DNA of 64,000 nucleotides from Paralichthys olivaceus (Eukaryota > Chordata > Actinopteri > Pleuronectiformes > Paralichthyidae): the NCBI RefSeq assembly GCF_024713975.1, contig NC_091094.1, positions 16,959,001 through 17,023,000 of the forward strand, in the 5' to 3' direction. A program made the translations under genes and the position numbers. Shown here piece by piece: positions 1-64,000 of this stretch. Position 1 is the stretch's first letter. Each line of letters begins with the position of its first letter. Under the pieces are notes generated by a model. That model saw only the letters and a list, made by a program, of their open reading frames with translations, was not told where the DNA came from and did no database searches.

Positions 1-229
1 TGTGGAAGCCTTCAGCTGTCATAAAAACTCAAAAGGTTTTAAGATTGTCCAGTCTGGGCTACTGTAAACAACATGGCGGCCTCCATAGAGGTATAATGGT
101 CTAATTCTAGGGTAAAGAAAACAATAATTCCTATAGTAGCAAAAAAATCACTAGGATTATTTTATATTCAGTTTCTGCCAATTGATCATTTTAAAGTAGA
201 CAAATTATCATTGTAAACTGGATCCTCAG
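1..229. mobile_element. Degraded TTAA-type MITE copy, cut by the window edge
   Basis: This stretch matches, in the same order and orientation, the second half of the better preserved element at 33541-33840: shared blocks include the 'gtcataaaaac', 'gtccagtctg', 'ggcggcctcc' and 'tttctgccaat' segments. Its right end reads 'taaactggatcct', a decayed version of the terminal inverted repeat 'cacactggacct' of the complete copy. It lies in the intron after uroc1 exon 16. The left part is outside the window, so its length and target duplication cannot be seen. Confidence 0.7.
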
Positions 230-253
230 TTGTATTCAGTGAAGTGCACATAC

Positions 254-3200
254 CTGCACAGAAGGCAGATCCGTCATAAACGTTAGAGGTCTCTCTGAAG
301 GGGCTGTCTGTGCCACTGACATCATGATGGTCTCTGCTAATAACCACAGGAGCCTGAGCGAGAGAATCAACAAAACACACTGTTGAAAAACTCCAGTGAA
401 AACTTGGATATGGTGCAAACACATAGTACACATGCAACAGTCTTCTTAACAGCCACTTACTGAAACTCTTCCATCAGCGATAGCCTGGTTGATCGCTAAA
501 GCAATCGAGACTCTTCCTCTCTGGTCAGAGTAGAGGATTCTGGCTTGTGAACCCACAACCTAAACAAAAACACAGAAGAAACCACACTCATAGTTACCTC
601 TCAATATGACTGATTTGCACTGAGAGAAAAAGATATGCATAGGTGTTGGATTAAATTTAAGGACCATTTTGTGTTTGCCAGCTTCTCTGATCCAGCGGAT
701 GTTGTCGTTGTACTGCTGCCTGATTTGATCAGTCACAATCGCTCCAATTTCCTCCAAGACAGTAGCAGCGATGTCATCTGTTACAGCGAGATCCTGGGCG
801 TCGCCAGATGTGCACACCCAGCGAAACGGGCCAAAGCCCAAAGAGAAGATGTCTCTATGGCGAAGAGAGAAAGAGGGCAGGGTGATTGTCAGGTCATCAG
901 AGGAAGAACATAATGTCTCAGTCTTTTTTGTTATACTGGGTCGACTCTAAATCCAAGAAGTCGGGAAATGTCTCACCCCATAATGTGCTGAACATAAGAA
1001 GGGTAAATAAACTCTGTCGCTCCACCTCCAACCTTTTCTACCTCTGCCCCTACACAGAACAAAAAAACACAGCTCCCATTATTGTTCTGACATGAACTGA
1101 GTGATAATAATGACATTATAATAATAATGTATTATAATTAATTACCAGCTCTTTTTGCCTCCAGGAGAAAAGCGTTGCCGTAGTCCCAGAAGAACATGCC
1201 AGCATCAGAGAGCTTATTGATGGCCTTTATTTGTCTCTTGAGGCTGTGAACATACGTGAGACAATATATTTCAGCTTCATGGACAAATGTATGGCAGAAA
1301 ACTTCTACATGATAGTCTATTCATCGAACCTTTCTTGGACCATGGTTCGGAAACGCTGAGGATCAGTTGACATGAGTTGGTTTGCCTGACGGAAGCTGAG
1401 CTGGACAGGATAGTAGCCTCCGTTGAACGGGTTGTGAAGGGAGGTCTGGTCTGAACCCAGATCGACCAGCAGCTCCCCCGTCCTCTCGTACTCCAGCAGC
1501 AGTCTCTCCCTGGTTACAGAGGTGGAGGAGAAGTGTGAAAAAAGATAACAAGCATTTGAAACAAATGGTGCCTCTTTAAGTCGTGTAGTAGCCGCAGATG
1601 TGAGCATTTGAGCTCTTACTCACCACAAGTCTACGATGTTGCCATGGTAACCCAGACTGAGGGGCACCTTGGACCTCTTGGAGTCTCTGTGAGGAACAAA
1701 ATAATAACTTTGTGCAATGGTCCCTGGTCCCTGCAGAATGTAACCACGTACATTTACTGTAGTTAAATGTAATGTCATTCTTCTACTCCATCTTATCAAT
1801 AGGTAATAAAAGGAAATATTTAATTTTTCATTCTACATTTATTTGACAGTGATAGTTAGTAGTTAATATTTGAAATACAAAACTTGAAGATAAACATAAA
1901 AGATCTCTAAATGGATTTTTTGCTCTGTTGCTGTATGGACAATGTGTCCATTGCCCATTAAGTTTTTACCAGATGAATAAATACAAAACTTGGTGGAAGG
2001 ATACAATATTGTTCAGAAAAGAACCCATAAAAGTTTGGTGCGGAAAAAAGACATATTTAGGAGACTCATATTTATCAGTGTGTGTAAATTGGTGCATATA
2101 AAATCCATATAAAAGTCCGGATCTAGTAAAATTGAAATGGTTTACATGGTTTCATTAGAAAACTTTTGGGCCTTGGATAATATTTGGACATTCATAATAA
2201 ATCTCAATAATCTTTTCCTGCTTGTCACCTGATTCGTTGAATGCAGTGCTCCAGGCTGCTGGTGACCTCCATCAACCAGCCCTGCTCATGTCTTTTTCTA
2301 AGAGGAGCCTCATCCACCTACACAGAAAAACAGATTCAATCACACTGACACACAGGACTTCCTCAATTCTGGCTCAGGAGTCAGTAATAACAGGAAATGA
2401 CCTCTGCGATCACGCCAATGCAGCCGGCGATGACGGCAGCTTTAGCCTGAGCTCCACTCATCCCCCCCAGGCCAGAGGTCACAAAGACACGCCCACTCAA
2501 GTCGTCAGAGCCCAGGTACCTCCGGCCGGCGTTCAGCACAGTCAGCTACACAGACAAGGGAACAGCTTTGAAAAACATTTATAAGAGGAACTACAATCTA
2601 CATCTATGTGTACATCAACTGTTCTGATTACAAGCAGTGGCTCTTCACCTTTTGGACTCGTGACCTGTCGTTACAGAAAGTTTATGTGCTTCAGCATTTC
2701 ATTTTCGATAGTATTGAAATGTATAGAAGCAGATCTACGGGGAGATTTTCAACCCAAGGCTGCAATCAAGAAATTGCACAGAAAAAAAGTCCATTTAAGA
2801 GCTCAGACAGTTTTCCTCTGAGCGAAAGACATTAACCTGGTTGTTAAAAAAAGATAATAATCTTATTTATGTGCCTTTTTTCTTTTTATCATGGTATCAT
2901 TTTATACCAGTATCATCATAGTAATATTATGGTATGGTGACAACCCTGGTGACACCATAATAATATATCCTCTTAGAGTAATCCATATTTACATAGTGTT
3001 TACACATTTACTTTTCATAATTTCACAAACCATAGTGCCATGAACGATCCCTTGAGGTCCAATGTAGCAGTAGCTGCCTGCTGTCATTTGACCATACCTG
3101 AAAATATACAATAAAAGTACAGTTTACATCTTGTATGCTTTTAATAGGTTCCATATGGAAAAATCATACTAGCAGCAGCAATGTGCCTTTAAAACTTACA

Positions 3201-5683
3201 TTGAAACTCCGAGAGCAAACATCTTCTCATACTGGTCTCTGGAGGAGTAATTTGGAACAACCTGAATGAAGCAAAAGAGAACGAGTGAACTCTTCATCTA
3301 TCGGTGTGTCACGTTCTGGAGTCAGATGTGTGTGGTGCAGTTACCATGCCGTTGGTGATGATGGCTCGAGGTGACGAGGGCAGGCTGGGAAACAGGCCCA
3401 TGGGGTGACCGCTGTACATGACGAGAGTTTGCTCCTCTGTCATCTCGCTCAGGTAATGCAACACGATGCAGAACTGCACACACACACCGAACAAATCATT
3501 AACATGCATCTATTTAGACTAGAAGAAAAATACGCATTGGATTCAGGGCTTACCTGGGCCCAGTTACTAAACACCTGTCCGTTGCCTCCATAGGTGACGA
3601 GCTCCTGGGGAAACTGAACAATACAGAAAAAAACAGCAAATTAAAACAATCCATCCAATTCAACTTTAATAAGAGAAGTGGATGAGACTCACCTGAGCTA
3701 CAGCTGGGTCCAGGTTGTTCATGACCATCAACATTATAGAGGCTGCCTGACGTGTGCGGCACGGGTACTGATCTATGGGGTACGCCCTGAAGAAACAGAA
3801 CGGAACTGACGTCATATATGGTGGAGCAAAGAAACTAGACAAAGCCATCATAAGAATAAACATTGTCAATATAATATGTTCTGTATATCTTTAACACAAT
3901 TCAAAAGGGCTGTTGGGCCTTGGTGGAGGTATACACTTTACTGAGAGTCATTCTAGTTATTCTATGTGTTTATTTCTGGTCATTTTTCAATGATCTGATT
4001 TAAGTTTATAACATTTTCTGATCACATTTTGTATTTTCTCAAACTGTCTCATCTGTTTCATCTTTGAAACTGTTTTGTGCCTCTGAACATTCCTGTGTCA
4101 CAGCCCACTATTAACCAGAATTGATTTCTGTATATTGTTAAGTGTTACTGTATATAATCAGATCTTTTTAATTACTCAAATATCAAAGAAGCCAGTATCA
4201 TTCATTCTCTCATCCTCAGGTTGCCTCACCTCATGCGTAACGTGGGGCAGAAGCGGTACATGTAGATGTGTCCATACTGCCGCAGCTCTTGAGCAAATTC
4301 AGGTGCGAGAGTTGCGTGGTGAGTGGGAGGAAAGTAACGCAGCGCATTTCTCAACGCCAACTACAGGGAAGAAGCATTTACAGAAGATTAGTGAGCTCAG
4401 TGCCAATGTTTACACAGGCAGCAACATTAATAAACTGAATAAGTCACTGCGATGTAAACAGATTACCTTAATCCAAACAAAAGTCATACACTGGATAAGC
4501 AATAATCCAATTAAGTCATGTGGAGTATTCTGATCTTAGTCACATTAAGTAGACACATATTTATTACCTCCTATCGGCGTTTTCACAGCATTTTGTGAAA
4601 TCGACGTGCACATTACCAACTGCTTCAAATCATAATCAAACTATTCTCGATAATATGTGACACGATTTGGAACATGTGAAAACATCATAATCAAAAACAA
4701 CTATCTAATCTATCTGTCCTAAAATACAGTAGAGGGTCAAACACGCTTTAACCTGTATCTCTCTTAATTATTGACTGAAGCCTTTGCTCTGAGTTTGGGA
4801 AATCAGTTGAGGACCTTGGAGAATAATCAATTTTTCAGGCAGCCCATGAGCAAACTGTGATGATGCAATCAGACAGAGTACACAGTGTGGCATAATGGTG
4901 TTTCTTTAATCTGATCCATTTATAACAGAGCAGTAGCCTGATTTAACAATGAGCTGCAGCCCTCTTCAGATCATAGGTCACTTCATGATACTGTCACTGG
5001 GAGCCTTCTTTTCTTTTTGATGATGTGTTTCACAATGTTATCAGAAAGCATTTTGACTTGTTCTTAAAGTATGTATGATCACAAACATCAATGACAGCTC
5101 AGTTGCATTTAGGTGTGTAAGTAGGACATGCATGAAGAACCACAGGCCTCTGGGCCAAATTCAGCCCGCTACAAATATTAAATCCTACAGAAAAGTAACC
5201 GTCATGGTTTCAGGGCATGAAAAAGAAACAAAATAACTGAACGTGCACGATGACCTAAAACATGAAAGAACTGAGCTGCAAAGTAAACAACAAACTCCCT
5301 TAGCTTGGCGTGAGCACATAGAGAGGAGCTGTCATTGAAGTTTGCTGAAGTTGATGCTGTGAGTCATTTTGTTTCAAACCTGACTGAGGTCACACACAAA
5401 TTGAGATGTAGCCATTATCAACGTTATATAAACCATGAGGGATGTCCTTCAAATACAATGTTACACTTGCACCGTTGTCCAGAGTCAATATATCATTAAG
5501 TGCATCTGGATAACTTCTAGCAAAGAAATGAAAATGGTAGATGCACAGAAAACTCACCCGCTCCTCCTCTGCTGTGAGGTTCGGGGTGCGGATGGGTGCA
5601 TGTGGCACATTGGGATCTCTCCCCCGGTTAGGTGGCAAAGGGTCCAGAGGTAAACCGCTGCATAGCTCCTTTAAATCTGACAT
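254..5683 (-). CDS. uroc1: Urocanate hydratase (urocanase), 5' sixteen exons, gene runs off the left edge
   Basis: Urocanase converts urocanate to imidazolone propionate, the second step of histidine breakdown, using tightly bound NAD+ in the cytosol, mainly in liver. Sixteen GT-AG exons join in one frame: 5558-5683, 4230-4360, 3693-3786, 3554-3613, 3345-3473, 3200-3261, 3031-3097, 2402-2545, 2229-2317, 1624-1686, 1330-1509, 1146-1243, 977-1049, 665-854, 461-559 and 254-353, giving 568 codons plus one base. The product starts MSDLKELCSGLPL and carries family blocks such as YGGNGQVFSNWAQ, GSYCYIGPQGIVHGT, TSGLGGMSGAQAKAAVI, DLGSDQTSLHNPFNGGYYPVQ and SRDHHDVSGTDSPFRETS, close to human UROC1 (676 aa). 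About 107 C-terminal residues are missing because the gene continues past base 1, not because it is broken. The start is the first ATG of exon 1 and matches the human start. Intron 1 (4361-5557) is the largest. Several donors are weak (GTCATT after exon 8, GTTCGA after exon 11). Confidence 0.95.
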
Positions 5684-6779
5684 CCTGATGACTGTTTGCT
5701 ACTGCTCAGACCTGGAGAGAGAAATCAGGCTGGAGTTTCAAGGCAGCTCTCACCCTCACAGCAAATGATCCTCGCAGGAGGAAAAAACTGTGATCTTGTC
5801 AAGATTTGAGGGTGATCCCTCTTCGCCTTCCTGCCCCATTGGCTTTTTGGTTTTCTTTACCCTTCACAATCCACCAATGGCACAGCTCGGACAGAAAAGG
5901 GTGTTTGGTAATAATTGATCTCTGAGGGAGTTTAAAGCGACACATGGAAAAACACCACAGACCTCTGACCCCTGAGGATCAGACATGTAACTCAGTTAAA
6001 AAAAAATGCAAGCCAGAACCTTTGGACAGGTCAACCTCATGTTATTTTGCTTTCAGTTTTTCTGGCACTCAGTGTGTATTACAGAGCATGACCGAATAAC
6101 CACACTCCTCCAGGCTCTGGGCGTAGTTAAAATCAATTCTGATACTTTCTCAATAAGCGTTTTCCTTCCTTTTAACAATATCAACAAAGACTTTAAGCCC
6201 TTTGTCCGCATGTTACCATTAGGGCTCATTACTAACTTGACACTGAGCGTTCTGGATTTGATTAGTGTCCTGGTGATTCGACAGATATCTTGTTAGACCT
6301 GGTTGGTTTCATACAACCGCTCTGGTGACACCTTCTCATGTTCATCTGCTAAATAGACTTCATCACACCGACGTTGTCCTTAAATTCCATCACACATGGA
6401 CCACTGATTATTCCAGGCACACGAGGTAAGTTCCAGTTGATGTCCCTGCTGAGAGGAATCAGATCTAGGATGAGAGAGGAGGATAGGTTAAGCAGGGTTT
6501 TTCTTCCCTGAGGACAGTATCCTCTCCTCACTCCTCAAATAGGTCATTTAGATTATTAGATTGTTAATCCTGTGTCAATTTAACCACTTTATAAAAGTTA
6601 AGTTTTAGTCCAGTAGTTCCCAACCAGTGGGTCAGGATCCCTGTGACGTGACAGGAGGCTTCAAGTAAACAAACACTGGTTTTGTTTTTTCCTGTGGCAG
6701 GTCCACAGCCAAAATTGTGAGTCGCTGTTTTTTTATATAACAGTTTCTTGTGTTTGTTTATTATTAGTGTCACTAACCA
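5684..6779. other. Upstream flank of uroc1, no gene seen
   Basis: This is the probable promoter side of uroc1. On the minus strand a pyrimidine-rich tract ending in CAG lies about 30 bases before the start codon (near 5711) and could be a splice acceptor for an untranslated first exon, but that is inference. No convincing coding exon was found; the short open frames here have no family resemblance. Confidence 0.4.
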
Positions 6780-7025
6780 TTCTGAAGTCTAGGCTGAAAA
6801 CCAAAGGAGACAGAGCCTTTGCCATAAGAACCACTGCACTCTGGAACAATCTGCCAGAGATTACATTTACACAGTCCATTACCATAGACTGTATATAAAG
6901 ATTACCATTACCATTATTCCATTACCCATTGTAAGAGCCACTTTCTTCTTCTCTTTGGCTTACGGTGACGCTCCTTGGCGCACTGCTGCCTCCCACAGGT
7001 CAAACCAGTCACAACAGTCTTTCAA
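6780..7025. repeat. LINE-like fragment and dispersed repeat scraps between uroc1 and sec61a
   Basis: Bases 6785-6870 read on the plus strand as the peptide block 'RLKTKGDRAFAIRTTALWN', typical of the C-terminal end of fish non-LTR reverse transcriptase ORFs (an 'AFA.R...LWN.LP' signature). It is short and isolated. The next stretch, around 6940-7010, resembles a common low-copy-divergence fish repeat ('cttcttctctttggcttacggtgacgctcc' type), by memory only. The rest of the interval up to the sec61a 3' end holds no recognisable gene. Confidence 0.45.
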
Positions 7026-7863
7026 AAAAAAATTTTTTGGTTATGTGCAGCTTCTCTCTTACAATATGTTTTAAGTTCAACAGTTTCATTAAAACAACAT
7101 TTAGATTAACTTCTGTTATAAATACAATATCTATATTCCTAACGAGAGAAAGGAGGATAAATGTAGTAGTATCCAAAACAATAAGCCTGCAACCAATGTT
7201 TTTAGAAAATGTATAGTTTAGCAATGCAACTAATTATGATTTCCATTATTGAATAATCGGCTGATTACCTATTCAAGTACATTTTTTGTCCGAAACTAGA
7301 GTGAAGATCAAGTTAACACCCTAAAATCTCGTTTTGTCTGACAAGTTAGACCCCACAGATACTCAAATACCGTCAAATATGACAAAGAGAAGCATCAAAG
7401 GTCTTTATAAGGAATTGAATCAAAATGATTGATTACCACTCTAGTTCAATTTAGAGGTGGGTGACTAAAATAAAATCAGTATTTTGATACAAGATAAAAA
7501 GTTGAATTAACTTGTCAGTGTTGACCCTTGATTTCACAAAAATGTGTTCCTGTGTACTTCAGATCACAATAAATGGAACAAAAATATATATTTAAATGAA
7601 AATCCAGATGGTATTTAATTATTCAGCCCTGGCAGAAGCTTTTCTACTGGTATTGATCACAAAAGATGATCAACAAAAATTTGAAAAAAATATTGTCTAT
7701 TTGCTGTGCCCAAAATCAAAGCTCATCTATTTTATCAAGTGCTATAGCACCGGTCAATGTAACAACTGCATCAGTATTATAGGAGACACAACTTAAACAA
7801 CCTATCAAAAGTAAAAGTCTTGATCCACAAAGTTTTTTTTATATAAGTTTGTTCTGAAATGTG

Positions 7864-7869
7864 TTTATT
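7864..7869 (-). terminator. Candidate polyadenylation signal of sec61a
   Basis: The plus strand reads tttatt, which is AATAAA on the coding strand, about 940 bases after the sec61a stop codon. If used, the 3' untranslated region would run from 8805 to about 7845. No closer canonical AATAAA was noticed in the right orientation. Position is the only support. Confidence 0.4.
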
Positions 7870-8805
7870 TTTTACATATTCAAAAGATTTTATCTTACAC
7901 TTAAGACAAACTCAACATTTTTCAATGCATGGCCTATGTACAGAAATAATAATATGTTGCGTCTGAAAAAGTGATTAATTAAAGAATGCTTAAAGCAGAC
8001 AATTAAAAAACAAAACAAATCATGGGTACAAGAGTGAATGTGATGTGTGTTAATACTGCAGCTCCCTGGGAATGCCATACATTAAGACTGAGTGTTTTTA
8101 TAGATGGTTTATCGAATGACTGTTCACAATAATTAGATGAACAGTTTCATTTGACCGCTGGAGCCCAATATGAGCTTCACATCCTCTTCTTACAAGAGAC
8201 CCTGTTCAAATAAAACCTAAAACAGAGTCCGAAAAATCAGGAAAATGTACAGTACAAGACTCAGCGTCTGACAGTTCAGCTTCTCGTCCACACTTTTACT
8301 TGAATGAAGGGTCAAGAGAAAAATAAAATAAAGTTGAGAGTAAAAGTGTAAAACTAAATTAACACGAAGCAGATGGTAGCGTGGCTTGTACGCACACAGC
8401 AGGCAGTTGATCGACATCCTCCAAGTCGAGTATGCCTGCATACTGAAGCACTCACATCGGTTTGAAATAAGAACCAAACTCCCACAGGACTTCATTTGAT
8501 ACTCACAGGAAGCCTTTACAAGACACATGGAGGGCTTTGATCTTGAGTCAGTTAGAAAACCTGATGAAGTGCAACTGAAATGTCTGTGTTGTTTTAGAAG
8601 ATACGTTGGAAGATATGTAAGGGAGCAACAAGCTGTCGAGTTGTACCAACGTCCCGTTTCAACCTAGATTCATAAGGAGGTTCCTCAAGCATCATCCTGA
8701 AACTGGAGAGCTGACGATGGAGGCATCGCACATGGATGGAAAATATATTGCAAGGTTGATGATCCTAATAAAAACTTGGTTGAAGGTGAGAGGATATTGG
8801 CTTAT

Positions 8806-13520
<4,715 letters not shown>

Positions 13521-13690
13521 GATGTGTCCTCGGTCCTGCTCCTTCTAGTGTTCCTGCTTCTGCTCCTCTGCTGTGCCTCAGTCAGTGTGAGCCTCAGGCA
13601 GCCGCACGAGGAGGAGGAGAAACTTTAGAGACACGTCACCACTACACAGCAGCTCCCCCCGAGCTGTTAAACACACAGCAGCTCCTCAGG

Positions 13691-13870
13691 GAGTCCACCT
13701 CAACCTCATACACAGTCTGTGAGTCCACCTCAACCTCATACACAGTCTGTGAGTCCACCTCAACCTCATATACAGTCTGTGAGTCCACCTCAACCTCATA
13801 CACAGTCTGTGAGTCCACCTCAACCTCATACACAGTCTGTGAGTCCACCTCAACCTCATACACAGTCTGT
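13691..13870. repeat. 30-bp minisatellite, six units, just upstream of sec61a
   Basis: Six tandem units of 30 bases beginning 'gagtccacctcaacctcata' and ending 'cacagtctgt' run without a gap; only one base differs (a c-to-t change in the third unit). Because the unit is a multiple of three, it keeps frames open on both strands and creates repetitive pseudo-ORFs that are not genes. It starts about 170 bases before the sec61a start codon, so it lies in or beside the promoter. Confidence 0.95.
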
Positions 13871-13904
13871 GATCTCAACACAGAGTCAGATACCACACAA
13901 GAGA

Positions 13905-14045
13905 AAAGTACAATACAAAATTACAATCCAATACAAGAGTACAATACAATACAAGCATAAAATACAAGAGTACAATAAAATACAAGAGTAAAGTCAAATA
14001 CAAGAGTCAAATACAATACAAGAGTCAAATACAATACAAGAGTAC
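13905..14045. repeat. Imperfect A-rich tandem repeat
   Basis: Degenerate repeats of a roughly 10-15-base motif around 'aatacaagagt' continue directly from the minisatellite. The units vary in length and sequence. This is low-complexity DNA with no coding signal. Confidence 0.75.
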
Positions 14046-14049
14046 TAGT

Positions 14050-16920
14050 TTAAAATCTAGTTTTGTACATTAATACTACTGTTAATATTTTGCTTACATT
14101 GTACATATTTACATACTTCTAAATGACTTCTGTTTCAATTATCACATAAAGCCTATTACATTAAATACATACATGTGTCCACCAGAGAGCAGCAGTGACC
14201 TGGAAATGATACCTCAGGAAATTAAGACTGACATTGAGACTGAGCTTCTCTCTGTCATCAAATACTCCCATCACATATCAGTTTTACTACAGTACACTAA
14301 TCACTTCATTGTGCTATGAATTGCCACTGCAAAAGCCCTGTGATAAACGATTTAGTAATAAAAGAATATATTGTATGTATGTGAGAGATGTTGACTGATA
14401 TTAAATAATAAATCTGTAACTCCTTTACAAAGCATGCCCTGGATTCATGCGTAAAAGAGAACTAGGATGTAATGTTGGTGTGAGGTGCAGGAATATAAAT
14501 GAAATATTCTATTAGCAACTCATGTAAACATCATAATCAAAGTAGCATCTCATTCAGAATAAGGGAAATAATCTGAATATTACAGAACATGTAGTCTCTG
14601 AGTGATCTATAACTGTTAATACATTGTTTTTAGGCCTTTTCTACAGCAGACAGTTAACCTGTCACAGTGGGTCCATGTGTTCCTAAAAATAATTACAAAG
14701 TTGTGATCAAGAGACTCAGTTATATAAATCTGTCCTTCGTGTCAAAATTTCTTGTGTGGAAGATGCCCTGAAAGAACCTTTACTTCCCCACTGACCACTG
14801 TTCATCAGCATTTTAAAGTGTGATCCCCTCTGATAATGACGCTTGTATTATGAAGGTAGCACAGGAACCTTTAGTCATAAACACTGGTATGTGTCAAACA
14901 TTTGTGTGTGTCAAGGATAAATTATTATTTCATCTTTTGGTCTCTTACTTAAAAATCGATGCAGCATTTGTCGCATAGTTGAAAACGACGGATTTAGCAG
15001 AGAGAGCTCAGTTATTCTGAGAACAGAGGACTTGAAGTGTTGAGGAGCGAGGGACGAGATAAGTGAGAGCTAATCCTTATCGAAGCCTCTGTGTGTTGAC
15101 ATGGAAGCACTTTATTTAGATGTCACACTTCAGGACAGAGTGCACGAAGCTCCACATCTCCTCCCAGAAATCACTGAAGCCTTTTCAGAAAAACAAAGCC
15201 AGCATTTTGAACCTCTGGGCATCCTTCGTATTTTTAGGACATCAAGTCTAAACGCGTAACATGCAACTTTGAAGTTCAAACGCCCCGAGGCTACCAATGG
15301 AAAATACATAACAACAGATGTGCGTAGGAGTGAGCTTCTGATCACTTCCTTCCTAACCAGATTTTAAAAATCACTGTCAAGAGAACACATGATAAAGTAA
15401 AACTCAAGACAAAGGTAAACACATGCAAGAGCTATTTTGTTTGATTGGTATAGTTTCGTATACCATTTTTGATAGCGTCTCAATTCAGGAAAAAAAGAAA
15501 TTCCACTGAAGCTTGTAACAGATCTATAGCATCATTACTTTTTTCAGCTTCCACATCTTGAAAATACAACATTTATTGAACTAACAGCCCTACTGTATCC
15601 TTAAAGAGACCAGCCAGCCCAATGAAAACCATAAGAAAAAGTTCATTTGGAGACTGAATGAGCTGATAAACAAATTTACCCCAATTTAATACTTGTATTA
15701 TTGTTGAATTATGGACCTTAGGCCAGATATGCTCGGCTAACCTTGACTGGAATAACAGAAAAACAGCTTGCATGTGGTTGAAGAGAACAAAACTCACCCA
15801 CCAACACCTCAAAATCACTTATAATTTATATAGTATAAAGTTAAAATGCAATATAAAACGTTATTTTATATGAGGTTAGCTGAGGACAGTGACACTCTAA
15901 TTTTTGTACCATTTACAGAACGACAACAAACAACATCCTTTCAGAAGTCATGGGAGACAGATTTCATTATCAGTGGACAAGTTGTTTCGCCCTGTGCTTC
16001 TATTATTTTTGCCAAGAAAGATGATAAATGACACACGACAAAGGGACCTAAACCCAACCCAACCCAAAAGATTGTTTTGACTCAGAAAATCTATCATTTC
16101 AAGCAAGTATAGTTTACGTAAAAATACTTTATATCAAACATACAGGGCATATTGAGCAAAATGTACTTGTCATTTTTTATTAGAATAATTACATTCAACA
16201 TATTTTTTTTCATAATCTATACTCTTTAATATACTAAGTTCCAGTATTAATGATAGTTAGATATATAGACACATGTATCTAGCTCATGTGGCTTCTTTTC
16301 CTCAATGTGAGCACAAAAAATGGGATCTAGTATTAAGAGTCTTCACTTCCTCTGTAACATGAAGGAATGCTGAATTTTTCCTCAGATTCATCTTTACCTT
16401 CCTTTGATGCAAGACAGGACAATTTCAATCTCTTGTTCTCTCTTGTTACTATGAAATGAAACTGCCCATACTCATTAGCTCTGTTGTGTGTGTGCATAAA
16501 TGAATGCTTATGTACAGTAAAGGAGATTATCACACTGGTAGATTACTGGGGCCGAGGTGGATCCTGAAGTAGGAATGTGACAGCAGATGTCAGGGGCTTT
16601 TTAAAGGCCACAGTTACAGGCCTTTATTGTTACAGGAAAATTCTATGTTGTGTACTACTCTTCCATTTCCAATCCCCACGCAGTTGTCACTGGTGGTTCT
16701 TGGAGGGGTGGGGGGAACAGTGGAAGCATCAACACAGGAGCGTGGGTGGGAGTGAGGAGTCACAAGATTACCATGAGGTCGAGTAGTGTAGGTCAGTCCA
16801 TGATCAGCTGTCTGATCCCACCTCTCCTGGTTTTCCTTTTCCATTGCCACTCTGTAACAACATAACACTCAGTCTCTTACAAATCTTTCTAATCATTGTG
16901 AGCGTACTGTGGATTATTTG
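14050..16920. other. Gene-free AT-rich interval
   Basis: No exon with family resemblance, no RNA gene and no clear transposon end was seen. Short open frames occur on both strands but show no conserved domain. Confidence 0.5.
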
Positions 16921-16924
16921 ATTG

Positions 16925-17135
16925 AAATTCAGTATTATTTGTATAGGGCCAAACCCAAACATATTATCTCATGGTACTTTGCATAGTAGGGTCGAGACCT
17001 GGTCGAGACCTTACAATATTATAGAGAAACCTAACAGTTTCCTCTCGCAGAACCAGAGTCAAGGTCGGTGGCCATCTTGGGTTGAAAGGAGAGAAATGGG
17101 GGAGAGAGGAGAGAGAGAGTAGGGGGAGAAAATAA
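16925..17135. repeat. Dispersed fish repeat fragment
   Basis: The blocks 'ctctcgcagaaccagagtca' and 'ggtggccatcttgggttgaa', followed by a purine-rich tract, resemble a very common fish retroposon-derived repeat in which 'cagaaccagactc' and 'ggccatctgcctcgacc' blocks occur in this order. The assignment is from memory of such repeats and the family name is not certain. Confidence 0.45.
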
Positions 17136-18250
17136 AGAGAGACCTGGAACAGTTGTGTAACTGTCAGTGTGGTTGTTGAAATGATAATAATGATGCAATA
17201 ATGTCCTTAATAACAACAACAGCAACTAGAAGTGAACTCGGACTGTGGATCCCTTGGCCAAGACTCTAACTCTTAACGGTAAAGAAAGTGAGTCAGCAGG
17301 TTCCCTCTGTGTACACCAGCCACTCTGATCACCCCAAACCTGCTGCTCTCACTTTGACTGTCATACAGTAAATCTATTGCACTGGAGGTCAGGGGTCAGA
17401 GTTGGTGGGTTTTTAGCTGGTGGATTTAATTGTCCAGATAATCCAGTCAATGATCCAGCAGACAGAAGAACACTGTGTCCTCAAGCTCATGCCTCATGTT
17501 ACATAAACATCTACAGATCATAGTCTCACAAGTCCTCTCTGCAGCTGTTGTTCTCCCACGGCATTACAGGGTTAATGGAGACCAGCATGGCTCACAGCTT
17601 GGAATAAACATGGTGGTTCCTTACTTTCCTCACATCCTTTATGGAGGGAAAGTCTCTCAAAGTCAGGCTGCTGGTTTGAGCGTATAGTTGTGTCGCTTTA
17701 TATCCAAATGTGATAGTGAGCCATGCTAACTTGTCTTGGTAAGCTGCATTTAGTAGCGGTGTATGAGGTAATGACACACTAATGTTATCATGCTAACATA
17801 TTGACAAAGTTGTTGATGCTTGCTTTGCTGACTATCTTGGTTCAGCATTTGAGCAAGCTAACGTTTTATAATTAATATAAAAGCAAAGCAAACCGAGGGA
17901 TGTGCCATTTGTTTTGATTATTAGGGCATATAAGAAAATATTAGATAATTACATTTATCATGATTTTTTTTTTAAATTTATCTATAATTCAGTAAATTTT
18001 CAGGGACAGTGCATATTAATTACGAGGCTAATTTCCATCAGTGTTCCACAGCCAGTTGTGAACTTGGCAGCCTTAAATCAAATACCAATTAATAAGGTAG
18101 ATTTTAATCTTATGATGGTACTGGGTGAGAATTCAGTCACAAAAGTTGTGTTCGGGTGCAATTCTAGGAAGGAGTCTGAAGGAGAAAAATGTGATGTGGG
18201 ATGTCCAAGTTTGAGATAAGCTTTGTAAATAATAGCAGTTTAAATCCCCA

Positions 18251-18252
<2 letters not shown>
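17136..18252. other. No feature recognised
   Basis: AT-rich sequence without a supported exon, RNA gene or transposon end. Confidence 0.4.
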
Positions 18253-18331
<79 letters not shown>

Positions 18332-18344
18332 AGTGTGAGTGTGA

Positions 18345-18390
<46 letters not shown>
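18253..18390. repeat. (GT)n microsatellite
   Basis: About 138 bases of nearly pure GT dinucleotides with a few 'gtga' interruptions near 18305 and 18331-18350. It creates an antisense Thr-His repeat frame that is not a gene. Confidence 0.97.
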
Positions 18391-18394
<4 letters not shown>

Positions 18395-19801
18395 CTTTTG
18401 TTGCCCTGCTAATCTCACCAGAACAGCTGTGCTCAGTTGGGCCTCAATGTATCTGTCTTATGTAACATGTTAAAGGTTCCCTGACTTCTACACTCTTCAC
18501 ATAAACACAACAGTCAAATGAACCCAGCGGAGATGTGTGTTCTCTTGTTAGATGTTAACAAACTTAAAAGTCTTTTAAAAGTCTGTTTGTTGAAGATAAT
18601 GTTTATAATAACTAGAATAGCATCCAGCCAAGGCCGAACAGCTTAAATTCAATTCAAACAAGATGCACCAAAATTCACACACTCATAGAGATCAGTCCTC
18701 TGAAACTGCCAGTTATAAAAACAAATCAAGATCAATGTATTATTCCCTGGGTGAAATTGTGAAAAGAAAACAAGAACAACAACAAAAAAGAAAAAACATC
18801 TATGACCATACTTCCTTCAGTAGTGTTTGCAGAATCTTGCTAGAAAACCATCAAGAAGCAATCCAGCCAACCTAACCAAACAAACTAATCAACCAACCAA
18901 GAGACAGGGGTGAAAACATTACCTCCACGGAGGAGGTAATAATAATGTAACTAAATACAGTTTAAGCTTCTATGGTCACTGCACTTATTGCAGGAAAAGA
19001 CGGCATGTATGAGGTGGAAACTGTTTGTGAGGAGGATCAATGCAGCCAGAGAACCAAAACAGTCCCAACAGAGAATGTGGTGAGACAAACTACAACATAA
19101 CCTCACCAGGTCTTAACCGCTCTCTACTGGTCTGTCATCAGGCTTAATCCAGATTATTCCAGACTACGGACTGTACACTCATAGCTTTCTCTGCCTGTCT
19201 GGGTTATTTTAAGTGCACATACTCATACGCTTCACTGTGTATGACCAGGGGGAGCTTCAGCATGTGTGCTGCCAAAGCACGTATCTCTGAATAGACATCT
19301 TTCTGACTGGCAGAGAGGTGGCTTCTCTTTTAAATTACACACACAAGATTATTATTATTAGTTTGACAGATGTGGTTGCAAATCAGGCCCAAAAGTATCG
19401 GGAGCTGTCAACACCAGACATTTAATTTCCTCTGAATACTTCTCACAGCGTTGTTGTCATTGTGTGGACTACCTCAAATATTATCTATTACATATACCTT
19501 ACCATTTAACCACCTATACCATTAATGCTACAATGAAATGAATACAAAAATTAAACACCAAATTACACCCATATATGTGAATAAGTGAAACAGACAAACA
19601 TGCGCTGTTGTACAACAGGTTAGTTCAAGTTCATGTGCGGGCCCAAGAAACCACGAGGGCCCTTTATGATTGTCATTGCTGTAGACTAATGTAATTAGCC
19701 GCTTAGGGGCCCCGCTCAGCTCAGCCCCCAATCTGTTTTACCTATCATGTTGCAACACTCCCTCTTGTACAACCCACCCTTGTGGATTTAGTAGTAAAAA
19801 T
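18391..19801. other. No gene recognised
   Basis: Low-information AT-rich DNA with a short polypurine stretch near 18760-18800. No supported coding, RNA or mobile feature. Confidence 0.4.
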
Positions 19802-19802
19802 G

Positions 19803-19889
<87 letters not shown>

Positions 19890-19914
19890 CATCCATTCAT
19901 CCATCCATCCATCC

Positions 19915-19949
<35 letters not shown>

Positions 19950-20026
19950 CATCCATCTATTTATCTATCTATCCATCTATCTATCCATCCATCTATTTAT
20001 CTATCTATCCATCCATCCATCCATCC

Positions 20027-20104
<78 letters not shown>

Positions 20105-20117
20105 TTATCTATCTATA

Positions 20118-20173
<56 letters not shown>

Positions 20174-20270
20174 CATCCATCCATCCATCCATCCATCCAT
20201 CTATTCATCCATCCATCCATCTATCTATCTATCCATCCATCCATCTATTTATCTATCTATCCATTCATCC

Positions 20271-20339
<69 letters not shown>

Positions 20340-20350
20340 CCTATCTATCC
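19802..20350. repeat. Long (ATCT)n / (ATCC)n tetranucleotide array
   Basis: About 550 bases of tetranucleotide repeat, mostly 'atct' with blocks of 'atcc' and occasional 'attt' or 'attc' changes. The atcc blocks are clustered (19888-20028 and 20172-20270), which shows that the array has grown by copying of larger segments. It gives an open frame of repeated Ile-Tyr-Leu-Ser that is not a protein gene. Confidence 0.97.
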
Positions 20351-21325
20351 AGCATGTTGGTTGAAGTTGTAACTCTCAGCTGATGTTGATGAAACATTCA
20401 GTGACAAAGGTTAAAGAGGTGATAAGACTGTAGATGAAGACAGTGCCAGCAGAATCACTGCAGCCATAGAGGTCAGAAAAAACATTCAGCAACCAGCCTG
20501 ATATGGAAATGGGCTTTTAGGACAGAGCACATGTTCAAGTTTATAGTGTCATAAATTCTATCCCTGATCAACTAACAATTGATTCCCCCTGGGGGCTGTG
20601 GGTTGTTATCTGATCAATCTGTCGACCAGGGTTCAGGAGGGTTGCATAACCTGCTGTGACATCACAGTCTTTAAACATATGACATGTTGTACAGACCAGA
20701 GGTTTCACTTGCAACCAACAGTTTCAGTTCCTCTACAAAAACATCTGCTCGTGTTGAGTCCGAGCCATAGCTATTTTATATATAAAAGCAAATTGTCTAC
20801 CACACTGTAAATTTACTGTAATAGCTGTGCTTGTATGCAAACTCATTGAATACTATTTAAGTAAAGCAAACTTAAGATAATGAGTTGATGTATTTTAGGG
20901 GTACTCAAATAACGTGCACAGAAACTAATTAAGGAAAAGCTGCAGATACTACTGTGCCTATTGGAAAGCAAAAGAAGTTTGATTTAAATGAAGTGCAATA
21001 TAGAGTGAAATACAACTCAAGTTTTTTAACTACACCGCAGCAAGGATAGTAACTCTGCAGATAACCTCATGGTACAAAGTGCATTTCATTCACAACAGCA
21101 CCTTGAACATTAGAGACACAATGTGAAGAACAGAGGCACTAATGAGTTGCCCATAGTTTACAGTGTAATACATGTTTGTACCATTGCAATACAAATTTAA
21201 CTTTGATTCCTGGGATTTTATGGAACCTAAAATGTTGAGCTTACTCCACTTTCCCTTGAGTCTTAGTAAAGACTGAGATGGCACAAGCTCTGACCTGATG
21301 ATATGCTTCAATAGTAATTTTAATA
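20351..21325. other. No gene recognised
   Basis: No exon, RNA gene or transposon end could be supported here. Confidence 0.4.
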
Positions 21326-21327
21326 AT

Positions 21328-21555
21328 TGCATTCGGCTGTACCTCAGAGGGTAGAGTGGGCTGTCCACCAGCAAGAAGGTCGGTGGTTTGATCCCTGGCT
21401 GCAGTCATATGTGTTTTTGAAATTGCCCCTGATAGCAGTGCGGGCAGTGTATGAATGGTGCGATAGAAAAAGTGCTGCGTATAGAAGTGTATATATATTG
21501 CTGGGTGAATGCAAATTGTACTGCAAATAATAAAAGCGCTATATAAACACAGACA
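21328..21555 (+). mobile_element. tRNA-derived SINE-like element
   Basis: The 5' part contains a box A-like segment ('ctgtacctcagagggtagag', about 21338) and a box B-like segment ('ggtttgatccc', 21385-21395), in tRNA-like order and spacing. The body then matches a common fish retroposon layout ('gatagcagtgcgggcagtgtatgaatgg') and ends with 'aaaagcgctatataaacaca', a tail typical of fish SINEs and LINE-mobilised elements. The assignment of the tail is from memory of fish repeats. No flanking target duplication was established. Confidence 0.6.
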
Positions 21556-22557
21556 ATTTACTATTCATTTATTTATATGTTGGGATAAGTCATCACTTCT
21601 ATGATTAAATAATGATGTAAACATCTTAAAGTTCAAAGTGCAGACCTTGCCTCTCATCTTTGGGTATTTCTCTGTCCACTATGTGAACAATGGGTTAAAA
21701 TATTATTTATTTAATGTAAGCTCCTTCTTTCTTCCTCTTTTTGCTGTTATTTTAGTTTTTTTAACTTCACGTACACTTCTCTATTATTGTTGGAGGTGCA
21801 TGTGCAGATTTAAAAATGTCTCTTTGCTCTTACTGGTTAGTTTCTCTGAGAAGCCTCTTCTCTTTTGCAGCATGAGATGATATCCAGCAGAAGACAGGCC
21901 ACAGCCACTCAGCTGAAAAGACAACATGACAGACAGACAAGAAATTCCATGACCTTTGAACTGTGACGAACTCCTTACTTTCTTACACATAGCAAACACA
22001 CTCACTCACCAACACCTACATGTGTGCGGCCACGTATGCCTCGTGAACTGTGCACTCACGTGTTATCATCAGAGTAACATTAATACAGCAGCTCTTTCAT
22101 CATTACTCACACTTCCCTTTGTTGTATTGAGGTCAGTCAGGCTTTGATTGTGCGTTCAGGACATTTCAAAACCACCTCTTTGATCCAGTATCATTCAGTT
22201 CGATCACACTTGGAGTAAACCGGCGAGTGTTACACTGAGGATGAAGGTTTTCACAAGGGAGTTTTGTGAAATGAAGCAAACCTTTTGATCCACTGAAAAC
22301 AACATGATGATTTTTCATTTTACTTCACAACATGACATCTACCTAAATTAAGCTATCTCAGCTGTTGCTGGCAAAACAACAATTTAGTTCTATACCAAGT
22401 GTCATTTAATCAGGTTATGAGAATATTTTTATATGAGAAATGAGGCCAACCCACTGCTGTACTGGGTCAGAAGTGCTAAAAATACTGGTGCTGTTACCAT
22501 AGTTATGTGTCACTGTCAAAGAAAAGTCACCAAGAAGACTGTCCAACACCAGCAGAA

Positions 22558-22558
<1 letters not shown>
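21556..22558. other. No gene recognised
   Basis: No coding exon, RNA or mobile element could be supported in this interval. Confidence 0.4.

Positions 22559-22596
<38 letters not shown>
22559..22596. repeat. (CA)n microsatellite
   Basis: Nineteen uninterrupted CA dinucleotides. Confidence 0.97.
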
Positions 22597-22597
<1 letters not shown>

Positions 22598-23189
22598 TTA
22601 TACTATGGAGACTTGTTTGTCCCCAATTTAGTACAAATGTTCTCTTAGACTCACAGATTAACTGATTACATTTCAGAAGCAGAAGGTAAAGGTCATGGTG
22701 ACATCATATAACTGTAAACACCTTGAGGGACTGAAACAGCACAAGTTGGGACATACAACCACAGAGCGGTAATTCTTGATTTTCCCGTTTAAAATGATTA
22801 AAAACTTATGGAGCTGTTAGAGCTGTGTGGAGTGCATCCATTTGCTCAGCCCCTCCTCTCACATCTGGAGAACCATTCTTATTCAGTGATGTAAAGGTTG
22901 TCCATTTGTGTTCAGATCACCCAGGACAATGGTTATATCAGGTGTGTCCATGTCGGGTAGCATGCCAGGTATGAACAGGATGTAGTCGGACCAATGAGTC
23001 CCGTACGCTGATGTGTCTTGTTTCACTTAGACAATCGACCACTGTTAACTATACAGCCACTGTTTCAAACTATGAAAAAGTAGAAAGGTTAATTCAAAGC
23101 CTGCGTCTCCTCTTATTGTTTAATAAGAAGAGGCTTATTGTTTATTTACCTGCTCCACCCACATAAGCGGTTCTCTGCAGCTCCACCCT

Positions 23190-23425
23190 TCTCCACACTG
23201 TACTATTTGCACTGTCATTATTATTTTTATACTGTTACTGCACTGTCACACTTTAATATGTTTATCTTTTAGCTGGGTTTTTATATAAAGAAATAAACTA
23301 CTTATTTACTTCTTGATTATGTCTGATTTCTAAAATCTTTCGATCGCTGCTAGAACAAGAAGAGCTGCTAAAAGATGTTGAATGTTGGTGACAATGTTAA
23401 ACAATGACAATAAAGGATTCTGATT
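23190..23425 (+). mobile_element. Possible LINE 3' end
   Basis: The sequence 'ttactgcactgtcacacttt' followed some 170 bases later by 'gacaataaaggattctgatt' looks like the 3' untranslated end and tail of a fish LINE. No reverse transcriptase frame is attached, so this would be a severely 5'-truncated copy. Confidence 0.35.
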
Positions 23426-25039
23426 CTGAAGTGAAGCAGGTGCACCAAGTAAGTTAAGAGTGACGCAGCTTTCCAGGCATTTCCACACATCTAGTATTTC
23501 CATGGACCCTTTACTCTCCTCAGCTCTGATTGTTCTCCTGCACTGGGAAGCTGATTAGCCTGACCACAAAGCAACAACTTCCACTATAATGCAGAGTGCA
23601 CGTGACACATACTGGTCATCTGAGGTTGCTACTTAGGAGCGGGTGCATATGTAGGAGCTGTAATGCTTCCTGCTTAGCACCACAGCTTTAATGGAGGGTT
23701 TTCTTGTTTGAAGTGTGTAATCTGCGACCAATGCCGGCTGGTGCAGATCAGTCACCGATGTCGCCGCTGCACAGCAACTGGGCCAAAAACTTCAACTAAC
23801 CTGCTTAATATTGAACTCTGTAACAGTGATGACGCAGAGGAGGAGAGGTGTGCAGACTGTGTATTGATGCTGTCACAAACAAAGGAAATGTCCCAGTTTC
23901 CACTGGATGGGTTTTGTTTAAATTACGTAATCCACACACAGAAGAAATAAACAGCAGCAGGTCTTTGTGCGTTTATATACACATTGTGACCTAATGGATG
24001 GATGTTAGAGCAGCAAGGCATCAGGCATACACACACTACAAAATATAAAGAATAAAAAAATAAAAAAACATGACTGACATGAGACTCTGTCTACCTTATA
24101 CAGCATCATCACATTTCTTAATTTGGGTTTAACAGCTCTAAGCAGCTAAATGATCTGCACTGTAAACTATCTCACTGCAGAGAAAAACAAACATCTCCTC
24201 TAGGATGTGACAATGTTCCCACCCTTGTTATGCATATAGTGAACTTTATTCTTCCAGTTGAAGCTTGAAAACAGGTTAACCTGAAAAAGGAGACACGGTT
24301 CTACTGGACTAGGACATGTTAAATTAGGTTATTAAAACTTGAACCTTGGTTTGTCCTCAAAAGTTTAGACCACTGTTTCTATGGTTTTGAAGAAGTTTAA
24401 GGATGTTTCAACACACTATGATTCACTGTGTATTATTAACACAAATAACCCATGGAACATCTTTTTACTTCCGGAGACTATGGAAGTAGTTGATTTTCTG
24501 TTTTTATTTTTAAACAGAAGCCCAATCACGTTTTATCACTCAGTTGAAGTTATTTGTTGCTCTTTGTAAGGTAATGATCAATATAACCTTGTCCGTTGTT
24601 TCTTTTCCTGTCTTCTATAGGTATTTTGTGTATGTAAAAGGTCAAAGTTGTGCAGGTTAAAAAGGCCAAAATCCAGCAAAGGAAGCTCCTAGAAGCACAT
24701 GGAATGTCGCCCCATTTCCATCATCAGAATGACATTTGACATCATGGTCTGGCACCCCTCCCCCAACAAAGCTAGCTAAAGCGAGAGTGGAGTTCATCAT
24801 TCGCAACTAATGGCAGTTGACCAAACACAAAGTGGGCCAGCTGGCCAATCATGGTTTGGTTGTTACCAGCATGTCTCCTTTCAGTATTACCTATAAATTA
24901 AATTTAATGAAATTGTTGCATTTTTGTTTTATCACCACTATGCAGATGCATTCCGAGATCTGCTGTTAGCATCTAACACAAACGTTAATGAACACACAAA
25001 AGAACATAAGACTTTGTTTTTTAAACACAAATCAATGCC
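23426..25039. other. No gene recognised
   Basis: AT-rich sequence leading into the probable 3' untranslated region of ip6k2. No exon or transposon could be supported. Confidence 0.4.
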
Positions 25040-26140
25040 TTTATTAACCAAGACACTATTAACACACTGGTATACAAGAGAGGTATCGACTCTTGCAATA
25101 AACAAAATAAATCAAAGTTGGTATCAGAACATTTAGAGTGGTAATATGGAATGTACTTTTTCCACTTTTTTATTTTTAAACAATCCTTTCAAATAAATAG
25201 TCTCTGTATAGTCTTTACAGCTAGTGTTTCTAACAATATATTCTCTTTGCTTAGTCAAAGTTTTGGGAATGAGTAGGAAAGAATGAGACAAAAATACAAA
25301 TAAAAAGACAGTGACAAAACAAGGAAAATATCCCCTTTTCAAAATGTCTGTAGGCAAAAAAGCACAGGGGAGAAGAACTGCTGAAAAAAGGCAAATCCCT
25401 TCTTCTAGACCTAAATCATCTTGTTCTTCCACCGAAATGATTCGTAATGCCGAATCCAGGTGCCTGGTGGACACACAACCCATGTTTGTTGAGAGGGTCT
25501 CAAGAGACACCAATATAAACACAAAATGTCCTTATCAGAAGCTTAACTCGTCAACTGCTACAAGACCGCTGACCTAGCCAGCCACGGTCAGCTTGTACGT
25601 CATCTTCACCGCCAATAATGTGCTGTGCTGTAGAGTACTGGCAGTCCAAACTTCATCTAAAAAGTTATGTAATAACACAGGTAAAGCACCACGTCAGGCT
25701 CCTAGGGAACTACACTCGAGCTTCAGTTATCTCTGCCTCGCTCCGTCTCTCTCAGAGAGAACTTAACAATAAAGAATCGTGTCTGTACCAGAGGGGGGAG
25801 GAGAGACCTAGAATGCTACAGGAGTCCTGGTGTTTGATGGGAGACCTTCGCCTCGTACAACACTTTTGCTGCCATGTATAGCAGAAGAAAGGAGCAGTCC
25901 CAGAATGAGAAAAGTGCAAGAAAGGCACAGGCAGCCCTGTCCTCTGGCAGTTAAGGGAGAGTGCACAACGGCCACACCGGCTCTCCCCACACCCTGAGGT
26001 GTCTGATGTTCACCCCGAGCAGAGGAGGGTCAGAACCCCATTTGGGCATAAGGACGATGCGCCTTGAAGAAGCAGGGCTGCAGCTCACTGAGCTTTTTCC
26101 CCAGGCTTGAAATTCAGATCATGTTGGCTCCAGTGCAGCT
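25040..26140 (-). other. Probable ip6k2 3' untranslated region
   Basis: This interval follows the ip6k2 stop codon directly. On the coding strand AATAAA motifs occur at 25174-25169 and 25045-25040 (tttatt on the plus strand). Which, if either, is used is not known. Open frames here have no family resemblance. Confidence 0.35.
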
Positions 26141-29100
26141 TCAATCAGTACTGTGATCCTCTAGCTGGGAGATGATGGTAATCAGGTTCTGCAGGCCGAA
26201 GATGAAACCACTGTCCTGGCCTTCATGCACCACACTGTCTTCGCCATAGTGCCGACAAGTGGTGTGAGCAAAGTCAATCATGCGCACGTCCACCACAGGG
26301 CTGCTGGCCTCTCCTGTGCTATGGGAGGAACGACTACTACCACTGTTGCTGCTCCCTGCAGCCACACTGGCACTGCCACCTGCTGAAGAACAAGGGAAAT
26401 CAAAGGCCCCCTCCTCTTCTTCCTCCTCCTCCTCATCTTCTTCCTCCTCATCTTCATCTGATGGTTCGTCTTCATCACCTTCTTCACCACCACGGTGTCT
26501 AGGTCTGGTGGGAGTCCTGGGAGGGTCTCCATCATAGATGATGAGCAAGGAGCTGGAGTAGAAGCGGTATGATTCGCAGGCCTCCAGGGCAGCCTGCATT
26601 TCCCGAAGTCTGCGCAGCACGGGGGACAACAGCTCTCGGCGCAAGCGGCGCCCATTGTGGAAGAACTGGTACAGGGCCTCCTTGAAGCCTGCCAGGGTTA
26701 GCTTACGACCGTGGTACTTATTCATGAACATCAGCTGGCCTGAGTCTGACTGGTACACCTGCAAGAGTAACACAGACACATAAGCGTTACAGCTCCATAT
26801 TTAGAGAGAACTCCAGACTAGAGAAGCTGAGCTGCATATCTACCATACCTGCATGCCACAGAGTCGCACTCCAATAGAGGCTGATGTGCTCTGTTGACAC
26901 TTGCGGATCTGATTGGCTTTCTTCTCTTCTGATGCATCATCCCCATGCTGGCGAGTTCCCATCTTCAAGTCTAAGACACATGGTACTGTGTAGCGCCATG
27001 TTAGATTCTCCAAAAGGATAAACTCTTTGAAAGGGGGTCAAGGATTAAACAACAACAAAAGAGACACCAGTCATGCATTTGTAATAAAGCAATCATTGGG
27101 TACACCACTGTACACTGAGACACTGGCTAACTGCTGTTCACTAATGAAAGGATACTGTATTGGTTACGGTGCTTTGCATTCTCCTTCATCCTCTGTAAGT
27201 GCTGCTGGTGGCATTTGAGGCTCCAGGGGTTGTGTTTGATCTGTGGGACCACATTGCCTTTGTCCAGGCTGAAGTAAAGAACCTCCGCCTGTTGCTGCTG
27301 CTGCACCACCACCTCATCACGATTATAACTGTAAAAGGTGAAAAAATATCAGCTTTAGTATTACAGAACTTATTCATGATTCATCGTGTTATCTGTGAAT
27401 GCATGATGGAGCTAAGGCAAGCATCTTCACCTCATGATCTTGTCTTCTTTACGGCTGTTTCGAGCTCTGTCTTTGCTGTAGTTGTCATTCTCCAGAAGCA
27501 AAGTGGACTGCTTCTTCTTGCTCCACTTTAGCATCTTGCTCTTGGGCTCGCAGTCTGCTGAGGGGTCTTTGTTTTCCAGGTCCCCTGATTCGCTGTGGAG
27601 GGGGTAGGCGATGAGGCACAGGTTCCCTTCCTCATCTTCCTCGAAACTGACTGAAACTACACCTGAGAGAGGAGAAGAAGGAAGGTGGTCATTAGTACAG
27701 TACTCGTTTTCCTCAATAAAATACTGGTACATGTGTTCAAATATTTGTATTTACATATTTAAAACACATTTCCTGAACGATTTGACAGCAGCTGACATGA
27801 TCATCCGCCCACAAACACACACACAGGATGTGGATGTAATAGGAAGAGATGGAGGAAGAAAGCAGCCATCAGAGCACAAAACCACGTTTGTATGACTCGA
27901 GAGTCAGAAAACAAGAGACACAAAATATCACACAAGGCTGAAATGTGTCAAACTGAGAAGGACATTTATTAATCAACTGCCAAACATCCTCCTAAAAACA
28001 TACAAAAAATTGAATACAGAGTTTAATGATGACATAGTAAAATGTGATACAGTTTCTCTTTACAGAAACATACATGGAGCAGCAGCAGAACAAGCTACAG
28101 TGAAGAATCAATTACCATAGTACAGTTGATGAATATGTCATGATTCAGTCCATTACCAACCAAATGAAAAAAAGTTGTGGTGTGGAAGAAAACACATCTG
28201 AAGTCCACCTTCATACTCAATATCAGAAACACAGATGAGGTGGAGATGAGGCTAACAGATGCTCCTAGAATCGTCATGATGAATCAAGTAACAGAGTGTT
28301 CCTCTAGCTAATGCTAATTTATGACATGTTCCACAAACAGGCACCAGAGTAAAGCCCCCCATGATGACCCTAGTAAAAGTCCCTAAAAGGGCCTGTGAAT
28401 GGCAGGGTGGGGGAGGTGTTGCTCAGGGAATAAAATGTCACAGCTGAAGCAGCTGATAGAGATCAAACCACAGACAAGAAGACGGGATGTGGTCGACACA
28501 GATCAACGGAAAATGTGGCAGAGATAAAAACACAAAACATCCAAACTCATACATGTTCCACTGTGTATCCAGCAACAGAGGTAGTAGTAGTGGTCAGATT
28601 TGTAATAAGAACAACCTGACAACAAGAACCAGTGTTTAAGAGAGGGATTGTGGTGTGTTGAATGTAAAATGGCAGACCTGAGGACCCAGCACTGACATTC
28701 CTTCCGCTGCAGGCAGAGGCCTCTCTGACGTCATTAGCACTGACATCACCATCCTGCAAGAATCCCCGCCTCTAAAGCATGTCCTGATGAACTGTGGTGT
28801 CCGTTCAGGAGCTGCACCGTCATGACATAACATGTGTGGGAACTTGTGAGCCACTCTGACTTTATTAAATAGAGTGGCTCGTAAACGTGAGATGAAGCCA
28901 GAGTGCAATTCAGTGAGATTTTCACAGTCCAATAGCAAATTGAATTGACATTGATGTCGTCTAATTCTGCTTTCAGGTCTGTACATTGGAACCAAAAATC
29001 CAATCATGATTTACACTTCATGTAGATAAACGGATGTAGCACATCTTAAAGGTCCACTACCTAACTTGTCTTCCATCACTTGATCTACACATACACTTTC

Positions 29101-30302
29101 AGGAATGGTCCCCATATTTATTGCTTTTAGTGTCACAGTATAAATTTCAACTGAATTACAGGCCTTCAGAAATTCTTAATAACAAATTATCTCTGAAAAA
29201 AGTTGATTAAATGACCAAATTCTCTAAAAAGAGCAAGTATGGCCTATTCTCTTATAATGGTGTGATATGCAAGGTTCTAGAGGTCCCCTTCCATTTCCTC
29301 CCCATATCCCAATCCCAGATCTTTTAATAGGCATAGCATTAGTGATATACGATGCATGTCCCTCCGTCATATGGCTGCCCACAGACAGTTGCATCAGCAT
29401 GCACGGGTGTCATTGTATGTGAAACTGTAGACCTGGATGTATCAAGGGTGTCGTGGTATTCAGCTTCAAGTGGAACATCATGTCTGCGAGTGTAGATACA
29501 AATTGCATGTTTGCGTCCATGTTTCTGTCCTGCACCTGACACCAGGGACTGGAAGTTTCCTCAACGTGGCTTGTGCCGTTCTGCATACTCCCCCAGTGAT
29601 GTGGCCCATTTATTTTGAATCCCCGTGGAACTCTATCTCAACCTGAAACCATAGCCTAGTTAAAAGCCAGGCACTTGGAACTGACCTCTGGCTTAATGAT
29701 CCTGCTGGCAGAGAGTCACACAGGCCGACCCTGGGGACGGGAAGGAGACTGTGGCTGTGATGTTCTGCCAATTCTCACAAGTCACAATGTGGGGCCAGTA
29801 AAACAGGGATTAAAGCATCTATTAATAGTTGTTGTGTGCAGCGTATTCGTTGAGCAAATGCAAGAACCAGTCACCACCCAATATTATCTCCTGCACGATC
29901 TCAGTTAATGCATTTTTGACAAGAGACAAGAGGGCACCATGCATGTAAATCTGTGAGCACAATGATTAGGAAGAAGAGAGACAGGATTACTGCTGGGTAT
30001 CAAAACAACATCACGCATGCTCCGCTGTGGCAGATGAAGTGTTGGTTCCTGCAGATTTAGAAGGGGGGGGGGGGGGGGGGGTCCTTACCTTTATACAGTG
30101 GGGTGAACTTCCTCATCTCTGCGGGTAGGCTCTTGTAGAACTGATGCTCCCGGGGGATGAGGGGCTTGCAGATAGTTTGCTCCCCGAACCGCAGCACGCA
30201 GGAGTGGCCCCCTACCTGGTGCACGAAGGGCTCAAGCATTACCCCTTTCCCGGGATACGGAGTCCCGTCCGCCTGCATGAGGGCTTCCAGAGCGGGACTC
30301 AT
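26141..30302 (-). CDS. ip6k2: Inositol hexakisphosphate kinase 2, complete, five coding exons
   Basis: IP6K enzymes add a pyrophosphate to InsP6, making 5-InsP7, in nucleus and cytosol. Coding exons on the minus strand are 30089-30302, 27431-27662, 27156-27328, 26849-27024 and 26141-26758; all junctions are GT-AG and in frame, giving 470 aa (human IP6K2 has 426). Paralogue 2 is chosen because the N-terminus (MSPALEAL..., [40 protein letters not shown]) and the block [11 protein letters not shown] match human IP6K2, not IP6K1 or 3. Kinase signatures are the P-x3-D-x-K-x-G motif at residues 221-229 (PCVLDLKMG), SSLL at about 334-337, and IDFAH at 426-430. The start is the first in-frame ATG; the frame is open further upstream without an ATG. 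The extra length is mostly an acidic run at about 356-383 followed by a Ser/Gly-rich stretch, where the human protein also has a shorter acidic loop. Intron 1 is 27663-30088. Confidence 0.95.
27663..30062. other. ip6k2 intron 1, nothing further recognised
   Basis: This 2.4-kb intron separates the first two coding exons of ip6k2. No nested gene, RNA or complete transposon was recognised. The phrase 'ttaaaggtccactacctaac' at 29046 resembles the end of the TTAA MITE family, but the similarity stops after about ten bases. Confidence 0.5.
30063..30081. repeat. Homopolymer run of 19 G beside the ip6k2 exon 1 donor
   Basis: Nineteen consecutive G on the plus strand (C on the ip6k2 strand) start six bases inside intron 1, right after the donor GTAAGGA. 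The exact length should be treated with caution because homopolymers are easily miscalled. Confidence 0.9.
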
Positions 30303-30790
30303 CCTCACTCCGCATCGGACAGCTGAGCTGGGGGGACCCACGTCGCACGGGAGGAGGCGAGAAGCTCGGCCGTTCGTATGGCTCCCTATCCTCGGACGCT
30401 TCTTCTGCTGTGCCGCACGGGGGCGCTGCCGGCTGGTCGCCTGCTGAAGGTGAAAAACAAAGGGCTGAACAGGAAGGACGGAGCCAGGGAACAAATCCGT
30501 AATTCCCCCGTTTTTCCTCGTCGGAGGACAAATGCAAACAGCCCCTCGCGTGGTGAGATGTGCTCCGTGTGTGTACGTGTGATAGAAGGAGCTATAAAAA
30601 GCTGCTTAACACGGCTCCAGACGGCGCGAGGCTCCGCGCTCCTCACGCGGCTCTTACCAAAACTGACGTCCGCCTCCGACCCGCAGCGAGAAAAACAGCG
30701 TCCACGGCTCCGCCCCATCCGCGAAACCGGCCAATCAGAGCGCCGCGGCTGTCGCTGGGAGGAACACCGCGGACAGGATGAAGCGGATCC
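30120..30790. promoter_or_regulatory. CpG-rich 5' region of ip6k2 (probable promoter)
   Basis: This is by far the most GC- and CpG-rich part of the window, covering the first coding exon and the upstream leader of ip6k2. It contains a CCAAT motif at about 30730 ('ggccaatcagagcg') and many CG dinucleotides, as expected for a housekeeping promoter. A plus-strand TATAAAAA-like string at about 30593 points the other way from ip6k2 and is not taken as evidence of a divergent gene. Confidence 0.6.
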
Positions 30791-30969
30791 AGCAAACAAA
30801 GAGGAAGAGGAGAAACTGGGGGGGGAGGGTAACACAGGAAAAACACCAGACACACAAAAACACAACACAAACCATCGCTCCTTCACTGAACACACAACTC
30901 TCATCTGAGGAGCAGGAGGCTGCAGTCTCATGATCTTGCGACATCAGATTTCCTTGGAGGCCGATCATT

Positions 30970-33170
30970 TAAAACAGACACGAGGGAACTCGATGTTGCA
31001 TTTCTCTTTAATCGAACATTTTTTGACTTGAGTCAACGTGTGTCAATAATAACGAGGGGATACATCTAGAATTCAAAAATATTCAGAAAGAATGATGGAA
31101 ATTGAAAGTCAGAATTCAAAACTGTTGCCTGTATCATCAATAAATATTGGTATATTGCGTAAATAACAATGTCTTTGACAAAAAGCACCATCTATAGATG
31201 CTTTACAGAGGGTTGCTGATGTGACACAAGACATCAAGGCCTGACTGAGAGTCTATAGCTGTTCACATCATATGGGATTGGGCACATTCCCATGTTTACG
31301 GCTTACCACCAGTTTACATCATCAGACAATGCAGTCAGGGCTGATCATGTGAGGGTTGAAAATAGTCTGCACGCAGCCCAAAACAGCACTAACCGTTACA
31401 TTTGGTTAAATTACCTTGAAGCATGTAATCTGAGATTTGACAAATGCACTGTTGGGGATTGTTTTGTTGCAGTAGAGCAGCTGGACACTGAAATTACATT
31501 TCTTACATGTGACAGACACAAAAATGAAAAGAAAAAACCCCTCTTCTATACATTTTGTTGTTTCTTCTCACTAAAATGTTCATATAACACTAAACACAAA
31601 CCAAGCATTGCGCTGCTTATACAGCTATAATCTTTAAAGTGTATCACATATACATCAAACAACATCCTATTGCCACATAACATGCATTCCATGGGTAGAT
31701 AACTGAATTCTGGCTGCTGCTCAGATAAATAGAGCTCTGATAGCAGTATTTGAGGCTCTGTTATTGAGGTTCAGTTTAAAGCAAGATAATCTTAAAACGC
31801 TGTGAGATAATATGCTAACCGTGATCTAGTCACATTTCCTGTGGTGCCCTAAACCCCTTTCTCACAGTATTATAAAATAAAATGTCAGAAGATGAGCATC
31901 TTTTGAGTTGGCTCAGATTTATATCTGCAACAAATCTGGTACAATAACAAGAATTTTAACTACAGGTCAAAATGCAGGTTAATGGGTAAGAGGATAATTT
32001 CTTACCCTACAAGCTTCATATGTATTTAAGGACTAAAATGGAAAATTTGTCTTGTGAATGGCATGTGACCTAAAGAGTCTGACTGGTGTGCCAGACCAGA
32101 CGAATCGGTGGTACTGTAAGACCGGCTCGGGTGACCGAGAGGTTACAGCCTAATCACACACTAATCTCTGATGTTCCAGTTCTGCACTAGGATTAGAAAT
32201 GGGAGGAAAGGATCCCAGACCTGAGCAGGGAGGGGATTAAATGATCAGCACTGGGACAGGGCATCCACTTTTTTTTTCTTCCACTAGTTAGATAGTTAGA
32301 AGACCATGTCATTTTACCGTGTGAAGCATTTAGATGTGTAATTGCAATGGTGAATCTCAAGGATATGTGTGTGATGGAACAACTTCAGGGCTCTGTGCAC
32401 TGACTCCTGCAGCCAGTCTTCAATGGCTCAATAACTACAGATCACTTTTACAGTTTCAGGAAGAAAGCTGCAACCAGCATCACCACAGGCCAAGCAAACA
32501 GCCCATTCCAAACACTCAGGTTTAGAAGCTAGGCAAGACAGTATTTGTTAAAGAAGAGTATGATTAGTCGTTTTTTTAGCTTGGTCACCATGGCCTCACT
32601 GATGCATCAGTGTTATGTCAGTTTAACCAGGCTTTCCCGCTCCTGTCATGGGTCCGTGCCCCGGGACAATAGGCTGCTGCTCCCTCAATCCAGCTATGAA
32701 ACAGAACAGTGATGCAATTTCCAACCTCCTCCGTACACACAGGATACTGGAGGGGCTTCTACAAGCACAGCAGTCATAGTAAACTTCATCCACTAGAGTT
32801 GCAACAAAGTCTAAGTAATCCAGGCTCCAGGAACACAGATGGTGGATCTGATCTGGGTCACAGAACTTCTGAAATGTGAGGTGTAACCATCGCAAAGAGA
32901 TGTCAGTCTGTAGCTTCATCCCACCAACCTGTTTTTGCACCAACGTGTATGACTGAAGAGAATAAGCTTAGCAGTCACTGAAGACTCATCTATTTAGGCC
33001 CAGTTTGTCTAATGGATTTGTCTGAATATTACATGGTCTCATTGGAACTGATGACTGTCATCATGACATACATTGTGTGCAAGGTCAGGTCAGTAAAAAA
33101 GCTGTGGCCTAGTGATGAATTATAATTGAAATGAAAATTAAAGCAATGGTCGGTAATCCTGGAAAAGTTA
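30970..33170. other. Gene-free interval upstream of ip6k2
   Basis: No exon with family resemblance was seen. A minus-strand open frame at 32623-32943 was looked at and has no recognisable domain. Confidence 0.4.
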
Positions 33171-33174
33171 GCAA

Positions 33175-33500
33175 GAGCTTGCTACACAGAGAAAAGGAGC
33201 CAGAGCCTTCTGCTATCAAGCTTCTCTCCTGTGGAATCATCTCCCAGTTTCTCTGTCAAATATTTTCTTTTGCATTAATACTTTAAACATTGATACATCT
33301 CTCCATTAATATAAGACTCTGTAACTCTGTTACAAGCAGCATCTATTGCACCTCTGCCTGTCCTGGGAGAGCGACCCCTCATATGTGTCTCTCTCTGATT
33401 TGTTTCCTTGCTAAAAACATTTATTTTGATAATTTTTCCTCCCTCAAATCGAGGGTTAAAGGCAGAGAATGTTGCACCATGTAAAGCCCAATCTGGCAAA
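33175..33500. repeat. Dispersed fish repeat fragment (retroposon 3' region-like)
   Basis: Blocks such as 'gagccagagccttctgctat', 'ctcctgtggaatcatctccc' and 'ttgcacctctgcctgtcctg', ending near 'gcaccatgtaaagccc', occur in the order seen in a very common fish repeat derived from a retroposon 3' end. The recognition is from memory; no family name is asserted. Confidence 0.45.
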
Positions 33501-33540
33501 TTGTGATTTGAGAATATTGCAGGATTTAAGAAAGTGTTAA

Positions 33541-33840
33541 AGGTTCAGTGTGTAGAACTTTGCGATGTCTAGTGTTGAAATTGCATGTTACAGCTGAACA
33601 CCCATCACCTCACCCTTTCCTTCCAAACATGAAAAAGAACCTGTGGTAGCTTCAGTTGTCATAAAAACACAAAAGGTGTTTAGTTTGTCCAGTCTGGACT
33701 AATGTAAAATTGGCGGCCTCCGTAGAGATGTCCCCTCAAAGTAATTTAGAGGAAATAAACTAGTGAAAACATCATGAGGATTATTCTACATTAAATTTCT
33801 GCCAATAGATCCTTTCACCTAAATCTTACACACTGGACCT
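33541..33840. mobile_element. Complete 300-bp MITE with TTAA flanks
   Basis: The element begins 'aggttcagtgtgta' and ends 'tacacactggacct', which are inverted repeats matching at 13 of 14 bases, and it is bounded on both sides by TTAA (33537-33540 and 33841-33844). TTAA duplication is the hallmark of piggyBac-type transposases, so a non-autonomous piggyBac-like element is the simplest reading. There is no coding capacity. A second, decayed copy lies at the left window edge. Confidence 0.85.
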
Positions 33841-33844
33841 TTAA

Positions 33845-36800
33845 GAAAGTAAAGCAATTGAAAGCACTGACTATGTCCTGATGACACAGAACTGGGGAAT
33901 CAAAATCTTGTGCTGTGAAGGCAGGGGCACATGTGAGGGATGAATTCATAACTATAATATTCAACAAACTTGACAACCCACTTTTTAGTGCCTTCTTAAG
34001 CCCTCCCCCTCATTCCCAGACACGTGAGGAAGTGGAACATGGTTGCATAGAAAAACGTGTGGGGGAAGGGCCCATATGTGCCTTCATTTAGGCAGCGGTC
34101 CACTCTAGTAAATATGAGCGTGTTGATAGTGATGAGTGTTGTTGGCACTGCCAAGTCAAGGACACGCTTGTTTACAACTGTCATCCCCAGCTCCTCATAT
34201 CACTCCTTCTGCCCTTCCATTTGTCTAAGGTGGAAAAATAAAAGCACACACAACAACACAATAACACACACATTGCAGTTAAACTTTTTTTTTTTAACTT
34301 ACAATAAATATACTTGTAACATGAGAAAATGCCAGTTACTCAGTTTCTCTTCCTTCCTGATTTCTCCTCAAATAAGCCTCAGTATCTTGAATGAAGACAA
34401 AACAATGGTAAACGTATTAAGAAAACTGCACTTGATTATATTATTATATAGATAATTTGTACAACAACAACAAATATGTTTTGAGATTCATTCTGAGTTC
34501 CTGGATATCAATGAGGATGTTCAGTGGAAGCAAATAAAATCATAAAACGTGACTCGGGGGTAATATAGAGGGAGTAAATATCCAATCACAAGTCCTCTTT
34601 TGATTCCCGGTATTTCACCTGTTAATATTAAAACGTGAGCGTTGGCAATACACCTGATTATAGCAGGAAGTAAGGGTTTACCAGATGCACGTTTTTGGAT
34701 GGATTGTTTACACAAGGAGGGGTTATCAGAGGCAGAGGCTTGAGGGAAAAATAGATTATACACTGTATAATAACACTGGGAGTATATTTCTATCAAAATA
34801 ATCATTTAGATGCAAATGGGTTTTGAACATTACTCAAGTGTGTTTCCCTAAAATAATATGTGATATAATAATAGTGAAAGGTGTCTATTATGTACATATT
34901 CTATACTACCTCATGTTTAAGGAAAGCCCCTCACAAGTGTCAGAAATGCTGTCACCAGATGACTCGACACCAGAAGATTGCAGCCTCCTTAGCAGAGAGA
35001 ATACCATGCTATCAGCCTGAACCCTTCGGTTTGTCAGTGCACAACCAGCCAGACCCTGACCCACTTTGAAGAAAGCAGTTTCTCTTTGAGTCTGCAGAGA
35101 GGGAGTGCCTGGTTGAAGGTGGGGGCCCTCAGACTTTCTGTTTGTAAACAGACGTGTCACAGAGACAAAGACAAAGAGGTGTGTAGGGTTATTCAGGAGA
35201 AATGACGAGTGTTGTGTGCAAGCGTGAGAGCCATCAAATTTCAGGGAATGTCACTGTTAATGTTATTGTCTGTTGCGTGGCCCAAACCTCACATATTTGT
35301 ATTGAAACATGTTGAACTGCCTCACTGTTATTCCTCACTTTCTGAACACAGCAGATCAATCCCAGTTCTGCACATCACCATGGGAACTGTCTCAAGAGGA
35401 CAAGATGCTCGTGTGAGCTGTGTGGGCAGAGATACTCAAGCTTTTACTGGGTTGTGGTGAGTTAGGCGAGGATGCAAAGCGGTTTAAAAAAGTAGAGTCA
35501 TTTTTTTCCCAGAAACAAATGTAATGCTAGCAAAGAATTTTCAGCTGTGTCACTTACTAATAAAGCAGATGGCCCATCTTTCAAACCTACCTAGTTTGGT
35601 CTGGACCTTCACACTCTTCAGTTTAGTCCAAACCAAAATAGCAGGTGCCTTAGACAACAGCCGGGACAACAGACCAAAATTTAGTTCAGACAAATGAGGT
35701 AATCTTGATTGAACCGTGGTTTTATAAACTTTTTTGCATTATTCAGACTTTCAGATCAATTGCAGTAAGGTTAGACAGTAAGAAAAAGAGGCAGAAACAG
35801 TTCTCAGAATTGCTTGTGGCCTTTGTGTTCGACAATGTTACGTTTGAATGACATGGACATTCATTTTGCTGGTAGTAATACCATAATAATATTACAGTGG
35901 CAACGAAATTAACAAATATAAAAGGTTCTTTCCATTCAAATGGAGACTACATTTTTCTTAACATTATTTTATTATTATTATTTTTATTTTATTTTAAGTT
36001 AGTGAACACAAACTCCTGTCTACCAAATAATCAATCTTGACATTAGGGTATATATAGTCTGTGTTGCTTTTATCTGGTGACCTCTTACAGCTCTACAAAC
36101 ACTTGTTTCACACCCACACTCTGCCAATGAAGCCACAACCCTCCCTAGCTTTACCCTTTATCCTGACCTCCATGACAAGAGGGATGCTTTACATATTAAT
36201 ACTGGCTCTCATTTCCACTAAGACCTGGAAACTTGATTGGGTTACATTCCATGTCACGCGTCTGAGTGACCAGGTCCTACAGTCTGCTTGCGGCATTTGG
36301 GTCCTTTCCAAGCCACCCCACCAAGTCTGACACTCACAGCCCTGCCCCCTCCTGCTGCCCCACATCCTTGTCTGGCTTACTGTCACGTGCATCCTGGCAA
36401 AGTGTGGCACAGAATCGATGACTCATTGTGTCTATAGCTACTGCAACTTTTTCGCATTTCACTCATTTTGTCCACTATTCTGTAAACTCTTCATCATTCT
36501 GTAATTATGTGCAGCATCTAACTGAAAATGTAAAACATAAGGAATGTGAGAAATTTGTTTTAATGGAAAAAAAGTGAAATTTTCGAGATCTGACTGCACA
36601 TTCTCTTGCTTTTTGAATGACTCGCCAAAAGGTTAAAAAATCCTTTTTTGTAGTAGATATAAAAATCTGTCTATGACTTTGTTGCTATACACAGAGGTCT
36701 TAGATTTTCAGATTATGGTTTGTTTTAATCACACAAAGTGCTCTGCACCACAGTAATCCTTATTCTGTGACTTCTCACTGTAACCACAGTCAAACTATCT

Positions 36801-37752
36801 GTCAACACCTTCCCTGTTTAAGGGAGGGCTGCAGTGCTCACGTGGTTTCATGGGAACAACAGAGACACACATGCACACGCACAGACAGGCTGCATAAATT
36901 AAAGCAAGATGTGAACTCAAAATTCCCATCACACGCAAACACAGCAAAACAAGGCCTGACTTCAGCATTCCTCATTCCTGGAAAGGAATAAATAAACTTT
37001 TTTTCCCCCTCATTGACATGCGGATCAAATAAATGCGAATGAACATCGAGTACTAGCACTGCGGTCATTAGTTTAAAGCCAAGGACTGGCTTCTGCACTC
37101 AAGTCAACACAGCAAAACTTACCAGGCCTTGTGCAGAATAAAACACACAATACAAAGTTTGGTTTTATGGTGCAAGAATGAGCACTTCCTCTGCTTATTA
37201 ACAAAGTGATTTCCATGATTTTACAACTTTGTGGTGGATTCAAAACAAACTGACCTAATAGAGTAGAATCCTGCCTGAAATCTTTGGTGGGTGGAGCCTC
37301 TTTGGAAAATGAAAACAACATTTCTAACCTCATAGCTTGCACCAGAGAAACATGAGCTGCCTCATCTCTGGTATGTTCTCCTCAGCTTCCTCAAAATCTG
37401 CAGTTTTGATGACAGCAACAGAGAGGTGTAAATTCTTTCATTTCACAAGCAGATGCAGTCCACTTTGAAACGGAGAAAGTGATGGAATAGATCCATCTGA
37501 ACTGTTGTAACTACTTGTGTCTGTGCAGTCCTCGTAGCTTCTGCACTTCTCCCTGGAGCTTATTGTACATTAACAAGTTCCATATGAGCCAAGTATGCAA
37601 AGAAAAAAGTAATAAACAAATCCACTCCTTCTGCTCTCCACGTGCTCCACAGGAAGTCACGTGGCACCAACGACTGCCAAAGTCTAGCACCATAATATTT
37701 TGACTTTCCTGTGTGAGCGCACACATGCAACCACTCAACCACCCCCCCACCC
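33845..37752. other. Gene-free interval
   Basis: No supported exon, RNA gene or transposon end. AT-rich tracts occur (for example around 35960-36000). Confidence 0.4.
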
Positions 37753-37757
37753 GCACA

Positions 37758-37823
<66 letters not shown>
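37753..37823. repeat. (CA)n microsatellite
   Basis: About 70 bases of CA dinucleotides with two 'ccac' interruptions at the left end. On the minus strand it makes a Cys-Val repeat frame that is not a gene. Confidence 0.97.
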
Positions 37824-37825
<2 letters not shown>

Positions 37826-39195
37826 GTCTGTCTGATTTCAGACCTGTGCACACAGAAGATTCAGCCAAAAACAAACAAAGCAGGGAGACATACCATTCAA
37901 GGACTTCCACGAAAGTGAAGTTCATTGGGTCACATTGGAAGTAGTCGTGGTTAAAACTTTCAGCTCTAGTCTAAAGCGTCTTTAAATTTGCTCTTTTAAA
38001 ATGTTTGCAACCCTAAAGACAGTTCAACAGAGTGGGAAGTGGATGATTTGTTGTGTTTAAACTAGGACAAAGAGAAGACCTGCTTGTTCCTGCAAATCAA
38101 ATTAATGAGTAGCAGATGAAATGCTGACTTTGTGTTTTTTTGTTTCTGGTGGCGAGAAGTGGAACTAAACTTCTTTTTGGATACAAAGATCATTAACATG
38201 AATGCCCTGACCTTTGTGTGCAGAGATCTTGCTGTCAAATACAATCTGTCATTCACTGGTTTCAAAAAAGAAGCTACAAACTGCGTAAACATCATCTGTC
38301 ATAAAAGTCAGGAATTATGACACCTCCCCACTTGGCTGAGCACAGAGAGTGAGTTTTTGTTTTCCATCTGCGCAACAGGGATTTTTGCAGTTGCTCTCAC
38401 AAATGTGTGGGATTTGTTTGCATGTGAGTGTGTGAGGGCATGTGTGTGCATGCCTGATGTAAAAATGTGTATTTGAGAGAGAGAGGAGAGGGGGTAAGTG
38501 CAGGTGACCATTGTATTAGGTAACGGTTCAGTGAAGACAATCTGACTTGTTTTTAAATCTCGTAACATTATATATTGACACAGAGGACAGACTGTGCGGA
38601 GAGGTGCGCAGGGGTGGGGGTGGGGGGGGGCTGCATTAGTTAATGCATGTAGTGCATAGTTTGGTGATGAAACAGTTGGGTAGTAATGAATTACATGTAA
38701 TGGTGTTTATGTCATAAAATTAGAAGATTAGAAAAACAAGTAATTATATAAATTATTGGATTATGGGGACATTTTCATTGATTACATGACAAATTTTTTA
38801 CAATGTCTATAATGTGTATGTTTACATAATAAGATTTTTCCCATGATAACCAATGATAAGCATGTTAAATATACAGGATTTCTTAAACCTCTTTCAAACA
38901 AAAATAATTGGGTATACACAGGTTTTTTTGCCAGTTGAAGTGTGCCAATGTTTCTTCCCCCTGGTGCATCATGTTCGATGTCACAAATGCACCAAAAACT
39001 GAGGCACTCTCACTTCACTGTCTTGCCAAATTAGCGCATTCACTCAGGTGTCATGTTTCCATCACTGCTAATCTGAGGCAGAGTCGACTGAAACTGGTTT
39101 TGACACACATCTCTAGATGCAACTTGTCACATCCTCAGTGATGTAACCTGGCGTCAATAGGTGTTTCGGTTCTGATTTCGGTTTGGGTGATTAGC
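37824..39195. other. No gene recognised
   Basis: Includes a short G-rich stretch at 38608-38630. No coding or mobile feature could be supported. Confidence 0.4.
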
Positions 39196-39199
39196 CCCT

Positions 39200-40010
39200 A
39201 GCTTGTATCTAAGTAGCCTCTTCCTGGTGGCTCTCCTGTTGTGCAGCCTCTGATTCCTAGGGTATTGAATGCCTTACGTGACTGGCCTGTGAAGCCTCTG
39301 CATCCAAGGAACAGTCAACTCCAGCAGGACCACCTGCTTTCCTCTGCATTCCACCTCTGCTAACTTCATCAACATGTTCATGACCAAAACAAACAATATC
39401 ACAAGATGGTACACCCAGTGATTATACCCTTCTCCAGTCTTTGTGATGCGGATGTTATTGTTCCAGAGGTGACTCTCAAGCTGAAGCAGTTGTAGTAGTC
39501 CAGGATGAGGTCCCTGATCTTGCCTGGAACATGGGGTTTAGTGAGGTCTCTACCAGCTTGCGTGGGATTGATCTGTAGACATTGGCAAGGTCATGCCAAG
39601 GGACTGCCAGGTCTCCCTTGCCTTCTTGTGCCTCCCAAACCAGCTGGGTAACAGAGGTGTCAGTATATGATTTCATATTGAAGCTCATCGTCAGGAGCTT
39701 CTGCATCCCCCCTTGCTGTAGCTTCCAGGACTAGGTTTACATCCTCATCAAACTGGAGCCACTCTCACTCCCTGATGGCAACAGGCCACTTAACTCTGCG
39801 ATGTTCTGATTGCCCGACTTTGGGTGGAACTGGAGGAGTCTGGAGGGTCTGGGCACTGTGGGTTGCCTCTGGGCCTGGCTGCTCCTGTGCCTCACCTTCT
39901 GTTGGACCTGTGCGTTTCACCACCTGCTCCCCAGTTAGGCATTTCATTTTGGCCTGGTGGATCTTCAGGCCACGCTGGCTGATTGTATCCATTCCCATTG
40001 CACACAAAAA
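39200..40010 (-). pseudogene. Degraded non-LTR retrotransposon reverse transcriptase
   Basis: Read on the minus strand, the segment first gives 'RGLKIHQAKMKCLTGEQV' (about 40000-39930), a block found N-terminal to the reverse transcriptase in a fish LINE group often annotated as SLACS-like. It then gives 'WHDLANVYRSIPRKLVE' (about 39600), which corresponds to the first reverse-transcriptase aspartate region, and after a frame change a 'GCTI...MNMLMKLAEVECRG' type block (about 39430-39340). The frame is broken several times, the YxDD catalytic motif is not found, and the 3' part is missing. It is a dead fragment. Confidence 0.7.
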
Positions 40011-40014
40011 AATC

Positions 40015-42455
40015 CAGATATTAGCAGATGTTAGTTGATCTTTTGACCGGTGGAAAATGGGCTTTGTAGAATACATATTGTATACCTGTAGTTTCTGCCA
40101 GTGCTGTTTTTGTAAAGTTAATTCAATTTGAACAAACATAAACACTGAAAAAATTGTGTGGAACTCAAACCTTGCATACGTTTTTTTTTTTATAAAGTAC
40201 ATTATTTTCATTGCAGTAATCCAAAAGTATTCTGATATGATTACTTTGCACAGTAATTCAATTGACTAATTACAAAACTTGCCATGTGATTTTTATTCAG
40301 TAACCGACTACATTTTAAAGTAAACTGACCCAACCCTGTGAAACACACATTTTTCTATAGTCTTTGACAATCGGCTCCTCAGATGTTGCTGTTCTGTGTT
40401 TAGTTCTCAAGTTTCAGATGTTTGAGTTTCTTAACATTTTCTCTTTGTGCTTCTGTTTGTTTGGTGAGTGGGGTCAGTGTTTCAGAGCCCTACAGCCAAA
40501 AACAACTATGATAATTTAACTTTGACCTAAATAAATGAAAAAGGAACAAAAACAAAGAAAGAAAAAAGAGATACAACATACTGTGAAAGAATATTATCTC
40601 CTGCAAGTGTCAAGTCCATGCATCTTATCTTACACCAGTACAGCTGTATGGACTGAACCTCTGGTCTAAGCCAAACAGCTTTATCGCTGCACTCAGTGTT
40701 TTACAAATGAAATTGTGTTGCATACACATATGTTGGCCTGCCATGTCGTCATGAGGATGCCTCAGCTATCAATATGGTACCAGCTTAGATAAAACCATAG
40801 CATCACTCCAGTTGTATTTGTTTCTATACCATGGCCAGTGAGTGCTTCAATACCACTTGTGAAATCATTAGTGCTATCATGATGAGAAACCATCAATATC
40901 ACACAGACAAGAGTGCTTAAGACCAGGACGCTATTGACCCTGCTGCTGTATTCACTCTCTGTCCTGAGAAAGTAGATGTTCGTCAATAACAACAGGTCAG
41001 GTCAGCGTAGTAGCTGAGTTTGATTCTGAACGATATGAATGATAAACCTACCAACATCTGTACCAGCTGTTCCGTAATGAAGTCCACAATGAACTACTTT
41101 GCAAACTGTCCAGATAGTTTTGTTGACTTTGAGCGAGTTGCTGCAGATTTTGCTAACATCAGCATCCATTTGAAAATGCCACCCAAGAGTTTCCTGCTGC
41201 GAGTTTCAGTGGAGCTCTCTGGGTTCACGTGTTCCCAATGCTGCTGACAAGAAAGAGTTATAGCTGAGCGCTCAGAGTGCTATCATGCATTCCCCAAACT
41301 GCCATTTCTGAAAACTCAGATGGACTTCCGGGTATGACATTACTTAGAATTTCTACTGAGTATGTGGATTTGATCCAGAGCTGCATGTTTACACGTTCAC
41401 ATCAGGGTTTCAGAGTTTAATGAGGGATCCCAGTTAATGTAAATTTGTTGAAGTACTTGAGCACCTACATTATCCAACACTCTATTTTTGCTTACTCTTC
41501 TTTTATACTTATAATAAGAAGGATAGTTTGGTGTTGCCAAGTCTTGACTCCAGACATTAATAATACAATGAAATGCATAGTGATCTATGCAAATATTTAC
41601 CTTTCTGAGCTAACTAAGCTTCTCTGAGGAAGGTGGACAGACGGGCACAGAACCCAGAGTAGTTTGTGAAGTTTAACTGATTTCAGAACTAAGGTCAAAT
41701 AAGCAAGAGCTGTAAAACAGAGGTCGAGCACACAAATCCATATGAAGGAATATTACAGCTGGGTTTCAACGTTAGACTGTAAAAAATGTTTTGGATCTAC
41801 TTTCCACTTTTTAACATGAGATTAGACTATAAAGAACATTTTTACTCAATCTTCAATCTCCTTCCTGTATTTTTGTTAAAAACGTTCAGGAAGTCTTCAA
41901 GATAAATATAAAAAATGTATCTGGCATAACTTAAGATATCAGTAGTGGATGCTGCTCTGGTACTGTAGTATTACACAGAGTTTATTTTCCCAGAACAAAC
42001 CTGGAAGTGCTGACTCAAAGTGTAGAGCCTAACTTCCCTTCAGCACGAGTCATGCTTTACAAATTAAAACTGGCTCTGTTCAGGACACAGTTATAAAGTT
42101 AGAAATGAGTGGCACTTAGCATCAGTAAAAAATACGGGTTTCTAAAAATGTGAAACAACACACCAACCTTTTATTCACATGTCACAATCCTCCCAATTTC
42201 CCACGTTTCAGTCCAACTGCAAACAGTGTATTGATCAGTTAGGCATTAGGCTGGTTCTTTTGGATCAATCTGTGAGGAACATCCCTGAAGCGGTTTAATT
42301 GATTAGTAAAATTGTGACGTGTGTTTTGTGACACATTGCTCTGGGTGTGTTTCAATGTGACATTGTCAAATGGTAGTTGCACAAGTTACTGTCACTTTGA
42401 AAACAGGATGATTAAGCCTCTATATTTATAAAAATCCATTGAAAATAAATACAAA
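40015..42455. other. Gene-free interval
   Basis: No coding exon with family resemblance, RNA gene or transposon end was recognised. Confidence 0.4.
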
Positions 42456-42459
42456 TAAA

Positions 42460-42890
42460 GCAAATAATGATGGCGGACATGACTGCTTCCTAAAGTGAAG
42501 CCCAAGCATTTTGATAGCCACCTGGTGGCTAGTAGCAGTATAAGCTATAAACCCTCCCTCCTCCATGTTAGTGGATGGTACATGGAGTTAACTAAAAAGT
42601 AAAAATGTACATGTAAAATACAGTTTTCTCGAAAATGGTTTCTGTAATTTGTAAGTAGTCCCAACTGCTTATTTTTCTGTTAAGTTTGGTTTTAATGTGA
42701 AGCTATAAAAACAGGTAGAAACTTTATGATTGACAGCTCACACTGACTCGTGATTGGTCGAGCATGTGTAGTGGCAGGACCTCACTACCGCAGCTCCATC
42801 CATTGATCACTATCGCACAGAAACTGGCTACTACTTTATGTGCAAGATGGCTGTGTTCGTATCCAGGATATTTTTGCTTAATTTCTGGAT
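42460..42890. repeat. Possible dispersed repeat copy
   Basis: The blocks 'ctgcttcctaaagtgaagcc' and 'gccacctggtggctagtagc' and, further on, 'gcaagatggctgtgttcgta' are reminiscent of a common non-autonomous element in fish genomes. No terminal repeats or target duplication were identified, so this is tentative. Confidence 0.35.
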
Positions 42891-42894
42891 TGTG

Positions 42895-45800
42895 GGAAGA
42901 AGTGGAGACACATCACTCTTCTTTATATAAAGTGTATGTATAAATCCAATAGTGGATTCTGTGCATAGAAAAATAACCTGTACTACAAAATGTATTGTTA
43001 TAGTATTTAACATTTGAGCAAAAAAATACACTTTCTGTATTAATGCGCATTTGATTTACAGTAAAATCATATGTTTATGCTGCTAATTTATATGAATGAA
43101 GAGCAATTGCAATTTTGCATTCAAACATACAGGAGTACAGTTAAAGATACACCACAAATCTGTTTAAATCTTAGCATGCTCTATTAATGGGGGAGAAAGT
43201 GTGAGTAAAAGCTGCAGCTCTGTGAGTTAAGGGTTTGTGAGTGTGAGCACTATTGGGGTGCTGCAGTGCTTTTCTGCTCATTCTCAGAGCACGTGATGAT
43301 GGATGCACGTTTCTGCAGAGGTAACTGTGACTAAAAAGCTGTACCTTTCCTTCGCTCCTCCATCCCCTCCCTCTGGATCTCCCTCTGTCCTGTCAGCCCC
43401 CCCTCGCATCATTTAATCTCATGTATTTGCATCATTCAACGTGTTGACGTGTTTCTCCTCCCACTGACAAAATCACATTATCGATTACCTCCTCCATCCC
43501 ACCTGCATCTCCCTTTCTCCCCACACTTCGCTCTGCTGCCACCCCTCTCTTTGCTGCAGTGTGGAATTTTCCAAGCACAGCGAGCGCTGCAGTGCCAGGG
43601 CTCAGAGTGATGGTATGAAGGAGGAAAAGGAGGGGGCCGTTGTGATGAGGGACCCACCACCTCATCTCCTTCGATAAATTCAGACATAAAGACAGTGGAA
43701 ACCCCCCAAACACACTGAAGACATTTTATGTAGATTACATTGAATGGATCATTCAAAAATAATATTAATCAGAACAAAGTGGCATTATATTAGCATTTCT
43801 ATTAGCATCATATACAAGCCTCTTTGTGAAATGTAATGGTAATAAGTCAATAAATGAGAAGGGACCATTTCAACACAGAAATGGTAATTTTACTCATAAA
43901 AATGATGGTCAATTACATTATGTTCTCATCTCCTCTAAACACATTGAGGCCTCACTGCTCCTCCATGTCACTAAACAATGACAAACCTTAATACATATTT
44001 AACTCTTAGTATGGTTAACACTTACTCACTTTTCATACCTCATTTCCTACATTGAGTGAAACAGTGGCTAAATTTTCTCAAATGTATCTCATGTTGACAA
44101 AGTGCAGTTAAATAGAAGGAGTCTATGAAGGAGCTAAGGCTCTGCACTTCTCTTCAATAAGTATGGAGAATGTGACCATTTACATACTTCTATCACAATC
44201 AAAAATACAGCATTACTATCAATGTAATGGATTATTTGTTAAGGGACAAATTGTTCCAGGCAGTTGCCAACAGTCTCTACAGGAACAAGAGTCACTCAGA
44301 TACTGCAGTGTTGTTGGTGTGAAAGTGGAGGGGGTGACTGGAAATGTGTTAATGGCATTCGGTAACTGTGACGACTGTGGAGCAATGGGCTCATTTTATT
44401 AATGTGGTAATGGTTGCGGTAGGTAGATTACTGTGCAGTCTGCTCAGACAGCATGAGAACAATGACGTTGTAAATGGTTGTGAAAGGGGGAAGCTGGAAG
44501 TGCGTGTGTGTGTGTATTACTTCATCGCGTATGATATGTAGGGCATGACAGCATTTAGCCTCCTACTGAGACGCCTCATCTCCAGAAACCTTAGTGGGCA
44601 CATTCACATAATTACCACAGCGTCCACACACATTTGCAGTATGCACACGCAAGTGCTGTTAGGTTCACCTCGCTTAAAAAAATACAGTCTTATTCAGTCT
44701 TGTTCAGCTCCATTTCAGTAGGTTCACAAATAAAGTATGGAATACTGTGCAGATCCATTCACCTCTATTCAAGCCTTTACAGTAGATGACCTGTGACCTT
44801 GTGTGTGAGACCACGCCCTTAGGAAGATTCGTTAACATGGTCATCCTTAACTTCTTACACTCCTCATTTCAATAAGAAGTCGGGTGAACTAAGTGCCACT
44901 AGTTTGCTCAGTTTCTTTAGGCTACTGCTAGCTCAAAGTTAGCTTACAGTAACTGCCCCTGTCAATGTTAGCCATCACTGCCTAAATTCTGCCTACATTG
45001 AGATTTCTGTTTCAACCACAAGCTTATGTTTTGGAATGAGCACAAAGAAGTCTTCTGTTCGACCGTCCTTAGGGGTGCACCTTTGTTGAGCGCTGCTTTA
45101 GAGAGCTGCTAATCATTGAGGAGACTGTAGTGCTGCTAAATTGAATTGTGTTATACAGACAAGTGTGTTATTTAACCTCCCCTCATTGATATAAATGGGG
45201 TGGACCAAATAATAGACTAGATTGGTGCTTGGAAGGCAAATACCTCCGCCAAGGCTAATGCCCTATCTTTCCATGTCAAAGAAAGAGAGAAAAAATGGAT
45301 ACTGGAGGCATTTCTTATCTGGATTAGCCACACCTCTCCACACAATTTAGTTTTAGTAGTTTTTGAGTAATCCTGTTGACAGACAAACAGCATGAAAACA
45401 TACCCTCCACAGCAGAGATAAAAAGCCAGTCAGTATGAACCAATATAACCAATACAACCAGTCAATCGACAAGTCATAAATTCATAATTTTAAACAAAAA
45501 CGGAACTTTGTAACCTTCATGAAGGGCAGATTTAATTTAGGGCTGTTGGGAAGGATTGCGTCACTTTCAGCTGGGTTTCCCCTAAAAAACTTGTATCAAA
45601 GCAAACACACTTACTCACACTAAGTATAGTTGTACACAATTTACTTCTAACAAGTAAAAACACTTTAATTTGATGAAAAACAATACATGAAACGCAAGGG
45701 TTGTGAATGGAGCACATAATGGGATTACACTAATCAACATTGAGTGGCAGTTGATTCTGGAAAATTCTTTAACAGGATTACAATTCGCTAAAATAGTCTT

Positions 45801-46490
45801 TTTCATTTAAGGGAAAAGGTGATTGTCATATATGAGATATATCCAGGGTAACAAACACCAACCAGCATGGATGTGTCTGTGTAAGAGAAACCTCAGCAAC
45901 TTCTTTGTTGGTCCCTTCTGTCACTTTCTGGTGCCAAAGAAAACTAAACCCAGTGAGCCTCAGAGGGTTTATGGGAATCCTGAGTGGCCTGGGACCTGGG
46001 CCAGAGAAGGCAACTGCCACAGGTGCCAGTCATCTGTCCTTGTATGCACAAGCTCAGGGACACTGTCAAAGCAGCCAAAAAGAGAAGGGTCCAGCACGGC
46101 CGACGTTAAATAACCATGTTTAAAAACATAGATATTAGGTGAATCCTCAACAAGTGTTCTTACATCAGACTAAATACAGATCATGCATCTCTATCTAAAA
46201 CTTGTGTGTTCTTTCTTCTATCCAGCTCTATAAGAATGTGACTCCACTACTGACCTATGTACTGTAGTTTCAGCCTGTCTGACTCAATTTGTCCCATGGA
46301 ATAATCCCAGGGTTGCATAACTCTGACCCCGAGCCCACCATCATAACCACTGGCGGTAAATCCTAGAGATCAAGAAAGGGATCAGACGAAAGGAGGACAA
46401 AAAGAACAATGACGAGGCAGGATGAGATAGGAGGGGCCAGGGATGTAAAGCTCTTTAACTGGCAGACAGCAAAGGGCAGTTGGCGCTCTC
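42895..46490. other. Gene-free interval before the TRIM block
   Basis: A CT-rich stretch occurs at 43350-43550. Open frames at 43432-43756 and 45823-46123 were examined and show no recognisable domain. Confidence 0.4.
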
Positions 46491-46499
46491 TCTCTATCT

Positions 46500-46950
46500 C
46501 GCTCTGGCCAGAGAGCCAGGCTGAGTGCACAGCTCCACTGGCCAAGCCAGAGTGTGCAATGCCCGGCTAGACGCACACGGAATGAGCGCCCCCTCCTCAC
46601 TTGCCGAGTATTTGGTGTTATTAAATAATTTTTCCAGTATTCCAGAGATCCCAGTGCCTGTGTGCTGCTGTCTGTGCCCTGTCAAGTTCCCCTGCACGCT
46701 TTTCTCTGTAGATGAACAAAAACCCACACAGGAGTGGTCTCACTGATGCACACCTTCACTCCATCTTGAGAGTTTCCAAAGCAAAGAACCTAACCCTAAA
46801 CATTAATGTACTGGCAGTCAATAACAGATGCCAAACATCCGGCTCTGGCGCATGTAAATAAAAGAAGAATGTAGCCTTAATATATTTTCTTTTGCAATTG
46901 ATCCAATATCCTGTCTATCCTGTTTAATAAATGTTTTTCATTTTGGCCCT
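46500..46950 (+). repeat. Direct repeat copy A outside the TRIM pair
   Basis: This stretch is closely similar to 54010-54410. Shared blocks in the same order include 'gtgcaatgcccggctagacg', 'gccgagtatttggtgtta', 'tgaacaaaaacccacacagg', 'tgatgcacaccttcactcca' and 'tatcctgtttaataaatgtt'. The two copies lie on either side of both TRIM genes in the same orientation. The 'ttaataaa' near the right end is compatible with a retroelement LTR or 3' end, but no termini were fixed. Confidence 0.75.
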
Positions 46951-47300
46951 CCCTGTGATTGCATTTGACCCCACTGCTGTATTTCTGTCACTTCACACAT
47001 CAGTGTGTTTTATGTGTTTTTCATTTGTGAAGCACTTTGTAAGTTTGTTTTTATTCCACTTAAAAACTTTGAAAAACCTGTGCTGTTGTGAGCTGAATGT
47101 GACTGTTTCCTGTGCAACTATTCACTTGGAAATGTGATAACACACATAAAAAACTCACAAACAGCTCATGGTAGAGAAATGTAGTAAATCCTGAAAAAGT
47201 CAACAACTTCTTCCTGCTCTCAAACACAACCAGGTCCTCCCAGTCAGGATATTTCTTTGTCTCCTCCCTTCACAAATGTGTATAAGAACGAGTGAACAAG

Positions 47301-47480
47301 ATGTGGACTGTGGGCGATGAGTCACTGCAGGAAGTGAATAAGGGAGGGAGGAGCAGAGACTGTTTCTGTTCAGAGGAAATGAAACTATTCTACAGTCACT
47401 GGCACCGGGTGAAATGGCGCAGAGAGGACTTCAGCTGGAGCAGGAAACATTCTGCTGTTCGATCTGTCTGGATCTACTGA
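47301..47480 (+). other. Upstream ORF overlapping the TRIM copy 1 start
   Basis: An ATG 113 bases before the TRIM start opens a 59-codon frame that runs past the TRIM ATG in another frame and stops at 47478-47480. It exists only if the leader is transcribed unspliced. The equivalent frame in copy 2 stops earlier. It looks like a leader feature that could reduce TRIM translation, not a protein gene. Confidence 0.4.
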
Positions 47481-49096
47481 AAGATCCGGTGGCTATTGAC
47501 TGTGGACACAGCTACTGTATGAGCTGTATTAAAACCCACTGGGACAATCAGGATGAGAGAGGAATCTACATCTGTCCTCAGTGTAGACATACTTTCACAC
47601 CGAGGCCTGTCCTGCAGAAAAACACCATGTTAGCTGATTTAGTGGAGGAGCTGAAGAAGACTGGACTCCAAGCTGCTCCTGCTGATCACTGCTATGCTGG
47701 ACCTGAAGATGTGGCCTGTGATGTCTGCACTGGGATAAAACTGAAAGCTCTCAAGTCCTGTTTGGTTTGTTTGGCTTCTTATTGTGAAAAACACCTCCAG
47801 CCTCATTTTCAATCACCTCCATTTAAGAAGCACAAGCTGGTGGAGCCCTCCGACAAGCTCCAGGAGAACATCTGCTCTCGTCACGATGAGGTGATGAAGA
47901 TATTCTGCCGCACTGATCAGCAGTGCATCTGTTATCTCTGCTCTGTGGATGAACATAAAGACCACGACACAGTGTCAGCTGCAGCAGGAAGGACTGAGAA
48001 GCAGAGAGAGCTCGGGCTGAGGAGACAAACAATCCAGCAGAGACTCCAGGACAGAGAGAAAGATATGAAGCTGCTTCAACAGGGGGAGGAGGCCGTCAAT
48101 AGCTCTGCTGATAAAGCAGTGGAGGACAGTGAGAAGATCTTCGCTGAGCTGATCCGTCTGCTGGAGAAAAGAAGCTCTGATGTGAAGCAGGAGATCAGAT
48201 CCCAGCAGGAAACTGAAGTGAGTCGAGTCAAAGAGCTTCAGGAGAGACTGGAGCAGGAGATCACTGAGCTGAAGAGGAGAGACGATGAACTGAAGCAGCT
48301 CTCACACATAGAGGATCACAACCAGTTTCTACACATCTACCCCTCACTGTCACCACTCAGTGAAGCTACACACTCATCCAGCATCAGGATCCGTCCTCTG
48401 AGGAACTTTGAGGACGTGACAGCAGCTGTGTCACAGGTCAGAGGTCGACTACAGGAACTTCTGAGTGAGACACAAACAAAGATTTTACCGATTGTCTCTC
48501 AAGTGGATGTTTCACAGTCACAACCAGAGCCCAAGACCAGAGCTGACTTCTTAAAATATTCACAGAAAATCACACTGGATCCAAACACAGCAAACACACG
48601 TCTGTTATTATCTGAGGGAAACAGAAAGGTAACAGTAATGAGAGAAGAACAGTCTTATTCTAATCACCCAGACAGATTCACTGGTTGGTGTCAGGTCCTG
48701 AGTAGAGAGAGTCTGACTGGATGTTGTTACTGGGAGCTGGAGGTGGATGTGGAGAGAGGAGGAGGAGTTGATTTAGCAGTCGCATACAAGAATATCAGCA
48801 GAGCAGGGAGGTCAAATGAATGTGGATTTGGATTCAATGCTAAATCTTGGTCGTTATTTTGTGTTGGAAACATTTATAACTTTTATTACAACAACATCAA
48901 GACTCCAGTGTCAGGTCCTCAGTCCTCCAGAGTAGGAGTGTACCTGGATCACAGTGCAGGTGTTCTGTCCTTCTACAGTGTCTCTGACACCATGACTCTC
49001 CTCCACAGAGTCCAGACCACATTCACTCAGCCTCTCTATGCTGGAGTTTGGGTTCATAATTCTGGATCCACAGCTGAGTTCTGTAAACTCAAATAG
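47414..49096 (+). CDS. TRIM-family E3 ubiquitin ligase, RING/B-box/coiled-coil/PRY-SPRY, copy 1
   Basis: This is an intronless 560-aa tripartite-motif protein, of the fish group usually labelled TRIM16-like or TRIM25-like. Such proteins are cytosolic ubiquitin ligases, many acting in innate immunity; the target here is unknown. The RING finger has all C3HC4 ligands: C15, C18, C30, H32, C35, C38, C54, C57. A first B-box-like zinc region follows at about 93-140, then B-box 2 (CSRHDEVMKIFCRTDQQCICYLC...DEHKDHD, about 152-186) and a long Glu/Lys/Gln-rich coiled coil at about 190-300. The PRY-SPRY (B30.2) domain covers about 370-560 and starts near 'LDPNTANTRLLLSEGNRKV', with later LSRESLTGCCYWE and VGVYLDHSAGVLSFYSV. 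The start ATG has a good context (G at -3, G at +4). An AATAAA lies at 49345. A 558-aa tandem copy follows at 51583. Confidence 0.93.
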   Translation: MAQRGLQLEQETFCCSICLDLLKDPVAIDCGHSYCMSCIKTHWDNQDERGIYICPQCRHTFTPRPVLQKNTMLADLVEELKKTGLQAAPADHCYAGPEDVACDVCTGIKLKALKSCLVCLASYCEKHLQPHFQSPPFKKHKLVEPSDKLQENICSRHDEVMKIFCRTDQQCICYLCSVDEHKDHDTVSAAAGRTEKQRELGLRRQTIQQRLQDREKDMKLLQQGEEAVNSSADKAVEDSEKIFAELIRLLEKRSSDVKQEIRSQQETEVSRVKELQERLEQEITELKRRDDELKQLSHIEDHNQFLHIYPSLSPLSEATHSSSIRIRPLRNFEDVTAAVSQVRGRLQELLSETQTKILPIVSQVDVSQSQPEPKTRADFLKYSQKITLDPNTANTRLLLSEGNRKVTVMREEQSYSNHPDRFTGWCQVLSRESLTGCCYWELEVDVERGGGVDLAVAYKNISRAGRSNECGFGFNAKSWSLFCVGNIYNFYYNNIKTPVSGPQSSRVGVYLDHSAGVLSFYSVSDTMTLLHRVQTTFTQPLYAGVWVHNSGSTAEFCKLK

Positions 49097-49344
49097 ACTT
49101 GAGTCATTTACAGCAGTACATTTACATATTAAGTGTACGGACATATTATCTGCTGCTGTGTAGGTTTCTGTTCTTTTTGATTTTCGTGATCTAAACTAGC
49201 AGTTCCATTGGAGAGTGTCCTGATCGAGTCCCTCTGAGTGTTTGTTCTCATCACATTTGTTTCTTATACATGTGTATATACATTTAAATCTGGTATAAAT
49301 GTATAAAGCAATACAAATCTGATGTGTGAAGAAGCTGAGGTTTA

Positions 49345-49350
49345 AATAAA
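49345..49350 (+). terminator. Candidate polyadenylation signal of TRIM copy 1
   Basis: AATAAA lies about 250 bases after the stop codon, in the block 'gtttaaataaagaata' that is also present after copy 2 (53649). Conservation between the copies supports its use. Confidence 0.6.
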
Positions 49351-50149
49351 GAATACATCCAATCTGTTCTTTTGTCTTCAATCCAGGATCTTATTCAAAG
49401 CTGATGGAGACAAAGTGAAAGTGATGTGAGACAATAACTGAGGCAGTTTCCTCCTGAAACACCACAAACAGTGTTTATGTTCAGTCAATGTCTTTGCAGC
49501 TTTTCTTCACTAAAACAGCTTCATCACAGAGAAATTAGTAAAGTTTTCTCTCACTTGCTGATTTTCAAACCCCAGATTTTGTTTGTGATCTCAGTTGATG
49601 AACAGAGTTTGTCACACTGATTTAAAGAAGTGGAGAAATAATAATTTGGTCAAGTTTCGGAATGAAGACGTTGAGTTGAGTCGAGTCCTGACACACATGG
49701 GACATATTGGAGACATTGTTATGCTGTGGACTTGAGGTCGTTCTGTTTATTGTGCTGCTGATTTTCATGAGGACGAAACTTCACAAGGAGTTTGTCGTGT
49801 TGCTTCAGTGTTTCACATCGTCACCTCACGGACAGACAGTCCTGGGTCGTACAGTTTGAATCCAGACATGATCAAGACTTCTTGACACGGAGTTTGTCCG
49901 AAGTTTACCCCACAAAACAGACTGTGCTGCTTGAAGAGGTTTTGTAATTTATGCTGAGTTCAAACAGTAAAACATTCAGGATTAGGTTCCTGAGGACTGG
50001 GATCGATTCTTTGCTCCATTACAGACAAACTTCATCCAACTGTTTCAGAACAGAAAGAACTTTGTTGTCACTTTTATTATGTCAGTAAATATAGAAACTG
50101 TTTGAGCAGTTATTAATTTTCTTTGATAAAAGCTGAGCAGTTGTTTCCA

Positions 50150-50410
50150 TGGTTCCTTTGCTCTTTGTCTTTGTCATTTTTCTTCTTTAGAACTCTATCA
50201 ACGTTGCTGTAAATCTGTATAACCTCTGGCTACATGTGCTGTTGTAACAGCTCAGCTTAACACTGAGGGGGACAGACTTTCAGAAATAACAGTCGGAGAC
50301 TCTGCAACAACCTGAGGAAATAAAGCAGGCTGAGTCAGAAGTTTCCTCTAAATCCAAACTTAAAACGTGCTGTTATCGTACCTCGATTTGATCTAATTCT
50401 AGTTTGTATA
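50150..50410 (+). repeat. Duplicated 3' flank, first copy
   Basis: Nearly identical to 53700-53955, including 'gctacatgtgctgttgtaac' and 'ggaaataaagcaggctgagt'. It marks the right part of the tandem unit. Confidence 0.85.
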
Positions 50411-50987
50411 CTGTAAAGGGTGGTCATGATTACATTTCTGTCACTTGTAGTGTTTTTATACTTTTACTCTTCCATTAGTGTGTTTTTATGTATTTTTACT
50501 TGTGTTTTTCTTTTGTGAAGCACTTTGTAAGTTTGTTTTTATTCCACTTAAAAACTTTATTGACTTTTTCACAAACCAATCACAGCTCATTCTCTCACCA
50601 AAGCGGTCCCTTTAAATACGACCTCATCCTCACTGATCCCTGCTCAGCTACACCGCCACCCACGTCTGCTGCCGGCAACCTGCCTCCACCACTCCAGCCT
50701 CCACCCTTTAGCACAGAGTCCAAACATGGTTGTGGTAAACGATATTCATCTTGGACAATTTACCCTGCCTGCTATGCCCGCTGGGGGGGTTCTGCACGTT
50801 TCCTGTTTTATCTTAGCATGCTGCTCGGCTAATCCAGAGAGCATCCAAAGAATGGAGCCTTCAGCGCCAATCATAACTGTTTCCCCATTGTGCAACAAAT
50901 GGATAAATCATGACAAAGTGTTCCTGACTGAAATGCAGTAAATCCTGAAAAAGTCAACAACTTCTTCCTGCTCTCAAACACAACCAG

Positions 50988-51397
50988 TGTCACGGTCATG
51001 TATGTTCAGTGCTTCCTGTTTTATTTTGTAGTCCTTGCTCCCTGTGTGTTTTCACCCTTTGACTTCCTGCCCTCATCAGGTTCACCTGTTTGTCTTGTGC
51101 CACCTGTCCCCAGTTACTCATTAGTTCCAGTGTGTATTTAAGTCTTTGTGTTTCCCCCATGTGGTGGTTGGTTCGTCATCGTCAATTCTGGTTCTGTTCA
51201 TGTGTCCCGTCAGCTCTCGTCACGTTACCCCGTAAGTTTGTATCCTGCCCTGTTCTGTGTTCCACTCCTCTTTTTGAGTGTGACTTTTGTTTTCCTGTAG
51301 AATTCTTGTTAAATAAATACACTTTTTGTTAAACCTTATTTAGTTTCTGTGTTTTGGTCCTCCCCTTCTTACGTCTCCTTCCACTTGAACTTTGACA
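50988..51397 (+). mobile_element. Solo LTR (Gypsy-like) in the leader region of TRIM copy 2
   Basis: In copy 1 the leader reads 'cacaaccaggtcctcccag' without interruption (about 47226). In copy 2 the same site is split by 410 bases that begin TGTCA and end TGACA, flanked by the 5-bp direct repeat 'accag' (50983-50987 and 51398-51402). TG...CA ends with a 5-bp target duplication are the signature of an LTR retroelement. The body has a TATA-like 'gtgtatttaagtc' (about 51131) and an AATAAA (about 51313), as LTRs do. No internal region is present, so it is a solo LTR left by recombination. The Gypsy label is by resemblance. Confidence 0.85.
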
Positions 51398-51469
51398 ACC
51401 AGGTCCTCCCAGTCAGGATATTTCTTTGTCTCCTCCCTTCACAGATGTGTATAAGGAAGAGTGAACAAG

Positions 51470-51571
51470 ATGTGGACTGTGGGCGATGAGTCACTGCAGG
51501 AAGTGAATAAGGGAGGGAGGAGCAGAGACTGTTTCTGTTCAGAGGAAGTGAAACTATTCTACAGTCACTAG
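51470..51571 (+). other. Short upstream ORF of TRIM copy 2
   Basis: The ATG equivalent to the one at 47301 opens a 33-codon frame that stops at TAG (51569-51571), 11 bases before the TRIM ATG. In copy 1 this triplet is TGG, so the frame there continues across the start. Significance depends on where transcription begins. Confidence 0.4.
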
Positions 51572-51582
51572 CACCGGGTGAA

Positions 51583-53259
51583 ATGGCGCAGAGAGGACTT
51601 CAGCTGGACAGAGGAAGATTCTCTTGTTCGATCTGTCTGGATCTACTGAAAGATCCGGTGGCTATTGGCTGTGGACACAGCTACTGTATGAGCTGTATTG
51701 AAACCCACTGGGACAATGAGGATGAGAGAGGAATCTACATCTGTCCTCAGTGTGGACAGACCTTCACACCGAGGCCTGTCCTGGGGAAAAACACCATGTT
51801 AGCTGATTTAATGGAGAAGCTGAAGAAGACTGGACTCCAAGCTTCTCCAGCTGATCACTGCTATGCTGGACCTGAAGATGTGGCCTGTGATGTCTGCACT
51901 GGGATAAAACTGAAAGCTCTCAAGTCCTGTTTGGTTTGTTTGGCTTCTTATTGTGAAAAACACCTCCAGCCTCATTTTCAATCACCTCCATTTAAGAAGC
52001 ACAAGCTGGTGGAGCCCTCCGACAAGCTCCAGGAGAACATCTGCTCTCGTCACGATGAGGTGATGAAGATATTCTGCCGCACTGATCAGCAGTGCATCTG
52101 TTATCTCTGCTCTGTGGATGAACATAAAGACCACGACACAGTGTCAGCTGCAGCAGGAAGGACTGAGAAGCAGAGAGAGCTCGGGCTGAGGAGACAAACA
52201 ATCCAGCAGAGACTCCAGGACAGAGAGAAAGATATGAAGCTGCTTCAACAGGGGGAGGAGGCTGTCAATAGCTCTGCTGATAAAGCAGTGGAGGACAGTG
52301 AGAAGATCTTCGCTGAGCTGATCCGTCTGCTGGAGAAAAGAAGCTCTGATGTGAAGCAGGAGATCAGATCCCAGCAGGAAACTGAAGTGAGTCGAGTCAA
52401 AGAGCTTCAGGAGAGACTGGAGCAGGAGATCACTGAGCTGAAGAGGAAAGACGATGAACTGAAGCAGCTCTCACACATAGAGGATCACAACCAGTTTCTA
52501 CACATCTACCCCTCACTGTCACCAATCAGTGAAGCTACACACTCATCCAGCATCAGGATCCGTCCTCTGAGGAACTTTGAGGACGTGACAGCAGCTGTGT
52601 CACAGGTCAGAGGTCGACTACAGGAACTTCTGAGTGAGACACAAACAAAGATTTTACCGATTGTGTCTCAAGTGGATGTTTCACAGTCACAACCAGAGCC
52701 CAAGACCAGAGCTGACTTCTTAAAATATTCACAGAAAATCACACTGGATCCAAACACAGCAAACACACGTCTGTTATTATCTGAGGGAAACAGAAAAGTA
52801 AGATACGTGAGAGAAAAACTGTCTTATTCTTATCACCCAGACAGATTCACTGATAGGTTACAGGTCCTGAGTAGAGAGAGTCTGACTGGATGTTGTTACT
52901 GGGAGGTGGAGGTGGATGTGGAGAGGAGAGGAGTTAGTCTAGCAGTCGCATACAAGAATATCAGCAGAGCAGGGAGGTTAGATGAATGTAGATTTGGATT
53001 AAATGCTAAATCTTGGAAGTTATATTATGATCGAAACATTTGTAACTTTTATTACAACAACATCAGGACTCCAGTGTCAGGTCCTCAGTCCTCCAGAGTA
53101 GGAGTGTACCTGGATCACAGTGCAGGTGTTCTGTCCTTCTACAGTGTCTCTGACACCATGACTCTCCTCCACAGAGTCCAGACCACATTCACTCAGCCTC
53201 TCTATGCTGGAGTTGGTGTTAGTTCTGGATCCACAGCTGAGTTCTGTAAACTCAAATAG
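51583..53259 (+). CDS. TRIM-family E3 ubiquitin ligase, RING/B-box/coiled-coil/PRY-SPRY, copy 2
   Basis: This intronless 558-aa protein is the tandem partner of the gene at 47414. RING ligands are complete (C15, C18, C30, H32, C35, C38, C54, C57), followed by the two B-box regions, the coiled coil and PRY-SPRY in the same order. About fourteen residues differ from copy 1 in the first 90. From residue 91 to about 406 only two differ (Arg/Lys and Leu/Ile), and differences cluster again at about 407-485 in the SPRY domain and at the C-terminus. The leader carries a 410-bp solo LTR that copy 1 lacks, lying about 186-595 bases before the start, so its transcription may differ. An AATAAA follows at 53649. 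The function is inferred from the family only. Confidence 0.93.
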   Translation: MAQRGLQLDRGRFSCSICLDLLKDPVAIGCGHSYCMSCIETHWDNEDERGIYICPQCGQTFTPRPVLGKNTMLADLMEKLKKTGLQASPADHCYAGPEDVACDVCTGIKLKALKSCLVCLASYCEKHLQPHFQSPPFKKHKLVEPSDKLQENICSRHDEVMKIFCRTDQQCICYLCSVDEHKDHDTVSAAAGRTEKQRELGLRRQTIQQRLQDREKDMKLLQQGEEAVNSSADKAVEDSEKIFAELIRLLEKRSSDVKQEIRSQQETEVSRVKELQERLEQEITELKRKDDELKQLSHIEDHNQFLHIYPSLSPISEATHSSSIRIRPLRNFEDVTAAVSQVRGRLQELLSETQTKILPIVSQVDVSQSQPEPKTRADFLKYSQKITLDPNTANTRLLLSEGNRKVRYVREKLSYSYHPDRFTDRLQVLSRESLTGCCYWEVEVDVERRGVSLAVAYKNISRAGRLDECRFGLNAKSWKLYYDRNICNFYYNNIRTPVSGPQSSRVGVYLDHSAGVLSFYSVSDTMTLLHRVQTTFTQPLYAGVGVSSGSTAEFCKLK

Positions 53260-53648
53260 ACTTGAGTCATTTAAAGCAGTGATTTGGATTCTGTGTTTAA
53301 ATCTTTAACTTCTTTTGTCTTCGTGTTTGATGCTCAAAGTTCGTGGTCAAGACGTTTCTGCTCCGCACAGAGATCAGCTGTCAATCAAACACTGACACGA
53401 ACACCTATAATCTATAATAACACTGACATGTGTTTGAAAGAACCAGTGTTGCTGTTGTTTTCTGAATCAATGTAGAAATAAGGTTCTCTGATTTTTTTAT
53501 AACCTGTATTGATCTTGATCATAATCAATGAGCTGATTATTTGTTCTTTTCTTTTCCACATGTGAGATGGAGATGAAACAAACTGACTGTGTGGATGAAG
53601 TGAATGTTTCCATGAAATCAAGAGTCACTGATGAAATGATCAAGTTTA

Positions 53649-53654
53649 AATAAA
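53649..53654 (+). terminator. Candidate polyadenylation signal of TRIM copy 2
   Basis: AATAAA about 390 bases after the stop codon, in the same 'gtttaaataaagaata' block as in copy 1. The 3' regions of the two copies differ in between, so only this distal block is shared. Confidence 0.6.
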
Positions 53655-53699
53655 GAATAAATCCAGTCTGTTCTTTTGTCTTCATTCCAGGATCTCATT

Positions 53700-53955
53700 T
53701 GTTTCCATGGTTGCTTTGCTCTTTGTCATTTTTCTTCTTTAGAACTCTATCAACGTTGCTGTAAATCTGTATAACCTCTGGCTACATGTGCTGTTGTAAC
53801 AGCTCAGCTTAACACTGAGGGGGACAGACTTTAAGAAATAAGAGTCTGAGACTCAGCAACAACCTGAGGAAATAAAGCAGGCTGAGTCAGAAGTTTCCTC
53901 TAAATCCAAACTTAAACCTCGATTTGATCTAATTCTAGTTTGTATACTGTAAAGG
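53700..53955 (+). repeat. Duplicated 3' flank, second copy
   Basis: Counterpart of 50150-50410. It ends at 'gtttgtatactgtaaagg', after which the two copies diverge; this is the visible right end of the tandem duplication. Confidence 0.85.
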
Positions 53956-54009
53956 TATAAAGTGATAAAATATCATATGTCTATCTTAACTGGCCCACTG
54001 GTGCCGAGT

Positions 54010-54410
54010 GGGAGCCAGGCGGCGTCCACGGGCTCCACAGGCCGAGCTGTGGTGTGCAATGCCCGGCTAGACGCACACGGAACAAGCGTCCCTCCTCACC
54101 TGCCGAGTATTTGGTGTTAGTAAATAATTTTTCCAGTGTTCCAGAGATCCCAGCGCCTGTGTACTTCTGTCTGTGCCCAATCAAATTCACCCACGCACTT
54201 CTTCTCTGTGATGAAGATGAACAAAAACCCACACAGGAGTTGTCTCACTGATGCACATCTTCACTCCATCTTGAGGGTTTCCACAGCAAAGAACCCAAAC
54301 CCAAACATTAATGAACTGGCAGTCAAGAACAGATGCCAATCATCTGGCTCTGGCATCTGCCCAATATCCTGTCTATCCTGTTTAATAAATGTTGACCCTG
54401 TTTGGCCCCT
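54010..54410 (+). repeat. Direct repeat copy B outside the TRIM pair
   Basis: Counterpart of 46500-46950 in the same orientation, with several small differences and a missing segment just before 'ccaatatcctgtctatcctg'. It lies immediately beyond the right end of the second TRIM unit. Confidence 0.75.
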
Positions 54411-54414
54411 CAAT

Positions 54415-55160
54415 GTAGTCCCAATTCAAATTTTTGGCTAATTTTGACTGAGTTTGACACGACTGCTGTAAGAGCACAGACCCGGTGAGAACACGGTGGC
54501 AGCAGACTGAGGGCACAGCCAGAAAACAGAGTGGCTTGTTCTGCAGAGACAAATGTCAACACAAGCTCCCAATGAACAGCGCGTCCGTTGCCCTGTGCTG
54601 TGAGCAACATGGAGGTGGCAGGGCTTAAGCAAACAAGTAGAGTAAAGAGGAAATTATGCCAGCAGGAGCTGCAGATAATCAGATAATGAAATGAGGCAGA
54701 CGAGAAGAGAGATTTTCTGAAGTAATCTGTATTTCCCACCTATTCTCCTTGATGGGGCACACAGCCTCCAGACATGAGCTCTGCCAAAAAGAGAGCTGGG
54801 AACTGGGACAGGCCTCCCTGGGTGTAAGGTAAGCTATCAGTGAAAAGCCAGGAGTGAAGAGAAGCAACCCACACATTTTCTTGCAACATGGAGAGAGGGA
54901 TAATTAAAAAAACCTGTACAGATCAAAGCATATGAAAGAAGGGGGTGTTGAGACAGTTTCCAATCACTCTCTCTACACATCTCTTTCCATCTTTGTTTCT
55001 AAAGTTAGATACTTAAAAAACCCTGCTAATACCCAGCTTTTATCTGCAATTGGAATTGATACACCCAGTGTTCACTCCTGGGTCAAAAGATTCTGCAGTA
55101 GACATAGGTTTTTATCGGCTCCAGCACGATCAGCAGTGATGAACACAAGACATCCAGATA
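54415..55160. other. No gene recognised
   Basis: Short open frames here show no recognisable domain. It separates the TRIM block from the LINE. Confidence 0.4.
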
Positions 55161-55199
55161 AACGTGCTAATTTCTTCTTCTTTTACTTTATTTTGGCAG

Positions 55200-57650
55200 T
55201 CTATACGTAGATGCACATAGTATTTGGGGGTGTTGGTGAGTAGGAAAAAAAATTAAAAGGCAAACTTGTAAAATTAGCAAACCTTTTACGAGTAAAATCT
55301 CTAATCTGCAAGTATCGCAAAAAATGATTATTGGTCAGACCGAATTTACTGGATAGCTGTTCAAAGCTAGCAAAAGTATTACTGACATAAAGGTCCTCGA
55401 TACTACGAATACCCCTATCATACGAAGTTTTGAAGCCATTGTCCAATAAAGATGGTTGAAATAACTGATTACGTATTATTGGTGAGTGAATAGAAATACT
55501 CTGAATACCCAGACATCTTTTGAACTGGTTCACGATATGTAAGGATTGAGTTACAATTATATTGTCTTTAATATTATTAACTAGTGGTGGTAGGGGAGCA
55601 CAGAGTAAGGCAGGGAGTGAGTGTGGGCTGCTTGTAACCTTTTCTGGAGCCATGCAGGGATCCTATCATTCCAATCTTTTAACCACAGAGAGGTGGCATT
55701 AAAATTCGTAGCCCAATATTACGTACACAAGTTTGGAAGCGAAAGCCCACCAACCCCTTTTGGTCTTTCCATAAATTATTTTCTTATGTGAGCTGGTTTA
55801 TTATTCCATATAAAGGAAGAAATCATTTGATTGAATGTCTTAAAAAAAGATTGTGGTATGAAAACAGGCAACGCTTGAAACAAATATAGAAACTTTGGTA
55901 CAATATTCATCTTTACAGAATTTGTTCTCCAGATGAGAGAGAGAGGCAAAATAGACCATCTTTTAATATCTTGTTTACCCTGTTCCAGCAGAGGAGTGAG
56001 GTTACTTTTAAATAGGCTGTAATAGGATTTGGTGACTTTGACACCTAGATGTATAAAGGACTCGGCGGATAACTTAAATGGCAGAATTGGGATATTCTCT
56101 AGCATTACTACTGATGGGGAAGTATTGACTTTTATTAAAATTTTGTTTATATCCAGATATGTTTCCAAATTCCTGCAAGACTAAGAATTTCAGGGGTAGA
56201 TGTGGTAGGGTTGGTGACATATAATGATAAATCGTCTGCATAAAGCGAGACAGTGTGAGTCAGGCCACCACGTGAAATACCTTGTATACTATTATTGCAT
56301 CTGAGACCTATAGCCAGTGGTTCTATAGCTAGAACGAAAAGCAACAGACTCACTGGATCCCCTTGCTTCGTCCCTCTGTGAAGAGGAAAGTACTCAGATG
56401 AGATGCCATTGGTATAAACTGAGGCAGTTGGGTCAGTGTAAATGAGCTTGATAAGGTGAATGAAGTTAGGGCCAAAACCAAACCTGCCAAGTGTATAAAA
56501 AAGATAATTCCACTCGACCCGATCAAACGCCTTTTCGGTGTCAAGCGATAAAACTGCTTCTGGGGAAGGAGTGCTCGATTCAGTATAGATGATATTAAAC
56601 AATCATCTCAGGTTAAAATAGGATTGTCTGCCCTGGACAAACCCAGTCTGGTCCTCCGAGATGATATGAGGAAGAACTGTCTCAAGCCGGAGTGCATGAC
56701 CTTTACCATCTTTACCGTCACAGTTTGTCAAGCTAATTGGTCTGTATGATGAGCAATCACGAGGGTCCTTATTCTTTTTTAATAACAGTGTAATAGATGT
56801 CTGGCAAAGTGTAGGCGGAAGAATGTTATTCTCCAGTGCTTCTGCATAAACTGAGAGAAGGAGAGGGGCAAGTCTATCTTTGAATTTTTTATAAAAATCA
56901 GTTGAAAACCAATCCAGGCCGGGGGCTTTTCCACTCTGAAGGGACATTATCGCATTGTTAATTTCTTCCAGCATCAAATTTTGTTTCAATCGCTCTTTAG
57001 GGTCAGAGTCAATGTTCAGAGTAGAAAAAAAAGAGTCAAATTGGTTGTGATCCTGTGTTGAGCCTGACGAATATAGTTTAGAATAGAACTCTTTAAAGCA
57101 GTTGTTAAAAGTCTGATGATCCTCTGTTGAGGAGCCATCCGGTAGCATAATTTGTGAAATATTATGGGACGCAGCTTTTTGACGGAGTGTACTGGCTAAT
57201 AATTTGGAAGGTTTATCCCCCTCTTCATAGAATCTACTACGGGATTTAAGGATGAGCCTCTCTGCTTGGGTGGTAGTTAAGAGATCAATTTCAGTTTGTA
57301 AGCCTACTCTCCTCCTAATCAGATCAGGGGTCGGAGAGGCAGCTATGAGTCCGTCCAGAGTCTTAATTTCTGAAGATAGCTCCTCTATATTCTTATATTT
57401 CATTTTCCGAATATGGGCAGAGCGAGAAATAATCTGCCCTCTGAGATATGCGTTATGCGTTTCCTAGAGAGTTGAGGCTGAGATACTATCGGTCCTGTTT
57501 ACCTACAGAAAAAAATCTATTTGTTCTGTAATGAACTTTATAAAGTCTGAATCTGCCAGCAGGAGTGTATCAAGCTGCCATGTCCGTTTTGTCCTTTGAA
57601 TCGGAAGAGTTACTTTAATACTCACCGGGGCATGGTCACAAATAATAATC
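55200..57650 (-). pseudogene. L1 ORF2 remnant (end of endonuclease, reverse transcriptase)
   Basis: The frame begins with 'CDHAPVSIKVTLP' (about 57640), which corresponds to the last part of the L1 endonuclease. It runs through 'SRSRFYEEGDKPSKLL', 'GKAPGLDWFSTDFYK', 'SYRPISLTNCDGK' and, after a TGA at 56603, 'DTEKAFDRVEWNYLF', 'GTKQGDPVSLLLF' and 'SLYADDLSLY', the YADD catalytic box. Frameshifts follow near 56160 and 55775, and further stops occur at the 3' end. The order of reverse-transcriptase blocks is normal, so the catalytic core was once complete, but the copy is dead. Confidence 0.85.
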
Positions 57651-58112
57651 CACCGACAGAGGCTTCTGAAAACTGTCCCCAAGCACATCAATGAGCAGCC
57701 TAGTAATAAACTCAGATGGTCGTGGGCCCTCCGCATCTTCTGATATCCCCACAATACATATATTCTGCCGTCTGGTGTAGTTTTCCAAGTATGCTACCTT
57801 CTCCTTTAAGGCATCGTTTTCCTTAGCCAGTGAAGTTTGGGAAGTTTCCACGCTGCTCAGTCTCTTGTCGAACTCATTCCTACCGTCCTCTACATCAGTA
57901 ATTCATTGGCCATACACACTCAAAATCGAATGCAGAGAGGCAGCGGACGCCCGGTTCTCCTCCTGGAAGGAGTTGATAGAGGTTTGCACAGCAGTAACTG
58001 CAACGGCCAGCTCTTTCATATTGTTAGCATTCGCATCAGTTATTTCGCTAATGCTAACCGGGGAGTCCAAGTTACCTCTCCCACTCTGTTGCTTGGCTGG
58101 TTTGGGAGGCAT
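57640..58112 (-). pseudogene. L1 ORF1 remnant (RNA-binding protein)
   Basis: The minus strand opens with 'MPPKPAKQQSGRG' at 58112 and contains a heptad-like stretch, a stop after 'ILSVYGQ', and then 'LENYTRRQNICIVGISE' (about 57775), a motif typical of the RNA-recognition part of L1 ORF1 proteins. It is broken by a stop and ends abruptly where it meets ORF2 sequence at about 57650. Confidence 0.75.
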
Positions 58113-58264
58113 TTGTTCACTCGCGAGGTAATAAAGTCACTTAATTTATGTTTCCAACTAAGTTTGAAGGGTTACAAGGTCCACAATGTAGAAATTTAAC
58201 AGATTTCTGCGGGAGCTGTGGAAGACGTGTCTACTCACTACTCATGCTCAAGCGCGCCCCATAC

Positions 58265-60029
58265 CTGTACATTTTGGTGTAAAAGTATTAGTATCCTGTG
58301 TCAGAGAACTTACTTGGAGCAGGCCATTGGGTTCATGCTGTGAACTATACTGAGAATGTAAGCAATGATCCTTATGAGGATAATGTCTGTAGCATGTTAT
58401 ATTCTCTTATATGGCTCTCTTATTTCATTGTTTGCTCAACTAGTTCTGTCACATTTCAAGTGTACATGGACCATGCTGCAGATGATGTCCATATGAAAAT
58501 GTGCATCTCATCTCCATTTTTGAACTACTATGACACATGCTACGTGAGTGTAGTAGTCCAGAACAAGTTTAGACACATTCACCCTCCTACTGATGTAATA
58601 ACACATCCTTTTATTTAAAGCATACATGGGTTTTGATATAGAAATGTCAGCCACAGTTGACTCCAGCTTGTCTTTGCCGTCTTTACGTCAGTATCCTTTC
58701 TTGCTTCGTTCTCTCCATAACACCCCTTTGTCCCAAAAGAACAAGCTCAGTCCTACTGAGGCCTGCAGAGAATTTCCTGGACTTGGACAGAGGTGAAAAA
58801 TTAGATTTCAGACATCCAGTCAGCAGCCAGAGTCAACACCCAACTTCTGCTTGCTTTGGCAATGGCAAGACAGTGGAGACATTTCATGCGAGCAGCATTT
58901 TTTTCACTTGGTTTTAAACCAATACAAAAAACAAGAAAATCATGGGGTATTTGTGTGTGTCAGTAATAATAGCCTTCATGTGTGTTTCTACAACGAATTG
59001 CATATGTTTGTGTTTTGCATGTGTGTCTTTGCGTATGTGTGCATGACCATCTCTTTATTATCATCGAGCCAGTGTGTCAGCAGAGCTTAGAATCCCTGTA
59101 AGCATCATCACAAAGAGCAAACATAAGCACAAGCGAAAGGTCATTGACACTATTGACATTTGCTGCTCGGAGACCTTTTGCTTATGTAAGATTCAGGGAA
59201 TCTGATCTATGTCGGCACGTTAGAGTTACATAGCTTATAGCAAACATGCAGAGGAAATCACCAGGCTATTCACAAACTTGGGCGACGACTGAAGACAGAG
59301 CTCTGAGTAATATTTCTTCTTTCTAGGTGGAGTGTCAGAGATTCTTTGAAAAGGATAATTATGTGTATGACTGCCTAATGCCATGATGGCTGCACATAAT
59401 GATTATTAACTGGACTGGACTTAAAAGAAAGCTATCATAAAAATCCAACTGTACTCCAGTATCATGTACAGACAAGGTTTTAGTCCAGGACATTAAACAC
59501 CTGTGATATAGTGGGTTTGAGTTCATGTATTCCTGTCACATGTCATCTTAATGGGAGCTCCATAATAAAAATAGATGTGTTCGGGGACAGAATCTCACAG
59601 GAGGGATTACATTTTTCCCATTAAAACTCATCTCATCTCTGCTGGTATCTCCAGCAAGGGACAGTTATAAATGTGCTTTAAGTGAGATATATATAATCTA
59701 AGACGTATGCATATAAAATGAAAGGGAATTAAAATAGCTTAGTTTATTTTGTGATTGAATTATATGTATGAGGTAGCTTATACACTATTGCTAGATTTCT
59801 TTTTAAAAATTAAAATTTTCTTTACTCTATTTTAGGGTCAGTACAGAACAATGATAGCAGGTTTTTCTATGACGGAGCTCGTTAAGGAAGGGGGTTAGTT
59901 TTTATTCACCCTTTGTAAACATCAGAGCTAAAATAACCTCTTTTACACCACAATATACATTGCAGACAAAAGCCAGCGGGTTTTCGTACCAGTGAAATTG
60001 GGGCCTTAGATGGTAAATCAGCTCAAGTC
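58265..60029. other. No gene recognised
   Basis: Open frames at 58298-58917 were examined and carry no known domain. No transposon end or RNA gene could be supported. Confidence 0.4.
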
Positions 60030-60033
60030 TTAA

Positions 60034-61010
60034 AGGAGAAGTTCGTTTTTTTTCAACCTGGTCCTTATTTCCAGCACATGCTATGTAGATCTACTCACCC
60101 ATAAAGGTTTGGAGTAACTTGGAGTCCTTCGTACGCTTTTAGATCAACACGCGATCGGCTTATATCCATACAACGCAAGTGAGTGGGGCATCCACAATAC
60201 AGCCTCTAAATAACGCATTATCTTCCGCGAAACTCTTTATTTACTATGAATCGCCAGCACCAGTCCCCTGTGAGTCGCAGTTGCTTTGTTTACATCCCGG
60301 GCTTTCACTGGGGTGACGTCACCAAGGCGCGCAGCCGCAGCACAGCTGACGATCATCTGTGTTTGATTACACAGAGTTTGCTGCTGCTAGTTTTGTGCAA
60401 CATACAACACAACAGAATACTTATCAGGTGCTTTACAGTACAATATTCTTTTAAAGCAGCTGTGTCGTGGTGCTTGGGCATATTCACCCGGTTAAAGGCT
60501 AGCCAACTTCAGCGGGCTATCGAGCAGCCTCGGAGCTAGCGTTAGCTTAGCGAACCGAGAGCGAGTTGTCTTCCTGTTTAATCAACAAACTGGGTGAATA
60601 CGCCCGAGCACCAGGAGACAGCTGCTTTAAAAAAATACTGTACTGTAATACACCTGATAAGTATTCTGCCATGTTGCAACAAACACAGCTGATCGTCATC
60701 TGTGCTGCGCCTGTGCGCCTCGGTGACGTCACCCCAGTGAAAGCCCGGGATGTGAACAAAGCAACTGCGACTCACAGGGGACTGGTGCTGGCGAGTCATA
60801 GTAAATAAAGAGTTCGTGGCAGATAATGCATTATTTAGAGGCTGTATTGCGGATGCCCCAATCACTTGCGTTGTATGGATATACGCCGAACGCGTGTGGA
60901 TCTAAAAGCGACCGAAGGACTCCAAGTTACTCCAAACCTTTATGGGTGAGTAGATCTACAGACCATGTGCTGGAAATAAGGACCAAGTTGGAAAAAAACG
61001 AACTTCTCCT
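60034..61010. mobile_element. Foldback (long inverted repeat) transposon with TTAA flanks
   Basis: The 977-bp element begins 'aggagaagttcgttttttt' and ends with the inverse of that, and is bounded by TTAA on both sides (60030-60033 and 61011-61014). The inverted identity continues far inward: 'ggactggtgctggcga', 'cccgggctttcactggggtg' and 'aaagcagctg' each occur on one arm and inverted on the other, so each arm is about 450 bases with a spacer near 60500-60570. The arms differ at scattered sites, so the insertion is not brand new. Frames inside it read the same peptide from both strands and are not genes. TTAA flanks suggest mobilisation by a piggyBac-type transposase. Confidence 0.88.
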
Positions 61011-61014
61011 TTAA

Positions 61015-64000
61015 CAGAGGGTTTTAATGTTAATGCACAAGATACTGTAAACTGTACACGTTTGCATTCAAGAATTTTATATATTGCTCCCTGTGCATCC
61101 TAGAACGCTTCTTTAGTGTATGTCACAACTAGTTTCTTGAAATATATTTAAAAGCTAATAACCCTAAAAGATAATATGAATGTTTGTCATCTGTTGCTTC
61201 TCTCTGTGACGACAGAAGCTGCAAATGTGTTTATATCAAATTTACAATCACAACCAGATATATATGGCACAAAGACTTTATGTACTGGTAACAGGAGTAC
61301 AGCAGGCGCTACATGATAGTGTGTGTTTCTGTGTGTCAGGGCCTCTACGGGCCTGAGCGCTTCACTTATATATCCAAACCTCCTCAGCTTGTAATCTGAG
61401 CCTCGGGGACATGGTAATCTAACACCGGGAAACCTCTGATCTGAGGTGGCTCAGTGGATCGAGCAGGCAACTTAATACTGCACATCAATATGCCTGCATA
61501 CTATTATGTGCACAGAATGAGTTCACAGTGGTAATTATACCGACCAGACTCTTTTTGAAGCTCCCAAGAGAAAAGTTAAGAAAAGAGTAAAATGATCCCA
61601 TCTCATTGTGACCTCAGCTATGTTCCAACACATGCAAAGACAATCATCCTGAAAACTGGGGCATCACTGATGTCTTCCAAAATCCTTCCAAAGATGTTTG
61701 CTGAAATATCAATGAAATATTTGGACTTAATCAAATATTATATATTTTTAAAGCCAATTGTCTGTTGATGTGTTTCACGAGACAATGCATTTTTGTGTGG
61801 TGTAGCCAGACCGTTCGCCAACTCTCTCTTTCATTCTCTGGCTCAAGAAACACTGTGATCTGTGTAAACAGTGCACAGTGCCAGCAAATACACGACATTA
61901 GGTCTATATAAACACACAGAGGCCGGAGGATGATTGGTAGGCTTGCAATGATGTGGTTGCATCACCTGGTGTTTTTAGAACCTCGTATCTGCTGAGCTGA
62001 CAGACCTAACCGCAAGTAATGTCACCCGGCAAAGGCGAAGCGAAGCGCCGCCGGTGACTCCCTGTTGGCTACAGGTGTTTAACAGATGACACCCCTGTCT
62101 CTGAGTCTCTGAAACATTAACAGTTGGAGAATCACTGGGCTTTGGCTGGTCCCCTGTCATCAGAGGGCTTAGAGGAATCAACCGTTTATCTATGTTCTGT
62201 CAAATGATACACAGCACTGTTAAGGGATTTGAGAATCATTTTCTTTTTGCTGGAGTCAGTGCTGAGTAAGACGATGTGGCTGTCTCAAAAACACGTTCAC
62301 GTGTAACCTGACCACTCCCTTGTTGTGTGTCCTCCTGGCCTGAGCAACTGGCCTCAGCCATGTGTGGAACACAGAGATCCAGGGGTCACAGCAACAGTAA
62401 CCCCTCAACACATTGCAGCAGCCCCTCCTGCCAGCACTGGTTTCATGGTCATTCCCAAGCTATAAATAAAGACTTTCCAACCCTCTTGTCAATGGGGCAC
62501 TCTCACACTTTATGGCCTAGTACTGCAAGTCCTTCTCAATCAAAACTCTCTGTGGCATGATTCTCAACGTAAACATGTAAAAGACACAGATAGATAACCG
62601 GTTAAATACCTTGAATCAAATGACATCTCCATATTTGTACAGTCACATTTCCAAGCATGTGACAAAAGCTGATGTGATTAAAGATTGGTTCCTGGATTTT
62701 CTGGCTACCGTACAAGAGAAGGTTCAGACTGAATGTTCTGACCCAGCATTCTTGTCCCAGCATTTTTGAACTCTACACGATCATTGTCATTTTATTAACG
62801 TCTGTCTGACTTTTTCAAGATGCCACTTACAATAAAAACATTGTTGGGTTTTTCATATGATGAAGAATCATTTTTATGATAAATCGAAACATAAAATGTC
62901 TTTGCAGCTCTAATATTGCATATCTTGGAAAATTATTTTGGACCACACTTTTGTTGACCTCAACCACCTTTGAACAAGCAGCCAAAGAAGTAAATCATCT
63001 GGAGATACCACCTCCCATGTGACACACGAGTGAAAAGAATATCCTGTTCCAACTATATGCAGTCGCACAGGAACACTTTTCACTTAGGAAAACTTGCTCT
63101 GTTAGACTCATGTTGCGATAACAGAACAATAGAAGCTGCTGCGAATTCAAACAGGAATAACTACAGGTTTAATTTCAGTCGGGTGCTGACAGGAAACATC
63201 TGAGTTAATCTGTAAATGACGCATTGAATTCTCTGAAGTTCCTGCTGGCTCATTTGGGCACAGTTCCAGAGACGCAGGACTATTGCTGAAAAAACTGAAA
63301 GAACTTCTCTTAACTGAAAACAAAATGTTTTACCTCTTTGGAAATGAAATAGAAACTTGACTGAGATTGTTTGGCTCTGACACACCTGATGTGTAACAGA
63401 GCTTTGCAAACGGACCTGTCTTTTTTCTGGCTACTTGGAGAAGAGTACGGACTGGAATGGTTGATCACCCATCCCCTGCCTTCTTATTTACCACACAAAC
63501 ATTGTATTATTTTTTCAACATTGTACTGCCTGCAAAACAGCCACAAAGGCACTGATAATATAGCAGGAAATGGTTTTGGTTTCTAAAATAAAAAAACAAG
63601 TGTAATAATAATTCCTTCAGTTAATTTAAGGAACAAACTAAAATTCTAAACTCTTCTTATGCAGGTTTTTAAACCATGCAGTGGCAGTTATTGCTAAAAT
63701 GTTATAACTGTGTCTGGCTACTAAAGAAAAACATGTTAAGACATATTTTGGACAACTAGAGTGAGGTCATTAGCAGCATTAAATAAAGTTCAACTGGACA
63801 TGAGAAAACTGGCAATAAATGAATAAGCTTTTGGTTCTTCAGCTAAAACAGCATAAATCCTCAAATCAAGATACATGATTTTCCAATATGGATAAAAAAG
63901 TCAATGAATGAAAATGTCCACAGATTTTATATGAAGGGAAGCTGTTCAATGCAGAAATGTGAGCAACTTCCATACGCTCAATTTGTGCTGGATGTTCCCC
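61015..64000. other. No gene recognised in the right-hand end
   Basis: No exon, RNA gene or complete mobile element was recognised. Open frames at 62327-62560 and 63161-63409 have no family resemblance. Confidence 0.4.

Follow-up and report, generated by a model that had tools for sequence, protein, structure and literature searches.

Selection by domain as the probable source of uneven divergence in a tandem pair of TRIM genes of Paralichthys olivaceus

The finTRIM (ftr) genes are a teleost multigene family whose products carry a RING, a B-box, a coiled coil and a B30.2 domain, the same architecture as in the two genes, A and B, described here; in the available text of the finTRIM study, positive selection was reported for B30.2 and for sites just upstream of the RING, and no site past the RBB breakpoint was given there as significant (PMC2657112). 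According to the same text, the nearest mammalian relatives of finTRIMs are TRIM16 and TRIM25, which are not true orthologues of them (PMC2657112); among solved structures the A/B pair is also closest to these two. Rapid evolution is also described there for the B30.2 domain of primate TRIM5alpha, where the changes are focused in PRY/SPRY, as they are between A and B (PMC2657112).

The window, a stretch of 64,000 nucleotides without N letters, contains both genes on the forward strand, each as an intact, single-exon open reading frame: copy A at 47414..49096 (560 amino acids) and copy B at 51583..53259 (558 amino acids). The Pfam models zf-C3HC4_4, zf-B_box, TRIM_CC, PRY and SPRY all scored above their cut-offs in the two copies. 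In copy A they delimit a RING (codons 15-57), a B-box (150-188), a coiled coil (211-351), a PRY (386-433) and an SPRY (438-557), and the domains of copy B are arranged as in copy A, so both genes have the order of the TRIM (RBCC-B30.2) E3 ligases. Among PDB sequences, the best solved-structure matches were TRIM25, TRIM16 and TRIM16-like; the best solved relative of copy A was TRIM25 from RING to coiled coil (4cfg, E = 5.7e-70) and the TRIM16 SPRY for the SPRY domain (7qs3, E = 7.2e-36). The pair is one of TRIM25/TRIM16/finTRIM-like single-exon TRIM genes, immune-type. As to interferon-type sites, GAAANNGAAA was found once per copy, within the coding region, and was hence discounted; GGAANNGAAACT was found upstream of copy A and of copy B.

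Homology between the copies extends into the flanks. The 5' flank of A (47226..47413, forward strand) corresponds to 51395-51582 at B, with 5 differences in 188 positions, and the 3' flank of A (50138..50419, forward strand) corresponds to 53696-53955, with 6 differences in 260 aligned positions and two indels. On the 3' side, similarity ends 21 bp past the stop codon, and copies A and B also have 3' regions that are not alike. A 407-bp insertion (50988..51394, forward strand), bounded by ACAACCAG twice, sits upstream of copy B, and its insertion-free site is found at copy A (47226-47233). Non-coding sequence shared on both sides argues for a DNA duplication, and two independent retrocopies were rejected on this ground.

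The proteins differ by 41 substitutions and 2 one-residue indels, spread very unevenly, as the earlier note had claimed. In the RING end (codons 1-90; A 47414..47683, forward strand) 14 residues differ. Across the B-box, the coiled coil and the start of the PRY (codons 91-406; A 47684..48631, forward strand) only 2 of 316 residues do, at codons 289 and 315. The variable part of the PRY/SPRY (codons 407-496; A 48632..48901 and B 52801..53067, both forward strand) holds 23 substitutions and a one-codon indel, and near the C-terminus codons 546-549 hold 2 substitutions and 1 indel. The 948 bp of the middle contain 5 base differences (codons 227, 289, 315, 361 and 405), the handful that the note had described. 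Very similar tandem copies are a recognised cause of assembly errors, and the middle might have been collapsed or copied, or two haplotypes placed in tandem; with 5 base differences in the middle, an insertion of 407 bp confined to one copy and the dissimilar 3' regions, such an artefact is scarcely credible. The same 5 differences make it unlikely that the middle was copied exactly during assembly.

At the RING end, codons 9-12 are four adjacent differing codons directly ahead of the first RING Cys; by eye, they perhaps reflect compensating small indels and not six point changes. When the 41 substituted positions were compared with the solved TRIM25/TRIM16 chains, the outgroup residue stood in A alone at 13 and in B alone at 4, and 24 of the 41 were uninformative or unaligned. 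This is no more than a faint hint that copy B changed more than A, as the outgroups are very distant and the alignment was queried with A.

Silent sites were much more even. Synonymous divergence between A and B was 2.9% (10.5/366), and that of the aligned non-coding flanks 2.8% (18/638; 7/301 in the 5' flank and 11/337 in the 3' flank). By NG86, silent counts were 4.5/57 in codons 1-90, 3/207 in 91-406, 2.5/50 in 407-486, 0/38.5 in 487-540 and 0.5/14 in 541-560, nominally high at the RING end and nominally low in the middle. One silent rate for four coding segments was not rejected (LR 5.2, 3 df, p = 0.157; p = 0.357 without codons 9-12), in a test of low power, as just 7 coding differences were purely silent. 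Equal synonymous divergence along the gene, named in the earlier note as the finding that would overturn its account, is thus compatible with the data, and its argument that duplication at a single age is unable to produce such a pattern proved wrong, because the contrast between A and B sits mainly in replacement sites. On unweighted silent third positions, the middle (3/311) was compared with other silent and flank sites (22/835; one-sided p = 0.06) and with the flanks alone (two-sided p = 0.097); only after the boundaries had been moved post hoc to codons 90-404 did the comparison with the flanks (2/311 vs 18/638) give p = 0.03.

Replacement sites behaved differently from segment to segment. 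Under a shared silent rate, omega was 3.7 for codons 1-90, 0.12 for 91-405, 6.8 for 406-496 and 0.80 for 497 to the end; omega = 1 was rejected for the first three (p = 0.0019, 0.0021 and 1.5e-7, respectively) and stands for the last (p = 0.77). Against the flank rate, replacement change was higher in the SPRY (27/212, p = 2.9e-7) and at the RING end (15/213, p = 0.012) and lower in the middle (2/741, p = 5e-5), with counts rounded from NG86 values and the 212 sites of codons 407-496 an estimate. The diversifying selection that the note proposed for the SPRY is borne out in this single A/B pair and matches the positive selection on B30.2 in finTRIMs. For the RING end the same proposal holds under the shared silent rate and weakens when the segment is given its own free rate, which lowers omega to 1.2; taken alone, its dN (0.077) is about equal to its dS (0.083). 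In finTRIMs the positively selected sites are expected in variable loops; the AlphaFold model (mean pLDDT 56.4, residues 383-432 below 50) was unfit for mapping the substituted residues onto loops.

The near-equality of dN and dS at the RING end is also expected if sequence had been imported from another paralogue. One copy could have acquired its RING end, its SPRY or both by ectopic conversion from other, more diverged TRIM paralogues, the middle being the true young duplicate. Silent change at the RING end is raised along with replacement change, the 3'-flank similarity stops close behind the stop codon, and recombination breakpoints in RBB and B30.2 are described for zebrafish finTRIMs in the available text (PMC2657112). 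However, silent change in the SPRY (2.5/50) is not raised to match its replacement change (25.5/187), both flanks have diverged about as much as the gene's silent sites, and tblastn across the window found no third TRIM copy or donor. Pattern searches for paralogues gave 8 matches in viral contigs and 10 in genome contigs, none confirmed. We regard imported ends as quite improbable.

The earlier note had ascribed the near-identity of the middle to gene conversion over the B-box/coiled-coil part, combined with diversifying selection at the RING tip and in the SPRY; on this reading the duplication would be older and the middle homogenised later. The gene-conversion test it called for was positive in one form: over all 1674 compared coding sites, with 58 differences and a longest identical run of 413 bp, a runs test detected clustering (p = 1e-4), and the silent count of the middle is nominally low, as given above. 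On silent sites, however, the clustering was absent (p = 0.78), and a boundary-free scan for an interval of lowered silent divergence gave p = 0.63. Had the entire middle been converted recently, almost no silent changes would be left there, so only an older tract fits: with the middle simulated at 0 or 0.1 of the age of the rest, at least 3 silent changes appeared in 0.000 and 0.019 of the runs, a fraction that rose to 0.185 at 0.25 and to 0.514 at 0.5 (800 simulations each). Of 1500 replicates simulated with one duplication age and segment-specific selection, 21.7% contained an identical run of 413 bp or longer and 21.8% had no more than 3 silent changes across the middle; a joint condition, picked post hoc, had a frequency of 0.03 among them. 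Given the silent-rate test, runs test, simulations and scan, conversion of the middle was dropped as a necessary cause. The scenario of the note is unlikely, and a partial, old or short conversion tract in the middle is possible. As a warning, an all-site runs test can mistake domain-wise selection for gene conversion, and silent sites should be checked.

We therefore consider it probable that the pair arose by tandem duplication at one age, followed by selection that favoured change at both ends and opposed it in between. A single-exon TRIM gene and its flanks would have been duplicated, most simply once; the shared flanks and the silent rate of about 2.8% are direct observations, the number of events our inference. 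Afterwards, with support from the codon models, selection would have acted segment by segment, promoting change in the PRY/SPRY and at the RING end and purging it from the B-box/coiled coil. By analogy with known TRIMs, the SPRY would bind the target and its fast change retune target choice, the conserved coiled coil would preserve dimerisation, probably including A/B heterodimers, and the RING would pass ubiquitin on. Gene conversion of the middle is superfluous to this account. Biologically, the case adds a further young TRIM pair whose SPRY and RING end change fast.

The RING of copy B bears changes of possible functional weight. Copy A keeps the linchpin Arg (47585-47587), aligned to TRIM25 R54, and an acidic residue ahead of the RING; copy B has neither, with Gly at the linchpin (codon 58, 51754..51756, forward strand) and Arg at codon 12 (51616..51618, forward strand), aligned to TRIM25 E10. 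The mutation E10R abolishes the activity of TRIM25 (PMC4864278). For want of both residues, the prediction for copy B is little or no ligase activity; it may serve instead as a binder or modulator, and perhaps as a pseudoligase that partners A. It is conceivable, if rather doubtful, that the pair forms a split unit in which an active E3, A, heterodimerises through the selection-frozen coiled coil with B, whose RING is disabled and whose SPRY is different. Such a unit could sense two targets with only one of its RINGs working, or B could be a decoy that tunes A. If a dead B were paired with a live A via the constrained coiled coil, the role of pseudoligase TRIMs could be tested in a natural setting in fish.

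Among described pseudoligases, TRIM6 and TRIM22 have Gln in place of the linchpin Arg, where copy B has Gly; in contrast, TRIM32 has Ser there and yet an active RING, as given in the available text of that report (PMC11992055). TRIM25 and TRIM16 are distant from A and B, and the Arg that corresponds to TRIM25 R54 is missing from copy B. Zebrafish finTRIM genes have six coding exons, unlike A and B, whereas 47 of 55 medaka finTRIM hits are single-exon, as A and B are, according to the text available (PMC2657112). The pattern of the A/B pair is already known from fish TRIM genes, and the published finTRIM work agrees with it.

Two TRIM genes lie head to tail on the forward strand, each an intact, single-exon ORF: copy A (47414-49096) encodes 560 aa and copy B (51583-53259) 558 aa. 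In both copies, the RING, B-box, TRIM coiled coil, PRY and SPRY exceeded the Pfam cut-offs; the best solved relatives were TRIM25 from the RING through the coiled coil and, for the SPRY, TRIM16/TRIM16-like. The two proteins were 92.3% identical. In copy A numbering, 14 of 90 residues were changed at the RING end (codons 1-90) and 2 of 316 in the middle (codons 91-406, comprising the B-box, coiled coil and start of the PRY), where only 5 of 948 bases differed. The variable PRY/SPRY part (codons 407-496) carried 23 substitutions and one indel, and codons 546-549 another 2 substitutions and one indel. The earlier note had counted these residue differences correctly (14, 2 and many beyond).

Between the copies, 10.5 of 366 synonymous sites (NG86) and 18 of 638 noncoding flank sites differed. 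The synonymous differences were 4.5/57 in codons 1-90, 3/207 in codons 91-406, 2.5/50 in codons 407-486, 0/38.5 in codons 487-540, and 0.5/14 in codons 541-560. A codon model that gave four segments separate silent rates did not fit significantly better than one with a single rate (LR 5.2, p = 0.157; p = 0.357 without the four adjacent codons 9-12).

Gene conversion over the middle had been proposed to explain this pattern. Differences were indeed clustered when all coding sites were considered (p = 1e-4 in both the Sawyer-type longest-run test and the sum-of-squares runs test), but the clustering was lost at silent third positions (p = 0.78 and 0.65, respectively) and at these plus the flanks (p = 0.77 and 0.33), and an interval scan for lowered silent divergence was not significant (p = 0.63, 300 null draws). 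When one duplication age was simulated with the fitted replacement-to-silent rate ratios (omega), an identical run of at least 413 bp arose in 21.7% of 1500 replicates, compared with 0 of 800 without selection. Thus, selection differences account for the identical stretch without conversion, which is not needed for the pattern. Two results lean toward conversion: silent divergence in the middle fell nominally below that elsewhere (one-sided p = 0.06 when compared with every other silent site and the flanks together; two-sided p = 0.097 against the flanks; p = 0.03 against the flanks with boundaries shifted to codons 90-404), and a joint condition chosen post hoc occurred in 3% of simulations. 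At simulated tract ages of 0 and 0.1 relative to the duplication, at least 3 silent differences occurred in fractions of only 0.000 and 0.019 (800 simulations each), so that recent conversion of the entire middle is unlikely; at 0.25 and 0.5 the fractions were 0.185 and 0.514, and an older tract in the middle is possible.

Diversifying selection, the other part of that proposal, was supported for the SPRY and depended on the model for the RING end. With a shared silent rate, omega was 3.7 in codons 1-90 (omega = 1 rejected, p = 0.0019), 0.12 in codons 91-405 (rejected, p = 0.0021), 6.8 in codons 406-496 (rejected, p = 1.5e-7), and 0.80 from codon 497 to the end (not rejected, p = 0.77). With free silent rates, the SPRY value was still 4.9, while that of the RING end dropped to 1.2; selection there therefore hinges on the shared-rate assumption. 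Against the flank rate, replacement sites were in excess in the SPRY (27/212, p = 2.9e-7) and RING (15/213, p = 0.012) and in deficit in the middle (2/741, p = 5e-5), the counts being rounded and the 212 SPRY sites an estimate.

Outside the genes, the copies are homologous 5' over blocks of 63 and 58 bp plus the 188 bp leading up to the start codon, and 3' over 21, 56, and 260 aligned bp. The best reading is that a DNA segment of roughly 3.4 kb (47008-50419 in copy A) was duplicated and afterwards broken by indels. One of these, a 407-bp insertion upstream of copy B (50988-51394), begins with TGTCA, finishes with TGACA and sits between two copies of ACAACCAG (50980-51402), an 8-bp duplication at its ends; copy A has the same site without it. 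It resembles a short DNA transposon flanked by an 8-bp target duplication. Similarity ends abruptly 21 bp past the stop codon and restarts at 49340/53644, with no convincing homology between 49118-49339 and 53281-53643, and 742 bp of copy A (49396-50137) have no counterpart in copy B. A block on both sides of the pair (46513-46949 and 54012-54408; 43 differences in 336 aligned bases in its main part) stems either from an earlier duplication of the TRIM unit or from a dispersed element. The 64-kb window yielded no third TRIM coding region.

The motif GGAANNGAAACT, an ETS/IRF-like composite site, lies 27 bp ahead of each ATG (47375-47386 and 51544-51555), with one base changed between copies; the window holds 4 such matches against 0.22 expected, two of which are these duplicated, hence nonindependent, sites. 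Elsewhere, a large inverted repeat (60030-61014; arms of 202 and 135 bp, 93% and 95% complementarity) is perhaps a foldback element. A reverse transcriptase fragment (Pfam RVT_1, 56147-56602, minus strand) has as neighbours the ORFs at 56603-57403 and 55201-55653, which had no Pfam match and may belong to the same retroelement. The minus-strand ORF at 26141-26779 matched the Pfam family for inositol polyphosphate kinase (IPK), and an acidic stretch could be seen in it by eye.

Residues 12 and 58 of copy A aligned to E10 and the linchpin R54 of TRIM25. Copy A has Glu11, Thr12, and Arg58, and copy B Gly11, Arg12, and Gly58. In a TRIM25 study (EMBO J 2016, PMC4864278), E10R abolished activity, mutation of R54 lowered it and E9R was harmless. 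The E10 acid is absent from copy A too, and the parallel to E10R lies in the Arg of copy B, not in a loss from a TRIM25-like state. Dudley-Fraser et al. (2025, PMC11992055) describe TRIM6 and TRIM22 as pseudoligases with the linchpin replaced, and TRIM32 as active despite Ser at that position. Because Arg12 and Gly58 recall the TRIM25 mutants and the linchpin replacement of TRIM6 and TRIM22, copy B is a candidate pseudoligase. Both middle differences (289 and 315) fall in the Pfam coiled-coil stretch (211-351), which is otherwise identical, making heterodimers of the two copies plausible.

Among the matches listed from the open-licence literature, no title or abstract opening concerned this pair or linchpin loss in a finTRIM, the teleost TRIM multigene family. 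For finTRIMs, van der Aa et al. (2009, PMC2657112) reported positive selection in the B30.2 domain and at sites immediately ahead of the RING, whereas their test beyond the RING/B-box recombination breakpoint gave nonsignificant p values of 0.155 and 0.455; 47 of 55 medaka matches were single-exon, most probably retrotransposed. Boudinot et al. (2011, PMC3137616) give retrotransposition a part in the medaka ftr expansion. The selection pattern of the 2009 paper recurs here in a single young duplication. Such a pair is ordinary for TRIM families of fish, apart from the RING of copy B, which lends itself to testing.
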